Source of the DNA: Bacillota bacterium
GTDB lineage: Bacteria; Bacillota; Sulfobacillia; Symbiobacteriales; Symbiobacteriaceae
Direction of reading: 5' to 3'
Length of the DNA stretch: 64,000 nt
Assembly: GCA_023623185.1 (NCBI GenBank)
Contig: JAMNXV010000132.1
Span: forward strand, 1 to 64,000
Shown here: positions 1-64,000 of the stretch, one piece after another
Layout: every line of letters begins with the position of its first letter
Numbering within the stretch: the stretch's first letter is position 1
Translations under genes and position numbers: made by a program
The notes under the pieces: model-generated
Databases searched by the model: none
Told to the model about the DNA's origin: nothing
The model's input: only the letters and a program-made list of their open reading frames with translations

Positions 1-1
1 G

Positions 2-379
2 GTGGTGGCCAAGGCGCGCAGCGAACTGCACGGGCGCACCCTGGAGAAGGTGGGGGCGGACCGGGTGGTCTACCCCGAGCGGGACATGGGCGCACGCCTG
101 GCGCATTCGCTGCTCACCGGCAGCGAGATCGACTACATCGAGCTCTCGCCCGAGTACACCATCATGGAGATGCTGGCCCCGCCGGCCCTGGCCGGGAAGA
201 CGCTGCGGGAGGCCAACCTGCGGGCCCGGTTCGGCATCTCGGTGCTGGCCCTGAAGTCCGGCGACCACATCAACGCGGCGCCGCTGGCCACCGACGTGAT
301 CAACCCCGGCGACAACCTGGTGCTGCTGGGCAGCAAGGAAGGCGTAAAGCAACTGGAAAGGACGCTGCAGCAGGGATGA
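2..379 (+). CDS. TrkA/KtrA-type potassium uptake regulatory protein, C-terminal part (5' truncated by window)
   Basis: Translation has an RCK_C/TrkA-C-like segment (ALAGKTLREANLRARFGISVLALKSGD...INPGDNLVLLGSKEGVKQLE). Confidence 0.75.
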   Translation: MVAKARSELHGRTLEKVGADRVVYPERDMGARLAHSLLTGSEIDYIELSPEYTIMEMLAPPALAGKTLREANLRARFGISVLALKSGDHINAAPLATDVINPGDNLVLLGSKEGVKQLERTLQQG

Positions 380-1197
380 CGAGAGAGGCAACACCGCTGG
401 GCCCGAGGCACACGCTGGTCAGGCAGGCCCGCGCGCTCGCCCGGGAGCGGCGGGCGCGGGAGGAAACCGGCCTCGCGCACATGGAGGGCGTGCGGCTGGT
501 GGAGGAGGCCCTGGCCGCGGGCGTGGACGTTCGCTACCTGCTCTACACCCCCGAACTGGCGGAGCGGGAGCGGGGCGCGGCCCTGCTGCGCGCCGCCGCG
601 GCCGCGGGTGTACCGCTTCATCCGGTGACGCCGGAGGCGCTGGAGCGGGCGGCGGACACCCGTACCCCGCAGGGGGTGGTGGGCGTGTTCCGGCCCCGGC
701 CCCGCAGCCTGGATGACCTGGGGCCAGGTCTGGTGCTGGTGCTGGACGGCCTGCAGGATCCGGGAAACCTGGGCACCGTGATCCGCTCGCTGGAGGCGAT
801 GGGCGGCGGCGGCGCCGCGGTCGCCGGCGGCGTGGACGCGTACAACCCCAAGGTGGTGCGCGGCGCGATGGGTTCCCTTTTCCGGCTGCCGGTCCTGAAG
901 CTGCCCCTGGCCGAGGCCCTGGCGGGCCTGCGTGCCGCCGGCCGCCGCATCTACGTGGCCGACGCGGGCGGCGATCTCGCCCCATGGGCGGTGGACCTGG
1001 CCAGGGGCGCTGCGGTGGTGGTGGGCAGCGAGGCCGCCGGCCCCTCGCCGGAGGCCCGCGCACAGGCGGACGGCGTGATCTCCATCCCGATGGCCGGCCC
1101 CACCGAGTCGCTCAACGCCGGCGTGGCCGCCTCGCTGCTCGCGTACGAGGCCATGCGGCAGCAGACCGCAGGGCCGTCGCCCACCTCGTCCCGCTGA
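376..1197 (+). CDS. SpoU/TrmH-family RNA 2'-O-methyltransferase
   Basis: Motifs LVLDGLQDPGNLGTVIRSLEAMG, VVGSEAAGPS, ISIPMAGPTESLNAGVAASLLAYE. Confidence 0.9.
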   Translation: MTREATPLGPRHTLVRQARALARERRAREETGLAHMEGVRLVEEALAAGVDVRYLLYTPELAERERGAALLRAAAAAGVPLHPVTPEALERAADTRTPQGVVGVFRPRPRSLDDLGPGLVLVLDGLQDPGNLGTVIRSLEAMGGGGAAVAGGVDAYNPKVVRGAMGSLFRLPVLKLPLAEALAGLRAAGRRIYVADAGGDLAPWAVDLARGAAVVVGSEAAGPSPEARAQADGVISIPMAGPTESLNAGVAASLLAYEAMRQQTAGPSPTSSR

Positions 1198-1292
1198 CGC
1201 CCGCCTCGTCCCGCTGACCGGGAGGCAGGGAAAAATGAAACACTCTCGTAAAATACTTAGGACAGCCCGCGCGCTGGGGGTGACAGAGCGCC

Positions 1293-2423
1293 ATGACGAA
1301 GAACATGCCCAACATCCTGCTTGCTGCCATGGCCCTGGACCTGGGCGGGGCAGAGACCCATGTGATCAGCCTCGCGCGCGAGCTGCACCGGCGGGGGCAC
1401 CGCGTGGTGGTGGCCTCGGCCGGCGGCCGCATGGTGCCCATGCTCGAGGCGCGCGGCATCCCGCATATCGTCGTTCCCATGGCCAGCCGCAACCCGCTGG
1501 CCATGGCCCGCGCCTGGTGGCGGCTGCGCTGGCTGGTGGCCGAGTATGACATCGGGCTGGTGCACGCCCACGCCCGCATTCCGGCGTGGCTCTGCTCGCT
1601 GGCCCTGCGGGGCCGGCCCATCCCACTGGTCACCACCTACCACGGCACGTACAACGCCGGCTTCCCGTGGAAGTACCTGACCACTTTCGGCCGGCGGGCC
1701 ATCGCCGTGAGCGAAGACGTGCGCCGCCACCTGGAGGGCCCGCTGGGGGCGCCGCCGGACATCATCAGGGTCATTCCCAACGGATTTGAGACCGGCGAGT
1801 TCCGGCCGGGGCTCGACATCGAACCGCTCCTGGCCGAGCTGGGAACCGACCGCACGGGGCCCCACGTGGTGCACGCCAGCCGGCTCACCGACGAGTTCGC
1901 CGACACGGCTGTGGCCCTGCTGCAGGCCCTGCCCCGGCTGCAGGAGCAGTTTCCGTCCATCCGGCTCTGGATCCTGGGCGATGGCAACCGGTTTGCGGAG
2001 GTGGCGCGCCTCGCCGACGAGGTCAACCGCAGCCTGGGCCGCGAGGCCGCCCGGGCCGTGGGCCACCGCCTGGATGTGGCCGCCTTCTTCAACCTCGCCG
2101 ACTGCGTGGTGGCCGTGGCGCGCACCGCCACCGAGGCGATGCTCTGCGAGCGCCCGGTGATTATCGCCGGCGAGGGGGGCTACCGGGGCATCCTCACCCC
2201 CGAGCGGATTCCGCTGTACGCCGGGGCCAACTTCACCGCCCGCGAGGGCGGCACACCCCTGAACCCGGCGGTGCTGGCGTCCGACATCGCCGGCCTGCTG
2301 GCTCCCGGGAAAGAAGCCGAACGGGAGCGCCTGGGGCGCGCCGGGCGGGAGTTCGTGGTGGCCAGCCTTTCCATTGAATCTGTGACCGCGCGCATTCTCG
2401 ACGTCTACGCGGAGGTGCTCTGA
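1293..2423 (+). CDS. Glycosyltransferase family 4-like
   Basis: LGGAETHVISLARELHRRGHRVVVAS, HAHARIPAWL, IPNGFE motifs. Confidence 0.85.
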   Translation: MTKNMPNILLAAMALDLGGAETHVISLARELHRRGHRVVVASAGGRMVPMLEARGIPHIVVPMASRNPLAMARAWWRLRWLVAEYDIGLVHAHARIPAWLCSLALRGRPIPLVTTYHGTYNAGFPWKYLTTFGRRAIAVSEDVRRHLEGPLGAPPDIIRVIPNGFETGEFRPGLDIEPLLAELGTDRTGPHVVHASRLTDEFADTAVALLQALPRLQEQFPSIRLWILGDGNRFAEVARLADEVNRSLGREAARAVGHRLDVAAFFNLADCVVAVARTATEAMLCERPVIIAGEGGYRGILTPERIPLYAGANFTAREGGTPLNPAVLASDIAGLLAPGKEAERERLGRAGREFVVASLSIESVTARILDVYAEVL

Positions 2424-2923
2424 TGAAGCTGATCGACAACAAGGGCCGGCTCTTCGGCAAGATCAACCTGCTGGATCTGGTGGTGCTGCTGGCCGTCCTG
2501 GCCGTCGCGGGGCGGTTCGCCTACGGGAAGCTGTCGGGTCCTGCCGCGGCGCCCACCGGGCAGGACCAGGTGATCGAGATGACCTTCCGGCTGCCGGCCG
2601 TCACCCAGTGGACGGTCGACGCGATTCAGGTGGGCGACGAGGTGTACGACAGCAAGTCGAACACCCGGATGGGCAAGATCGTCGAGACCTGGACGGAACC
2701 GGCCGTGGTGGTGCGCGAGATGCCCGACGGCATCGTCCCCCACGTCTCCGACACCCACTTTGACCTGTACGTGACGGTGCGCGGACCCGCCCGGGTCTCG
2801 CCCAACGGCATCACCATGAGCGGGATCGAGGTGAAGGTGGGGCGCACCAACCAGTACAAGAGCGCCTACTGGGCAGGATCCGGCACGACGGTCGCCTTCA
2901 ACCTCACTCCGCCCGAGCGCTAG
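2423..2923 (+). CDS. DUF4330-like membrane-anchored protein
   Basis: MKLIDNKGRLFGKINLLDLVVLLAVL N-terminus typical of the family; start overlaps upstream stop. Confidence 0.65.
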   Translation: MKLIDNKGRLFGKINLLDLVVLLAVLAVAGRFAYGKLSGPAAAPTGQDQVIEMTFRLPAVTQWTVDAIQVGDEVYDSKSNTRMGKIVETWTEPAVVVREMPDGIVPHVSDTHFDLYVTVRGPARVSPNGITMSGIEVKVGRTNQYKSAYWAGSGTTVAFNLTPPER

Positions 2924-2935
2924 GGGGCCGGGCGT

Positions 2936-4558
2936 ATGGTTCGGTCACCCCTTTTGGACGTCTGGGAGACAAGCCTGATCGGGCGCCTGGCCGCCTGGTT
3001 CCTGGCGGTGTGGGAGGACAGCCTGCTGGGGCGCGCCCTCTCCCGACTCGGCGCCTTCGGCGCGCGCGTCTTCGCCGGGTCGGTGATCGGCCGCCTCTGG
3101 TTCTCCGACTGGCCGCAGGCGGAGGACGCCGGCGGGCTGACAGGCCGCGCCCTCAGGGGGCTCGGCCGCCTGGGTGAGGCCCTGGGCCGGGCCGTGGGGC
3201 CGTGGCTCCGGGGCCTGTGGGAGAGCAGCGCGGTGGTCGCCCTCGGCCGGCAGGTCGTCCGGGCGGTGGGCGGCCTCCTGGCCGGCAGCCACCTGTGGCG
3301 GCTGTTCTGGGGCTACAAGGACGATGTCGCGCTCGCGCCGGCTGAGGCGCAGGAGAGGCCCACCTCGCCGGTGGTCTACCTGCTGGGGCTGCTGCTGGGC
3401 CTGCTGCCGCTGGTGCCCCACACCATGTCGGGCCTCTCCACCGCCGCGATGGTCGTGGGCGTGTGGTCGCTGGCCGGCCTCGCGCTGCTCCTCCGGTTCG
3501 CCCGGGGCGACTTCCGCTGGCAGGCGCCGTCGGCTTTGCTGCCGCTGGTCCTCCTGCTCCTGGTGGTGGCCGCGGCGGCCGTGCAGTCGCTGGCCCCGGG
3601 CGCCAGCCTGCTGAACCTCGTCATCTGGCTCACGGCCGGACTGCTCTTCTGGCTGGTCGCCGACCAGGTGCGCACCTCCCGGGATGCGGCGGCGCTCCTG
3701 GGGCCGGTGCTCGCCGGCGCCATGCTCATGACCCTGTGGGCGGTGTACCAGGTGATCAACCCGCCGGAGATCGAGGAGTCGTGGGTCGACCCCGAGCAGG
3801 CGGGCGAGGTGATCCGCGTCTTCGCCAGCATGGGCAACCCCAACTACCTGGCCGAGTACATGACCCTCTTCCTGCCGCCGGCCATCGGCCTGTGGCTGCA
3901 GAATCCCCGCCGGCAGCTGCCCCTGGCCCTGCCTGTGGCGATGATGCTGCTGGCCCTGCTGCTCACCGGCTCCCGCGGCGGCTGGCTGGCGACGGCCGGC
4001 GCACTGGGCCTCTTTGTACTGGTGCGCTTCCGGCGCTGGACCGTCTTCCTGCTCTTCGGCGGGCTGGCCCTGCTGCTGTTGGCGCCTGACGCCATCCTGA
4101 TGCGGCTGCTCTCCGCCTTCTCGCTGGAGGACACGTCCAACCTGTACCGGGTGAACATCTGGATCGGCGTGCTGGCGATGCTGCGCAAGCACTGGGTGCT
4201 GGGGGTCGGGGCGGGGGCCGAGGCCTTCGCCAAGGGCTACCAAGAGTTCATGCTGGCCGGGGCGCGGGCGGCCCACGCCCACAACGTGCCGCTGCAGATC
4301 TTCGCGGAGATGGGCGTACTGGGGCTCATCGCCGTGGTGTGGGCGCTCCTGGCCGCGGTGCGCCGCCCCTTCGTCGTGGGCGCGGACCGCCGCAGCAGCT
4401 ATCTCCTGGCGGCGGTGCCCTGCGCCATGACCGGCCTCCTGGTGCACGGCCTGGTCGACTACGTGTGGTACAATCCTAAGATACTGTTCGCCTTCTGGGC
4501 CCTGGCCGGCCTGGGCGCCGGCCTTGCCCTGGGCCATAGAGAGGAAAGAGCAAGTTGA
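2936..4558 (+). CDS. O-antigen ligase/polymerase family membrane protein
   Basis: Many TM segments; ...GNPNYLAEYMTLFLPP...LLLTGSRGGWLA...VGAGAEAF...HAHNVPLQIFAEMG WaaL/Wzy-like motifs. Confidence 0.8.
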   Translation: MVRSPLLDVWETSLIGRLAAWFLAVWEDSLLGRALSRLGAFGARVFAGSVIGRLWFSDWPQAEDAGGLTGRALRGLGRLGEALGRAVGPWLRGLWESSAVVALGRQVVRAVGGLLAGSHLWRLFWGYKDDVALAPAEAQERPTSPVVYLLGLLLGLLPLVPHTMSGLSTAAMVVGVWSLAGLALLLRFARGDFRWQAPSALLPLVLLLLVVAAAAVQSLAPGASLLNLVIWLTAGLLFWLVADQVRTSRDAAALLGPVLAGAMLMTLWAVYQVINPPEIEESWVDPEQAGEVIRVFASMGNPNYLAEYMTLFLPPAIGLWLQNPRRQLPLALPVAMMLLALLLTGSRGGWLATAGALGLFVLVRFRRWTVFLLFGGLALLLLAPDAILMRLLSAFSLEDTSNLYRVNIWIGVLAMLRKHWVLGVGAGAEAFAKGYQEFMLAGARAAHAHNVPLQIFAEMGVLGLIAVVWALLAAVRRPFVVGADRRSSYLLAAVPCAMTGLLVHGLVDYVWYNPKILFAFWALAGLGAGLALGHREERAS

Positions 4559-5640
4559 CGGACGCAAACACAGGCCTGCCCCGGGTGCTGCACGTGTGCA
4601 GCGACACCAACATCGGCGGCGCGGGCCGATACGTGCTCACCCTGCTGACCCAGCCCCTCATCGCAGAGCGGTACGCGGTGGCGGCAGCCTGCCCCGAGGG
4701 GGCCCTGGCTGCCGCCCTGCGGCGCGCAGGCGTGCAGGTCTTTCTCTACCCCGGCGCCGACCGCTCGCTCTCCTGGTCCGGGCTCTGGCACCTGCTGGGG
4801 CTGATCCGGCGCTGGCGCCCGCACATCGTGCATACCCACGGCGCGCTCTCCGGGCGCATCGCCGCCCGGCTGGCCGGCGCCCGGGTCGTCTACACGAAGC
4901 ACGGGCTGGCCGCGGCGGTGGAGGCGTCGGTGCAGGTGCGCAGCCCGGGGGGCTGGCTCCGCCGGCAGGCCGTCCGCCGCTTCGCCGACCGCATCGTGGC
5001 GGTGTCGGCCGCGGTGCGGGATGCCCTGATCGCGCAGGGGGCCGATCCCGGCGTGGTGCGGGTGATCCCCGGCGGCGTCGACCTGCGGGCGTATGCGGAG
5101 CTGCCGCCGCCGGTGCCGGGGGTGGTGGGCGCGCTGGGGCGGCTGGAGCGGGAGAAGGGCTTCGACGTGCTCCTGGACGCCATGGCGGAGCTGAGGGGCG
5201 AGGCCCGCCTGATCCTGGGCGGCGACGGCTCCCAGCGGCAGGCGCTCGCGGCACGGGTGCAGGCAGAGGAGCTGCCGGTGGAGCTTACCGGCTTCGTGGC
5301 CGACGTGCCCGCGTTCCTGGGGCGCACCGGCGTGTTCGTCCTGCCGTCCCGGTCGGAGGGGCTGGGCCTGGTGGCCGTGGAGGCGATGGCGGCCGGGCGG
5401 CCGGTGGTCGCCTCCTGCACCGGCGGCCTGCCTGAGGTGGTGGTGGACGGCGAGACGGGGCTGCTGGTGGAGCCGGAGGACCCGGTGGCGCTGGCACGGG
5501 CGATCCGGATGCTGCTGGCCGACCCGGACCGGGCCGCCCGCATGGGCGCGGCCGGGCGCCAGCGGGTGCGGGAGCGGTTCAGCGCCGAACGGATGGCGCG
5601 CGAGACCGCCGCCCTCTACGAGGAGCTGATGGCCCCATGA
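4555..5640 (+). CDS. Glycosyltransferase family 4 / group 1
   Basis: GGAGRYVLTLL, VSAAVRDAL, RVIPGGVDL, PSRSEGLGLVAVEAMAAGRPVVAS. Confidence 0.9.
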   Translation: MTDANTGLPRVLHVCSDTNIGGAGRYVLTLLTQPLIAERYAVAAACPEGALAAALRRAGVQVFLYPGADRSLSWSGLWHLLGLIRRWRPHIVHTHGALSGRIAARLAGARVVYTKHGLAAAVEASVQVRSPGGWLRRQAVRRFADRIVAVSAAVRDALIAQGADPGVVRVIPGGVDLRAYAELPPPVPGVVGALGRLEREKGFDVLLDAMAELRGEARLILGGDGSQRQALAARVQAEELPVELTGFVADVPAFLGRTGVFVLPSRSEGLGLVAVEAMAAGRPVVASCTGGLPEVVVDGETGLLVEPEDPVALARAIRMLLADPDRAARMGAAGRQRVRERFSAERMARETAALYEELMAP

Positions 5641-7205
5641 CGGCCGGAAGCGCCCGCACGCTGGTGAAGGCGGCGACCATCATCTCGGGCGCCGCCGCCC
5701 TGAGCCGCATCCTCGGCTACGTGCGCGAGATGCTCCTGGCCGCCCGGTTCGGCGCGACCTACACCACCGACGCCTACCTGACCGCGCACGACCTCCCGTA
5801 CTCCCTCTTTCTCACCGTCAGCGCCGGGCTGGTGATGGTCTTCATCCCCGTCTACCGCGAGGTGGTGCAGCGGCAGGGCGAGCGCGCCGCGGGGCGGCTG
5901 GTCGTCACCGTGACGAACCTGACCCTGCTGGTGGCCCTGGCCCTGCTGATCGCAGGCTGGGCCCTGGCCCCGTGGTTCGTGCCGCTGCTCGTGCCCCACT
6001 TCCCCGAGCACGCCCACGCCCTCACGATCTCGCTCACCCGCACCATGCTGCCGATGCTGCTCTTCATGGGGCTCGGCGGCGTGGCCACGGCGGTGCTCAA
6101 CGCCAACCACCGCTTCACGGCGCCGGCGTTCGTCGGCCTGGTGAACAACCTGCCGGTGGTGCTGGTCCTGATGGTGGTCTCCCAGGCGGCACAGATCCGC
6201 TGGGTGGCCTGGGCGGTGGTGGCGGGGGCGGCGGCAGGGGCCCTCATGCTGCTCCCCGGCCTCCGGGGGCTGGGCCTCAACTGGCGCCCGTCCATCGACT
6301 GGCGGGATCCCGGTCTCGCCAAGGTGGGCCGGCTCATCGTGCCGGTGCTGGTTACCACGGGGATCATCCAGGTTCAGGATTTCTTCGACCGCTTTCTGGC
6401 CTCGGGCCTTGCGGAGGGGTCGATCTCGGCCCTGAACTACGCGGTGAAGGTGAACTCGCTGCCCTACGGGGTCGTCGGCGCGGCCATCGCCACCGTGCTC
6501 TACCCGACGCTGGCGTCCCAGGCCGCCGGCCGGCAGGCCGACGACCTGCGCGAGACCCTCTCCCGGGGCCTGCGCATGCTCAGCTTCGTGCTGCTGCCGA
6601 TGGCGGTGGGACTCTGGGTCTTCCGGGAGCCCATCGTACAGCTCATGTTCCAGCGGGGCGCCTTCGACCCCGCGGCCACGCGGGCCACCGCCTATGCCCT
6701 GCTCTTCTACGCGCCGGGCATCCTGCTCTTCGGCTGGCAGGACTTCCTGAACAGGTGCTTCTGGGCCCTTCAGGACACCCGCACGCCCATGTGGGCGGCG
6801 GCCGGGCTGGTGGCCTTCGGCCTCATCTTCAAGCTGGCGCTGCTCCAGCCGCTGGCCCACGGGGGCCTGGCCCTGGGGCAGACGCTGGCCACGCTGGTTT
6901 CCGTGGGGTACCTGCTCTGGCGGCTGCGGGCCCGGCTCACCTTCATCGGAGGGCGGGAGATTCTGCGCAGCCTGGGCGTGAACCTGTTCACCTCTGCCGC
7001 CGGCGGGCTCGCCGGGCTGGCGGCCTTCCGGCTCATCGCCAACTGGGCTGCGGGCGACGGGCTGATCGCACAGGTCCTGCGGCTCTTCCCCGCCCTGGGC
7101 GTGGTGGTGGTCGTTCACGTGGCCCTCGCCCTGCTGCTGGGCAACCGGGAGGGGACAGAGGTGGTGTCACGGGCATACCAGCGGCTTGCGAGGCGAAGGG
7201 CATGA
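5637..7205 (+). CDS. murJ: Lipid II flippase MurJ (MviN family)
   Basis: AAALSRILGYVREMLLAARFGAT, MFQRGAFD, QDTRTPMWAA motifs, multiple TM helices. Confidence 0.9.
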   Translation: MTAGSARTLVKAATIISGAAALSRILGYVREMLLAARFGATYTTDAYLTAHDLPYSLFLTVSAGLVMVFIPVYREVVQRQGERAAGRLVVTVTNLTLLVALALLIAGWALAPWFVPLLVPHFPEHAHALTISLTRTMLPMLLFMGLGGVATAVLNANHRFTAPAFVGLVNNLPVVLVLMVVSQAAQIRWVAWAVVAGAAAGALMLLPGLRGLGLNWRPSIDWRDPGLAKVGRLIVPVLVTTGIIQVQDFFDRFLASGLAEGSISALNYAVKVNSLPYGVVGAAIATVLYPTLASQAAGRQADDLRETLSRGLRMLSFVLLPMAVGLWVFREPIVQLMFQRGAFDPAATRATAYALLFYAPGILLFGWQDFLNRCFWALQDTRTPMWAAAGLVAFGLIFKLALLQPLAHGGLALGQTLATLVSVGYLLWRLRARLTFIGGREILRSLGVNLFTSAAGGLAGLAAFRLIANWAAGDGLIAQVLRLFPALGVVVVVHVALALLLGNREGTEVVSRAYQRLARRRA

Positions 7206-7229
7206 ACAGGGCGGAAAGGAGGTGTCACC

Positions 7230-8327
7230 GTGGCTGAGATCCTGATCGCCGGGTACTACGGCTTCCACAACGCCGGCGACGAGGCGATGCTGGCGGGCCT
7301 GCGGCGCGCCATCCGGGAGCTGCGGCCCGATGTGACCTTCACCGCCATCTCGGGCACGGCGTCGCAGACCCGCAACCTGCACGGCATCCGCGCCGTCAGC
7401 CGCAGCGACCTGCGGGCGATCTGGGAGGCCATCGGCCGCGCGGACCTGGTGATGTTCGGCGGCGGTAGCCTGCTGCAGGACGTGACCAGCAGCCGCTCGC
7501 TCATCTACTACCTCGGCCTGGCGACCATGGCATGGCTCAGGCGCAAGCCGGTGATGTTCTGCGCGCAGGGCATCGGCCCCGTCACGCGCCCCCTGGGCCG
7601 GGCGATGGTGCCCCTCATCGTGAACCGCGCCGCTCTGATCACCGCCCGCGATCCCGAGGCGGCCGAGACGTTCCGGAGGCTGGGCGTCACGAGGCCCCCG
7701 GTCACGGTGACCGCCGACGCGGCCCTGGTGCTGGGGCCCGCGGACCGCGAGACCGGCGAGGCGCTGCTCCGGCAGGCCGGGGTGGAGCTGGACCGCCCGC
7801 TGATCGGCGTCTCCGTGCGCCCCTGGAAGCCGGGGCCGGAGCCAATGGAGCCCCGCCTGGCGGAGGCCCTGGACAAGCTCGCGCGCGAGGCCGGCGCGCG
7901 GGTGGTCTTCATCCCCATGCAGCAGCCGAAGGACGTCGATGCCAGCCGGGCCGTGACCGCGCACATGCGCGAGCCGGCGGTCGTGCTGAACGGCGCGCAC
8001 ACCTACGAGGACCTGCGGGCCGTGATCGCCCGGTGCGACCTGGTGGTCGGACTGCGCTACCACTCGCTGGTCTTCGCGGCGATGAGCGGCGTGCCGCTGG
8101 TGGGTCTTTCCTACGATCCGAAGAACGACGCTTTCCTGCGCCAGATCGGCATGGAGGCCGCGGGCAGCACCGAGAGGCTGGATCCGGCCGCGGTGGTGGC
8201 GGCGGGCCGGCGGGCGCTCGCGGAAGCGCCGGCCGTCCGCGCCGACCTGCTGCGCCAGATGGACCGGCTGGTTCCGCTGGCCAGGCTGAACGCCGAACTG
8301 GCGGTGGAGCTCCTGCAGGGCCGCTGA
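7230..8327 (+). CDS. csaB: Polysaccharide pyruvyl transferase CsaB
   Basis: YYGFHNAGDEAMLAGL, FGGGSLLQDVTSSRSLIYYL, CAQGIGP, VVGLRYHSLVFAAMSGVPLVGLSYDPKN. Confidence 0.9.
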   Translation: MAEILIAGYYGFHNAGDEAMLAGLRRAIRELRPDVTFTAISGTASQTRNLHGIRAVSRSDLRAIWEAIGRADLVMFGGGSLLQDVTSSRSLIYYLGLATMAWLRRKPVMFCAQGIGPVTRPLGRAMVPLIVNRAALITARDPEAAETFRRLGVTRPPVTVTADAALVLGPADRETGEALLRQAGVELDRPLIGVSVRPWKPGPEPMEPRLAEALDKLAREAGARVVFIPMQQPKDVDASRAVTAHMREPAVVLNGAHTYEDLRAVIARCDLVVGLRYHSLVFAAMSGVPLVGLSYDPKNDAFLRQIGMEAAGSTERLDPAAVVAAGRRALAEAPAVRADLLRQMDRLVPLARLNAELAVELLQGR

Positions 8328-8449
8328 GAACGGGGCCCGGCAGGGGCTTTAACGCGGTTATGTGCTGCTGCCTTGCTGGAGCAGTGGGGCTGTGGTATAC
8401 TTACAGCCATCAGGTAAATGGAACGAGGGTAGAGGGAGGGAGTGGCGGC

Positions 8450-8548
8450 ATGTCCAATTCCGCTACCGCTGAGGTCTTCTGGACCATCTTCTCCAACACC
8501 GGTTCCGTTATCGCCTACCTGCTCTACAAGCGTTTTACCGTTCAATGA
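8450..8548 (+). CDS. YqzL-like small protein (32 aa)
   Basis: MSNSATAEVFWTIFSNTGSVIAYLLYKRFTVQ resembles the FW.xFxxTGSVxAYLLYK pattern; preceded by AGGGAGGGAG RBS; too short for the ORF track as a separate ORF. Confidence 0.65.
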   Translation: MSNSATAEVFWTIFSNTGSVIAYLLYKRFTVQ

Positions 8549-8569
8549 CGAGTTCGTTGATTCATGGCA

Positions 8570-8862
8570 AGACGCACAGGCCTTGATGGAGGAAAGTAGC
8601 CGACACCGGCGGTGTCCAGGGAGGCCGCGCCCCGACTGAAAGCAGGCTCTCCGCCCGTCGTGCGAAGTTCCCTCCGGAGCCTCTCCGCTGAACGGCTGCT
8701 GTTCCCGCGGCGGCCCAGTAGGTGGAGACGGGGCCCTCCCGTTACAGAGGGGCGGCGTGATGGCGCCGGCGCGAGGGGAGCCCGCAGGCGGGCTCAATTC
8801 GGGTGGTACCGCGGAAGCGAGCGCTTTCGTCCCGACCGGGGGACGGAGGCGCTCGTTTTGTG
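8570..8862 (+). promoter_or_regulatory. T-box riboswitch, Phe-type, upstream of pheST
   Basis: AGTA element (~8594), candidate specifier GAAG-TTC (TTC 8668-8670), T-box GGGTGGTACCGCGG (8801-8814), terminator stem 8819-8858 with T-tract. Confidence 0.88.
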
Positions 8863-8925
8863 TCAAGCCGTCAGGCTCTCGTTCCGTTCGCTCTCTAGTA
8901 TTGCTGTTTTCTCGGAGGTGGCCTC

Positions 8926-9957
8926 ATGAAGGACCAGTTGCTGAAGCTGCGGGATGAGGCGCTCGCCGCCATCGCCGGTGTGTCCGACGCCGGGGCGATC
9001 CAGGAGATGCGCGTGCGCTACCTCGGCAAGAAGTCGGAGCTGAGCCGCGTCCTGGGCGGCCTGGGCAAGCTGCCGACGGTGGAGGAGCGCAGGGCGATGG
9101 GCGCCCTGGGCAACGAGATCAAGCAGGCGATCACGCAGGCCCTGGACGCCCGGGAGGCGGAGCTGGCCGCCGCCGAGCTGGAGGCGCGGCTCGCGGCCGA
9201 GCGCATCGACGTCACCCTGCCGGGCGCGCCGGTGCGCCGGGGCCACCTGCACATCCTGTACCAGGTGATCCACCGCATCGAGGAGATCTTCATCGCGATG
9301 GGTTACGAGGTGGCCGAGTCGCGCCAGGTGGAGACCGACTGGTACAACTTCGAGGCCCTGAACATTCCCAAGGGCCATCCGGCCCGCGACGCGCAGGACT
9401 CGCTCTTCATCTCTGACGAGGTGCTTTTGCGCACCCACACTTCCAACACGCAGATCCGCTACATGCTGGAGGTGGCCAAGGGGCGGACTCCGGTGAAGAT
9501 CATCTGCCCCGGCCGGGTCTTCCGGCGCGACTTCGAGGACGCCACCCACGCGATGATGTTCCACCAGGTGGAGGGGCTGGTGATCGACAAGGGGATCACC
9601 CTGGCCTCGCTGAAGGGCGCCCTCACCGAGATGGCCCGGGGCCTCTTCGGCCCGGACGTGGGCATTCGCCTGAGGCCCTCCTACTTCCCGTTCACGGAGC
9701 CCTCGGCCGAGATGGACATCTCGTGCATCTTCTGCGGCGGGAAGGGCTGTCGCACCTGCAAGGGCTCGGGCTGGATCGAGATCGGCGGCTCGGGCATGGT
9801 GCACCCCAACGTGCTGCGCGCCGGCGGCTACGACCCGGAGGAGGTTTCGGGCTGGGCCTTCGGCTACGGGCCGGAGCGGGTGGCCATGCTGATGTACGGC
9901 ATCGAGGACATTCGGCACTTTGTCACCGGCGACATGCGGTTCCTGCGGCAGTTCTAG
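8926..9957 (+). CDS. pheS: Phenylalanyl-tRNA synthetase alpha subunit
   Basis: [27 protein letters not shown]-like region, [40 protein letters not shown]. Confidence 0.97.
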
Positions 9958-9979
9958 CACAGAGGGGGAGAAGGCACAG

Positions 9980-12667
9980 ATGCGGGTATCGTACAACTGG
10001 CTGATGGACTACGTGGATGTGGACCTCTCTCCGCAGGAGCTGGCCGAGAGGCTGACTGCCCGGGGCGTGGTGGTGGAGAACCTGGTCAGCGCCAACCCCG
10101 GGGTGGAGGGGGTCGTGGTGGGCCGGGTCGTCGCGATGGAGCGGCACCCCAACGCGGACACGCTCTGGGTCTGCCAGGTGGACGTGGGCGGGGGCGAGGT
10201 GCTGCAGATCCTGACCGGCGCGCAGAACGTCACCGTCGGGGCCCTGGTGCCCGCGGCCGTTCCCGGCTCGAAGCTGCCGGGGATGACGATGGGCGTCAAG
10301 AAGCTGCGCGGGCTCGACTCCCACGGCATGCTCTGCTCGGAGGCGGAACTGAAGGTTGGCGACGACGAGGACGGCATCCTGATCCTGCCGCCTGAGGAGG
10401 ACCTGGAGCCGGGCATGGACATTGCCGAGGTGCTGGGCCTGAACGACTGGATCCTCGAGCTGGACCTGACCGCCAACTACGCGGCCCACTGCCAGTCGAT
10501 GGTCGGCGTGGCGCAGGAGGTGGCGGCGCTGGTGGGCGGCGAGGTGATCGCGCCCGAGACCTACACCGAGGACGCGCCCGACACCGACGTGAACGACCTG
10601 ATCTCGATTCAGATCGACACCCCCGACCTCTGCAGCCGTTACGTGGCGCGGGTGGTGCGCGGGGTGAAGATCGGGCCCTCGCCCCAGTGGCTGCAGGCCC
10701 GGGTGCGGGCTGCGGGGATGCGGCCCATCAACAACATCGTCGATATCGCCAACTTCGTCATGCTGGAGATGGGCCAGCCGCTGCACACCTTCGACTACCA
10801 GAAGATTCGCGGCCAGAAGATCATCGTGCGCCGGGCGCACAGCGGCGAGCGCTTCACCACCCTGGACGGCCAGGAGCGGGTGCTGGACGAGAACGTCCTG
10901 GTGATCGCCGACGCCGAGGGGCCAGTGGCCCTGGCCGGCGTGATGGGCGGCGAGGACTCTGAGGTGACCGACGAGACGGTGGACATTCTCATCGAGTCGG
11001 CGCACTTCGACAACATCAACAACCGGCGCACCTCGCTGCGCTACAACCTGCCCAGCGAGGCCTCCAAGCGGTTCACCAAGGGGGTCGACCCCTCCGGCTG
11101 TGTGGCGGCGGCCGACAGGGCGGCGCAGCTGATCGCCGAGCTGGCCGGCGGCATGGTGGTGGCCGGCCACGTGGACGCCTATCCCCGCCCGACCGTGCCG
11201 TCCGTCGTCCTGCTGCGCACGGAGCGGGCCAACGGCCTCACCGGGCTGAAGCTCTCGCCGGAGCGGATGGCGGCCCACCTCCAGAGCCTGGGCATGGTCG
11301 TCCTGAAGCCCGCCGACCTGGCGGCAGACCTGGCCCTGGGCGCGCCGGAGACCGGCGAGGAGGCGGGGGAGGACCTGAGCGGCCGTCCCGTGTGGACCGC
11401 CATGCACCAGGTCTCGCCCGTGCCGTCTGACCCGGACGCTTACCGCACCTGGGCCGAGGCGGCCTGGGCGGAGCTGGAGGCCGCCGGCAAGCGACTTGCA
11501 TCGCTGATGGGCGCTGGTGTGGGCGCTGGTGTGGGCGCTGGTGCTATCGAGGGCGCTGGCGGCGGCCTGGTCGGCGCAGGCGACGCCGGTGAGATCCTGG
11601 TGGTCGTCGTGCCCACCCGGCGCAGCGACATTGCCATCGAGGTGGATCTGATCGAGGAGATCGCCCGCTGCGAGGGGTACGACCAGATCCCGCTGGAGCT
11701 GCCCGTGCTGCCCTCCACCCGCGGCGGGCGCACCCGCCAGGGCGAGGTGAAGCTGGCGGCCCGGCGGGCGCTGGCCGGCGCTGGTCTCACCGAGGTGCTC
11801 ACCCACTCGCTGGTCCATCCCCGGGTTTACGACCTGCTGGGCCTGCCTGAGGATGACCCGCACCGGCGCTTCCTGACCCTGGCGAACCCGATGTACGACG
11901 ACCGCTCCACCCTGCGCACCATGCTGCTGCCGGGCGTGCTGGACGTGGTCAGGTACAACGTGAACCGGCAGATCCGCGACCTGGCCATCTTCGAGATCAG
12001 CCACGTCTACCGGCCCGTGGAGGGCGAGCTGCTCCCCGAGGAGCCGCTGATGGTGGCCCTGGCGCTGACCGGCAACCTGGCGCCGCTGGGCTGGAACAGC
12101 CCTGAGCGGCCCGCGGACTTCTTCGCCCTGAAGGGCGTGGTCGAGCACCTGCTGGCGGAGCTGGGCGTGCAGGGGGCCCGCTTCGAGCGCAGCGAGAACT
12201 CCGTTCTGCACCCCGGCCGGCAGGCGGCGCTGCTGATCGGCGGCGAACCGGTGGGCTACCTGGGCGAGCTGCACCCGACGGTGCAGGAGCGCTGGGAGTT
12301 GCCCGGCCGCGTCTACGTGGCCGAGTTCGCCTTCGCCCCGCTGATGGACGCCATGCTTCCCCAGGCGGTGTACCGGCCCGTGCCCCGGTTCCCGGCCGTC
12401 GCCCGCGACGTGGCGATGCTGGTCGACCTCGACTTGCCCGCCGACCGGCTGGAGGCGGCGATCCGTGAGGCAGGCGGCGGCCTGCTGGAGGAAGTGCGTC
12501 TGTTCGACGTGTACCAGGGCGAGCGGGTGGCGGAGGGCAAGCGGTCGCTGGCCTACCACCTGGTCTACCGCGCCGCGGACCGCACGCTGACCGATGCCGA
12601 GCTGGAGCCGGTGCACAACCGGGTCCGGGAGGCGCTGAAGGCGCTGGGGGCGGAGCTGCGGAGCTAG
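9980..12667 (+). CDS. pheT: Phenylalanyl-tRNA synthetase beta subunit (with insertion in B5 region)
   Basis: EMAP, B3/4, B5, catalytic-like and FDX-ACB regions; ATG 9980 with RBS GGGGGAGAAGG. Confidence 0.95.
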   Translation: MRVSYNWLMDYVDVDLSPQELAERLTARGVVVENLVSANPGVEGVVVGRVVAMERHPNADTLWVCQVDVGGGEVLQILTGAQNVTVGALVPAAVPGSKLPGMTMGVKKLRGLDSHGMLCSEAELKVGDDEDGILILPPEEDLEPGMDIAEVLGLNDWILELDLTANYAAHCQSMVGVAQEVAALVGGEVIAPETYTEDAPDTDVNDLISIQIDTPDLCSRYVARVVRGVKIGPSPQWLQARVRAAGMRPINNIVDIANFVMLEMGQPLHTFDYQKIRGQKIIVRRAHSGERFTTLDGQERVLDENVLVIADAEGPVALAGVMGGEDSEVTDETVDILIESAHFDNINNRRTSLRYNLPSEASKRFTKGVDPSGCVAAADRAAQLIAELAGGMVVAGHVDAYPRPTVPSVVLLRTERANGLTGLKLSPERMAAHLQSLGMVVLKPADLAADLALGAPETGEEAGEDLSGRPVWTAMHQVSPVPSDPDAYRTWAEAAWAELEAAGKRLASLMGAGVGAGVGAGAIEGAGGGLVGAGDAGEILVVVVPTRRSDIAIEVDLIEEIARCEGYDQIPLELPVLPSTRGGRTRQGEVKLAARRALAGAGLTEVLTHSLVHPRVYDLLGLPEDDPHRRFLTLANPMYDDRSTLRTMLLPGVLDVVRYNVNRQIRDLAIFEISHVYRPVEGELLPEEPLMVALALTGNLAPLGWNSPERPADFFALKGVVEHLLAELGVQGARFERSENSVLHPGRQAALLIGGEPVGYLGELHPTVQERWELPGRVYVAEFAFAPLMDAMLPQAVYRPVPRFPAVARDVAMLVDLDLPADRLEAAIREAGGGLLEEVRLFDVYQGERVAEGKRSLAYHLVYRAADRTLTDAELEPVHNRVREALKALGAELRS

Positions 12668-12765
12668 CGGCGAGTGGGCTGTGGCTACGGGCTTCGGGCT
12701 GCGAACTGGCCGCCCTGGGTCCTGAACCCTGAGCCCGGTTCTCTTCGGCGTGGTCCGCACAATTC

Positions 12766-12794
12766 TGAGGAGGGGGTGTAGGCCCCCTCCTCAG
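12766..12794 (+). terminator. Hairpin after pheT
   Basis: CTGAGGAGGGGG-tgtag-CCCCCTCCTCAG perfect 12-bp stem. Confidence 0.7.
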
Positions 12795-12825
12795 TTCATA
12801 GAGACTGTGGCCCACCGCCTGCGAC

Positions 12826-12884
12826 GGGAACCGCAGGTTTTACGCTTCCGCGTTCGAGCGAAAGCGAAAAACTTGCGGCTCCCA
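12826..12884. repeat. Palindromic element, family copy 1
   Basis: GGGAACCGCAGGTTTTACGCTTCCGCGTTCGAGCGAAAGCGAAAAACTTGCGGCTCCCA; imperfect inverted repeat. Confidence 0.85.
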
Positions 12885-12931
12885 ACCAGGGGGAGCGCCC
12901 CCGACCTCGCAGACCCCCGCCTGACCGGGTC

Positions 12932-12962
12932 ATTATGTCAACCGAACTGGGGTATTATGTCA
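12932..12962 (+). repeat. Two ATTATGTCA direct repeats 22 bp apart
   Basis: ATTATGTCA at 12932-12940 and 12954-12962 (CATTATGTCAACCGAACTGGGGTATTATGTCATCTAAC). Confidence 0.8.
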
Positions 12963-13036
12963 TCTAACGGGCGCCCGCCGCCGGCGAACACGCAGCGTCG
13001 ACACCTAGATCCTCCTTCAACCCGCCCGCCGCCACC

Positions 13037-13096
13037 TGGGAACCGCAGGTTTTACGCTTCCGCGTTCGAGCGAAAGCGGAAAACTTGCGGTTCCCA
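13037..13096. repeat. Palindromic element, family copy 2
   Basis: TGGGAACCGCAGGTTTTACGCTTCCGCGTTCGAGCGAAAGCGGAAAACTTGCGGTTCCCA, near-identical to copy 1. Confidence 0.88.
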
Positions 13097-13100
13097 CTGT

Positions 13101-13149
13101 TGACAGGGCTATTCGGCGTTCGAGCACGCCGAATAGCCCTGTCAGTTTT
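13101..13149 (+). terminator. Strong hairpin terminator
   Basis: TGACAGGGCTATTCGGCG-ttcgagca-CGCCGAATAGCCCTGTCA followed by GTTTTC; perfect 18-bp stem. Confidence 0.8.
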
Positions 13150-13704
13150 CATACTGCCTGATGATTATTGCCACCAACCGCCCTCAACACCGGCTGGCAA
13201 GAACGGCAGGGCGAAAGACATGCAACAACATGCGACAATGCGGGCGGGATGGTGAGCGCAGGGGCCTGCCGCACAGAGCCGGTGCGCAGGCATGCCTGGA
13301 CATGGATTGGGAGATGCCCGCGGTGCGCTGGCCTTCTCTGACCGGCATCTGAAGCGAGCGCCGATCCCGCTGCCGGATGGTTTCGCCGAGGCCTACCCGG
13401 AGGAAATCTCTGCGCGAAGAGGCGAAAGTGACCCTGGTCCATCTAGCGGCCCCAGACCGGGCATAATCATCTACCACCCTCCGTCGTCTTAATTCACTGG
13501 GAGGCCCGGGGGTCGGGTTCAGCGCAAGTTTCCCGCCGATTCCAATATCTGTCCGCCGCGCTGAAGGGGTTTGGCGGGGGGCCGTCGAATCCAACAACTT
13601 GTGCCCGTGCAGACAAGTTGGAAGCTGGCGCACGCCGCTCCTCGTGTGGCGTCGCGCCTGCTTTCTCCCGAGGCCCGAAAGACAAAGAGGAGGGGGATGA
13701 ATTG

Positions 13705-15291
13705 GTGAAGCGTGGACGTTGGATCCGACTGGTGGCGACGGCCATGGCCGCCGGCCTGCTGGTGATGGCAGGTTGTTCGTCCGGGCAGAGAAGCGACAGC
13801 TCCGGCGACCGGCAGCAGGCAGAGGGCCGGCGCCTGTCCATCACGATTGACGCGTTCCAGGGTCGCGTTCCGGAGGCAGAAGCGGTGGCGGCTTATCTGC
13901 GCCAGATCGGTGTTCAGGCCGAGGTGCGCATTTGGGAAAAGAACGCGTTGCTAGAGGAAATCAAGCAGGGGACCCGGGTTGCCTACACCCAGGACTGGGG
14001 GAGTTCTACCTTTGATCCCTACGACCTGGCCGTGCCGAAGTTGAAGACCAACGACCGCGGCAACTATTCCTTCTACTCCAACCCCGAGGTTGACCGGTTG
14101 CTGGATGAGGGGTCTTCGGGGACGGATCCCGACGCACGCCGCAACGCATACCATCAGGCCCAGCAGATCCTGATTGAGGACGCGCCGTGGATCTTCGGCT
14201 ACTACATGGACGTGGTCGAGGCCACCACCGCCGATGTCGTCGGCTTCACCCCGGCCATGGACAGCCGCATCAACCTGCACGACGTCAGCCGCACCGGCGC
14301 CGACTCGCTGGTGGTCGGGATGCGCGTGGACCGGCTCCAGTCGCTGGATCCGGCCAACCACCGCGACCGTGACACGGAGACCGTCATCCGCAACATCTAC
14401 GACGGTCTGGTCACCCGCACCCCCAACGGCGAGATCGTTCCCGAGCTGGCGGAGTCCTGGGAGCAGCCGGATCCGACGACCTACATCTTCAAGCTGAAGC
14501 AGGGCGTGAAGTTCCACGACGGCACCGAGATGACCGCCGACGACGTCGTCTTCACCTTCGAGCGGATCATGGCGCCCGACGGCGTTGACGGCCAGCAGTC
14601 CCCCCGCCTGGGTCTGCTCGGACCCATCAAGTCGGTGGAGAAGCTGAGCGACTACGAGGTGAAGTTCACCCTGGAGCACCCGTTCCCGACCTGGCTCCAG
14701 CTGCTGCCGCACACCCAGATCGTGTCCAAGGCCCACGTGGAGCGGATGGGTTCCTCGCAGGCCCTGTCCGAGAACCCCATGGGCACCGGCCCGTTCAAAT
14801 TCGTGCGCGGCCAGGTGGACACCGAGATCGTGCTGGAGCGGTTCGACGACTACTACGGCGGGTCGGATGCGCTGCCGCCCGTGGGGCCTGCGCAGTTGAA
14901 GACGGTCACCTTCCGCATGATTCCGGAGCCCTCCACCCGGGTGGCGGCCCTGAAGGCCGGCGAGGTCCACATCATCCAGGAGGTGCCGGTTGACCAGATT
15001 CCGCTGCTGGAGGCCGACAGCAACGTGAAGGTGCTGACCACCCAGGGCACGCGGCTCTACATGATCGAGCTCAACAACAACATCCTCACCGACGCCCGGG
15101 TGCGCCGCGCCCTGAACCATGCCGTCGACTGGGACACGATTCTGCGCGAGATCTACGGCGGCCGGGCCCACAGGGTGGCGACGGCCATGCTGCCCAGCGG
15201 ATTCGGTTTCGATGAGTCGATCGAGCCCCTGAAGTACGATCCCGAGCTGGCGAAGCAGCTCCTGCAGGAGGCCGGATACGTGACGGATTAA
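13705..15291 (+). CDS. Oligopeptide-binding lipoprotein (SBP_bac_5), apparently circularly permuted
   Basis: GTG start after GAGGAGGGGG RBS; lipobox LLVMAGC; family C-terminal motifs (WGSSTFDPYDL, NYSFYSNPEVDRLLDE, YHQAQQILIEDAPWIFGYY) precede N-terminal motifs (LDPANHRDRDTETVIRNIYDGLV, FKLKQGVKFHDGTEMTADDVVFTFERI); ORF ends at LLQEAGYVTD. Confidence 0.9.
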   Translation: MKRGRWIRLVATAMAAGLLVMAGCSSGQRSDSSGDRQQAEGRRLSITIDAFQGRVPEAEAVAAYLRQIGVQAEVRIWEKNALLEEIKQGTRVAYTQDWGSSTFDPYDLAVPKLKTNDRGNYSFYSNPEVDRLLDEGSSGTDPDARRNAYHQAQQILIEDAPWIFGYYMDVVEATTADVVGFTPAMDSRINLHDVSRTGADSLVVGMRVDRLQSLDPANHRDRDTETVIRNIYDGLVTRTPNGEIVPELAESWEQPDPTTYIFKLKQGVKFHDGTEMTADDVVFTFERIMAPDGVDGQQSPRLGLLGPIKSVEKLSDYEVKFTLEHPFPTWLQLLPHTQIVSKAHVERMGSSQALSENPMGTGPFKFVRGQVDTEIVLERFDDYYGGSDALPPVGPAQLKTVTFRMIPEPSTRVAALKAGEVHIIQEVPVDQIPLLEADSNVKVLTTQGTRLYMIELNNNILTDARVRRALNHAVDWDTILREIYGGRAHRVATAMLPSGFGFDESIEPLKYDPELAKQLLQEAGYVTD

Positions 15292-15311
15292 CGGATTGGG
15301 AGGCGGATGGC

Positions 15312-16322
15312 GTGAAAGCGATTCGGATACTGGAGCGGGTGTTGACGGCCCTGCCGATGTCGCTCTTGATGCTGCTGCTGGTCTTTGTCTTTGTACGCCT
15401 CCTGCCCGGCGACCCGGTGGACATCATGATGGGTCAGGCCGGCAACGTCTCCCAGGCCGAGATCGACGCGCTCCGCCGCGAGCTTCATCTGGATCTGCCG
15501 CTGACGGAGCAGCTCTCCATCTTCGTGCGGGGGCTGCTCCGCGGCGACCTGGGGCTATCGTTCCGGGAGCAGCGTCCGGTTACCGACATCATCGCTGAGG
15601 CCTTCCCGGCGACGGTCGAACTGGCCCTGGCGGCCCTCACGTTCGCCCTGATGGTCGGCCTGCCCATCGGGGTGATCTCGGCGGTCAGGCGAAACTCCGT
15701 CTTCGACCGGCTCGCCATGGGCTTCTCGTTCCTGGGCATCTCGATGCCCGCCTTCTGGCTCGGCATCATGGCCATCATGCTCTTCTCCGTGCACCTGGGC
15801 TGGACGCCGGTGCAGGGCCGGCTCTCCGCGGGCATCGCACCGCCCGACCTCACCGGGCTGTACGTGCTGGATGCCATCCTGGCGCGGGACTGGGTGCTGC
15901 TGAAGGACGCCCTGCGCCACCTGGTGCTGCCAGCCGTGACGCTGGGCGCCGAACTCACGGCGATCATCGCCCGGGTGACGCGCTCCTCCATGCTGGAGGC
16001 GCTGCAGATGGATTACGTCATGGCGGCCCGCTCCCGGGGGGTGCCCGAGTGGCAGGTTGTGCTGCGGCACGGTCTCAGGAATGCGCTCATCCCCACGGTT
16101 ACGGTCACGGGGCTCCAGCTCGGCGTGCTGCTGGGCGGCAACATGATCGTCGAGACCGTCTTCGGCTGGCCCGGGCTGGGCCGGCTGGTCGTGGGGGCGA
16201 TCTTCGGCCGCGACTACGCGCTGGTGCAGGGGGCAGTCATGCTGTACGCGCTGACGTTCCTGATTGCAAACCTGCTAGTGGACATCATCTACACGCAGCT
16301 GAATCCGAAGCTCGAACTCTAG
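15312..16322 (+). CDS. Dipeptide/oligopeptide ABC transporter permease (DppB type)
   Basis: LPGDPVDIMMG...LGLSFREQRPV...TRSSMLEALQMDYVMAARSRG. Confidence 0.93.
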   Translation: MKAIRILERVLTALPMSLLMLLLVFVFVRLLPGDPVDIMMGQAGNVSQAEIDALRRELHLDLPLTEQLSIFVRGLLRGDLGLSFREQRPVTDIIAEAFPATVELALAALTFALMVGLPIGVISAVRRNSVFDRLAMGFSFLGISMPAFWLGIMAIMLFSVHLGWTPVQGRLSAGIAPPDLTGLYVLDAILARDWVLLKDALRHLVLPAVTLGAELTAIIARVTRSSMLEALQMDYVMAARSRGVPEWQVVLRHGLRNALIPTVTVTGLQLGVLLGGNMIVETVFGWPGLGRLVVGAIFGRDYALVQGAVMLYALTFLIANLLVDIIYTQLNPKLEL

Positions 16323-16334
16323 AGGAGGTGGAGG

Positions 16335-17180
16335 ATGGGTTTTTGGCGCCGCTTCGTGTCCAACCCCAGTGCGGTGGTTGGTCTGGTCGTCATCCTGCTC
16401 TATGCCTTCGCCGCCCTCTTTGCCCCAGTGATTGCCCCGTATGGCCCCCGTGAGATGGTGCTGGCGAACCGGCTGAAGCCCCCGGCGTTTCTCGAAGGTG
16501 GGAGTTGGAACCACCTTCTGGGAACAGATCAACTGGGGTACGACATCTTCTCCCGCATCCTGTATGGCGCCCGGGTATCGCTCCTCGTGGGGCTGATCTC
16601 GGTGGCGATCTCCCTCGTGGTGGGCACCCTGCTCGGGTGCATCGCCGGCTACTGGCGGGGCTGGGTGGACCGCATTCTGTCCCGGTTCGCCGACCTGCTG
16701 ATGGGCTTCCCCTACCTGCTGTTCACCATCTTCGCGATGGCCATCATCGGCCCCGGCTTCGGCAACCTCATCATCGCGCTCTGCTTCAAGGCGTGGGTGG
16801 AGTTTTACCGGCTGGCCCGCGGCGAGATGATGTCTGAGGGAACCAAGGAGTACGTGGAGGCCGCCCGGGCCCTGGGCCGGGGGCCGGTCGCGATCATCGT
16901 CAGCGAGGTGCTGCCCAACATCTACCATTCCCTGCTGGTGCTGGGCACGCTGCGCATGGGCTACATGATTATCATGGAAGCCTCGCTTTCATTCCTCGGG
17001 CTGGGCATACCGCCATCCATCCCCGCATGGGGGTCGATGGTGAGCGCCGGCCGCGACCAGATGCTGAACGCCTGGTGGGTCGCCACGATGCCGGGCCTGG
17101 CCATCGTGGGGCTCGTGCTGGCCATCAACCTTTTCGGCGAGGGGCTGCGCGAAGCGCTGGATCCCCGCCTGCGGCGGTGA
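16335..17180 (+). CDS. Dipeptide/oligopeptide ABC transporter permease (DppC type)
   Basis: LLGTDQLGYDIFSRILYGARVSLLVGL...EYVEAARALG...EASLSFLGLGIPPSIPAWGSM. Confidence 0.93.
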   Translation: MGFWRRFVSNPSAVVGLVVILLYAFAALFAPVIAPYGPREMVLANRLKPPAFLEGGSWNHLLGTDQLGYDIFSRILYGARVSLLVGLISVAISLVVGTLLGCIAGYWRGWVDRILSRFADLLMGFPYLLFTIFAMAIIGPGFGNLIIALCFKAWVEFYRLARGEMMSEGTKEYVEAARALGRGPVAIIVSEVLPNIYHSLLVLGTLRMGYMIIMEASLSFLGLGIPPSIPAWGSMVSAGRDQMLNAWWVATMPGLAIVGLVLAINLFGEGLREALDPRLRR

Positions 17181-17193
17181 AGGGGGGAAGCAA

Positions 17194-18177
17194 GTGGAGA
17201 AACTGCTGGTTATTGAAAACCTGTCGGTGGAGTTTCCCTCGCCCAGGGGTCCGCTGCGCGCGGTGGACGGCGTGAGCCTGGAGGTGCAGGCCGGTGAGAT
17301 CGTCGGGCTGATCGGCGAGTCCGGGTCCGGGAAGTCGACCGTGCTGCTGGCGGTGATGGGCCTGATCGCCCGGCCCGGGCGCATTCTGCCGGGGTCGTCG
17401 GTGCGGCTGAAGGGGCGGGAGCTCACGGGGCTGTCGCCGAAGGATTACCGGGCCGTCCGGGGCTACGAGATCGGCATGGTCTTCCAGGACCCGATGACCT
17501 CGCTGAACCCCTCCATGCCCATCGGTGAGCAGGTGCGGGAAAGCCTGCGGGTCCACCGGTACTGCAAGTCAAAGGCCGAGGAGCGGGAGCGGGTCATCCA
17601 GCTGCTGGAGGCCGTGGGCATCACCAACGCCGCGCAGCGGTACCGGGCCTACCCGCACCAGTTCAGCGGCGGGATGCTGCAGCGCGTGCTGATCGCCTCG
17701 GCGCTCGCGTGCAACCCGCGCCTTCTGCTGGCGGACGAGCCGACGACGGCCCTGGACGTCACGATCCAGGCACAGATCCTGGACTTGCTGAAGGAAATCA
17801 ACCGGGAGCGCAACACCGCGATCCTGCTGGTGAGCCACGACATCGGGCTGGCGGCCGAGTTTTGCGACCGCATCGCCGTGATGTATGCCGGGCGCATCGT
17901 GGAGGTGGGCCCGGCGGAGCAGGTGGTGAACGATCCGCGCCACCCGTACACGCAGGGCCTGGTCGGCTGCCTGCCCACCTTCGGCGGCCGCCGCGGGCGG
18001 CTGGAGCCCATCCCCGGCTCGCTGCCTGACCTGACCCAGCTGCCGCGGGGATGCGCCTTTGCCGACCGGTGCGCCCACGCCATCCCCCAGTGCCTGGATC
18101 AGGAGATTCCCCTGCAGGTGATGCCCGATGGGCGGGAGGTCAGCTGCATCCGCATCGAGGAGGTGATGGCCGGATGA
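17194..18177 (+). CDS. Oligopeptide ABC transporter ATP-binding protein (DppD/OppD type)
   Basis: Walker A GESGSGKST, MVFQDPMTSLNPSM, QFSGGMLQRV, LLADEPTTALDVTIQAQIL. Confidence 0.95.
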   Translation: MEKLLVIENLSVEFPSPRGPLRAVDGVSLEVQAGEIVGLIGESGSGKSTVLLAVMGLIARPGRILPGSSVRLKGRELTGLSPKDYRAVRGYEIGMVFQDPMTSLNPSMPIGEQVRESLRVHRYCKSKAEERERVIQLLEAVGITNAAQRYRAYPHQFSGGMLQRVLIASALACNPRLLLADEPTTALDVTIQAQILDLLKEINRERNTAILLVSHDIGLAAEFCDRIAVMYAGRIVEVGPAEQVVNDPRHPYTQGLVGCLPTFGGRRGRLEPIPGSLPDLTQLPRGCAFADRCAHAIPQCLDQEIPLQVMPDGREVSCIRIEEVMAG

Positions 18178-19160
18178 GCGCGGCTCCCCTCCTCGAGGTC
18201 CGGGACCTGTACAAGCACTTCGTCCTGCCGCGTACCGTGCTGCACCGCCTGCTGACCGGCGAGGGCGATCGGGTGCTCCAGGCCGTGAACGGCGTGTCGT
18301 TTACCCTGCACGAAGGGGAGACGCTGGGGCTGGTGGGCGAGAGCGGCTCCGGCAAGTCCACCCTGGGCCGGACGATCCTGCGGCTGTACGAGCCGACCCG
18401 CGGTGAGGTCCTCTTCGACGGGCAGGATGTGTTCGGCCTGGACGCCGCCGGCCTCCGCCGCTTCCGGCAGCAGGCGCAGATTGTGTTCCAGAATCCGTAC
18501 GCGTCGCTGAACCCGCGCAAGACGGTGCGGCAGATCCTCTCTGTGCCGCTTGCGCTGCGGGGCCTGCCGCCCAGGGAGCGGCGGGAGGAGGCGGCTGCGC
18601 TCATGGAGCGGGTGGGGCTCGCCCCCCGCCACCTGGACCGCTACCCGCACCAGTTCAGCGGCGGCCAGCGGCAGCGCATCGGCATCGCCCGGGCCCTGGC
18701 CATGCATCCCCGGTTGATCGTCGCGGACGAGCCGGTCTCGGCCCTGGATGTGTCGGTGCAGGCGCAGATCATCAACCTGCTGGAGGATCTGCAGCAGGAG
18801 TTCCGGCTGACCTACCTGTTCATTTCCCACGACCTGAGCGTGGTGCGCCACCTGAGCACCCGGGTCGCCGTGATGTACCTGGGGCAGATCGTGGAAATCG
18901 GGCCCACCGAGCCGCTCTTTGAGGAGCCGCTGCACCCGTATACCCGCGCGCTGCTCTCGGCCGCGCCGGGACAGGGGCAGCGGGAGCGGATCATCCTGCA
19001 GGGGGCGCCGCCCAGCCCGCTGGATCCGCCGCCGGGCTGCCCGTTCCATCCCCGCTGCCCGGCGGTTGTGGGAGAGGTCTGCCGCACCGTTCGGCCCGCG
19101 CTGATCGAGCGGCCCGGCGGCCGGTGGGTTTCTTGCCACATCCATGGCAGCCCGTCTTGA
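18174..19160 (+). CDS. Oligopeptide ABC transporter ATP-binding protein (DppF/OppF type)
   Basis: GESGSGKSTLGRTILRL, QIVFQNPYASLNPRKTV, QFSGGQRQRIGIARALA, VADEPVSALDVSVQAQI. Confidence 0.95.
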   Translation: MSAAPLLEVRDLYKHFVLPRTVLHRLLTGEGDRVLQAVNGVSFTLHEGETLGLVGESGSGKSTLGRTILRLYEPTRGEVLFDGQDVFGLDAAGLRRFRQQAQIVFQNPYASLNPRKTVRQILSVPLALRGLPPRERREEAAALMERVGLAPRHLDRYPHQFSGGQRQRIGIARALAMHPRLIVADEPVSALDVSVQAQIINLLEDLQQEFRLTYLFISHDLSVVRHLSTRVAVMYLGQIVEIGPTEPLFEEPLHPYTRALLSAAPGQGQRERIILQGAPPSPLDPPPGCPFHPRCPAVVGEVCRTVRPALIERPGGRWVSCHIHGSPS

Positions 19161-19267
19161 CAAACCCTGGAAGAGGCTGTACCGTCTTCATAAGTTTTGC
19201 GTATCGTTAAGTTCGGGGGCTGGTATATAGCCCTCGAACTCGCGCATTAGGGAGGACTGATGGCGGC

Positions 19268-20233
19268 ATGACGGCCAGCAAGCTGACCCGGATCGGCGTC
19301 TTCTACGACGGGAACTATTTCTACCATGTGAGCAACTACTATAACTATCATCATTCCCGGCGCTCACGTATCAGCATCGGCGGGCTCCACGATTTCATCC
19401 GCCACAAGGTGGCCGACAGTGAAGGGTGCGATGTCAGGTACTGCCACATCGTAGACGCCCACTACTTCCGGGGTCGGCTGCGGGCCCAGGGGCTGGAGCT
19501 GCAGCAGCTCGTAAACGAGCGCAACTTCGATGACGTCCTGATCAAGGAGGGCGTGGTGACCCATTACCTGCCCATCACGGCCGGGGGCGAGAAGGGCATC
19601 GACGTCTGGTTGGCGCTGGAGGCGTTCGAACTCGCGGTCCACAAACGGTTCGACGTGGTCGCCCTCATCGCCGGCGACGGCGACTTCGTGCCGCTCCTGC
19701 GCAAGCTGAACACCATGGGCACGCGCGTCATGCTGCTCGGCTGGGACTTCAAGTACGTCGACCAGAACGGCAACGAGCGGGAGACCCGCACCTCCCAGAG
19801 CCTCCTGGACGAGGCCACCTATCCCATGATGATGCACCAGATCATCGACGACCGTTCGCTGCGGAACGACCCGCTGATCAACGGCCTGTTCGTGCCGCCC
19901 GCGGAAGCCCGCTTCACGTGGCCGGCAACGGGTTCGCGGGAGACGGGAACGGAGACCGGCGGGATGGCAACCGGTGGCCTGGAGACCGGAGGGATGGCGG
20001 TGGCGGAGCTCGGTGCCGTGGAGACCGCACCGGGGACGAAGACCGGTCGGATTCAGAACCTGCGGGAGGGCTACGGGTTCATCACGCCGGATGAGGGCGG
20101 CGAAAACCTGTTCTTCTACTGGCGCGCGGTGGTGAACACGGACTTCAACCAGCTGCAGATCGGTGATGCGGTGTCCTACGACGTGGGCAGCAACGACCGC
20201 GGCCCGTGCGCCGTGAACGTTCGCCGGCTGTAG
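19268..20233 (+). CDS. NYN-domain (PIN-like nuclease) protein with C-terminal cold-shock domain
   Basis: IGVFYDGNYFYH...KGIDVWLALEAFELAVHKRFDVVALIAGDGDFVPLLRKLNTMGTRVML; C-terminal KTGRIQNLREGYGFITPDEGGENLFFYWRAVV...LQIGDAVSYDV CSD-like. Confidence 0.88.
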   Translation: MTASKLTRIGVFYDGNYFYHVSNYYNYHHSRRSRISIGGLHDFIRHKVADSEGCDVRYCHIVDAHYFRGRLRAQGLELQQLVNERNFDDVLIKEGVVTHYLPITAGGEKGIDVWLALEAFELAVHKRFDVVALIAGDGDFVPLLRKLNTMGTRVMLLGWDFKYVDQNGNERETRTSQSLLDEATYPMMMHQIIDDRSLRNDPLINGLFVPPAEARFTWPATGSRETGTETGGMATGGLETGGMAVAELGAVETAPGTKTGRIQNLREGYGFITPDEGGENLFFYWRAVVNTDFNQLQIGDAVSYDVGSNDRGPCAVNVRRL

Positions 20234-20410
20234 CGCTGCGCTCCGCTTCGCGCCCGCCCCGCCGAACAGCGCGGCTGTCCGCCGAAAAGAGGGGCCGCCG
20301 GCCTGCCTGCAGGGTGCGACTTTGCAGGCAAGTGCTGCTTCAGCGGGGCGGGTTGCGAGATCGGCCCAGTTGCGGTATCATTATTCCTTGCCAGAGGGTG
20401 GCGAGCAGAT

Positions 20411-20485
20411 TCCGGCATAGCTCAACGGTAGAGCATCCGGCTGTTAACCGGAGGGTTGTAGGTTCGAATCCTACTGCCGGAGCCA
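20411..20485 (+). tRNA. tRNA-Asn(GTT)
   Basis: Cloverleaf, anticodon loop CTGTTAA, T-loop GGTTCGAATCC, CCA encoded. Confidence 0.95.
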
Positions 20486-20488
20486 GTT

Positions 20489-20562
20489 GCGGGCGTAGTT
20501 TAATGGTAGAACGTCAGCTTCCCAAGCTGAAGGCGTGGGTTCGATTCCCATCGCCCGCTCCA
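20489..20562 (+). tRNA. tRNA-Gly(CCC)
   Basis: Cloverleaf GCGGGCG...; anticodon stem TCAGC/GCTGA with loop TTCCCAA; CCA encoded. Confidence 0.93.
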
Positions 20563-20565
20563 TAT

Positions 20566-20641
20566 GGACCGCTAGCTCAATTGGTAGAGCATCCGACTCT
20601 TAATCGGCAGGTTGTAGGTTCGAGTCCTACGCGGTCCACCA
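20566..20641 (+). tRNA. tRNA-Lys(CTT)
   Basis: Cloverleaf; anticodon loop CTCTTAA; CCA encoded. Confidence 0.94.
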
Positions 20642-20700
20642 GGGGTTGCATAATACCCGAAGTCCTGTTATAATTCGCTCTGTCCGCTGTCGCTCTATAC

Positions 20701-20777
20701 GGAGGCGTGGTGTAGAGGCCTAACATGCGGCCCTGTCACGGCCGAGATCGCGGGTTCGAATCCCGTCGCCTCCGCCA
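20701..20777 (+). tRNA. tRNA-Asp(GTC)
   Basis: Cloverleaf GGAGGCG...CGCCTCC; loop CTGTCAC; CCA encoded. Confidence 0.95.
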
Positions 20778-20794
20778 TATTTCTTCTTGGGCAT

Positions 20795-20870
20795 GGGGCT
20801 ATAGCTCAGTTGGGAGAGCGCGTGAATCGCACTCACGAGGTCAGGGGTTCGAATCCCCTTAGCTCCACCA
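20795..20870 (+). tRNA. tRNA-Ala(CGC)
   Basis: Acceptor stem with G3:U70 pair; anticodon loop ATCGCAC; CCA encoded. Confidence 0.92.
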
Positions 20871-20905
20871 GAGTCCGGCCGTCTGAGACCCCGGCCGGAT
20901 GGCAT

Positions 20906-20982
20906 GCGCCGGTAGCTCAGCTGGATAGAGTACCTGACTACGAATCAGGTGGTCGTAGGTTCGAATCCTGCCCGGCGCGCCA
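20906..20982 (+). tRNA. tRNA-Arg(ACG)
   Basis: Cloverleaf; anticodon stem CCTGA/TCAGG, loop CTACGAA; CCA encoded. Confidence 0.95.
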
Positions 20983-20988
20983 GCACCC

Positions 20989-21079
<91 letters not shown>

Positions 21080-21117
21080 GCCCGGGCCGGGAGTTCCCCG
21101 GCCTGGGCGCGCAGAAT

Positions 21118-21194
21118 CGGGCTGTGGCGCAGTTTGGTAGCGCGCTTCCTTGGGGTGGAAGAGGTCGCAGGTTCAAATCCTGTCAGCCCGACCA
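21118..21194 (+). tRNA. tRNA-Pro(GGG)
   Basis: CGGGCTG acceptor; stem CTTCC/GGAAG, loop TTGGGGT; CCA encoded. Confidence 0.94.
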
Positions 21195-21195
21195 C

Positions 21196-21233
21196 TTGGA
21201 TGGCAGATGTGCGCGGGCACATCTGCCATCCAA
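21196..21233 (+). terminator. Perfect 17-bp hairpin after tRNA-Pro(GGG)
   Basis: TTGGATGGCAGATGTGC-GCGG-GCACATCTGCCATCCAA. Confidence 0.6.
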
Positions 21234-21256
21234 ATGGGATCCGCTCACAACTGAAT

Positions 21257-21333
<77 letters not shown>

Positions 21334-21341
21334 AATGATGG

Positions 21342-21373
21342 AAGAAGGGATGTGCTGACGCACATCCCTTCTT
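21342..21373 (+). terminator. Perfect 14-bp hairpin after tRNA-Pro(CGG)
   Basis: AAGAAGGGATGTGC-TGAC-GCACATCCCTTCTT. Confidence 0.65.
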
Positions 21374-21430
21374 GCCCATTCGGAGGTTGCGGTGAGCCTG
21401 CTCCATCACTCGATGCGAGGTGTCGATTCC

Positions 21431-21982
21431 ATGTATGAGGGCAAGCTGGTCCGGCTGCGCAGAGTGGATCCCGTCAAGGACCTGGACGATCGTTACCGCT
21501 GGATGAACGACCCGGCCGTGGCGAATACGCTCGGCATGCGGCCCGGCCGGCTTTCCCGGGAGGAGATTCGCAGCTACCTCGAATCTGCCGCGGCCTCCAG
21601 CGAGGCTTTCGTGGAGTGGGCCATCGAGGACCTGCACAGGGGGACCCACATCGGCGGCTGCACCATCCGGTCGTTCAATCATGTCGCCCGGTCGGCCGAG
21701 CTGGCCATCCTGATTGGCGAGGCCGAGTACCGCGGCAAGGGATACGGCACCGACGCCGTGCGCCTGTTGTTGCACATCGGATTTGATCAGTTCAACCTGA
21801 ACCGAATCTGGCTCACGGTCAACGCACACAACGCGGCCGGACTGCGGGCGTACGAGAAGGCCGGGCTGGTCCGCGAGGGGCGGCTGCGCCAGTACGGCTT
21901 CATCAACGGATCCTACTACGACGCGGTGATCATGGCGATTCTGCGAGCGGATTACGAGCGGATGAGGCAGAAGGAGCTGTGA
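21431..21982 (+). CDS. GNAT-family N-acetyltransferase (RimJ/RimL-like)
   Basis: LVRLRRVDP...AELAILIGEAEYRGKGYGTDAVRLLLHIGFDQFNLNRIWLTVNAHNAAGLRAYEKAGL. Confidence 0.88.
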   Translation: MYEGKLVRLRRVDPVKDLDDRYRWMNDPAVANTLGMRPGRLSREEIRSYLESAAASSEAFVEWAIEDLHRGTHIGGCTIRSFNHVARSAELAILIGEAEYRGKGYGTDAVRLLLHIGFDQFNLNRIWLTVNAHNAAGLRAYEKAGLVREGRLRQYGFINGSYYDAVIMAILRADYERMRQKEL

Positions 21983-22043
21983 CGGGTCCGGCGAGGACGT
22001 GCACCGCCATGCCCGCGGCGACGGGGCAGGATCATGCCTCACC

Positions 22044-22073
22044 TTGACAGTGGCTGCGCGGGTGACGTACCAT
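22044..22073 (+). promoter_or_regulatory. Sigma-70-type promoter for ABC-F leader
   Basis: TTGACA - 18 nt - TACCAT. Confidence 0.5.
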
Positions 22074-22111
22074 AAACGTAATCTGTGTGAATTGGAGGAG
22101 AGGAGACCGCC

Positions 22112-22141
22112 ATGATGCTGTTGGCCGTGCGTCCGTTCTAA
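22112..22141 (+). CDS. 9-codon putative leader peptide MMLLAVRPF
   Basis: Strong RBS GGAGGAGAGGAG 6-8 nt upstream of ATG; lies between promoter and terminator upstream of ABC-F gene. Confidence 0.6.
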   Translation: MMLLAVRPF

Positions 22142-22215
22142 GCCGTGCGCTCCCGGAGCAGAGGGGGGCGTGTGCCCTTTTTGACGGCAGGACGGGACGG
22201 CGACGGTCCAGCAGG

Positions 22216-22277
22216 GCGGTAAGCCTCTTCAGCGCGTATGCAGGCCGCCGCGGTAAGAGGGCTTACCCGCGGCTTTT
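22216..22277 (+). terminator. Transcription attenuator upstream of ABC-F gene
   Basis: Terminator GCCGCGGTAAG/CTTACCCGCGGC-TTTT (22247-22277); alternative pairing GCGGTAAGCCTCTT (22216-22229) with AAGAGGGCTTACCCGC (22255-22270). Confidence 0.65.
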
Positions 22278-22359
22278 GCGTGTTTGTGCGACACCTATCC
22301 CTGCCGTCTCCCGGACCCTCCATCACCCTGCTTGGGGATGACGGAAGGAGCGACTGACC

Positions 22360-24300
22360 ATGGCGATTCTGACGGTGCAGGGGCTCTCCAAGTACTGGGG
22401 GGTCGAGCTGCTCTTCAAGGATATTTCGTTCCTGCTCAACGAGGGCGAGAAGATGGCCCTCGTGGGCCGCAATGGCACCGGCAAGACGACCCTGCTCCGG
22501 ATCCTGATGGGCCGGCTGGAGTACGACGACGGGCGGATCATCATCCCTTCCGGCACCCGCATCGGCTACCTGAGCCAGGACCCCGATCTCACGCCCGGCC
22601 GCACCGTGCTCGCCGAGGCCAAGGCGGTCTTCAGCCACCTGGCGAAGTGGGAGCGGAGCCTGCGGGAGCTGGAGGCCCGCATGGGCCAGGCGGAGTCGGA
22701 GGAGGCCCTGCAGGCCATCATGGATGAGTACACCCGCGTGACGGCCCTCTACGAGGCCGCGGGCGCCTACGACGCGCCCGCCCGGGCGCGGGCGGTGCTC
22801 TTCGGCCTCGGCTTCACCGAGGAGGACATGGAAAAGCCGGTGGACGTGCTCTCCGGCGGCCAGAAGGTCCGCCTGGGCCTGGCGAAGATCCTCCTGTCGG
22901 AGCCCGACCTGATGCTGCTGGACGAGCCCACCAACCACCTGGATCTGCAGGCGGTGGAGTGGCTCGAGGGCTACTTCCGGCAGGTGAAGTCCGCCGCCAT
23001 CCTGGTCTCCCACGACCGGTACTTCCTGGACCGGGTGATCAGCCGCACGCTGGAGCTGGATCACCAGACGTGTGACATCTACCACGGCAACTACTCCTAC
23101 TACCTGGAGGAGAAGAAGCGCCGGGAGGAGGCCCTGCTCTCCGAGTACGAGCGGCAGCAGCGGGAGGCCGAGCGGCTGCGGGTCTTCTACGAGAAGTGGC
23201 GGAGCAACGCCCGGCGCAAGGGCCAGGCGATGGCCCGCAAGCGGCAGCTGGAGAAGATGGAGCTGATGGAGCGGCCGCAGGTGCGGAAGCGCACGATGCG
23301 GCTCGCCTTCGACATCGACTACGAGTCGGGCGACGACGTCCTGAAGGTGGAGGGGCTCACCAAGTCGTTCGGCGAGCGCACCCTGTTCCGGGATGCCGAC
23401 CTCACGGTGCAGAAGGGCGACCGGGTGGCCCTGGTGGGTCCCAACGGCTCCGGCAAGACCACCTTCCTGAAGATCATCCACGGCCTGCTGGAGCCCACCG
23501 CCGGCTCCTACCGCTGGGGCGTCGGCGTGCAGCGGGGCTACTTCAGCCAGGACCTGGACGACCTGGATCCGAACCGCACCTGTCTGGAGGAGATCATGGA
23601 ACTGCCGGGCTTCACCAAGTTCGACGCCCATTCCCTGCTCGGCCAGTTCCTCTTCTCCGGCGACGACGCGCTGAAGCGCATCGGCGACTGCTCCGGCGGC
23701 GAGCGCAACCGGCTGATCCTGGCCAAGCTCATGGTGAGCGGTGCGAATGTGCTGCTCCTGGACGAGCCCACCAATCACCTGGACCTGGAGTCCAAGCAGG
23801 TGCTGGAGGAGGCGCTGCGGGCCTACCCGGGCACCATCATCTTCGTCTCCCACGACCGCTTCTTCGTGGACCGCATCGCCACCCACGTCTGGGAGTTCGG
23901 CCACGCCGAGGGCATCAACGTCTACGAGGGCAACTACACGGCCTACCGGGAGGAGAAGGAGCGGCTGGCGATGCTGGCGGCCCAGGTGGCCGCCGACGAG
24001 GCGGAGGCCGGGGGCGCCGACAGCGGGCGGCGTGGCGGTGCGCAGGAGGCCGGGGCGCGCCGGGCGGGGGCGCGCTCCCGCAAGGAGGAGCGGAAGGCGG
24101 CGGAGGCCGCCCGCCGGCTGGAGGCGGCGATTCAGGAACTGGAAGCGCGCAAGGCCGAACTGGAGGAGCGGATGGCCGACCCCGACATCTACAAGAGCGC
24201 CACCGGCCGGGAGACCGTAGCGGAGTACAACGCCGTGCAGGCTGAGTTGGAGCGGCTCTACGTGGAATGGGAGGAGGTGGCCGAGCTCGCAGGCGGCTGA
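22360..24300 (+). CDS. ABC-F family ATP-binding protein (translation/antibiotic-resistance type)
   Basis: Two ABC domains (GRNGTGKTTLLRIL; GPNGSGKTTFLKII), two LLDEPTNHLDL, LSGGQKVRLGLAK / CSGGERNRLILAK, inter-domain linker, coiled-coil C-terminus. Confidence 0.93.
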   Translation: MAILTVQGLSKYWGVELLFKDISFLLNEGEKMALVGRNGTGKTTLLRILMGRLEYDDGRIIIPSGTRIGYLSQDPDLTPGRTVLAEAKAVFSHLAKWERSLRELEARMGQAESEEALQAIMDEYTRVTALYEAAGAYDAPARARAVLFGLGFTEEDMEKPVDVLSGGQKVRLGLAKILLSEPDLMLLDEPTNHLDLQAVEWLEGYFRQVKSAAILVSHDRYFLDRVISRTLELDHQTCDIYHGNYSYYLEEKKRREEALLSEYERQQREAERLRVFYEKWRSNARRKGQAMARKRQLEKMELMERPQVRKRTMRLAFDIDYESGDDVLKVEGLTKSFGERTLFRDADLTVQKGDRVALVGPNGSGKTTFLKIIHGLLEPTAGSYRWGVGVQRGYFSQDLDDLDPNRTCLEEIMELPGFTKFDAHSLLGQFLFSGDDALKRIGDCSGGERNRLILAKLMVSGANVLLLDEPTNHLDLESKQVLEEALRAYPGTIIFVSHDRFFVDRIATHVWEFGHAEGINVYEGNYTAYREEKERLAMLAAQVAADEAEAGGADSGRRGGAQEAGARRAGARSRKEERKAAEAARRLEAAIQELEARKAELEERMADPDIYKSATGRETVAEYNAVQAELERLYVEWEEVAELAGG

Positions 24301-24312
24301 GCCCCGCGCCCC

Positions 24313-25152
24313 GTGCAACCGCGGTCCCCGGGGTATCCTATGGGAGCGGTCCGGCGGGACCCGCGGGAAAGGGGCGTTGTACTGAGGGTGTGGAGCCTGG
24401 CGCAGATCTTCACCGCCGACTGGGCGAAGGAGCTCTTTCAGCACGTGCCCGTGCTTCTGTCGCGCACGGTCCTGACGTTTGTGTTTGTGATGATTGTGGT
24501 CCGGTGGACCGGCAAGCGGTCCATCTCGAACCTGGCCCCGTTCGACCTGGCGATGGTGATCATGATCGGCGAGGTGGCCGCGATCCCCATCGGCGAACTG
24601 GATGTCGACTTCCTCCACGGCCTGATCCCCGTCGCCCTGATCGGCGGTCTGCACGTGGCTCTCACCACCATCAACCTTCACTGGAAGGGGTTTGAGCGGT
24701 GGAGCGAGGGCTCTCCTACACTGCTGGTGAAGGATGGCCGGGTGCTGAGGCGTAATCTTCTCAAAGAACGGGTGTCCATGGCCGACCTCATGACCGCCCT
24801 CCGCCACAAGGAGGTGGAGGACGTGTCGGAGGTGAAGGAGGCCTGGATCGAGCAGGCCGGGGGCATCAGCGTGATCCTGAAGCGGGAGGCGGGACCGGCG
24901 ACGCCCCGCGACGTGGAGCGCGCGGTGGAGCAGGTGCTCGCCCGCCGGCTGCCGTCCCTGGTGCAGGACGCCGTCGAGCGGGCGCTCCGGCAGGGCCCCG
25001 TGAAGCGGGCGCTGCAGCAGGAAGTCGCAGAGCGGGCGCTGCAGCAGGTCGCCCGGGAGTTGCGGGACACCGCCGCCGAGGCGGCGCGCGCCTCGCCCTC
25101 GAAGCCCGACGGCCGGAGGTGGTACCGTGAGGGTGATGATGTTCTTCATTGA
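24313..25152 (+). CDS. DUF421/YetF-like membrane protein
   Basis: LLSRTVLTFVFVMIVVRWTGKRSISNLAPFDLAMVIMIGEVAAIPI ... PTLLVKDGRVLRRNLLKERVSMADLMTALR. Confidence 0.82.
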   Translation: MQPRSPGYPMGAVRRDPRERGVVLRVWSLAQIFTADWAKELFQHVPVLLSRTVLTFVFVMIVVRWTGKRSISNLAPFDLAMVIMIGEVAAIPIGELDVDFLHGLIPVALIGGLHVALTTINLHWKGFERWSEGSPTLLVKDGRVLRRNLLKERVSMADLMTALRHKEVEDVSEVKEAWIEQAGGISVILKREAGPATPRDVERAVEQVLARRLPSLVQDAVERALRQGPVKRALQQEVAERALQQVARELRDTAAEAARASPSKPDGRRWYREGDDVLH

Positions 25153-26050
25153 TGGGCTGGGGCTGGGCGACGACGACCCGGCCCGCAACCCGCTCATGAC
25201 CGCGGAGATGCCGGCCTTCCGATCGCTGCTGGGCGGAAGGCCGCTTTGGCGCGGGGCGGTGCCCTATTCGGGGCCGAACGTGGCGGCCGTCGTCACCGAC
25301 CCGAGCCTGGGCGTGCCCGGCCTGCCCCAGAGCGCGACGGGGCAGACCGCCATCTTCACCGGGCAGAACGGGGCCCGGGCGATCGGGCGGCACCTGAACG
25401 CCTACCCGACCCCCACGCTGAAGGCCATCCTGAACGAGCACTCGATCTTCAAGCGGGTGGTGGAGCGGGGGCTCACGGCCACCTTTCTGAACGCGTTCCG
25501 GCCCGAGTTCTTCGAGTGGGTGGCCGCGGGGCAGCCCCTGCAGGCAGACCGGCGCTACCGGCCCTCGGCGTCGACCGTCGCGGCGCTGGCAGCCGGCATC
25601 CAGGTGTTCCGGGATTTCGACCAGCTGCGGCGGGGGGAGGCGGTGGGCTTTGACATCGACCACCACGTCCTCCGGCAGATGGGCTATGACCTCGATCCGG
25701 TGGACCCCGCCGAGGCCGGCCGGAGGGCGGCCCGGGTGGCTGCCGAGCACCACTTCACGCTCTACGAGCACTTCCTCACCGACCGGGCCGGCCACGCCCG
25801 CGACATGGATGAGGCGCGGCGGGTGCTGGAGCGGCTCGACCGCTTTCTGGGCGGGCTGCTGGAGGCCCTGCCGGACGATCACCTGCTGGTGATCACCTCT
25901 GACCACGGCAATATTGAGGACCTGTCGGTGAAGCCGCACACGTTCAACCCCGTGGCCACCATCGTACGGGGCCCGGGCGCCGGAGATGTGGCCAGGCGCA
26001 TCCGGTCGCTGCTGGACATCGCCCCGGCGATCCTGGATGTGGTGGGGTAA
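25127..26050 (+). CDS. Alkaline phosphatase/phosphoglycerate mutase superfamily metalloenzyme
   Basis: MMFFIDGLGLGDDD...GLPQSATGQTAIFTGQNG...LLVITSDHGNIEDLSVKPHTFNPV. Confidence 0.85.
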   Translation: MRVMMFFIDGLGLGDDDPARNPLMTAEMPAFRSLLGGRPLWRGAVPYSGPNVAAVVTDPSLGVPGLPQSATGQTAIFTGQNGARAIGRHLNAYPTPTLKAILNEHSIFKRVVERGLTATFLNAFRPEFFEWVAAGQPLQADRRYRPSASTVAALAAGIQVFRDFDQLRRGEAVGFDIDHHVLRQMGYDLDPVDPAEAGRRAARVAAEHHFTLYEHFLTDRAGHARDMDEARRVLERLDRFLGGLLEALPDDHLLVITSDHGNIEDLSVKPHTFNPVATIVRGPGAGDVARRIRSLLDIAPAILDVVG

Positions 26051-26169
26051 CCCTGAACCTGTCGTGCGTGCTCAAGGCGCCGGAACAATCGCAGGGCACT
26101 GACGTCTAGACTGTACGGCGGCATTTTTGACTTGCTTATTCATGAGAGGAGCATCGACGCAACACCGCT

Positions 26170-28548
26170 ATGGACGAACGCACGCTGCGAACCCTGGAGT
26201 TCGCCAAGATAAAGGAGATGCTGGCCGAGCGGACGGCGACCTCGCTGGGGAAGGAGGTCGTGGAGTCGCTCACGCCGGCGACCGACTTCCTGGAGGTGCA
26301 GCACCGGCAGGCCGAGACCACGGAGGCACAGCGGCTCTACCTCGGGGGCCACGCCATCCCGCTGGGCGGCCTGCACGACATCCGCGCGCACGTGCAGCGG
26401 GCGGTGCGCGGGGGCATGCTGGAGCCGGGCGACCTGCTGGACGTGGCCGACACGGCCGCGAGCAGCCGCCGGCTGAAGCGGTTCCTGGAGGAGCAGGAGG
26501 ACCTGCCCATTCTGACTGCGCTCTCGCGCATGCTCGGCACCTTCAACCACCTGGAGGCGGAGATCCGCCGGGCGGTGGATGAGCACGGCGAGGTGCGCGA
26601 CGACGCCAGCCCGGCCCTGGCGGAGATCCGCCGTTCGATGCGCACGCTGCAGAACCGCATGAAGGACCGGCTGGAGAGCTTCGTGCGGGGCCCGGCGGCC
26701 AAGTACCTGCAGGACCCGATTGTGACGATCCGCGACAACCGGTTCGTGGTGCCGGTGAAGATCGAGTACCGGGCCCAGGTGCCGGGCATCGTGCATGACC
26801 AGTCCAGCTCCGGCTCGACGCTCTTCATCGAGCCGCTGGCCATCGTGGAGATGAACAACGACCTCAGGGAGCTGGCTCTGAAGGAGCGCGAGGAGGTGGC
26901 GCGCATTCTGACGCGCCTCTCCGCCCTGGTGGCCGACGAGGCCGACGCCCTGACGGACACGCTGCAGGCCGTGGCGCAGATCGACTTCGCCTCGGCCAAG
27001 GGCAAGCTCTCGCTGGATCTGAACTGCGTGGAGCCCGAACTGGTCCGGGAGCCGCTGCTGGAGATCCGCAAGGGGCGGCATCCCCTGCTGAAGGGCAACG
27101 TGGTGCCCATCGACGTCCACATCGGCCTCACGTTCGACACCCTGGTGATCACCGGCCCCAACACGGGCGGCAAGACCGTGGCGCTGAAGACCATGGGGCT
27201 CTTCGTCCTCATGGCCCAGGCGGGGCTCCACCTGCCCGCCGGCCATGGCACCCGGGTGGGCATCTTCGAGCAGGTCTTCGTGGACATTGGCGACGAGCAG
27301 TCGATCGAGCAGTCGCTCTCGACCTTCTCGGGGCACATGACCAACATCATCCGGATCCTCGACGCGCTCGAAGGCCCTGCGCTGGTGCTTCTGGATGAAC
27401 TCGGCGCCGGCACCGACCCCACCGAGGGCGCCGCCCTGGCCATGTCGATCCTGGAGCACCTGCACAAGCGCGGGGCGAAGACGGTGGCCACCACCCACTA
27501 CTCGGAGCTGAAGACCTACGCCTACACGCGCAGCCGGGTGGAGAACGCCTCGGTGGAGTTTGACGTGGAGACCCTGCAGCCCACCTTCCGGCTGCTCATC
27601 GGGGTGCCCGGCTCCTCCAACGCCTTTGAGATCTCCCGGCGGCTGGGGCTCCCGCCGCACATCGTCGACCGCGCCCGGCAGTTCCTGACGAAGGAGCAGG
27701 AGCGGGTGGAGGACCTGATTCAGGGTATCCACGCCACCCGGGCGGAGCTGGAGAAAGAGCGCACGGAGGCCACCCGGCTGCGGGCCGAGGCCCAGCGCAT
27801 GCGGGAGGAGTACGAGCGCCGCTATGGCGATGCGAAGAAGAAGGCCGCCGAGACGGTGGAGAAGGCCCGGGCCCAGGCGCAGCAGATCCTGTCCACCGCC
27901 CGGCGGGAGGCCGAGGCGGTGATCAGCGAGCTGAAGCAGGCCCTGCGCGAGCAGCGGGAGGCGGAGCGGATGCAGGCCATCCACACCGCCCGCAGCCGGC
28001 TCGCGCAGGCCCGCCAGGCCGTGCAGCCCGCCGCGGAGGAGCTGCGCCGCCGCAGCGGCGCGGTGCCGCGCGGGCTGAAGCCGGGCGACGCGGTGCGCAT
28101 CGTGTCGCTGGACACCAACGGGTACGTGCTCACCGAACCCGACGCCGACGGCAACCTGCTGGTGCAGGCGGGCATCATCAAGATGACCGTGTCGGTGAAT
28201 GACCTGGAGCGGGTGGAGGAGGAGCAGCCCGCGGCGAAGACCGGCGCTCTCGGCGGCATGCGGACCCGCGGGAAGGGCCTGGCCGCCGCCAAGGCCCGGG
28301 AGGTGCCGACAGAGGTCGATTTGCGGGGGCTGCTGGTGGACGAGGCCCTGGAGCGGGTCGACAAGTTCCTGGACGACGCCATGCTGGCCGGGCTGGACCA
28401 GGTGCGCATCATCCACGGCAAGGGCACCGGCGCCCTGCGCAAGGCCGTGACGGAGGCCCTGCGGCGCGACCGCCGGGTGGCATCGTACCGTCTGGGTGGC
28501 ATCGGCGAGGGCGGCGACGGGGTGACGGTGGCGAAGCTGCGGGAGTGA
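26170..28548 (+). CDS. mutS2: Endonuclease MutS2
   Basis: MDERTLRTLEFAKIKEMLAERTATSLGKE; ITGPNTGGKTVALKTMGL; LLDELGAGTDPTEGAALA; C-terminal Smr domain VDLRGLLVDEAL...IIHGKGTGALR. Confidence 0.95.
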   Translation: MDERTLRTLEFAKIKEMLAERTATSLGKEVVESLTPATDFLEVQHRQAETTEAQRLYLGGHAIPLGGLHDIRAHVQRAVRGGMLEPGDLLDVADTAASSRRLKRFLEEQEDLPILTALSRMLGTFNHLEAEIRRAVDEHGEVRDDASPALAEIRRSMRTLQNRMKDRLESFVRGPAAKYLQDPIVTIRDNRFVVPVKIEYRAQVPGIVHDQSSSGSTLFIEPLAIVEMNNDLRELALKEREEVARILTRLSALVADEADALTDTLQAVAQIDFASAKGKLSLDLNCVEPELVREPLLEIRKGRHPLLKGNVVPIDVHIGLTFDTLVITGPNTGGKTVALKTMGLFVLMAQAGLHLPAGHGTRVGIFEQVFVDIGDEQSIEQSLSTFSGHMTNIIRILDALEGPALVLLDELGAGTDPTEGAALAMSILEHLHKRGAKTVATTHYSELKTYAYTRSRVENASVEFDVETLQPTFRLLIGVPGSSNAFEISRRLGLPPHIVDRARQFLTKEQERVEDLIQGIHATRAELEKERTEATRLRAEAQRMREEYERRYGDAKKKAAETVEKARAQAQQILSTARREAEAVISELKQALREQREAERMQAIHTARSRLAQARQAVQPAAEELRRRSGAVPRGLKPGDAVRIVSLDTNGYVLTEPDADGNLLVQAGIIKMTVSVNDLERVEEEQPAAKTGALGGMRTRGKGLAAAKAREVPTEVDLRGLLVDEALERVDKFLDDAMLAGLDQVRIIHGKGTGALRKAVTEALRRDRRVASYRLGGIGEGGDGVTVAKLRE

Positions 28549-28756
28549 GTCTACTCCCTCGTAGTAGGGCATCAATCGCTGCGCTTCGTCGATGTACTTC
28601 CAGGCCGCGGCTCGAACATCATCCAGCAGACCTGCGCCCCAGAGTGCCGCCGGTGATTTCGGCCCGGAAGGTGACGAAGAGGACATGCTCCTCCCCGACG
28701 CCCAGGGACCGCACGCCCAGGGATCCGCATGCCCACACGGCCGCCTGCAAACCAAA

Positions 28757-28785
28757 GGCGGTCCCGCCGTTTTGGCGGGACCGCC
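28757..28785. terminator. Bidirectional hairpin between convergent mutS2 and HD gene
   Basis: GGCGGTCCCGCC-GTTTT-GGCGGGACCGCC perfect 12-bp stem. Confidence 0.6.
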
Positions 28786-28805
28786 CAACGATATCCCCCG
28801 GCAAA

Positions 28806-30053
28806 CTACCGGTACTCGCTCTCATACCCAAAGATCTTCTCGCACGCCCGGCGCACCGCGTCCACCTTCTCCGCCGGGCAGAAGACGTACGTGCGCCATA
28901 GGCCCTCGTACTGCCGCGCCATGGCGGCCACCTCGCCCGAGCGGTCCAGCTCCAGCAGCGGGCCGACGCCGTGGCGGGAGCGGACGGGCACCTGCACTTC
29001 CTTGAAGAAGCTGGCCTTCGGGCAGTAGACGATCACCTGGCCGGGCTTGAGCCGGGCGTTCTTCGCGATCTGCTCCTCCAGCGCCTCCCTGGCCTCCGAC
29101 TGGCCGCCGTACCGGGCGATGAAGGCGTCGCGCGCGTCGCCCAGGCTGTCGCCCGAGAGCACGTAGGCCCGCTTGTACAGGCGCCGTTCGATGACGCCCT
29201 CCACCAGCTGCTGGATGATGCCCGGGCCGGGCAGCCGGGCAAGCAGGTCGAGGAAGGTCTGGTCCCCCAGGCCGTAGAGCGCTTCCTCTCGCAGGCCGGT
29301 GTGCCGGGTGTGCAGTTCGACGGCCTTGGAGATCATCGCCCCGGCGGCGATCTTGGCGTGGTGCAGGTAGAGCCGCTCAGTCAGCACGTAGCGCATGCGC
29401 AGCAGGTGGATGACCTCGGTGCGGGCGTCGGGCCGGTCCAGCCCGTGCTTCACCATGTTGATCAGGAGCCGGCCGTCCTCCTTGATGAAGTAGGAGAGGA
29501 CCCGGTCGTCGTAGTTCATGCGCAGGCCCGCGAAGAAGGAGTCGCGCCGCAGGTAGTCCAGCAGGTCGGCGTCGATGGTGGAGGAGACGATCTGCCCCAT
29601 CCACGGCACGGGCGGACGGCCGGTCAGGATCGCCTTCACCCCGTCCAGGTACCCCGAGGCGGCCAACGTGCGGCCCAGCTCGGTGTGAATGCCCAGGAAG
29701 TGCTCCAGCCGCGGGCCGGCGTCGTGGCGCGGGAAGATCTGCCGCTCATCCTCGAACGTGTGCCCGTACGGGATGTGCGTCACGTCGTGAACCAGGATCG
29801 CCAGCCGCACCAGCTGCGCATCCTCCGGGGCGATGGTGAATCCGTTCAGCCGGAGCGACTCCAGCATGCGGTGCGCCATGTGCAGCGCGCCGAGGCTGTG
29901 GTCGAACCGGGTGTGGACGCAGCCGGGGAACACCAGGTGGGCCGTGCCCAACTGTTTGATGGCGCGGAGCCGCTGCATCTCGCGGGTGTCGAGCACCCGG
30001 ACCTCGACGTCGGTCAGGTAGATATCCCCGTGAACGGGGTCGCGCACTTGCAT
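28806..30053 (-). CDS. HD-superfamily (dGTPase-like) phosphohydrolase
   Basis: MQVRDPVHGDIYLTDVEVRVLDTREMQRLRAIKQLGTAHLVFPGCVHTRFDHSLG...ILVHDVTHIPYGHTFEDE. Confidence 0.9.
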   Translation of the reverse strand: MQVRDPVHGDIYLTDVEVRVLDTREMQRLRAIKQLGTAHLVFPGCVHTRFDHSLGALHMAHRMLESLRLNGFTIAPEDAQLVRLAILVHDVTHIPYGHTFEDERQIFPRHDAGPRLEHFLGIHTELGRTLAASGYLDGVKAILTGRPPVPWMGQIVSSTIDADLLDYLRRDSFFAGLRMNYDDRVLSYFIKEDGRLLINMVKHGLDRPDARTEVIHLLRMRYVLTERLYLHHAKIAAGAMISKAVELHTRHTGLREEALYGLGDQTFLDLLARLPGPGIIQQLVEGVIERRLYKRAYVLSGDSLGDARDAFIARYGGQSEAREALEEQIAKNARLKPGQVIVYCPKASFFKEVQVPVRSRHGVGPLLELDRSGEVAAMARQYEGLWRTYVFCPAEKVDAVRRACEKIFGYESEYR

Positions 30054-30226
30054 GTGATCACCCGAACGGTAGTTTCTGCCCCTGGCGCGTCGAACCCTGC
30101 CGCTGGCCGCAATCGTGTTGCATGGCACCTTCCGGCGCTCCGGAGAATCGAGGCGGCCCGGGGGCAAAGCGCAGGGGGAACTGGCTGTCATCCAGTTCCC
30201 CCTGACTTCGTTTCGTGGCCACTGCA

Positions 30227-32893
30227 CTACGGCCGAGTTCCACCGCTGTTCCCGGTCCCTCCGGGCGAGCCGCTCCCCGGGCCGCCTCCGGTGCTGGAAC
30301 TGCCACCCGGGTTGGACGAACCCGACCGGTTGCTGCCCTGGGAGCCGGAGCCGTTGTGGCCGGTGCCGGACTCAGTCCCAGTCCCGGTCCCGGTCCCATT
30401 GCCAGAAGAGCCGTTGTTGCTGCCGGGTCCGGCGCCCTGGTTGCCCTGGTTGTTGCCGTTACCCTGGCCGTTGCCGGGGTTCCGGCCCGGAAGCGAGGGT
30501 TCCTTGCCGGGATCCTGCGCATCCTTCACCGGCGTGCAGTACTCGGTGGGCACTTCCTTCCACCAGTCTGCCGGCCAGTAGCGCCATATGTTGTTGGGGT
30601 TGGTGGGGTGCTTCACCCACGTGGTCGGCCGCTTGATGAGGGTGAGGGTCTCGGGGGTGCCCTCGCAGCCCTCCTGCCACAGCAGGTAGCGCTTGATCTC
30701 CCGGCCGTCGTCGGTGGTCAGGAACGGCACCTGCACGACCTTCACCTGCTGGAACCAGGTCTCCGGCTTGGGCTCGTGCCCCTGCAGGAACCAGTCGGTC
30801 TTCACCTGATCCTCCGGGCACCACACGGAGGGCTGGTTGCCGGTGATCTCGCAGTACTGCGCCTGCACAACGCCCCGGGGCCGCTCCCAGTCGGCCGGCG
30901 CTTCGTCGTAGAACTCGTTCATGATCGCCGTCCAGATGCGGGTGGGCGGTCCGGCGCCGGTCCAGTTCCGCCAGCCGCCTCCGCCGTGGGGCAGCCGCTT
31001 GCGCCCCTCGTCGTTGTCGTAGCCCGTCCAGACGCCGACGACCAGGTCAGAGGTGAAGCCGACAAACCAGGCGTCGTGCCAGTTTTCGGTGGTTCCGGTC
31101 TTGCCGGCGGCGGGCCAGCCGTGCCAGCCCTTGGTCTCGTAGGAAGGCGTCCCGCGCTGGATGACGCCCTTCAGCACATCGACCATCAGCCAGGCCGAGT
31201 TCCGGTCGACCACCTGCTCCACCTTGGGCCTGGCCTCCCAGATGACCTCGCCGTACTTGTTCTCGATGCGGGTGATGACCACCGGGTCGGTCTTCTGCCC
31301 CAGGCTGCCCAGCACGCCGAAGGCGGCGGTCATCTCGAGGGGGGTGACGCCCTGGCTCAGGCCGCCCAGGGTGAGGGCCAGGTTCTCGTCGTTGATGACC
31401 GGGTTCTCCTCACGGGAGACCAGGGGCAGGCCCAGCTTCCGGCCGTACTCCAGGCCCTTGGAGGGCGTCACGGCCTCCAGGGTGCGCACGGCGGCGGCGT
31501 TGCGGGACTGCTCGACCACCCATCGCATGGTCTTCAGCCCCTGGTAGTTGAACTCGTAGTTCTCGGGCCAGACGTTGGTTCCGTCCTCGTTCAGGCGGGG
31601 CGGGGAGTCGTCGATGATGGTCGCCGGCCCCCAGCCCAGCAGGTCGATCGCAGGCAGATAGGCCACCAGCGGCTTGATGGTGGAGCCGGGGTCGCGGCGG
31701 GCCTGGGTCGCCCGGTTGAAGCCCAGCATGTGCTTGTGCTCCATGCCGCCCACCAGCGCCAGCACGTGCCCGTTGGTGTGGTCCATCACGACCACGGCGG
31801 CCTCAGGCACCTCGGTATCCTCGCTGCCGCTGTACTCCACGGTGGCCGCGGGCATGATCTCCCACAGCTTCTCCTGCGCGATCCGCTGCTTCTCGGGGTC
31901 CAGGGCCGTGTAGATGCGCAGACCCTTCTGGTACAGGTCGTCGGGGCTGAACGTGAGCAGATTGTACTTGGCCGCCTCCTCCGGATCGGTGAGGATCTGG
32001 ATGACGTAGTCGACGTACCAGTCGCCGGTGAAGGTGACCGTGTTCGGGGTGATCTCCGCGCGCTTGATCTCGGGGACCTCGCGCTTCAGCCGCTCGGCCT
32101 CGGCGGTGTCCAGGTAGCCCTGCTCCACCATGAGGTCGAGCACGATCTCCCGGCGCTCCAGGGCGCCCTCCAGGTTGGTGAAGGGGCTGTACTCCGAGGG
32201 ACCCTTTAGGATACCGGCCAACAGGGCCCCTTCGGAAAGCGTGAGGTCGCGGGCGGACTTGGAGAAGTACAGCTGCGATGCGGCCTCGATGCCGTAGGCC
32301 GTTCCGCCCCAGGCGACCGTGTTGAGGTACTTTTCCAGGATCTGATCCTTGGTGAAGCGCCGCTCCAGCTGGACCGCGATCATCATCTCCTGGACCTTCC
32401 GCTTGATGGTCTGGTCCAGGGTGAGGAAGGCGTTGCGGGCCAGCTGCATCGTGATCGTGGAACCGCCCTCCAGCTGCGAGCCCGGCACGCCCAGAACGTA
32501 CTTGACGTCTGCCCACACGGCGCCGGCCAGCCGGATGGGGTCGATGCCGAAATGGTCGTAGAAGCGGCGGTCCTCGACCGCGATCACCGCATTTCGCACA
32601 TCCTCGGGGATGTCTTCCAGGTCGATCAGGGTGCGGTGCTCGTCCATGGCCAGCTCGTACACTTTATTACCGTAGCGGTCATAGATCACCGACGTGAGGT
32701 CCGGGTCAAACTCGTGGAAGGTTGGCAGGTCCTGATACGCCTGGTAGACGTATGCGCCGGCCAACCCGCCGCCACCGATCATGACGCACAGGAAGAGCAG
32801 GAAGGCATAGACCAGCCAGCGGCGTCTGCGCCTGCGCTGCTTCCCGGGAGGCTGTTTCGGTGGTGAACCTTTAGGCCGTCGGGTATTCGGCAA
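30227..32893 (-). CDS. Penicillin-binding protein 1A (transglycosylase/transpeptidase), Gly/Ser/Asn-rich C-terminal tail
   Basis: AVIAVEDRRFYDHFGIDPIRLAGA, EGGSTITMQLARNAFL, DPGSTIKPLVAYLPAIDL, GKTGTTENWHDAWFVGFT; TTG start with GGAGGTG RBS favoured over the longer ORF. Confidence 0.93.
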   Translation of the reverse strand: MPNTRRPKGSPPKQPPGKQRRRRRRWLVYAFLLFLCVMIGGGGLAGAYVYQAYQDLPTFHEFDPDLTSVIYDRYGNKVYELAMDEHRTLIDLEDIPEDVRNAVIAVEDRRFYDHFGIDPIRLAGAVWADVKYVLGVPGSQLEGGSTITMQLARNAFLTLDQTIKRKVQEMMIAVQLERRFTKDQILEKYLNTVAWGGTAYGIEAASQLYFSKSARDLTLSEGALLAGILKGPSEYSPFTNLEGALERREIVLDLMVEQGYLDTAEAERLKREVPEIKRAEITPNTVTFTGDWYVDYVIQILTDPEEAAKYNLLTFSPDDLYQKGLRIYTALDPEKQRIAQEKLWEIMPAATVEYSGSEDTEVPEAAVVVMDHTNGHVLALVGGMEHKHMLGFNRATQARRDPGSTIKPLVAYLPAIDLLGWGPATIIDDSPPRLNEDGTNVWPENYEFNYQGLKTMRWVVEQSRNAAAVRTLEAVTPSKGLEYGRKLGLPLVSREENPVINDENLALTLGGLSQGVTPLEMTAAFGVLGSLGQKTDPVVITRIENKYGEVIWEARPKVEQVVDRNSAWLMVDVLKGVIQRGTPSYETKGWHGWPAAGKTGTTENWHDAWFVGFTSDLVVGVWTGYDNDEGRKRLPHGGGGWRNWTGAGPPTRIWTAIMNEFYDEAPADWERPRGVVQAQYCEITGNQPSVWCPEDQVKTDWFLQGHEPKPETWFQQVKVVQVPFLTTDDGREIKRYLLWQEGCEGTPETLTLIKRPTTWVKHPTNPNNIWRYWPADWWKEVPTEYCTPVKDAQDPGKEPSLPGRNPGNGQGNGNNQGNQGAGPGSNNGSSGNGTGTGTGTESGTGHNGSGSQGSNRSGSSNPGGSSSTGGGPGSGSPGGTGNSGGTRP

Positions 32894-33007
32894 CTGAAAC
32901 ACCTCCAACAAAGGGAAAGGAATTCGCCTTCTGTGGCGAGACTCCTCTTGGGGCCCCCGGAATTGCATGGGTGGACGGGTTATGCTAGAATGTGGTGCAA
33001 ATCGGCG

Positions 33008-33296
33008 ATGATGGAGAGAGTAGGCGCTGGAGCCGCCTCCAGAGAGGGGTTGGGCGGTGCAAAACCCCGGGGCCCGGCGTTGAAGTACACTCCTGAGCTG
33101 CCCGCCGAGTCCATCGGCCTTCGGGCGCCTGGCAGGGCGCCTTACCTGGTTAGATGGATAGACCGGGCCGGAAGTTCCCCGTTAACGGAACGCGAGAGTG
33201 GGCCCTTCTCGGGGTCAACCAGGGTGGTACCGCGGCGTCGAGGCGGACGTCGTCCCTGGACACGACGACCGAGTCAGGGCGCTTTTTTCCGCCCTG
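33008..33296 (+). promoter_or_regulatory. T-box riboswitch, Tyr-type, upstream of tyrS
   Basis: AGTA (~33019), GAAG-TAC candidate specifier (TAC 33086-33088), T-box GGGTGGTACCGCGG (~33222-33235), terminator with T6. Confidence 0.9.
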
Positions 33297-33314
33297 CATG
33301 CACGGGAAGGACGG

Positions 33315-34541
33315 ATGACAATGGGCTTCATGAGTGTCGATGAACAGTTGAAGATCCTGATGCGCGGCGTGGTGGACCTGGTCACCGAGGAGGAGATGCG
33401 GCAGAAGCTGGAGCGCTCGGTGAAGACGGGCAGGCCCCTGCGGGTGAAGCTGGGCATTGACCCCACGGGGAAGGACCTGACCCTGGGCCACACGGTGCCG
33501 CTGCGCAAGCTGCGGGACTTCGTCGAGTGCGGCCACCACGGCGTGCTGATCATCGGCGACTACACGGCGATGGTCGGCGACCCCACCGGGCGCAACGAGG
33601 CCCGGCCGCAGCTGACTCACGAGGAGACGACGGCGAACGCCCAGCGCTACCTGGAGCAGGCGGCCCGGGTGCTGGACGTCAGCAAGCTGGAGATCCGGCG
33701 CAACAGCGAGTGGCTGGCGCCGATGACCTTCGCCGACGTCACCCGGCTGGCCGCGCAGTCAACGGTCGCCCGCATGCTAGAACGGGAAGACTTCAAGAAA
33801 CGTTACGATGAAGGTCGCCCAATTTACATTCACGAGTTCTTCTACCCGCTGATGCAGGGAACGGACTCGGTGGCGGTCCAGGCCGATGTGGAGCTGGGCG
33901 GCACCGACCAGAAGTTCAACCTGCTGACGGGGCGCGACCTGCAGAGGAACGCGGGGCAGGAGCCCCAGGTCTGCCTGATGACGCCGATCGTGGAGGGACT
34001 GGACGGCACCGAGAAGATGTCGAAGTCCCTGGGCAACTACATCGGGCTGGACCACTCGCCGGACGAGATGTTCGGCCGGACGATGTCGATTCCCGACACG
34101 CTGATCATCACTTATTTTACATACTTCACGGATGTCCCGCAGGCCGAGATCGACCGGATCCAGGCCGCCATGGCCGCGGGCGAAAACCCGATGGAGTTCA
34201 AGAAGCAGCTCGGCCGGGCGATCATCACCACCTACGGCGGCACCGAGGAGGAGGCCCGCCGGGCCGAGGAGCGCTGGGTCGCCCAGTTCTCCAGGGGCGA
34301 GCTGCCCGACGACATCCCCGACGTCGAGATCCCCGCGGCGGAGATGCCGATGCAGGCGGCCCGCGTGCTGTTCACCGCCGGCCTGGCCCCGTCGCTGAGC
34401 GAGGCCCGCCGGCTGATCGAGCAGGGCGGCTTTTCGGTGGACGGCGAGAAGGTGACCGACTCCAGGGCCGAGCTGACGTTGAGGCCCGGCCAGGTATTGA
34501 AGGCCGGCAAGCGGAAGTACGGCCGGGTGGTGCTGAAGTAG
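33315..34541 (+). CDS. tyrS: Tyrosyl-tRNA synthetase
   Basis: KLGIDPTGKDLTLGHTVPLRKLR, EKMSKSLGNYIGL (KMSKS), C-terminal S4-like domain. Confidence 0.96.
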   Translation: MTMGFMSVDEQLKILMRGVVDLVTEEEMRQKLERSVKTGRPLRVKLGIDPTGKDLTLGHTVPLRKLRDFVECGHHGVLIIGDYTAMVGDPTGRNEARPQLTHEETTANAQRYLEQAARVLDVSKLEIRRNSEWLAPMTFADVTRLAAQSTVARMLEREDFKKRYDEGRPIYIHEFFYPLMQGTDSVAVQADVELGGTDQKFNLLTGRDLQRNAGQEPQVCLMTPIVEGLDGTEKMSKSLGNYIGLDHSPDEMFGRTMSIPDTLIITYFTYFTDVPQAEIDRIQAAMAAGENPMEFKKQLGRAIITTYGGTEEEARRAEERWVAQFSRGELPDDIPDVEIPAAEMPMQAARVLFTAGLAPSLSEARRLIEQGGFSVDGEKVTDSRAELTLRPGQVLKAGKRKYGRVVLK

Positions 34542-34557
34542 ACGGGGCTCATGGGAA

Positions 34558-34585
34558 GCGGGCGGCAGCGATGCCGCCCGCTTTG
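34558..34585 (+). terminator. Terminator after tyrS
   Basis: AGCGGGCGGC-agcgat-GCCGCCCGCTTT. Confidence 0.7.
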
Positions 34586-34737
34586 GCGCGGCAGGGGCCT
34601 GGTCGGGATGGTTACGGTGCCGGCCCGGGTGTTGACAGGTTTCCGCGCCGTGCGGGCGCAGGCATGTTCCCGCGGCGAACAGGCATAGGCTGGCTATGTC
34701 CGGGAGGTGCACCCCGGAACGGGGGAGGGGGAGGACC

Positions 34738-35496
34738 ATGCGCCGCTTCAGCCGACCACGGCCGCTCCGGAAGCTGGGCCGGAGCCCTGCGCGCCTCCGG
34801 CTCCGGTCCCGGTCCGTGCTGGGCTCTCGCACGGGGCGCCTCCTGCCCCGTCTGCGGCTGCGCCGCACCTGGCTGCGCAACCTCATCCTCGCGGCGGCGG
34901 TCATCTACCTCATGATCCGCATCGGCGACCTGCTGCTCCTCCAGCCCCTAAAGGCCGTGGCCGAGGTGGAGGCCCGGCGGCTGGGGGCCGCTGCGGTGAA
35001 CCGGGTGGTGGCGGGCCAGGTGAGCCAGTCCCTCGCCGGCGCGCAGGTCGTGGAGTACGTGCGGGACGAGGACGGCCGCATTGCCGCCTACCATATCAAC
35101 ACCCCGCTGGTCAACCGGGTCGCCAGCGAGGCGGCGGCAGCCGTCCAGGAAGAGCTGACCCGCCTGGCGCAGACGCCGGTGCGGCTTCCGCTGGGCGCCC
35201 TAACCGGCTCCGCCCTGCTCTCCAACCTGGGCCCCAGGCTCTCGGTGCAGCTGGTGCCGGTGGGCGCCGTCGCCATCACGGTTCAACAGGAGTTCCGGGG
35301 GGAGGGCATCAACCAGACCCGCCACCGGGTCTGGCTGGAGGCCACGGCCACGATGCGGATCATCCTCCCGCTCACCACCCAGGAGGTCCCGCTGGTCCAG
35401 GAGCTGCCGCTGGCCGACACGGTGATCGTCGGCCCCGTGCCCACTTCCCTCTACGGCGGGAGCATCGGCGGGGTCACGCTCCCCGGCGGGCGGTAG
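34738..35496 (+). CDS. yunB: Sporulation protein YunB family
   Basis: AVNRVVAGQVSQSL...YHINTPLVNRVASEAAAAVQEEL...VRLPLGALTGSALLSNLGPRLSVQLVPVGAVAI. Confidence 0.85.
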   Translation: MRRFSRPRPLRKLGRSPARLRLRSRSVLGSRTGRLLPRLRLRRTWLRNLILAAAVIYLMIRIGDLLLLQPLKAVAEVEARRLGAAAVNRVVAGQVSQSLAGAQVVEYVRDEDGRIAAYHINTPLVNRVASEAAAAVQEELTRLAQTPVRLPLGALTGSALLSNLGPRLSVQLVPVGAVAITVQQEFRGEGINQTRHRVWLEATATMRIILPLTTQEVPLVQELPLADTVIVGPVPTSLYGGSIGGVTLPGGR

Positions 35497-35530
35497 AGAA
35501 TGGTTCGGCTTGTTCTTTCCGCAATTTCGT

Positions 35531-35561
35531 GTTGACGCACGGGTTTGTCCGCAGCTATACT
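35531..35561 (+). promoter_or_regulatory. Sigma-70-type promoter
   Basis: TTGACG - 18 nt - TATACT. Confidence 0.55.
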
Positions 35562-35614
35562 CACAGCCGGGAATCCGGAGACCCGCCACAAAGGCATGTA
35601 AGGAGGTCGTCGAG

Positions 35615-35701
35615 ATGCTGACCAACACCATGATGATGCCTTCCCTGGGCGCTTTCACGTTCGCCTTCATCTCGCGGCCTGTCGCCGGCGGGCTCGGGTA
35701 G
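35615..35701 (+). CDS. 28-aa putative leader peptide MLTNTMMMPSLGAFTFAFISRPVAGGLG
   Basis: RBS AAGGAGGTCG 6-8 nt upstream; followed by two terminator-like hairpins. Confidence 0.55.
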   Translation: MLTNTMMMPSLGAFTFAFISRPVAGGLG

Positions 35702-35725
35702 CATCGCTGCACCGAAGTCACGATC

Positions 35726-35763
35726 GGCCACAGGCCAGCGAGCGGCTGCCTGTGGCCTTTTCC
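35726..35763 (+). terminator. Hairpin with T-tract downstream of leader ORF
   Basis: GGCCACAGGC-N12-GCCTGTGGCC-TTTTCC. Confidence 0.7.
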
Positions 35764-35800
35764 AATGGGCCCCATCCTGAGTGGGCTCATTCCACATGGG

Positions 35801-35833
35801 AAGGACCATGGGCAGACCGCGCCCGTGGTCCTT
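35801..35833 (+). terminator. Second hairpin in leader
   Basis: AAGGACCATGGGC-agaccgc-GCCCGTGGTCCTT followed by TCTC. Confidence 0.55.
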
Positions 35834-35885
35834 TCTCATGTTCCGGTCTGCCTGACCGAATTCGAGAGTTGAGGTGAATTCAGCG

Positions 35886-36098
35886 ATGTACTTCCATCCT
35901 GACAGTGCCTGGTTGATCGCCCGGAAGCGGCAGGCCGAGTGTAACCCGCATGCGGCGATCCACCGTTACGAGATCGGGGCCCAGGTGAGGGCCCGGCGGG
36001 CGGAGGCGGCGGCCCGGCGCCGGTTCTACCTGCGCTACCGGCTGCGGAGCATGGCGTACCGGCTGCTTCCGGGCCTTGCGCGGCGGCTGGCCCTCTAG
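35886..36098 (+). CDS. Small Arg-rich protein of unknown function (70 aa)
   Basis: ORF MYFHPDSAWLIARKRQAECNPHAAIHRYEIGAQVRARRAEAAARRRFYLRYRLRSMAYRLLPGLARRLAL downstream of attenuator; GAGGTGAA RBS. Confidence 0.5.
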   Translation: MYFHPDSAWLIARKRQAECNPHAAIHRYEIGAQVRARRAEAAARRRFYLRYRLRSMAYRLLPGLARRLAL

Positions 36099-36194
36099 CT
36101 TGCTCTGGAGGTTTGTGCCACGGGGTGGTAGACTGGTCTCGGACGAGGCCGGCGGGACCGCCGGCGAACGGTCGAACTTGAAGGGGTTTTGCAC

Positions 36195-36959
36195 ATGATG
36201 AACGCCTGCTTCACACCAGAGGAGCGAGAGCGGCTGGCCCGGGCCTCGGTGCTGCTCATCGGCTGCGGCGGCCTCGGCTCCCCCGTGGCGTATGAGCTGG
36301 CGGCCGCAGGGGTGGGCCGCATCGGCCTCTGCGACATGGATGAAGTGGACCTCTCCAACCTGCAGCGGCAGGTGCTCCACCATACGGCCGATGTGGGCCG
36401 GCCCAAGGTCGAAAGCGGCCGGGAGAAGATCCTCGCGCTCCGGCCCGGGACGCAGGTCGACCTCCACCCTGTGACCCTCACCAGCGAGAACGCCCTGGAG
36501 CTGTTCCGGCAGTACGACCTGATCCTGGACGGCTCCGACAACTTCGCCACCCGCTACCTGGTCAACGACGCCTGCGTGCTGACCGGCCGCCCGCAGGTGC
36601 ACGGCTCGATCTTCCGGTTCGACGGCCAGGTGACCACGTTCGTGCCGGGGCAGGGGCCCTGCTACCGCTGCATCTACCCCACGCCGCCGCCGCCCGGCTC
36701 GGTGCCCTCCTGCGCCGAGGCCGGGGTCATCGGGGTGCTGCCGGGGTTCATCGGCAGCCTGATGGCCATGGAGGCTCTGAAGCTGCTGGCGGGGCGGGGG
36801 ACCGGCCTGACCGGCCGGCTCCTGATCTACAGCGCCCTCGACATGGACGTGGCGGAGGTGCAGATTCGCCGCAACCCCGAGTGCCCGGTCTGCGGCGACC
36901 ACCCGACCATTCACGAACTGATTGACTACGAGCAGTTTTGCGGGGGGGTGGGCGCATGA
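36195..36959 (+). CDS. ThiF/MoeB/HesA-family E1-like adenylyltransferase
   Basis: LIGCGGLGSPVAYELAAAGVGRIGLCDMDEVDLSNLQRQVLH...LDGSDNFATRYLVNDAC...CYRCIYP, CPVCGD. Confidence 0.92.
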   Translation: MMNACFTPEERERLARASVLLIGCGGLGSPVAYELAAAGVGRIGLCDMDEVDLSNLQRQVLHHTADVGRPKVESGREKILALRPGTQVDLHPVTLTSENALELFRQYDLILDGSDNFATRYLVNDACVLTGRPQVHGSIFRFDGQVTTFVPGQGPCYRCIYPTPPPPGSVPSCAEAGVIGVLPGFIGSLMAMEALKLLAGRGTGLTGRLLIYSALDMDVAEVQIRRNPECPVCGDHPTIHELIDYEQFCGGVGA

Positions 36960-37687
36960 GCCTGACCGAACAGGACATCCTGCGTTACGCCCGGCACATC
37001 ATCATGCCCGAGGTCGGCGGGCGGGGCCAGAAGCGCATCAAGGCGGCATCGGTCCTGGTGGCCGGTTTGGGCGCGGCCGGCTCCGCGGCAGCCCTCTACC
37101 TGGCCGCGGCCGGCGTGGGCCGGCTGACGCTCTGGGATCCGGCTGAGCTGACCGAAGCCGACCTGACGCAGGCCATTGCCCACGCCCGGAGCAGCCTGGG
37201 CCAGAGCCGCGCCGCCTCTGCCCGCGGGAAGCTGCTGGCCATCAACCCCGACGCGGCCGTCGCCGCATCGGCGGATCCGGACGCCCTGCCGGACCTCGTG
37301 GCGGGCCACCAGGTGGTGGTCGCCACCGCCGGCGACTGGGAGGCGGTGCAGTCGGCCGTGCTGCAGGCCGGGGCTTCAGCGGTCTTCGCCGGGGTGCAGG
37401 GCGCCGCCGGCGCGGCCTTGGCCCACCGCCCCGGCACGGCGTGCCTGGGCTGCATTCCGGCGGAGGAGCGGGACAGGGCGGGCCTGCGGCCCGAGGGGGA
37501 AGGGTGCGCGGTTGCGGCCGCCGGCGGTGTCGTCGGCACGGTCGCGGCCACCGAGGCCCTGAAGCTCATCCTGGACATCGGATCGCCGCTCACCGACCGG
37601 CTGTGGGCCTACGACGGTTGGACGGCCCGCTTCCGGGAAACCGGCGTTTCCCGCCGCCCGGACTGCCCGCTGTGCGGGGGGGATTAG
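36956..37687 (+). CDS. ThiF/MoeB-family protein, degenerate adenylation motifs
   Basis: YARHIIMPEVGGRGQKRIKAASVLVAGLGAAGSAAALYLAAAGVGRLTLWDPAEL...; CLGCIP and CPLCGG Cys pairs; lacks sNLxRQ. Confidence 0.85.
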   Translation: MSLTEQDILRYARHIIMPEVGGRGQKRIKAASVLVAGLGAAGSAAALYLAAAGVGRLTLWDPAELTEADLTQAIAHARSSLGQSRAASARGKLLAINPDAAVAASADPDALPDLVAGHQVVVATAGDWEAVQSAVLQAGASAVFAGVQGAAGAALAHRPGTACLGCIPAEERDRAGLRPEGEGCAVAAAGGVVGTVAATEALKLILDIGSPLTDRLWAYDGWTARFRETGVSRRPDCPLCGGD

Positions 37688-37716
37688 GCCTGTATGCGAT
37701 CACCCTGTGGTATCTT

Positions 37717-37746
37717 GGGGGACGGTGCACACCGTCCCCTATTTTA
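37717..37746 (+). terminator. Hairpin between ThiF pair and cysK
   Basis: GGGGACGGTG-CA-CACCGTCCCC-TATTTT. Confidence 0.7.
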
Positions 37747-37776
37747 CATTTTTCTTGCGATCGCGCGATTTTCTGC

Positions 37777-37804
37777 TGGACAGCGGCCCCGAGCGTGCTA
37801 TAAT
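37777..37804 (+). promoter_or_regulatory. cysK promoter
   Basis: TGGACA - 16 nt - TATAAT. Confidence 0.5.
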
Positions 37805-37861
37805 TGGGTACGTAATCACCACATCTCCGATATGTTAACAAGGAAATGGGGAGGATTCACG

Positions 37862-38797
37862 ATGGCCCGGATTTACGACAGCATCGCCGACACGATCGGG
37901 CGGACGCCCCTGGTCCGGCTGCAGCGGGTGACGGAAGGCGCGGCGGCGACCGTGCTGGCGAAGGTGGAGTCGTTCAACCCGGCTTCGTCGGTGAAGGACC
38001 GCATCGGCTATGCGATGATCAAGGACGCGGAGGAGAAGGGGATCCTGAAGCCCGGCATGACGATCGTTGAGCCCACCAGCGGCAACACCGGCATCGCCCT
38101 GGCCTTCGTCGCGGCGGCGCGGGGGTACCGCTGCATCCTGACCATGCCCGACACCATGTCGCTGGAGCGGCGGAAGCTGCTGAAGGCCTTCGGCGCCGAG
38201 CTGGTGCTGACGCCGGGCGCGGAGGGGATGAAGGGGGCCATCGCCAAGGCGCAGGAGATCCTGGAGACCACGCCGGGGGCCTGGATGCCCCAGCAGTTCG
38301 AGAACCCGGCCAACCCGGAGATCCACCGGAAGACCACGGCCGAGGAGGTCTGGGAGGACACCGACGGCCAGGTGGACATCTTCGTCGGCGGCGTGGGCAC
38401 CGGCGGCACCCTGACGGGCGTCGGCGAGGTCATCAAGCCGCGCCGGCCGGGCTTCAAGGTCGTGGCCGTGGAGCCCGCCGAGTCGCCGGTCATCTCCGGC
38501 GGCAAGCCCGGCGCGCACAAGATTCAGGGCATCGGCGCCGGCTTCATCCCCAAGAACCTGAACACCGAGGTGGTCGACGAGGTGATTCAGGTGGCCAGCG
38601 AGGACGCCATCGCCATGGCCCGCCGGCTGGCCCGGGAGGAGGGGCTCCTGGTCGGCATCTCCTCCGGCGCAGCCGCCTTCGCCGCACTGCAGGTGGCCCG
38701 CCGGCCGGAGAGCGCCGGGAAGACCATCGTGGTCCTGCTGCCCGACACCGGCGAGCGCTACCTCTCCAGCGCACTGTGGGCCGACCTGACGGTGTAG
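37862..38797 (+). CDS. cysK: Cysteine synthase (O-acetylserine sulfhydrylase)
   Basis: [12 protein letters not shown]...[17 protein letters not shown]...[20 protein letters not shown]...[11 protein letters not shown]...[12 protein letters not shown]. Confidence 0.96.
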
Positions 38798-38822
38798 CGG
38801 CGCGGCGTCAGCAACAGAGCAC

Positions 38823-38851
38823 TTGACGGGTAGTCGCAGTTGTGCTACCTA
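38823..38851 (+). promoter_or_regulatory. Sigma-70-type promoter
   Basis: TTGACG - 17 nt - TACCTA. Confidence 0.5.
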
Positions 38852-38893
38852 TCTGCTCGTGATTACGCGCATTCGTGAAGGGGGGCGGAGCCC

Positions 38894-38962
38894 GTGCTGA
38901 GCATCTGCAACGCGAACGGCTTCGCCCGCGCCTTCGTTCTGTGCTTCAAGGGAGGCTGCTGA
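38894..38962 (+). CDS. 22-aa putative leader peptide MLSICNANGFARAFVLCFKGGC
   Basis: GTG start behind GGGGGGCGGAG RBS; followed by T-tract hairpin and strong terminator; precedes MFS remnant. Confidence 0.5.
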   Translation: MLSICNANGFARAFVLCFKGGC

Positions 38963-39039
38963 GCCCCGGTCCCAGGGGGTACTGTGCCCTTTTTGGGGTC
39001 GGGCTCGGCCGGCTGCACCCTGCCCGCTGTGCGCGGATG

Positions 39040-39071
39040 GGCGTCACCGGCGAGTCCGGTGACGCCTTTTT
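39040..39071 (+). terminator. Strong intrinsic terminator/attenuator
   Basis: GGCGTCACCGG-CGAGT-CCGGTGACGCC-TTTTT. Confidence 0.8.
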
Positions 39072-39119
39072 CGCGCGCACTTTACGGGAAGGAGCAGCAT
39101 CTCCCGGGGCGGCAACCCG

Positions 39120-39415
39120 GGCTGGGCCGAGTCCGCCTTTCACTTGGCCATTCTGCTCGGTGAGGTGCCCACCGGCGTCGTGGCCGACCTGCTGGGCCGG
39201 CGGCGCTCGATGCTCATCGGTCTCGTGCTGACCGCCGCGTCGCTGTTCGCTTCAGAGCCTGGGCTCCAGCCTGCTGATCGCCGCGGCCTTTCCGGCAGCG
39301 GCCGCCCTTCCGCCTGTGTTCGCGATCTACGCCATCGTCGGCGGCCTGTTTGCCGCCGCATCCCTGCTGTGGGCGCTGCCCCGGGCCGCTGCACGGATTG
39401 GGCGGAGCGGCATAG
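39120..39415 (+). pseudogene. MFS transporter remnant
   Basis: AILLGEVPTGVVADLLGRRRSMLIGLVLTAASLF (MFS TM2-loop-TM3 motif) then frame change to GSSLLIAAAFPAAAALPPVFAIYAIVGGLFAAASLLWALPRA (C-terminal TM-like). Confidence 0.65.
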
Positions 39416-39457
39416 GGTGGGGTTGAACCCCACACACAAAGGAGGCCGACTGAGCCG

Positions 39458-40159
39458 ATGGCCGATAAGCGCTGGAGCCCTGAGGAGATCGCCGCCGCGA
39501 GCCGCGCCCTGGAGGGGCAGGGGCCCGAGGCGGCGCTCCGCTGGGCTTACGGGCAGTTTGCCCACGACGAGATCGCCTTTGCCTGCTCCTTCGGGGCCGA
39601 GGACGTGGCCCTGGCCCACATGATCAGCCGGGTGGCCCCCGGGGCGCAGGTCTTCTACCTCGACACCAACTTCCTCTTCCCCGAGACCTACGAGACCATC
39701 GAGGCCGTGCGGGCCGCCTACCCCCTGCGCATGTGGCGGGTGCTGCCGCGGCTCACGCCCGAGGAGCAGGCGGCGCAGTACGGCGACGAGCTGTGGCGCC
39801 AGAACCCGGACCAGTGCTGCCACCTCCGCAAGGTGGAGCCCCTGACCGAGGTGCTGAAGGGGCTGAAGGCGTGGATTACCGGCATCCGCCGGGAGCAGTC
39901 GCCCACCCGGGCGGGCGCCCAGGTGGTGGAGTGGGACCGGAAGTTCGGCCTGGTGAAGATCAACCCGCTGGTGGCCTGGAAGGACCGGGACGTCTGGAAG
40001 TACATCCTCGAAAACAATGTGCCGTACAACCCGCTGCACGACCGGGGCTATCCCTCCATCGGCTGCACGCACTGCACCCGGGCGGTGCGGCCGGGCGAGG
40101 ACCCGCGGGCGGGCCGCTGGTCGGGCTTTGCCAAGACCGAATGCGGGCTGCATCAGTAG
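39458..40159 (+). CDS. cysH: Phosphoadenylyl/adenylyl-sulfate reductase (APS-type with CC and CxxC)
   Basis: FACSFGAEDVALAHMI...DTNFLFPETYE...DQCCHLRKVEPL...IGCTHCTRAV...ECGLH. Confidence 0.92.
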   Translation: MADKRWSPEEIAAASRALEGQGPEAALRWAYGQFAHDEIAFACSFGAEDVALAHMISRVAPGAQVFYLDTNFLFPETYETIEAVRAAYPLRMWRVLPRLTPEEQAAQYGDELWRQNPDQCCHLRKVEPLTEVLKGLKAWITGIRREQSPTRAGAQVVEWDRKFGLVKINPLVAWKDRDVWKYILENNVPYNPLHDRGYPSIGCTHCTRAVRPGEDPRAGRWSGFAKTECGLHQ

Positions 40160-40173
40160 AGGGGGGAGCGGAG

Positions 40174-41355
40174 GTGGCTGCGCTGATTCCCCCCCACGGC
40201 GGCCGTCTGGTGGACCGGTGGTTGCGGGGCCCCGCCCGGGAGGAGGCCCTGGAGCGGGCGGGGCGGATGCGGCGGGTGCGGCTCGACGCCCGGGAGGCGG
40301 CGGACCTGGAGATGATTGGCGACGGCGCGCTTTCGCCGCTCACCGGCTTCATGGGCGAGGCCGACTACCGGTCCGTGCTGGCGGAGATGCGGCTGGCGGG
40401 CGGCCTGCTCTGGGCTCTGCCGGTGACCCTCGCCGTCAGCCGCGACGAGGCGGAGGCCATCCGGGAGGGCGACGAGATCGCCCTGGAGGATCCTGCAGGC
40501 CGGCTGCTGGCCCTCATGCAGGTCTCCGAGCGGTTCCTGTACGACCGGGAGGAGGAGGCGTTGCGGTGCTACGGCACGGCCGACGACAGACACCCCGGGG
40601 TGCAGCGGCTCCGCCGCCAGGGCGGGGTCTACCTGGGCGGCGACGTCTGGCTGGTGGAGCGCCCGCCCGCCCGGTTTCCGGAGTACCAGCTTTCCCCTGC
40701 TGAGACCCGGGCGGCCATCGCCCGGCGGGGCTGGCGCACCGTGGTCGGTTTTCAGACCCGCAATCCGGTCCACCGGGCCCACGAGTACATCCAGAAGTGC
40801 GCCCTTGAGATCTGCGACGGCCTCCTGCTCCACCCGCTGGTGGGCGAAACCAAGGCCGACGACCTGCCGGCGGAGGTGCGCATGCGGGCCTACGAGGCCA
40901 TCCTCTCCGGGTACTTTCCCCGGGAGCGCACCCTCCTGGCGGTCTTCCCCGCCGCCATGCGCTACGCCGGGCCCCGGGAGGCCGTGTGGCACGCCATCTG
41001 CCGCAAGAACTACGGCTGCACGCACTTCATCGTCGGACGGGACCACGCCGGCGTCGGCAACTTCTACGGACCGCATGACGCCCAGCGCATCTTCGAGCGC
41101 CTGGACCCGGCCGAGCTGGGCATCACGCCGCTCTTCTTCGAGCACACCTTCTACTGCCGGGCCTGCGGCGCCATGGCCTCTCCCAAGACCTGCCCGCACG
41201 GGCCCGACGAGCGGGTGTCGCTCTCGGGCACCCGGGTGCGGGAGATGCTCTACCGGGGCGAGGCGCCCCCGCCGGAGTTCACCCGCCCCGAGGTGGCCCG
41301 GGTGCTGATGGAGGGGGTTCGGGTCCGCGCCCGAGGTCCATCAGTGGAAACATAG
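40174..41355 (+). CDS. sat: Sulfate adenylyltransferase (ATP sulfurylase)
   Basis: GALSPLTGFMGEADYRSVL, QTRNPVHRAHEYIQK, HPLVGETKADDLPAEVRM, IVGRDHAGVGNFYGP, SLSGTRVREML. Confidence 0.95.
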   Translation: MAALIPPHGGRLVDRWLRGPAREEALERAGRMRRVRLDAREAADLEMIGDGALSPLTGFMGEADYRSVLAEMRLAGGLLWALPVTLAVSRDEAEAIREGDEIALEDPAGRLLALMQVSERFLYDREEEALRCYGTADDRHPGVQRLRRQGGVYLGGDVWLVERPPARFPEYQLSPAETRAAIARRGWRTVVGFQTRNPVHRAHEYIQKCALEICDGLLLHPLVGETKADDLPAEVRMRAYEAILSGYFPRERTLLAVFPAAMRYAGPREAVWHAICRKNYGCTHFIVGRDHAGVGNFYGPHDAQRIFERLDPAELGITPLFFEHTFYCRACGAMASPKTCPHGPDERVSLSGTRVREMLYRGEAPPPEFTRPEVARVLMEGVRVRARGPSVET

Positions 41356-41431
41356 ACATTTCGAACCATCGCAGGATTCCTCCCGAGGTGTTAGGCTAAG
41401 ACTGAGACACCTGGGAGGAGGGGGTGGCAAG

Positions 41432-41554
41432 TTGGCAGTCTTCGTCTGCACCGAGTGCGGCGCGGAACGGGAGGGGCGCTGCAAGCCGCGGAAGTGCGCC
41501 TGCGGTGCCACGGGCACGTTCGTCAAGAAGGAAGAGGCCAAGAAGGAGGAGTAG
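41432..41554 (+). CDS. RCKP-type rubredoxin-like zinc/iron-binding mini-protein (40 aa)
   Basis: MAVFVCTECGAEREGRCKPRKCACGATGTFVKKEEAKKEE from TTG with GGAGGAGGGGG RBS; two Cys pairs; not in the supplied ORF track. Confidence 0.75.
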   Translation: MAVFVCTECGAEREGRCKPRKCACGATGTFVKKEEAKKEE

Positions 41555-41724
41555 GCGCCTCCAGCCTGCGACGAAGGCCTGCTGCAACCCGGCAGGTCTT
41601 TGTCGCGGGCCCCTTGTGACAGAGATAACTTGTCATTTCGGCGGGCTCTGGGAGGAGTATCGGCAGCGGGGGCTAATCTTATCAAGCGGTCTGTACAACA
41701 TTCAACCTGTAATGGGGGCTCACC

Positions 41725-42777
41725 ATGGCACATATTCGCTTCGACAACGTTGTTAAACGTTTTGGCGATGTGACAGTCATCCCCGGATTCTCCGCCACAG
41801 TCTCCGACGGCGAGTTCCTCACTCTCCTCGGCCCTTCCGGATGCGGCAAGACCACGATGCTGCGCATCCTGGCCGGCTTTGAAAAGGTCACCTCGGGCGA
41901 GGTCTGGCTGGGCGACACCCTGGTCAGCAGCCCGACCGTCCACGTTCCGCCGGAGAAGCGGAATATCGGCATGGTGTTCCAGTCGTATGCCGTGTGGCCG
42001 CACATGAACGTCTTCGATAACGTCGCGTACCCGCTGCGCATCCGCCGGGTGCCCCGGGAGGAGATGCGTGAGCGGGTCATGCGCGCCCTGGAGATCGTCC
42101 ACCTCCAGGGGCTGGAAAAGCGCATGCCCAGCCAGCTTTCCGGCGGTCAGCAGCAGCGCGTCGCCCTCGCCCGCGCGGTGGTGGCGGAGCCGCGAATGCT
42201 GCTCCTGGACGAGCCCCTGTCCAACCTCGACGCGAAGCTGCGCGAGGCCATGCGGTTTGAGCTGAAGGAGATCCAGCGCCGCCTGGGCATCACGGTCGTG
42301 TACGTGACTCACGACCAGGCGGAAGCGATGGCGATGTCCGACCGGATCATCGTCATGAATAAGGGCGTCATCGAGCAGGTGGCGCCGCCGGCCGAGATCT
42401 ACGACCGTCCGAAGAGCCGCTTCGTGGCCGACTTCGTCGGCCTGGTCAACTTCCTCGAAGCGACGGTCGAGAACAGCGACGGCACCATCCGGATCGGCGA
42501 CGACCTGGTGCTGAAGGTGGACCTGCCGGCCGGCGGGAGCCAGCGGGTACTGGCGGCCATCCGCCCGGAACACATCCGGATCGGGCGCGAGGGCAGCGGG
42601 GTGGGCACGGTGAAGGGCACCGTGCTGCGGCGCTACTACCTGGGCGATCAGATCGACTACTTCGTTCAGACGAGCGGGGGCGAGGTCCGGGTGACCGGCA
42701 ACCCCCTCGATGGGATGTTCGCCGAGGGCGAACCGGTGGTGCTCCACATCCAGCATGCCTTTGCATTCCCGCTTTAG
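41725..42777 (+). CDS. ABC transporter ATP-binding protein, FbpC/PotA-like
   Basis: GPSGCGKTTMLRILAGFE, LSGGQQQRVALARAVV, LLLDEPLSNLDAKLREAM, TOBE-like C-terminus. Confidence 0.93.
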   Translation: MAHIRFDNVVKRFGDVTVIPGFSATVSDGEFLTLLGPSGCGKTTMLRILAGFEKVTSGEVWLGDTLVSSPTVHVPPEKRNIGMVFQSYAVWPHMNVFDNVAYPLRIRRVPREEMRERVMRALEIVHLQGLEKRMPSQLSGGQQQRVALARAVVAEPRMLLLDEPLSNLDAKLREAMRFELKEIQRRLGITVVYVTHDQAEAMAMSDRIIVMNKGVIEQVAPPAEIYDRPKSRFVADFVGLVNFLEATVENSDGTIRIGDDLVLKVDLPAGGSQRVLAAIRPEHIRIGREGSGVGTVKGTVLRRYYLGDQIDYFVQTSGGEVRVTGNPLDGMFAEGEPVVLHIQHAFAFPL

Positions 42778-42811
42778 TCTCACACCCACACTTCTCAAAG
42801 GGGGATCTGTC

Positions 42812-43900
42812 ATGAAACGGATCGCGGTTGTGCTCTCTCTCCTTCTGGCTCTGTCGGTCTTCCTCGCCGGTTGCGGCGGCAGCTCCGACACGGGGAACAA
42901 GGGCGGCACCGATTCCACTCCGGGTGCCACGACGGGTTCCAACACCGACTCCGAGCAGCCCGCCGGTGAGTCGGGTCCGACCGGGTCGCTGATGATCTAC
43001 ACCTCGATCTACCCTGACATCATCAACCTGGTCTCGCCTGAGCTGGAGAAGGCCTTCCCCAACCTGAAGATCGAGTGGTTCCAGGGCGGCACCGAGCAGG
43101 TGACCGCGAAGATGGCCGCCGAGATCCAAGCCGGCAAGATCGGCGCGGATCTGCTGATGGTCGCCGACCCCTCGTACTACATCTTCCTGAAGGGCGAGGA
43201 CCTGCTGCTCCCGCACAAGTCTGAGCACTTCGACGCCGTGGCGGTGGACAAGGACACCGAGGACTACATGTACACCGGCGTCCGCATCTCCAACGTCGTC
43301 ATCGGGTACAACACCGACCTGGTGAAGCCCGAGGATGCCCCCAAGACCTTCCGCGAGCTCACCGACCCCAAGTGGAAGGACCAGGTCGTCATCGTCGACC
43401 CCACGCAGTCCGGCACGGCCCTGAACTCGACCTACGCCCTGTCGCAGAAGTACGGCTGGGAGTACTTCGAGCAGCTGCGTGACAACGGCGCCGTCATCGG
43501 CGGCGGCAACTCCTCCACCGAGACCAAGCTGGTCACCGGCGAGTTCGCCGTGGCGATCATCCTGGAGGAGAACCTGCTGAAGGTGAAGGACCGCGGTGAG
43601 CCCGTCGAGATCGTCTACCCCGAGGACGGCGTGATCATCATCCCGTCGCCCATCGGCATCCTGAAGACCACCCAGAACCCCGAGGCCGCCAAGGCCGTCG
43701 TGGACTGGTGGCTCTCCCCCGAGGGGCAGAAGGCCATCGTGACCGGGTGGATGCACTCGGTGCGCACCGACGTCGAGTCGCCCAAGGGCGCCAAGCCGCT
43801 GGCGGAGTTCGCGCCGACGGCCATGGAGCTTGACTGGCACGACCTTGCGCCGCGCACCGGCGAGATCAAGGACAAGTTCGTGGAGATCATGGGGAACTAG
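42812..43900 (+). CDS. Extracellular solute-binding lipoprotein (iron/FbpA-like)
   Basis: Lipobox VFLAGC; LMIYTSIYPDIINLVSPELEKAFPNLKIEWFQGGTEQVTAKMAAEIQAGKIGADLLMVADPS. Confidence 0.88.
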   Translation: MKRIAVVLSLLLALSVFLAGCGGSSDTGNKGGTDSTPGATTGSNTDSEQPAGESGPTGSLMIYTSIYPDIINLVSPELEKAFPNLKIEWFQGGTEQVTAKMAAEIQAGKIGADLLMVADPSYYIFLKGEDLLLPHKSEHFDAVAVDKDTEDYMYTGVRISNVVIGYNTDLVKPEDAPKTFRELTDPKWKDQVVIVDPTQSGTALNSTYALSQKYGWEYFEQLRDNGAVIGGGNSSTETKLVTGEFAVAIILEENLLKVKDRGEPVEIVYPEDGVIIIPSPIGILKTTQNPEAAKAVVDWWLSPEGQKAIVTGWMHSVRTDVESPKGAKPLAEFAPTAMELDWHDLAPRTGEIKDKFVEIMGN

Positions 43901-43902
43901 GT

Positions 43903-45576
43903 ATGCGACTGAGGTTTGACACCAAGAGCGTGGCCATCGCCCTCGCGGTGGCCGTGCTCCTTCTCTTTGGCATATTCCCGATCGTCCTGTTGGTCATCAA
44001 CGCCTTCGTCGTGGACGGCCAGTTCAGCGTCAACAACTTCCGCGAGGTCTACGCCAGCAAGTCCAACCTGATGGCCGTCTGGAATACGGTGAAGGCGGCC
44101 GGTCTCACGATGATCATCGGCACGGTCATGTCGTTTCCGCTGGCCTGGCTGGTGGGGCGCACCGACCTGCCCTTCAAGAACGTCTTCCGCACCCTCATCG
44201 TGACGCCGTACATGATCCCGCCCTTCGTCGGGGCCATCGCCTGGGGGTACCTGGCCAATCCGCGGATCGGCTATCTGAACCAGTGGATCCGGGCGCTCTT
44301 CCCGGCCATCGAGCAGGGGCCGATCAACATCTACTCGATGGGCGGCATGGTCTGGGTGCTGGTGCTGTTCTACTTCCCGTTCTCCTTCCTTTCCATCAGC
44401 CGGGCCCTGGAGAAGATGGACCCCTCGCTGGAGGAGGCGGCCCGCATCTCCGGCGCCAGCCCGCTGCGGGTGCTGCGGGACATCACCCTCCCGCTGACGG
44501 CGCCGGCAATCGCGGCGGGCGCCCTGCTGGTCTTCGTCGCCGTGGCCTCGGCTTTCGGCGTGCCGTCGATCATCGGCGGCCAGGCCCGGCTCCAGGTGGT
44601 GACCACGCGCATCATCAGCTACGTGTACGTGGGCACGCCCGAGGCCATGCACGAGGCGACGGCCCTGGCGGTGGTGCTGCTGGCCCTCTCGGTGGTCGTG
44701 CTCTGGTTCTCCAACTGGTACTTGGCGAAGCGGGAGTACTTCACCCTTGCCGGCAAGTCGACCCGCCCCACGCTGGTGGAGCTGGGCCGCTGGAAGTGGC
44801 CGATGGTGGTCCTGTTCACCCTCATCTGCATCGTCTTCGCCGTCCTGCCCGTCATGGCGCTGGTGATGACCAGCCTGGTGAAGACCATGGGGCGCGGGTT
44901 CGCCTTCAACAACCTGTCGCTGGACGTGTGGAAGTCGGTGCTGCAGGACGCCGTCACCTGGCGCACCTTGCGGACCTCGCTGTACGCCTCGGTGCTCGCG
45001 GCCACGGGCGGCACCCTGGTGGGTCTGCTCATCGCCTACCTGAAGGTGAAGACCCAGATCCGCTTCCGCACGATTCCCGACTTCCTGGCCACCTTCACCA
45101 ACGCCACCCCGGGCATCGTGCTCGCCCTCGGCCTGATCATCGCCTTCTCGGGCAAGTACGGCCTGAACCTCTACGGCACGTTCTGGATCCTGGTGGTCGC
45201 GTACTTCGTGCGCCACCTCTCCTACGCCGTACGGCAGGCCGCCGCCGCCCTGGAGCAGGTGCACCCCTCGCTGGAGGAGGCGGCGCTCTCCAGCGGCGCC
45301 GGCTGGGCCCGGGTGTTCAAGGACGTCACGATCCCGCTGATCGGCCCGTCGCTCGTCGGCGGCTGGTTCCTGGTGTTCATGCCGTCGTTCTACGAGCTGA
45401 CGATGTCGGTCATGCTGTACAGCAGCCGCGCGACGCCGGTGGGCTACCACCTGTACCACCTGAACTCCTACGCCTCGCCGCAGTCCGCCGCCGTGCTGTC
45501 TGTGCTGATCCTGATCCTTGTCCTGATCGGAAACCTGCTCATGCGCTGGGCCAGCCGGGGCAAGGTGAGTCTGTAA
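43903..45576 (+). CDS. ABC transporter permease, FbpB-like (two fused permease halves)
   Basis: Two BPD-type segments: LEEAARISGASPLRVLRDITLPL and LEEAALSSGAGWARVFKDVTIPL. Confidence 0.92.
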   Translation: MRLRFDTKSVAIALAVAVLLLFGIFPIVLLVINAFVVDGQFSVNNFREVYASKSNLMAVWNTVKAAGLTMIIGTVMSFPLAWLVGRTDLPFKNVFRTLIVTPYMIPPFVGAIAWGYLANPRIGYLNQWIRALFPAIEQGPINIYSMGGMVWVLVLFYFPFSFLSISRALEKMDPSLEEAARISGASPLRVLRDITLPLTAPAIAAGALLVFVAVASAFGVPSIIGGQARLQVVTTRIISYVYVGTPEAMHEATALAVVLLALSVVVLWFSNWYLAKREYFTLAGKSTRPTLVELGRWKWPMVVLFTLICIVFAVLPVMALVMTSLVKTMGRGFAFNNLSLDVWKSVLQDAVTWRTLRTSLYASVLAATGGTLVGLLIAYLKVKTQIRFRTIPDFLATFTNATPGIVLALGLIIAFSGKYGLNLYGTFWILVVAYFVRHLSYAVRQAAAALEQVHPSLEEAALSSGAGWARVFKDVTIPLIGPSLVGGWFLVFMPSFYELTMSVMLYSSRATPVGYHLYHLNSYASPQSAAVLSVLILILVLIGNLLMRWASRGKVSL

Positions 45577-45579
45577 GCA

Positions 45580-45606
45580 GGAGGCACCCGAGAGGGTGCC
45601 TCTTCT
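45580..45606 (+). terminator. Terminator after iron-type ABC operon
   Basis: GAGGCACCC-gaga-GGGTGCCTC-TTCT. Confidence 0.65.
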
Positions 45607-45740
45607 GCACACCGCACGGCGGCACGCGCTCGCTGCCGGCGCAGGGCAGACTAGCGGAATGACGGGCAGGCAGCAGGGGATCGCAGCCCCGGCGCTGTAG
45701 TACCCATACTGGTGAAGGCAGGGGAAGGAGGCCTGAGCAG

Positions 45741-46937
45741 ATGTTGAGCAGGGAGCAGGTGTGGGAACTGGCCCGGTCGGTCCACGCCTACGGCATTGAG
45801 GTTCGGCGGCACATTCACCGTTACCCGGAGCTCTCGTTCGAGGAGCACGAGACGCACAAGTACCTGGCGGCGGAACTGCAGAAACTCGGGCACTCGTTCC
45901 GGTCGCATCTGGGCGGCGGAACGGGGCTGCACGTGGTCATCGAGGGCAAGCAGCCGGGGCCCGTTGTGGCCCTGCGCGCGGACATCGACGCGCTGCCCAT
46001 TCAGGAGGAGACCGGCCTGCCGTTTGCGTCTGAGCGGCCCGGCATCATGCACGCCTGCGGGCACGACGTCCACACCGCGGTCCTGCTGGCCACGGCAAAG
46101 GCCCTGCAGTCGATCAAGGATGACCTGCCCGGCACGGTGGTGCTCATCTTTCAGCCGGGGGAGGAGAGGAACCCCGGGGGCGCCTCGCTGATGATCCGCG
46201 ACGGCGTGCTCGACCGGCCGAAGGTCGACGCCATCTTCGGCCTGCATGTGGACCCCTACCTGCAGGTCGGGCGCATGGCGTTCGCGCCGGGGCCGGTGAT
46301 GGCCGCGCCGGACGAGCTGCGGGTGACGGTGACCGGGCGGGGCGGGCACGGCGCCTGGCCCCACCGCACGGTGGACCCCATCGTCACCGCCGCCCAGGTC
46401 ATCACCTCGCTCCAGCAGATCGTCGCCCGCAACGTCGACCCGATCCGGCCGGCCGTGCTGACCGTCGGCCTGATTCAGGGGGGCACCGCCCACAACGTCA
46501 TCCCGGACGAGGTGAGCTTCGTCGGCACCGTGCGGACGATGCACGAAGAGGTGCGCCGCCTGATGCCGGAGCGGATCGAGACGGTCATCCGGGGGGTGTG
46601 CGCTGCCGCCGGGGCGACGTACCGCATGGAGTATGAGCATGGCTACCCGGTGCTGGTCAACGACCCGGAGGCCACCGAGATCGGCCGCCGTGCGGCGATC
46701 GCCGTGCTGGGCGAGGAGAATGTCGGGGCGATGGAGCCCTCGATGGGCGGCGAGGACTTTGCCTACTACCTGGAGCGCGTTCCGGGCACCTTCGCCAGGC
46801 TCGGGGTCCGGTCGCCCGACAACCTCGCGCCCCACGGGCTGCACACCTCCCGCCTGATGATCGACGAGTCGTCCATTGCGGTTGGTGTGGCGTATTATAT
46901 ACAGGTAGTACAGAGTTTCCTGACGGGAGACCGATAG
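45741..46937 (+). CDS. M20 family amidohydrolase (hippurate hydrolase-like)
   Basis: IEVRRHIHRYPELSFEEHET, ALRADIDALPIQEETG, MHACGHDVHTAVLLATAKAL, GGEDFAYYLERVPG. Confidence 0.94.
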   Translation: MLSREQVWELARSVHAYGIEVRRHIHRYPELSFEEHETHKYLAAELQKLGHSFRSHLGGGTGLHVVIEGKQPGPVVALRADIDALPIQEETGLPFASERPGIMHACGHDVHTAVLLATAKALQSIKDDLPGTVVLIFQPGEERNPGGASLMIRDGVLDRPKVDAIFGLHVDPYLQVGRMAFAPGPVMAAPDELRVTVTGRGGHGAWPHRTVDPIVTAAQVITSLQQIVARNVDPIRPAVLTVGLIQGGTAHNVIPDEVSFVGTVRTMHEEVRRLMPERIETVIRGVCAAAGATYRMEYEHGYPVLVNDPEATEIGRRAAIAVLGEENVGAMEPSMGGEDFAYYLERVPGTFARLGVRSPDNLAPHGLHTSRLMIDESSIAVGVAYYIQVVQSFLTGDR

Positions 46938-46948
46938 GGGGACGCAGC

Positions 46949-47875
46949 ATGACGCAGCAGCACCGCGCGGCCTCGCTGGCCGAGCGAGCGGCCCGGGAGC
47001 GGGAGTACATGGCCCGCGCCGGCATCAGGACGTTGATCAACAGTATCTCCGGCGGCGTCGACTCCTCCGCGGTGGCCGCGATCAGCAAGCAGGCGGCGCC
47101 GGGGGGCACGCTGGGCCTGATCCTGCCCTGCTCCACCGAGGAGGAGCTTCAGGGGGAGCGGGGGCAGGACGTCGCGGATGCCGAGCGGGTGGCCCGGCAC
47201 CTGGGCATCCCCGCGGTGACGATCGACCTGAGCGACCTCTGGCAGCAGGCGGTGGCGCTCTTCTCGGAAGCGGCCCGGGAACTCTCTGACCGGGCGGGCA
47301 TCCCGCTGGAGGAGGAGCGGCTGCAGTGGGCTGTTCACAACCTGAAGCCCACCCTGCGCATCATGGCGGCCGGCTTCTTCGCCGATGCGTTCCGCGGCCT
47401 CATGATGGGCACCAGCAACGGCGTAGAGTACTTCCTCGGCTACTTCTCCATCCGGGGCGACGCCATGGCCGACCGGCAGTCGATCCGGGACTGCACCAAG
47501 GCGGAGGTCCGGGCGCTTGCCGCCGAGGCCGGGCTCCCGGATGACCTGGTCCACCGGGTGCCGACCGCCGGGCTCTGGCCGGGGCAGACCGACGAGAACG
47601 AGCTGGGGTTTGGCTACGCCGACGCCGATCGCTTTCTGGTCTGGCTCCTGGAGCGCCACCTGGCCGCCCCCTGCCTGAGCACCACCCTGACGGTGCGAGA
47701 GGAGGCGGTGGAGGCCATCCTGGCGGATCCGGACCTGCCCGTGGCCGCTGACGTGGCGCGGCGCATCATCGACCAGAACCGCCGGACGGAGTACAAGCGG
47801 CGGCCCGGCGACCTGGAGGCGCTCCTGCAGATGCGCGGGCTGGCGCCCAGCCGGGCGCCCGGGCAGGAGAGTTGA
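46949..47875 (+). CDS. nadE: NH3-dependent NAD+ synthetase
   Basis: SISGGVDSSAVAAI, MMGTSNGVEYFLGYFSIRGD, TAGLWPGQTDENELGFGYADADRFL. Confidence 0.9.
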   Translation: MTQQHRAASLAERAAREREYMARAGIRTLINSISGGVDSSAVAAISKQAAPGGTLGLILPCSTEEELQGERGQDVADAERVARHLGIPAVTIDLSDLWQQAVALFSEAARELSDRAGIPLEEERLQWAVHNLKPTLRIMAAGFFADAFRGLMMGTSNGVEYFLGYFSIRGDAMADRQSIRDCTKAEVRALAAEAGLPDDLVHRVPTAGLWPGQTDENELGFGYADADRFLVWLLERHLAAPCLSTTLTVREEAVEAILADPDLPVAADVARRIIDQNRRTEYKRRPGDLEALLQMRGLAPSRAPGQES

Positions 47876-47888
47876 AGGAGGCGGACCT

Positions 47889-48398
47889 GTGCTCTGGTGG
47901 AGGCGGAACCGGCAGACGGCGCAGCCTCCGGCCGCGCCGCAGCGCCGGATTCTCATCCCGGAAAACATCTATCGCCGCATGATCAACCACTGCTATGAGG
48001 AGCGCCCGCTGGAGGCCTGCGGCCTTCTGGTGGGCGCCGCCGGCCACGTTTCGGCCGGCTACGCCACGGACAACCAGGCGCGCAGTCCAGTCCTGTACCG
48101 GGTGGACGACTACCAGCTTCTGGCCACGGCCGAGGAGGCCGAACGGCGGGGCCAGGAGATCGCGGCGATCTACCATTCCCACGTGACCAGCGACCCGGTT
48201 CCCTCGCAGACCGATATCGCCCAGGCCACCTGGCCCGAAGCCTTCTACATCATCGTGTCGCTGAAGGGCCGGCGGCCCCGGGTGCGCGCCTGGCGCATCG
48301 TGGACGGGCAGGTGTCGGAGCACCGCATCGTCGTCGTCCGCCACTACGACGGCGAGTGGTACGATCTGCGCCAGGCGGTGCGCTCGGCAGGCGGCTGA
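47889..48398 (+). CDS. M67 (JAMM/Mov34) metallopeptidase family protein
   Basis: EERPLEACGLLVG...IYHSHVTSDPVPSQTDIAQA; JAMM HxH-x-S-x2-D retained. Confidence 0.88.
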   Translation: MLWWRRNRQTAQPPAAPQRRILIPENIYRRMINHCYEERPLEACGLLVGAAGHVSAGYATDNQARSPVLYRVDDYQLLATAEEAERRGQEIAAIYHSHVTSDPVPSQTDIAQATWPEAFYIIVSLKGRRPRVRAWRIVDGQVSEHRIVVVRHYDGEWYDLRQAVRSAGG

Positions 48399-48480
48399 GC
48401 GGCACGGGGCCCGGGGGCGGCGGAGCGGCCGCCCGAGCGCACCGGCTGCGGACGTTCGGAGACGTGCGGCGAGGGAGGGG

Positions 48481-48939
48481 ATGGCGATTTCGGAACGCAG
48501 GCTGATCATCGGGCGGCGGCTGCTGCAGCGGGTGCTGGAGCACTGCCTGGAGGAGAAGCCGCTGGAGGCCTGTGGCATCCTGGCAGGGCGGGAGGGCGTC
48601 GTCACCTCCGTCTTCGCCACCGACAACGCGAGGCGGAGCCCCGTCTTCTACGAGGTGGATCCCGAACAGCAGGAGGAGGCCCTGCGGCAGATCGCAGAGC
48701 GGGGCGAGGAACTCCTGGGCATCTACCACTCCCACCCCAGGGCGCCGGCGGTGCCGTCCCAGAACGACATCGAGCAGGCCGTACATTACCCCGACGCGGT
48801 CCGGCTGATCATCTCGCTGAACGGGCCGACGGACGTCGGGGCGTTCCTCATCGCGAGCGGGCAGGCAGTGAAGGTGCCTCTCCAGATCATGGAGGGGCTG
48901 GAGGGCCAGTTCCACGACCTGCGCGTGTGGCGCGGGTGA
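48481..48939 (+). CDS. M67 (JAMM/Mov34) metallopeptidase family protein
   Basis: EEKPLEACGILAG...IYHSHPRAPAVPSQNDIEQAVHYPDAVRLIISL. Confidence 0.9.
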   Translation: MAISERRLIIGRRLLQRVLEHCLEEKPLEACGILAGREGVVTSVFATDNARRSPVFYEVDPEQQEEALRQIAERGEELLGIYHSHPRAPAVPSQNDIEQAVHYPDAVRLIISLNGPTDVGAFLIASGQAVKVPLQIMEGLEGQFHDLRVWRG

Positions 48940-49021
48940 AACGTGCGCGGCAGGGGCCGGAGATTCTCCGGCCCTTTGTCATGCCTCCTGGGAGGCGATT
49001 TGTCGTGCCCTTCGGGAAGCG

Positions 49022-49684
49022 ATGACGCCCCTGCATCGTTACATAGGTGAAGGCTCGACAGGGGGTGATGCCGTGGAGTCCGCAAGCGCAGCCGGAGGTC
49101 CGGTGCGTGTGGGCAGCCGCAGTGCGGACAGTTGCACGGGCAGCCGCACCGTGAAGGACCGTACGCGCGACGAGGCGGTGGAGGTGTGGATCGACCTGCA
49201 CGGCGAGGCCGTGCTCCGCCTGGCCTATGCCAGTCTGCTGAACCGGGCGCAGGCGGAGGATGTGTTTCAGGAGGTCTTCATCAAGGCCTACCGCCACGCC
49301 GACCGATTGCAAGATCCCGACCGGGTGCGGCCGTGGCTCCTGCAGGTGGCGATGAACGCCTGCCGTGACCTCCGACGCTCTTGGTGGTCGCGGCGGATCC
49401 GGGATGGGGCCGAACTGGACGGGATGACCACGGCAGGGCAGGGGCCGGAGGCCGACCCCGCCGCCGCGGCCGTCCGGGCGGACGTGAACGAGGCTCTGGC
49501 CAGGGCCGTCCGCACCTTGCCCGACGGTTTCCGCGAGACCGTGGTGCTCCACTACTTCGAGGGGCTTGCCGCGCCGGAGATCGCCCGCATCACCGGGGTG
49601 AGGGTGGGAACGGTGCACAGCCGGCTGCACAGGGCCCGGCAGCTCCTGCGTCAGCAACTGGAAGCATGGGGGGTTGAGCCGTGA
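49022..49684 (+). CDS. ECF-type RNA polymerase sigma factor
   Basis: LNRAQAEDVFQEVFIKAYRHADRL...RPWLLQVAMNACRDLRR...LPDGFRETVVLHYFEGLAAPEIARITGVRVGTVHSRLHRARQLL; start may be GTG 49073. Confidence 0.9.
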   Translation: MTPLHRYIGEGSTGGDAVESASAAGGPVRVGSRSADSCTGSRTVKDRTRDEAVEVWIDLHGEAVLRLAYASLLNRAQAEDVFQEVFIKAYRHADRLQDPDRVRPWLLQVAMNACRDLRRSWWSRRIRDGAELDGMTTAGQGPEADPAAAAVRADVNEALARAVRTLPDGFRETVVLHYFEGLAAPEIARITGVRVGTVHSRLHRARQLLRQQLEAWGVEP

Positions 49685-50556
49685 GCGAGGCGAAGTGGTC
49701 GGATTCGAGGGTTGACCGCTGCTTGCGTTCGCTGTCCTTTGACGAGGCGCTGCCCGGCGCGCCGACCGTGTCCCCTGACCTGCGGGCGCGCACCCGGGCC
49801 GCGTGGCAGACCCGGCGCGCCTCTGTGCGGCGTAAGGCCGCCCTGTGGAAGGGTGCAGTCGTCGTGGCCGCGGCCATCTGCCTGCTGCTCGTGACCAACA
49901 GCCACTCCACTATGGCCGACGTGGCCGAGCTGATCCTGGGCATCCCCGTCAGGGTGCTGAACATGAGCCGGGAGGAATGGCTGCGCCAGGGGTTCAGCAA
50001 CTGGCTGGCCAAGGGGCCGGACACCGCATTCCTCTCGCCTGAGGAGACCGCCGAGATCGCGCCCTTCCCGATCCGCACCCCGGCGTGGCTCCCCGAGGGC
50101 TTCGCGGTGATTCACGAACCGACCGGGGCCTATTCCTGGGGACACTACCCGGACGAGGGCTGGAAGGTGGTGGAGGATGACCGGTTCTTTTTCGTCACCC
50201 AGTCCTTCCAGTCGGAGGACGGCCGGCAGATCGGCATCATTCAATCGATCTACTGGAAGACCCAGGCAGTCGACCTGCCCCCCGATACAGAGATCCTCGA
50301 AGTGGCCGGCCACCCGGCGTTCCTGCGGCGGGACGTTCCGTATGCGCGTGCGGACGAGGAGAACGAGTTGCGGTCGAAGTCTGGTCTGCTGCCGGAGATC
50401 GTTGGGTACAGGAACGAGCTTGAGCTGTGGGTTTCAGAGGCTGACGGGCAGATCACCCAGATCCATATCTCGGGCGACGTGAGCCCGGAGGTCCTGGTGG
50501 GGATCGCGGAGTCGTTGTTTGAGGAAGGGGGCGGGGAGGCGTCCCCGGCGCCCTAG
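49681..50556 (+). CDS. Membrane-anchored DUF4367-like/anti-sigma-type protein
   Basis: Overlaps sigma gene; one TM; extracytoplasmic PIRTPAWLPEGFAVIHEP...QSFQSEDGRQIGIIQSIY. Confidence 0.65.
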   Translation: MSEAKWSDSRVDRCLRSLSFDEALPGAPTVSPDLRARTRAAWQTRRASVRRKAALWKGAVVVAAAICLLLVTNSHSTMADVAELILGIPVRVLNMSREEWLRQGFSNWLAKGPDTAFLSPEETAEIAPFPIRTPAWLPEGFAVIHEPTGAYSWGHYPDEGWKVVEDDRFFFVTQSFQSEDGRQIGIIQSIYWKTQAVDLPPDTEILEVAGHPAFLRRDVPYARADEENELRSKSGLLPEIVGYRNELELWVSEADGQITQIHISGDVSPEVLVGIAESLFEEGGGEASPAP

Positions 50557-50640
50557 CGGAGGCGACCGGACACGGCGCTCCTTGTGCGAGCCGGCGGCGC
50601 ATGGCCCCCGGTCACCCGCAGGAAGCGAATAGCCGACGTG

Positions 50641-50671
50641 AACCCCGTGGGCGGCCTGCGCCCACGGGGTT
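50641..50671 (+). terminator. Terminator-like hairpin after ECF sigma operon
   Basis: AACCCCGTGGGC-ggcctgc-GCCCACGGGGTT. Confidence 0.6.
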
Positions 50672-50767
50672 CGTCGTTAGGTCGTCGCTGACGTTGTTGC
50701 TCAGGGTGGGCGTCGGGATCCCTGTACTCCTACGGCGCCGTGACTGGGTCTGAGCGCTGGCCGTGGA

Positions 50768-50827
50768 TGGGAACCGCAAGTTTTCCGCTTTGGTCAGAAG
50801 GCGGAAGCGAAAAAGTGGCGGTTCCCA
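50768..50827. repeat. Palindromic element, family copy 3
   Basis: TGGGAACCGCAAGTTTTCCGCTTTGGTCAGAAGGCGGAAGCGAAAAAGTGGCGGTTCCCA. Confidence 0.87.
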
Positions 50828-50902
50828 GGTTGCGGCGGTGGGGTCGGCGTGGGGCTCCGGGTGTTGGTGCCGCGTGGTGGTCGGCGCCGAACGCTGGCTG
50901 GG

Positions 50903-50933
50903 TTACATAATATGGCGATTTGGTTGACATAAC
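50903..50933 (-). repeat. Two ATTATGTAA/GTTATGTCA direct repeats 22 bp apart (minus strand)
   Basis: TTACATAAT 50903-50911 and TGACATAAC 50925-50933; reverse complement of the 12.93 kb motif. Confidence 0.75.
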
Positions 50934-50980
50934 GTCCGGGTTAGGAAGCGGTCAGCGGGCCAGGGGTCGGTTGCCCTGGC

Positions 50981-51040
50981 TGGGAACCGCAAGTTTTCCC
51001 CTTTGGTCAGAAGGCGGAAGCGAAAAAGTGGCGGTTCCCA
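50981..51040. repeat. Palindromic element, family copy 4
   Basis: TGGGAACCGCAAGTTTTCCCCTTTGGTCAGAAGGCGGAAGCGAAAAAGTGGCGGTTCCCA. Confidence 0.87.
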
Positions 51041-51230
51041 GGTTGCGGCGGTGGGGTCGGCGGGGTGGCCGGGGTGCTGCAGTGGGGTGGCGGGGAGACA
51101 GTTGTTGGTGCCGCGGGGCCGGAATCGTAGGCGAGACAGCACTAGGGTGTGAAGTCTGGAGCCGCCGGGGCAGTGGCCCACTTATGAGCATTTGTGAAGG
51201 TCGAGAGAACGCCGCGACCAAACAGTGCAG

Positions 51231-51267
51231 AAGAACCCCGTGGGCACCCCATGCCCACGGGGTTCTT
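51231..51267 (-). terminator. Terminator-like hairpin after LCP gene
   Basis: AAGAACCCCGTGGGC-accccat-GCCCACGGGGTTCTT perfect 15-bp stem. Confidence 0.65.
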
Positions 51268-51280
51268 CGCATGACCTATG

Positions 51281-52180
51281 TTACTCCCCCGGCTCCGCCG
51301 CCGGCGGCTGCGGGTTCACGATCAGCCGGTCGACCACGTCGGCCACGGCCTCCTCATTCGGCACCCAGACCCAGCCCCGGTGGTGTCCGGGGTCGTCGTA
51401 GCCGGGCAGGGTGACCATCTGCGTCTGGTCCAGATCCACCCGCAGGGCGGCGACGGCCAGGGTGAGGGCCGTCCGCACGTCGATGTCCGTGTCGACGTAC
51501 TCCAGGCCGGTGCGGATGACCGCGGGCAGCCGGGTCAGCGACTGCGTCTCCTTCGCCTTCCGGGCCAGGGCCACCAGGAACTGCTTGGTCCGCTCGGTGC
51601 GGCCGATGTCGCCGGTGGCGCCCCGGTACCGCACGAACTCCAGAGCCCGCTGGCCGTCCAGATGCTGCGGCTCCTCCGAAGCCTCGAAGTGAATGTACAG
51701 CGGCGGGTCTGCGTAGGGGTCCTCGTAGTGCATGTCCTGGTCGATGACCATGTCCACCCCGCCCAGCAGGTCCACCACCCGCTGGAACCCCTCGAAATCG
51801 ACCCGCACGAAGTAGTCGATGTTCACTCCCAGCAACCGCTCCACGGCGGCGGTGGTCACCTCGGGCCCCTGCTCCCCGCCGTAGGCGTGGGCGTGGGCCA
51901 GCTTATCCGGGGTCACGCACCAGTCGCCCACGCGCTCGCAGTCGATCTCCACCAGCGTGTCCCTGGGCAGCGAGAGCAGGTTCAACAGCCCCTTCCGGGG
52001 GTTCAGGTGGGCGAGGACGACCACGTCGGTGCGGGTCTTGCCCTCGTCCAGCCCCATCAGCAGAACGTTTACCGGTCCCGTGCCGAACCAGGCCATCGCC
52101 GCCCAGCCGCCGATGAGCAGCAACAGGACGGCGGCGGCCACGGGCAGGATGCGGCGGCGCGTGCGGCGTCTGGTTGCCAT
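51281..52180 (-). CDS. LytR/CpsA/Psr (LCP) family cell-wall polymer transferase
   Basis: N-terminal TM; VNVLLMGLDEGKTRTDVVVLAHLNPRKGLLNLLSLPRDTLVEI; YFVRVDFEGFQRVVDLLGGVDM; LDGQRALEFVRYR. Confidence 0.93.
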   Translation of the reverse strand: MATRRRTRRRILPVAAAVLLLLIGGWAAMAWFGTGPVNVLLMGLDEGKTRTDVVVLAHLNPRKGLLNLLSLPRDTLVEIDCERVGDWCVTPDKLAHAHAYGGEQGPEVTTAAVERLLGVNIDYFVRVDFEGFQRVVDLLGGVDMVIDQDMHYEDPYADPPLYIHFEASEEPQHLDGQRALEFVRYRGATGDIGRTERTKQFLVALARKAKETQSLTRLPAVIRTGLEYVDTDIDVRTALTLAVAALRVDLDQTQMVTLPGYDDPGHHRGWVWVPNEEAVADVVDRLIVNPQPPAAEPGE

Positions 52181-52350
52181 GATCTGGTCCCCTCTCTGTT
52201 TGCAGTAGTTGAAGTATGGTTCGATGACCCCCTGAGAATAGCATGTACGTTCCCTGCGGTTCAACGGGAAATCCAACCGAGGGCAGGACATGCCCATTCG
52301 AACCCCGAACAGAACAACGGTAAGCCAACTGCGACTGAGGTGGTGGGCCC

Positions 52351-52851
52351 TTGCGGATTCTCGGCATAGATCCCGGCACGGCCCGGATGGGTTACGGCAT
52401 CGTGGAGGACGCGGGCGCGGGCCGGGAGCGGGCGGTGGCGTACGGCTGTCTGGAGACGCCGTCCGACATACGGACCGAACTGAGGCTGCAGTCGCTCTAC
52501 CGCGGCCTCATTGAACTGCTGGAGCGCTACCGGCCCGACGCGCTGGCCGTGGAGGAACTCTTCTTCGGGCGGAACGTGACGACCGCCATCCACGTCGGTC
52601 AGGCGCGCGGCGTCGTGCTGCTGGCGGCGGCGGATCGCGGCGTGCCGGTCCGGGAGTTCACGCCCATGCAGGTGAAGATGGCCGTCACCGGCTACGGGCG
52701 GGCCGACAAGACGCAGGTCCAGCGCATGGTGCGTGCGCTGCTGGGCCTGCGGGAGACGCCGAAGCCGGACGATGTGGCCGACGCCCTCGCGGTGGCCCTG
52801 GCGGCCCTGCACAGCGAGAGCCTCACCGCCCGGTTGGGAGGTCTGTCATAG
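52351..52851 (+). CDS. ruvC: Holliday junction resolvase RuvC
   Basis: [19 protein letters not shown]...[29 protein letters not shown]...[14 protein letters not shown]. Confidence 0.95.
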
Positions 52852-52852
52852 C

Positions 52853-53470
52853 ATGATCGCACACCTGCGCGGCGAGCTGGTCGCCGCGGGCGCCGATTCG
52901 GTGGTCATCGACGTGGCCGGGGTGGGCTACCGCTGCCTCGTTCCCGCCTCCACGCGGTCCCGGCTGCCCGCCCAGGGCGCGACGGTGCAGCTCTACACCT
53001 ACCTGCAGGTGCGGGAGGACGCCCTGACCCTGTATGGATTCCTGACCCCGGCCGAGTACGACCTGTTCGAGCTGCTCCTGCGGGTGGACGGCATCGGGCC
53101 CAAGGTGGCCCTGGCGGTGCTCTCCACCACCGATCCCGAGTCGTTTCGCAGGGCGGTGGCCTTCGAGGACATCACCGCCCTCTGTCGTGTTCCCGGCATC
53201 GGCAAGAAGACGGCGCAGCGGCTGGTGCTGGAACTGAAGGACAAGATCGGGTCGCTGCCCGCTGCCCCCGGAATGCCCGACGGCCTGCCCGCCGCTGCGA
53301 AAGGGCCTGCCGGCGACGCGTGGGCCGAGGCGGCTGAGGCGCTGTGCGCCCTGGGATACAGCCGCAGCGAGGCGGTGGCGGCGCTGGCCCGGGCGCGGGC
53401 CGAGGCGGGTGAGGAGCCGTCCGTGGAGACCCTCGTCCGGCTGGGCCTGAAGCAACTCTACCGGGGGTAA
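52853..53470 (+). CDS. ruvA: Holliday junction DNA helicase subunit RuvA
   Basis: MIAHLRGELV...LYGFLTPAEYDLFELLLRVDGIGPKVALAVLS...PGIGKKTAQRLVLELKDKI. Confidence 0.95.
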   Translation: MIAHLRGELVAAGADSVVIDVAGVGYRCLVPASTRSRLPAQGATVQLYTYLQVREDALTLYGFLTPAEYDLFELLLRVDGIGPKVALAVLSTTDPESFRRAVAFEDITALCRVPGIGKKTAQRLVLELKDKIGSLPAAPGMPDGLPAAAKGPAGDAWAEAAEALCALGYSRSEAVAALARARAEAGEEPSVETLVRLGLKQLYRG

Positions 53471-53476
53471 TGCGGC

Positions 53477-54520
53477 ATGAGTGAGGAACGGTTCGTCTCC
53501 GGCCACCGCAGGCCGGAGGACCTGCGCATCGAGGAGACGCTCCGCCCGCAGCGCCTGGCGGACTACCCCGGGCAGGAGCGGGTGAAGGAGGAGCTCTCGA
53601 TCTACATCCAGGCGGCCAGGCAGCGGGGCGAGGCCCTGGACCACGTGCTGCTCTACGGGCCGCCGGGCCTGGGCAAGACGACCCTGGCCCACATCATCGC
53701 GCACGAGATGGGCGTGAACCTCCGCATCACGTCGGGCCCGGCCATCTCCCATCAGGGCGACCTGGCGGCCATCCTGACGCAGCTTTCCGAGGGGGATGTG
53801 CTCTTCGTGGACGAGATCCACCGGCTCAACCGGCTGGTGGAGGAGACCCTCTACCCGGCGATGGAGGACTTCGCCCTCGACATCATCCTGGGCAAGGGGC
53901 CGGCCGCGCGCACCCTGCGGCTCGACCTGCCCCGCTTCACCCTGATCGGCGCCACCACCCGGTACGGGGCGCTCACCTCGCCCCTCAGGGACCGCTTCGG
54001 CGTCGTGCTGCAGCTGCAGTTCTACAGCGAGGAAGAGCTGACCCAGATCCTGATGCGGGCGGCCCGCATCCTGAAGGTGGAGCTCGACCCGTCCGGGGCG
54101 CGGGAGATCGCCCGCCGCTCCCGGGGCACGCCCCGGGTGGCCAACCGGCTGCTGAAGCGGCTCAGGGACTACGCCCAGGTGAAGGCCGACGGCGTCATCA
54201 CCCGGGAGGTGGCCGATGCCGGCCTCCGGATGATGGCGGTGGACGCGATGGGGCTCGACATGGTGGACCACAAGGTGCTGCTGACGATCATCCACAACTA
54301 CGGCGGCGGCCCCGTGGGGCTCGACACCCTCGCGGCGGCCACCAGCGAGGAGCCCGAGACGATCGAGGACGTCTACGAGCCTTACCTGATGCAGATCGGC
54401 TTTCTGCAGCGCACCCCGCGCGGGCGCGTGGTGACCCGGGCGGCCTACGAATACCTGAACATTCCCTACCACGAACACCCCGACGAGCGCGAAGGGCCCG
54501 TTCAGCCCCGCCTGTTCTGA
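53477..54520 (+). CDS. ruvB: Holliday junction DNA helicase RuvB
   Basis: [67 protein letters not shown]. Confidence 0.97.
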
Positions 54521-54588
54521 CGTCCTTCGGCCCGCGGCGGTTTCCAGGACCCCCCTCATGCGGCTGCCCCCCCAAACTGTGCGGCGGC

Positions 54589-55380
54589 GTGCGAATCACT
54601 CTGATGAGACGAGAGGTGACGGACTTGCTGCTGACCTTTCTGCTGAGCCTCTCGGACGGCACGGGCCAGCGGGGCCCCTCGCCCGCGGAGCGGCTGCTCG
54701 GACCAGCCCGGTCCGGCGACGCGGCCGCCCGCGAAGAGCTGATCCGCGCCTACACGCCGCTCGTCCTGCGGGTGGGCAGCCAGGTCACAGGCCGGTACCT
54801 CACGGTGGGGCGGGACGAGGAGGTCTCCGTGGGCCTGATCGCCCTCAACGAGGCCATCGACAAGTACGACCCCGACAAGGGCGGCGCATTCGTCCCCTTC
54901 GCGGAATTGGTGATCAGGCGGCGGCTCGTCGACTTCTACCGGCGGAGCAAGGGCCGGGCGGAGGTGCCGCTCAGCGAGTTCGAAACCGAAGACGACGAGG
55001 GCAACGCCCTGCACGGGCTGGAGATGCAGGAGGCCATCGCGGAGCACCAGCGACAGGTTGAGGCCGAGGAGCGGCGGCAGGAGATCGCCCGGTACGCCCG
55101 GCGGCTGGCCGAATTTGGCATCCGCTTCAGCGACCTGGTGCAGGCCTCTCCCAAGCACGCCGATGCCCGGGAGCGGGCGATGGCCATCGCCCGGCTGGTG
55201 GCGGAGGATCCACTGCTCGCCCAGCACCTGCTGACCCGGCGTGAGCTGCCCCTGAAACAGCTGGAGCCGCGGGCCGGGGTCAGCCGCAAGACGCTGGAAC
55301 GGCAGCGCAAGTACATCATCGCCGTCGCCTTGCTTCTCCTGGAGGACTTTGTTTACCTGCGCGGCTATATTGCGGTTTAG
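54589..55380 (+). CDS. sigI: RNA polymerase sigma-I factor
   Basis: REELIRAYTPLVLRVGSQVTGRYLTVGRDEEVSVGLIALNEAIDKYDPDKGGAFVPFAELVIRRRLVDFYRR; followed by RsgI-type gene. Confidence 0.9.
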   Translation: MRITLMRREVTDLLLTFLLSLSDGTGQRGPSPAERLLGPARSGDAAAREELIRAYTPLVLRVGSQVTGRYLTVGRDEEVSVGLIALNEAIDKYDPDKGGAFVPFAELVIRRRLVDFYRRSKGRAEVPLSEFETEDDEGNALHGLEMQEAIAEHQRQVEAEERRQEIARYARRLAEFGIRFSDLVQASPKHADARERAMAIARLVAEDPLLAQHLLTRRELPLKQLEPRAGVSRKTLERQRKYIIAVALLLLEDFVYLRGYIAV

Positions 55381-56733
55381 GTGCACGAGGAGGCATCGCT
55401 TATGCAGAAGGGCATTCTGCTGGAGGTGGAGGGGAGAACCGGGATTGTCCTCACCCCCGAGGGCGAGTTCCGCCGCGTCCCCCTGCCCGCCGGCGATCCG
55501 GCGGTGGGCGATGAGATCCTCGTGCCCGAGGCCGGCGCCGAACCCTGGCGGTGGACCTGGGGCTGGGTGGCGGCGGCCGCCGCGGTGCTCCTGATGGTCC
55601 TCTCGCCCGTCGGCTACTGGCAGTGGAGCCTCGGCCAGCCGGCCGCGCTGGTGATGATCGACATCAACCCGAGCGTTGAGCTCACCGTGAACGGCCGGCG
55701 GCACGTCGTGGAAGCTCAGGGGCTGAATCCCGATGGGCAGGAGGTCCTCGAGCAGGTGGAGTGGCGGCGTCAACCGGTCGAGGATGTGGCAAGGGCCATC
55801 GCCGCGCAGGCCATTCAGCTCGGGAAGCTAAACCCCGCCGCCGATGACAGCGCCGTTGTGGTGGCGGTGGCGCCCCTGGGGGGGAGGACCCTGCCCGGCA
55901 GCCTTTCGCAGACGATCGTCGAGCAGTCGCGCACCGCCCTGCGGGAGGTGGTCGCGGAGGAGGCCGAGAGCCAGGGCGCGGCGCCCCAGGCAGGCGTGGC
56001 CGTGCTGGAGGCGACGGCGGACGAGGTGGAGGAGGCCCGCCGGCAGGACCTCACGGTGCCGAAGCTGCTCATCCTGGAGGAGGTGCAGGCCGATCATCCG
56101 GAGGTGACGGCTGACGCCATCCGGGCGGTACCCCCCGGGCAGTTCCTGAAATCGCTGGGCATTCACCCCAGCGAGGTGTTCAGCCGTGCGGAGCAGAGGC
56201 GCACCCAGGCGGGGCCCGGCAACCGGGCCAATGCGGACGACGACGATGATGACGACGACCGCGGCCGGCCGGGGCGGGGGAACCAGAATAACCCCGGCAA
56301 TGGCAACCCGGGTAAGGGCAACCCTGGCAAGGACAGCCCTGGCAAGGACAACCCGGGTAAGGACAAACCCGGCAAGGACAAACCCGGCAAGGACAACCCC
56401 GGCAAGGACAACCCGGGTAAGGACAAACCCGGCAAGGACAGCCCTGGCAAGGACAACCCCGGCAGGGACAACCCCGGCAAGGTCAACCCTGGACCTGGCA
56501 AGGACAACCCAGGCAAGGACAAACCCGTGAAGGACAACCCCGGCAAGAGCAAGCCCGGCCGCGGCGGCGATGACGACGACGACCGCCCCCGACCCGGGCA
56601 GGGGAACCAGAGCAATCCCGGCAAGGGAAACCCCGGGAAAGGCAATCAGGGCAGCCCCGGACAGGGGAACCAGGGTCGACCCGGGCAGGCAAACCCGGGC
56701 AACCCTGGCAGTGGCGCGAATCGAGGGAGGTAG
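55381..56733 (+). CDS. RsgI-type anti-sigma factor with PGKDN-repeat ectodomain
   Basis: QKGILLEVEGRTGIVLTPEGEFRRVPLP N-domain, TM, MIDINPSVELTVNGRRHVVEAQGLN; then GKDNPGKDKP repeats. Confidence 0.88.
   Translation: MHEEASLMQKGILLEVEGRTGIVLTPEGEFRRVPLPAGDPAVGDEILVPEAGAEPWRWTWGWVAAAAAVLLMVLSPVGYWQWSLGQPAALVMIDINPSVELTVNGRRHVVEAQGLNPDGQEVLEQVEWRRQPVEDVARAIAAQAIQLGKLNPAADDSAVVVAVAPLGGRTLPGSLSQTIVEQSRTALREVVAEEAESQGAAPQAGVAVLEATADEVEEARRQDLTVPKLLILEEVQADHPEVTADAIRAVPPGQFLKSLGIHPSEVFSRAEQRRTQAGPGNRANADDDDDDDDRGRPGRGNQNNPGNGNPGKGNPGKDSPGKDNPGKDKPGKDKPGKDNPGKDNPGKDKPGKDSPGKDNPGRDNPGKVNPGPGKDNPGKDKPVKDNPGKSKPGRGGDDDDDRPRPGQGNQSNPGKGNPGKGNQGSPGQGNQGRPGQANPGNPGSGANRGR
56292..56560 (+). repeat. 15-nt coding tandem repeat (GGCAAGGACAACCCC-type)
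   Basis: About 15+ imperfect copies encoding GKDNP/GKDKP/GKDSP. Confidence 0.9.
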
Positions 56734-56762
56734 GGGACCGGTCAGCCGGTCCCCTTTCTCTA
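56732..56762 (+). terminator. Terminator after rsgI
   Basis: GGGGACCGG-tcag-CCGGTCCCC-TTTCTC. Confidence 0.7.
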
Positions 56763-56800
56763 TCCCCCGGGAAGGAGAACATCTTTGACGGAGCGAACGA

Positions 56801-58480
56801 TTGAGTCATGGATGTTACCAACCTGACACAAAGGCGGTGGCCCCCGTGCGAACGCGCTCCCCTGTGACCGCGGTGGTTCTCAGTCTGCTCCTCCTGGCCC
56901 TGACGGTCCCCCTGCCGGGACCGTGGCCCGCTGCTGCTGCAGCCGAGACCGCGGATGTGCCGGCGCCGCCGGACGAGATGCCGGTGCGCATCGGGCTGGC
57001 GTGGGGCCAGTCGGCGGCGGAGGTCAGCAGCAGCGACGGGCTCTGGATTGTCGCCGACGGCGCGGTGCAGGGAGAGGTGCCCGGAGGCGCGGCGGTGCGC
57101 GCGGAACTGTGGGATGGCGGCCTGTATGTGCATGCGGCTGAGGCGTGGTTTGCCGGGCCCGTCCGTCTGGTGCCGCAGCCGCCCGGGTATATTAGCTTCC
57201 AGGGAGGGGCATATCGCGGCGAGATCGAGCTGGTGCTCGCTGACACGGGCAAGCTCTCTGTGGTGAACGTCGTCAATCTGGAGGACTACCTGCTGTCTGT
57301 CGTCCCGGCGGAGATGAACCCCGCCTGGCCGGAGGAGGCCCTGAAGGCCCAGGCGGTGGCCTCCCGCTCCTATGCCCTGGCCAACCTGGGCAGGTGGGCG
57401 GAAGAGGGCTACGACCTGCGCAGCAACACCGACGACCAGGTCTACCGGGGGCTGGCGCAGGAGCGGCCCAGCACCACCGCCGCGGTCCGGGAGACGGCGG
57501 GTCAGGTGGTCACCTATGAGGGGCGTGTGGTCGCCGCCTATTACCACTCCTCCTCCGGCGGCCACACCGAGAACAATGAACACATCTGGACCGGCGGCTC
57601 CCCCAGGGCTTACCTGCGGGGGGTGCCCGATTACGATGCCCTGCCGGACAACAAGTACACCGCGTGGAGCAATACGTTCACGATAGACGAGTTCAGCCAG
57701 CGGCTGCGGGAGGCCGGCCACGGCGTGGGCCGCGTGACCGAGGTCATCCCCGGCAGCGCCGGGGCCAGCGGGCGGCCGACCACCTGGACGGTCATCGGAT
57801 CCGAAGGTACGAAGCAGCTGACCATGCAGCAGGTGCGGACCGCCCTGGGGCTCCTCGCGCCCCCGCGGGAGATCGTGCTCACCGGTGCAGGCGGCCAGCC
57901 AACTGTGCCGGATCCGAGCCCGGCTCCGCCGCCGGACCCTGCGCCGGCGCCTGAACCGGAGCCGGAGCCGGAGCCAGGGCCAGAGCCTGAGCCTGAACCC
58001 CAGCCCGAACCAAAGCCGGAGCCGCCGGCTGCCCAAGTGGCGGTCCTGGCGGCAGACGGCCTCGTCAGGGCACGCCCGCTTTCAGGCAGCCTGGTCCTGG
58101 GTGCGACGGGCGTGGCGCGGCCGCTGGAGAGCCTTGCCGCGGTCACCTCTGCGGAGGCGCTGGCCGTCGTCGGCGTGGTGCCCCGGCCCGGTGGGACGCC
58201 CCCGGCGCGGGGCGAGACGCGGCCGCGGGACCCCGACCCCGCGCCCGCCCCTGCGCCCGCCCCTGCACCCAACCCTGCACCCAACCCTGCTCCCGAGCCC
58301 GCGCCCGAGCCCGCGCCGGAGCCCGGACCCGCTCCTGAGGCGGTCGTCGTCACCGGCAGCGGCCACGGCCACGGCGTCGGCATGTCGCAGTGGGGCGCGC
58401 ACGGCATGGCCCTGCAGGGGAAGAGCTACATCGAGATCCTGACCCACTACTACACCGGCACGAAGGTGGAGACCCGCTGA
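56801..58480 (+). CDS. SpoIID/LytB-domain protein with internal Pro-rich insertion
   Basis: [37 protein letters not shown]...[26 protein letters not shown]...[37 protein letters not shown]. Confidence 0.92.
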
Positions 58481-58481
58481 G

Positions 58482-60781
<2,300 letters not shown>

Positions 60782-60800
60782 AAGCGAGGGGGAGTCGAGA

Positions 60801-61280
60801 TTGGCGATTCAGTACCGGGTTGCCACCCGTGCCGACCTGAACCCGCTGTTGCCCCTGGTGGAGGCCTTTGCCCGTGAGCAGCAGGCCCAGCTGGGTCTGC
60901 ATCAGCTGGCCGACGGATTCATGCAGTATGCCAAGACGGGGCTGGCCCAGGTCCTCGAACACCCCGCTGCGGTGGTGATGGTGGCTGAGGCCGATGGGCG
61001 GGAAGGCCCGGTGGGCTACTGCGTCGGCAGCCTGCAGGAGCCGCCCGCCCTGTTCCGGCCCGAGCTGTACACCTACATCTCCGATCTGTACGTCGTACCC
61101 GAGTACCGTCGCCAGGGCATCGGCACCGGGCTGGTGGAGCGGGTGCGGGGCTGGGGCTATTTGAAGGGGGCCTTCGCGCTGTCGATGATCGTGCCGATGG
61201 CCAGCGCCGCCGTGGGACTGGGCGAGCGGATCGGCATGCGGCCGATTCAGATGATGATGTACGCCGCCGGCCAGCGGTAG
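60801..61280 (+). CDS. GNAT-family N-acetyltransferase
   Basis: YTYISDLYVVPEYRRQGIGTGLVERVRGWGYLKG; TTG start after AGGGGGAG RBS. Confidence 0.82.
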   Translation: MAIQYRVATRADLNPLLPLVEAFAREQQAQLGLHQLADGFMQYAKTGLAQVLEHPAAVVMVAEADGREGPVGYCVGSLQEPPALFRPELYTYISDLYVVPEYRRQGIGTGLVERVRGWGYLKGAFALSMIVPMASAAVGLGERIGMRPIQMMMYAAGQR

Positions 61281-61387
61281 CCGGCCAGCCGTTCGGCGGA
61301 ATGTGGACAGCCAGGCGTTTCACGAATGTACAGGCACCCAGCCCGCGTGATATAGTGAACCCATGAGACAGCGAGGAGGAAAAGGCC

Positions 61388-61657
61388 TTGGAATTTCTTG
61401 TGCAGTGGGGTCCCCTGATTCTGCTCTTCGTGCTGATGTACTTCATGATGATCCGCCCCCAGCAGCAGCAGCAGCGGAAGCGCCAGGAGATGCTCAACTC
61501 CCTCAAGGTGGGCGATGAGATCGTGACCATTGGCGGCCTGCACGGTGTGATTCAGGCGCTCGATGAAAGCAACAACACCATCAGGGTAAAGGTTGCATCC
61601 AACGTCGAGCTGACCTTCAATCGCAGCGCCGTCGGAAGCGTCCGCCGCGACAGCTGA
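61388..61657 (+). CDS. yajC: Preprotein translocase subunit YajC
   Basis: LLFVLMYFMMIRPQQQQQRKRQEMLNSLKVGDEIVTIGGLHGVI. Confidence 0.95.
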   Translation: MEFLVQWGPLILLFVLMYFMMIRPQQQQQRKRQEMLNSLKVGDEIVTIGGLHGVIQALDESNNTIRVKVASNVELTFNRSAVGSVRRDS

Positions 61658-61675
61658 AAAGGACCCGGTGACACG

Positions 61676-61711
61676 GTGACCACCCGGCTCTCGACAAAGC
61701 CGGGTGGTCAC
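61676..61711 (+). terminator. Hairpin after yajC
   Basis: GTGACCACCCGGCT-ctcgacaa-AGCCGGGTGGTCAC perfect 14-bp stem. Confidence 0.65.
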
Positions 61712-61884
61712 ATGCTATATGACAGGCAGTTCTAGATAGAATAACATTTCTGTTGACTCGACTCAGGGGCATACGGTAGAATGAGTGATGAAATCGACCG
61801 AAATATGCGCTGAATGAGAAATGGGTATGTCGTATTTCTGTCGCAGAGAAGGTCGGGAGTAAGGCGCGGACGGGAGGAGCGCCC

Positions 61885-62592
61885 ATGAGTCTGAAGGTAC
61901 GGGAGCAGGTGTTCGATGCGGTCTCTCCGGAGGTTGTGGCCGACCGCCTGCAGCCGCTTCTGAGCCCGAGGGAGCTGGAAGTCGCCCAGCTTGCGCTGGC
62001 CGGGCTGCCAACGGCCGAGGTGGCCAGGCGGCTTGTTGTTACGGTGAATACGGTAAAGACCCACATACGCCACATCCTGCGCAAGACCGGCACCGACTCG
62101 CGTGCCGATCTGATCCGCAGGCTGGTGATGGAGGAGGAGCTGGCAGTCGCCGCGCTCGACCCGGTGACCGGGCTGCTGCCCCGCCGGGCCTTCCGGCACC
62201 GGGCGCTGGACCTATGGCGCAAGCACCGCGGCCGCGGGCTGTCGCTGATCTGGCTCGAAGCGCAGGGCCGGCATCACCTCTCGGCGGTGGAGCGGGTGGC
62301 GGCTGACCTGGCGGTGGCCGAGGCCCTGTCGGACGCCGTGCGGGCGCGAAGCCTGGCCTTCCGCTGGTCGGAGCATCAGTTCCTTGGCCTGCTGCCGGCC
62401 ACGGACCGGGAGGTGGCGCGGGGTGTGGCCATGCGCCTCGGCCTCTGCCTGGGCCAGTGGGCCAGCACCAACGACTGCGATCTGCTCTTCTCGCTGGGCT
62501 GCGCGAGCTCGGTGGAGGGGCTGGCCTCGCCGGAGGCCCTGGTGGAGGCGGCGATGCGGCGCTCCTGCGCCAGCCTGCAAGACTCTGCGTAA
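61885..62592 (+). CDS. LuxR-type HTH protein with degenerate GGDEF-like C-terminal domain
   Basis: LSPRELEVAQLALAGLPTAEVARRLVVTVNTVKTHIRHILRKTGTDSRADLI; then DPVTGLLPRRAF ... RWSEHQFLGLLPAT. Confidence 0.8.
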   Translation: MSLKVREQVFDAVSPEVVADRLQPLLSPRELEVAQLALAGLPTAEVARRLVVTVNTVKTHIRHILRKTGTDSRADLIRRLVMEEELAVAALDPVTGLLPRRAFRHRALDLWRKHRGRGLSLIWLEAQGRHHLSAVERVAADLAVAEALSDAVRARSLAFRWSEHQFLGLLPATDREVARGVAMRLGLCLGQWASTNDCDLLFSLGCASSVEGLASPEALVEAAMRRSCASLQDSA

Positions 62593-62617
62593 CGCAACGG
62601 GAAAGCCGGGCGCTGGC

Positions 62618-63844
62618 TCACAGCGCCCGGCTCGTCACGTCCTTGCCGGTGCAGGTGTAGAGGGTGCGCCGGCCGCCCAGCACCGTTTCCAGGTGCACCG
62701 GCCGCCGCCAGATGTGGTGCACGTGGCGCAGCGTGTGCGTGAGGTGCGTCACGTCAAGCTCGATGCCGTCGTACCCGTGGCGCAGGTAGAGCTCTCCCTG
62801 CTGCCGGTAGTTGTCGTCCTCGGCGAAGATGTAGGGCAGACCGCAGTTCTCCAGCTGGCGCACGAGCGCGTCCCGCACTGCTTCCCACCCAGTCGCCGTG
62901 ACCTGCCACTGGCCGCCCTGCTCCGCGTAGACGTAAAGATTGAGTTGCTCGCACAGCTCCGGCGTCAGGTAGTTGCGCACCAGGGATACGTCGGTCTCGA
63001 CCGCGCGCACCTCAAAGAGCCGCTCCCGGCCGTAGCGGGCCTCGATCGACTCCAGCAGGTGGCAGCCCAGCCGGTAGGGGTTCAGCCCGTGCGGGTGGGG
63101 ACCCAGCACGGCGGCGTGCAGCCGCGCAAACTCCAGGGTGTCAGCGGGCGGCAGATCCATCTCCCGCAGGATGCGCGCGTGCCAGAGGGTGGCCCAGCCC
63201 TCGTTGAGGATCTTCGTCTCCATCTGGGGCCGGAAGTAGAGCGCCTCCTCCCGCAGGCTGGAGAGGATGTCCCGCTGCCAGTCCGCGAGCCCCGGGGCCC
63301 GCTCCAGCAGGAAGAGGGCCAGGTCGCGGCCGGGCTCGGAGCGCGGCCCGGGGAACGGGTCGATCTGCTCGGCCACCGCCAGGCCGGCGTCCAGGAACCG
63401 CTCCACCGGCTCGCGGCCCAGGCGCGCCTCGTAAAGGCGCACCCTTTCGGCGAATGCGCTCATCGTGTGCACCATCTGGCGGTTGGTGCCCTGAAAGCGC
63501 CAGTTGTGTTTGAAGAAGTCGGCGTGGGCCACGACGTGCGCGGCCACCAGCGTGTTCTCCAGCAGGCTGTTGGATTCCAGCAGGAAGGCGTAGCACGGGT
63601 CCGAGTTGATCACCAGCTCGTAGATCTTGGCCAGCCCCAGGTTTGCCTGGCTCCTCAGCAGGTAGTAGGCCTTGCCGAAGGACCAGTGAGAGAAGCGGGT
63701 GGGCATGCCGTAGGCGCCGAAGGTGTAGAGCACATCGGGCGGGCACAGCTCGTAGCGCATCGGGAAGAAGTCCAGGCCGGCCGCCCGGGCCCGGTCCATC
63801 ACCTCGCCGATGGCGCCGGCCAGGCGGTCCAGGTCGCGGGCCAT
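62618..63844 (-). CDS. spoVR: SpoVR family protein
   Basis: LDFFPMRYELCPPDVLYTFGAYGMPTRFSHWSFGKAYY...YELVINSDPCYAFLLESNSLLENTLVAAHVVAHADFFKHN. Confidence 0.95.
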   Translation of the reverse strand: MARDLDRLAGAIGEVMDRARAAGLDFFPMRYELCPPDVLYTFGAYGMPTRFSHWSFGKAYYLLRSQANLGLAKIYELVINSDPCYAFLLESNSLLENTLVAAHVVAHADFFKHNWRFQGTNRQMVHTMSAFAERVRLYEARLGREPVERFLDAGLAVAEQIDPFPGPRSEPGRDLALFLLERAPGLADWQRDILSSLREEALYFRPQMETKILNEGWATLWHARILREMDLPPADTLEFARLHAAVLGPHPHGLNPYRLGCHLLESIEARYGRERLFEVRAVETDVSLVRNYLTPELCEQLNLYVYAEQGGQWQVTATGWEAVRDALVRQLENCGLPYIFAEDDNYRQQGELYLRHGYDGIELDVTHLTHTLRHVHHIWRRPVHLETVLGGRRTLYTCTGKDVTSRAL

Positions 63845-63845
63845 G

Positions 63846-64000
63846 CTATCCGGCTCCCCTTTCCCGCTCGCCGGCCGGCGGGAAGAAGGCCCGCAGGGCG
63901 GCGTAGATCTCCGAGCGGTCCCGGATCAGGGCCGTGACGAACCGGGGATGCTCGATCTCCTGCTGGTAGAGCGTCAGCAGGGTGTTGGGCTGATAGTAGG
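63846..64000 (-). CDS. C-terminal fragment, probably DUF444/YhbH-like protein (truncated by window)
   Basis: Reverse translation ...YYQPNTLLTLYQQEIEHPRFVTALIRDRSEIYAALRAFFPPAGERERGAG*; immediately upstream of spoVR as in prkA-yhbH-spoVR operons. Confidence 0.5.
   Translation of the reverse strand, partial: YYQPNTLLTLYQQEIEHPRFVTALIRDRSEIYAALRAFFPPAGERERGAG

Follow-up and report, generated by a model that had tools for sequence, protein, structure and literature searches.

Tandem arrays of 60-bp palindromes with paired half-sites: a candidate genus-restricted intergenic DNA repeat family in Symbiobacteriaceae

Introduction

Intergenic repeats with a modular or tandem organization are represented in mycobacteria by MIRU and in pneumococci by BOX elements. 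REP elements consist of a palindrome of 20–40 bp that carries a GTAG or CGTC tag (PMC3733652). STAR elements proper, known from staphylococci, bear a short GC-rich motif. They are clustered intergenic direct repeats with tandem units of about 50 nt, locus-specific spacers, local expansion and contraction and species-specific positions, and the paper describing them reports no site common to species (PMC3532100).

The locus described here, element B, is located at positions 50768–51040 of the window, by which the whole analyzed stretch of 64,000 nucleotides is meant. The window belongs to a draft genome (G000; 3.4 Mb, 226 contigs, 88% complete), which was compared with the genomes of two congeners, G001 and G002. 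Element B is probably, if by a modest margin of confidence, a short array of two hairpins and one full spacer from a family of genus-restricted intergenic tandem DNA repeats. In behavior, not in sequence, STAR elements appear to be the closest described case. The arrays of this family are likewise intergenic clusters with local expansion, and their spacers are alike within a locus and unlike between loci (0.79 vs. 0.44). Most array positions are species-specific, with one long-type site being common to G000 and G002. In contrast to STAR elements, the unit, 188–223 bp in length, combines paired half-sites with a palindrome of 60 bp, a species-wide consensus is common to most arrays, and several are surrounded by twin terminators. 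The RAYT-mobilized REP/REPIN elements and BIMEs (PMC3733652, PMC3116915) are also palindromic, intergenic and clustered; unlike in these, the palindromes are longer and have the ends TGGGAACC, the order is head-to-tail, a spacer of ~150 bp is repeated together with the palindrome, and no Y1/RAYT gene was found in the genus. CRISPR arrays resemble the family in their regularly spaced palindromic repeats and in having n + 1 repeats per n spacers, whereas the spacers seen here are copies of each other, the repeats are 60 bp long and acquisition of spacers is not implied. MIRU and BOX share the intergenic modular or tandem arrangement and are set apart through their different unit anatomy.

Results

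Direct reading of the sequence showed that element B contains two 60-bp palindromes spaced 213 bp apart, and the coordinates and letters given for them in the earlier note were correct. The features of the element are as follows.

50768–50827, plus strand: palindrome 1, an imperfect inverted repeat of 60 bp with 22 of 30 Watson-Crick pairs, member of the hairpin model
50828–50980, plus strand: spacer of unit 1, whose folding alone is unremarkable (z about −1)
50901–50933, minus strand: core with the direct half-sites TTATGTCAACC and TTATGTAACC, 22 bp apart (sequence and pattern search)
50981–51040, plus strand: palindrome 2, with one difference from palindrome 1 that breaks a stem pair
51041–51093, plus strand: decaying start of a further unit, 3′ of palindrome 2 (repeat family D4)

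The single G/C difference between the palindromes concerns letter 20 of 60 (identity 59/60). Each of them is directly followed on its 3′ side by GGTTGCGGCGGTGGGGTCGGCG; the leading A which had been counted to this following sequence still belongs to the palindrome, as its final base. On the minus strand, 50901–50933 reads GTTATGTCAACCAAATCGCCATATTATGTAACC and includes two TTATGT at a spacing of exactly 22 bp, as had been claimed for the half-sites; on this strand the half-site pair of the spacer, both members being of the GACATAA type, reads GTTATGTCAACC...TTATGTAACC at that 22-bp spacing. The segments 50755–50880 and 50968–51093 are 87% identical, and two spurious ORFs over element B had no match in Pfam.

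Two further observations concern the surroundings of element B. The adjacent genes at 47889–48398 and 48481–48939 are small, similar to each other and arranged in tandem, and look like putative JAB/Mov34-type metalloproteases. Downstream of a sigma-factor-like gene (54589–55380), tandem repeats of 15 nt at 56285–56588 encode the Lys/Gly/Pro/Asp-rich NPGKD tail of a membrane protein.

Element A (about 12826–13096) lies 38 kb away from element B and runs in the opposite direction.

13036–13096, minus strand: palindrome 1, belonging to the family of element B, in opposite orientation
12933–12967, plus strand: core of element A, TTATGTCAACC-N11-TTATGTCATCTAA (pattern search)
12824–12884, minus strand: palindrome 2, likewise belonging to the family of element B

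A perfect, very strong 19-bp stem-loop, TGACAGGGCTATTCGGCGT, is located directly behind element A at 13101–13144.

Element A is an inverted relative of element B with 72–74% identity (BLAST: 74% over 288 nt, E 4.8e-44). Their inverted alignment, which places element A at 12826–12884 and 13038–13096, has arms of 77 nt which are 84% complementary, in agreement with the proposal of one architecture in two orientations. When the four hairpins of both elements were folded as single-stranded DNA, z-scores ranged from −4.5 to −7.2, and none of 200 shuffles was as stable. TTATGTCAACC occurs exactly in A and B, at a chance expectation of 0.24 per window even if one mismatch is allowed. These z-scores, the rarity of TTATGTCAACC and dozens of copies found by profile models place the observation beyond chance, and it is confirmed. 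The first palindromes of A and B are identical at 51 of 60 positions; of their 30 symmetric pairs, 8 differ, seven through a change on one side and one through changes on both. None of the eight is a Watson-Crick pair in both elements, and the earlier note was wrong in describing compensated stem changes. The statement that the similarity does not stem from recent duplication holds for A and B as old relatives of each other, but not for the two palindromes within each element, which are recent local duplicates (59/60 in element B).

Hairpin covariance models, built first from 16 and then from 40 hairpins, revealed that the family is not confined to these two loci: many further ones were found in the same genome and in both congeners. 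In G000, the profile models detected dozens more copies with E-values down to 1e-17 or better. Taken over BLAST, pattern and covariance searches, G000 carries about a dozen long-type arrays as well as singles, with 2–5 palindromes per array, a period of 188–223 bp and roughly 45 hairpins. A second, related family with a period of ~115 bp is present in all three genomes.

C28, G000: long-type array of 5 palindromes
C207, G000: long-type arrays at 56 kb (2 palindromes) and at 90 kb (3 palindromes)
C150, G000: long-type array of at least 2 palindromes
C34–C186, G000: long-type array interrupted by a break in the assembly; both contigs adjoin by the gene order of G002
C89, G000: long-type arrays C89a and C89b, with several palindromes
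G002, 950.3–952.4 kb: one diverged long-type array of 11 units
G001: one diverged long-type array of 3 units
C207a, C83, C145 and C43, G000: ~115-bp family
1.06, 2.60 and 3.13 Mb, G002: ~115-bp family
End of contig C17, G001: ~115-bp family, a pair spaced 118 bp
L102:3815–4107, L172:4606–5243, L273:2080–2513 and L276:3577–4177: loci of the ~115-bp family with the hairpin core ATTTYCACTTSG...GAAGTNGAAAT

According to a visual comparison of the sequence downstream, the short-type arrays L273 of G000 and L276 of G002 seem to share a common site. A separate tandem array of 107–140 bp is found upstream of the hairpin array of G002, at L167:3241–3824.

No convincing relatives outside the genus were detected in the genomes of the class. 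A pattern of the hairpin arms yielded nine matches in 11.3 million genome contigs, none of them a convincing palindrome of the family, one match in viral contigs, which does not fold, and none in phages and plasmids. The literature searched, in which few subscription papers were covered, held no account of repeats in this genus. A new, genus-specific family of intergenic repeats is the best reading.

A typical unit consists of the palindrome of ~60 bp, about 74 bp, the half-site pair and another stretch of about 75 bp that leads to the next palindrome. The half-sites are direct GACRTAA repeats 22 bp apart, corresponding to two helical turns, and in G000 the pair is positioned at about +74/+94 after nearly all non-terminal hairpins. 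The first half-site is of the GACATAA type and follows the hairpin after 74 ± 1 nt in most G000 arrays (64–85 nt overall); the second, GTTGACRTAAC, follows the first after 22 nt. A strict pattern of this pair occurs 11 times in G000, always within arrays, and gave one unrelated-looking match in the remaining 153 genomes from this class. The paired core was also considered as the site of a shared regulator, a reading rejected on the confinement of the strict pair to arrays in G000. The half-site core is not universal in the family: each G002 unit has only one site, which is GTCAACATAAC-like, and units of G001 are devoid of the pair. None of the ORFs inside the arrays was scored as a gene. A TTGACA overlaps the core but is not accompanied by a −10 element at 16–18 nt, and apart from one weak promoter match away from this TTGACA no convincing promoter was found inside an array.

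The unit identity of 0.79 within arrays compared to 0.44 between arrays shows that arrays grow by local duplication. In multi-unit arrays, whole units including the spacer are 70–84% identical within the array. Apart from C89b, the orthologous intergenic sites of the G000 arrays that were located in G001 and G002 through neighboring genes and then read contain no hairpins, and the site orthologous to the G001 array is hairpin-free in G000 and G002. C89b and the 11-unit array of G002 occupy one and the same site, framed by eight genes with 86–94% protein identity. A single, vertically inherited sequence at this site was considered and rejected, given that the units are hardly more alike than those of unrelated arrays: C89b units show an identity of 0.48–0.60 to most other G000 arrays versus 0.41 to the G002 units. 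Most arrays follow a species-specific consensus, while C186 and C91 of G000 fit this species-wise pattern poorly (0.31–0.47 to other arrays). Judged from these identities, either arrays seem to be homogenized within each genome, or the site of C89b and the G002 array may have been hit twice.

Discussion

We lean towards the view that the family is a non-autonomous, mostly selfish DNA repeat restricted to this genus, which spreads and then expands locally. A unit would enter a further intergenic location, in many cases at a gene's terminator, in a manner that places this terminator on either side of the insert. There it would multiply by slippage or unequal crossing-over, favored by the palindromes, and continued spread or gene conversion would maintain the similarity across the genome. 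Palindrome and paired half-sites would serve as a dock for a mobilizing protein or for a binding protein used by the host. A search for transposases or integrases, in which Y1 was the class examined, linked none to the family. A more far-reaching version, which is possible yet rather unlikely, takes the arrays as satellite-like bacterial DNA: palindromic tandem monomers of ~200 bp, homogenized within the species and bearing a paired putative protein-binding box, whose entry would target an intrinsic terminator and leave the insert flanked by two copies of it.

Selection by the host could be an equally good explanation for the conserved half-site pair and for an array that persists at one position in two species. 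Arrays could then be host-selected protein-binding DNA that organizes the nucleoid or chromosome, with XerD or a related recombinase as candidate and a loading or unloading site for the chromosome-folding machinery as possible role; we regard this as possible, yet rather unlikely. It draws on the constant spacing of the pair over two helical turns and on the half-site TTATGTCAAC, which resembles the XerD arm of dif. Two likely dif sites bear on this resemblance.

G002:C1:1875689 (L231): likely dif site of G002, ACGTCCGATAATATATGTTATGTCAAGG, at 0.526 of the 3,566,135-bp chromosome
G001:C1:190386 (L241): likely dif site of G001, ACGTCCGATAATATATGTTATGTAGAG, diverging after TTATGT

The dif-like site of G002 has the 9-mer TTATGTCAA in common with the core, and G001 carries the dif-like sequence given above. 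However, the likeness to the XerD arm amounts to this one 9-mer, and the own dif of G000 was not found. While dif is composed of an XerC and an XerD arm, inverted to each other around a center of 6–8 bp, the half-sites are repeated directly at a distance of 22 bp and include no XerC arm. As many cores read TTACGTC, which alters the TTATGT part, and as the sites are direct repeats, the link to XerD is kept as a lead only. The motif is moreover missing from the G001 arrays and reduced to one copy in the G002 units, and there is no polarity, since A and B are opposed to each other at a distance of 38 kb.

The favored reading of a spreading DNA repeat makes use of the stem-loops that flank several arrays. 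For element B these are:

50640–50672, plus strand: left terminator-like stem-loop, GAACCCCGTGGGCG-GCCTG-CGCCCACGGGGTTC (stem comparison)
51230–51268, minus strand: right terminator-like stem-loop, GAAGAACCCCGTGGGCA, of the convergent LytR-CpsA-Psr gene (stem comparison)

Both stems are identical over 13 bp. Twin stems of this kind occur at four sites (B, C89a, C89b/G002L and C34–C186), with a stem sequence that varies by site. At the empty congener sites that were read for B and C89a, a single stem-loop of this kind is present. With at least nine perfect pairs required and small numbers of gaps compared in the DNA analyzed, three of five convergent gene gaps with an array exhibited twin stems, as opposed to none of 20 distinct array-free gaps. 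This pattern exceeds chance sharing of stems of 9–13 bp. Beyond the terminator stems no clean target duplication could be mapped because the array boundaries have decayed. That the duplicated terminators predate the arrays, which would then have collected between them by independent insertion in each lineage, appears unlikely. At C89b/G002L the stems (GACCCCGGCGC on the left, ACCCCGGCGCC on the right) are indeed conserved between the species and the array sequence is not, as this order of events would have it; the single terminator of the inspected empty sites and the lack of twin stems in all 20 array-free convergent gaps speak against it.

It is quite improbable that the arrays encode structured non-coding RNAs with one hairpin per unit, even though the palindrome folds strongly as RNA of either strand (z −6.8 and −5.9). 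RNA folding of the spacer was no better than that of shuffles, a convincing internal promoter is absent, and an Rfam search gave nothing near any gathering score. The stem covariation that the earlier note proposed to test was absent from the 16 close copies (0 stem pairs) and weak across the 40 hairpins of three species, where 69 double-changed cells compared to 48.9 in shuffled data and 15 pairs compared to 13.5. The latter signal exceeds that of shuffled data slightly and that of slid controls clearly, and palindromic symmetry has therefore been kept over longer times. Mismatches did not show a preference for G-U wobbles (52 G:T vs. 77 A:C). Going by these alignments, the palindrome appears to be conserved mainly as sequence and symmetry. 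The lack of a G-U bias and of an Rfam match and the unremarkable spacer folding favor a DNA element over an RNA.

That the arrays are REP/REPIN-type elements or palindrome-associated MITEs mobilized by a Y1 transposase (IS200/IS605 or RAYT) is very improbable. They are palindromic, intergenic, clustered and multi-copy like REPs, but the palindromes have 60 bp and no GTAG/CGTC tag, compared to 20–40 bp in REPs (PMC3733652). MITEs are marked by the terminal inverted repeats of a parent IS and by a short target duplication; the arrays show hairpins at both ends in direct orientation and a duplicated flanking terminator stem at four sites, and no parent element was identified. The REP/RAYT route, well known for palindromic intergenic repeats, is unsupported, as the genus yielded no Y1 transposase: Y1_Tnp (PF01797) is absent from G000 (only 88% complete), G001, G002 (one of these congeners being a complete single contig) and two further genomes of the taxonomic family, whereas 5 of the 14 controls matched.

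Compact bacterial genomes are not expected to carry satellite-like repeats. The species-wise similarity of the arrays, their empty and occupied sites and the duplicated terminators make the origin of such a repeat testable with regard to the enzyme that spreads it, the targeting of terminators and the binding to the half-sites. In addition, the arrays offer ready length-variable markers for the genus.
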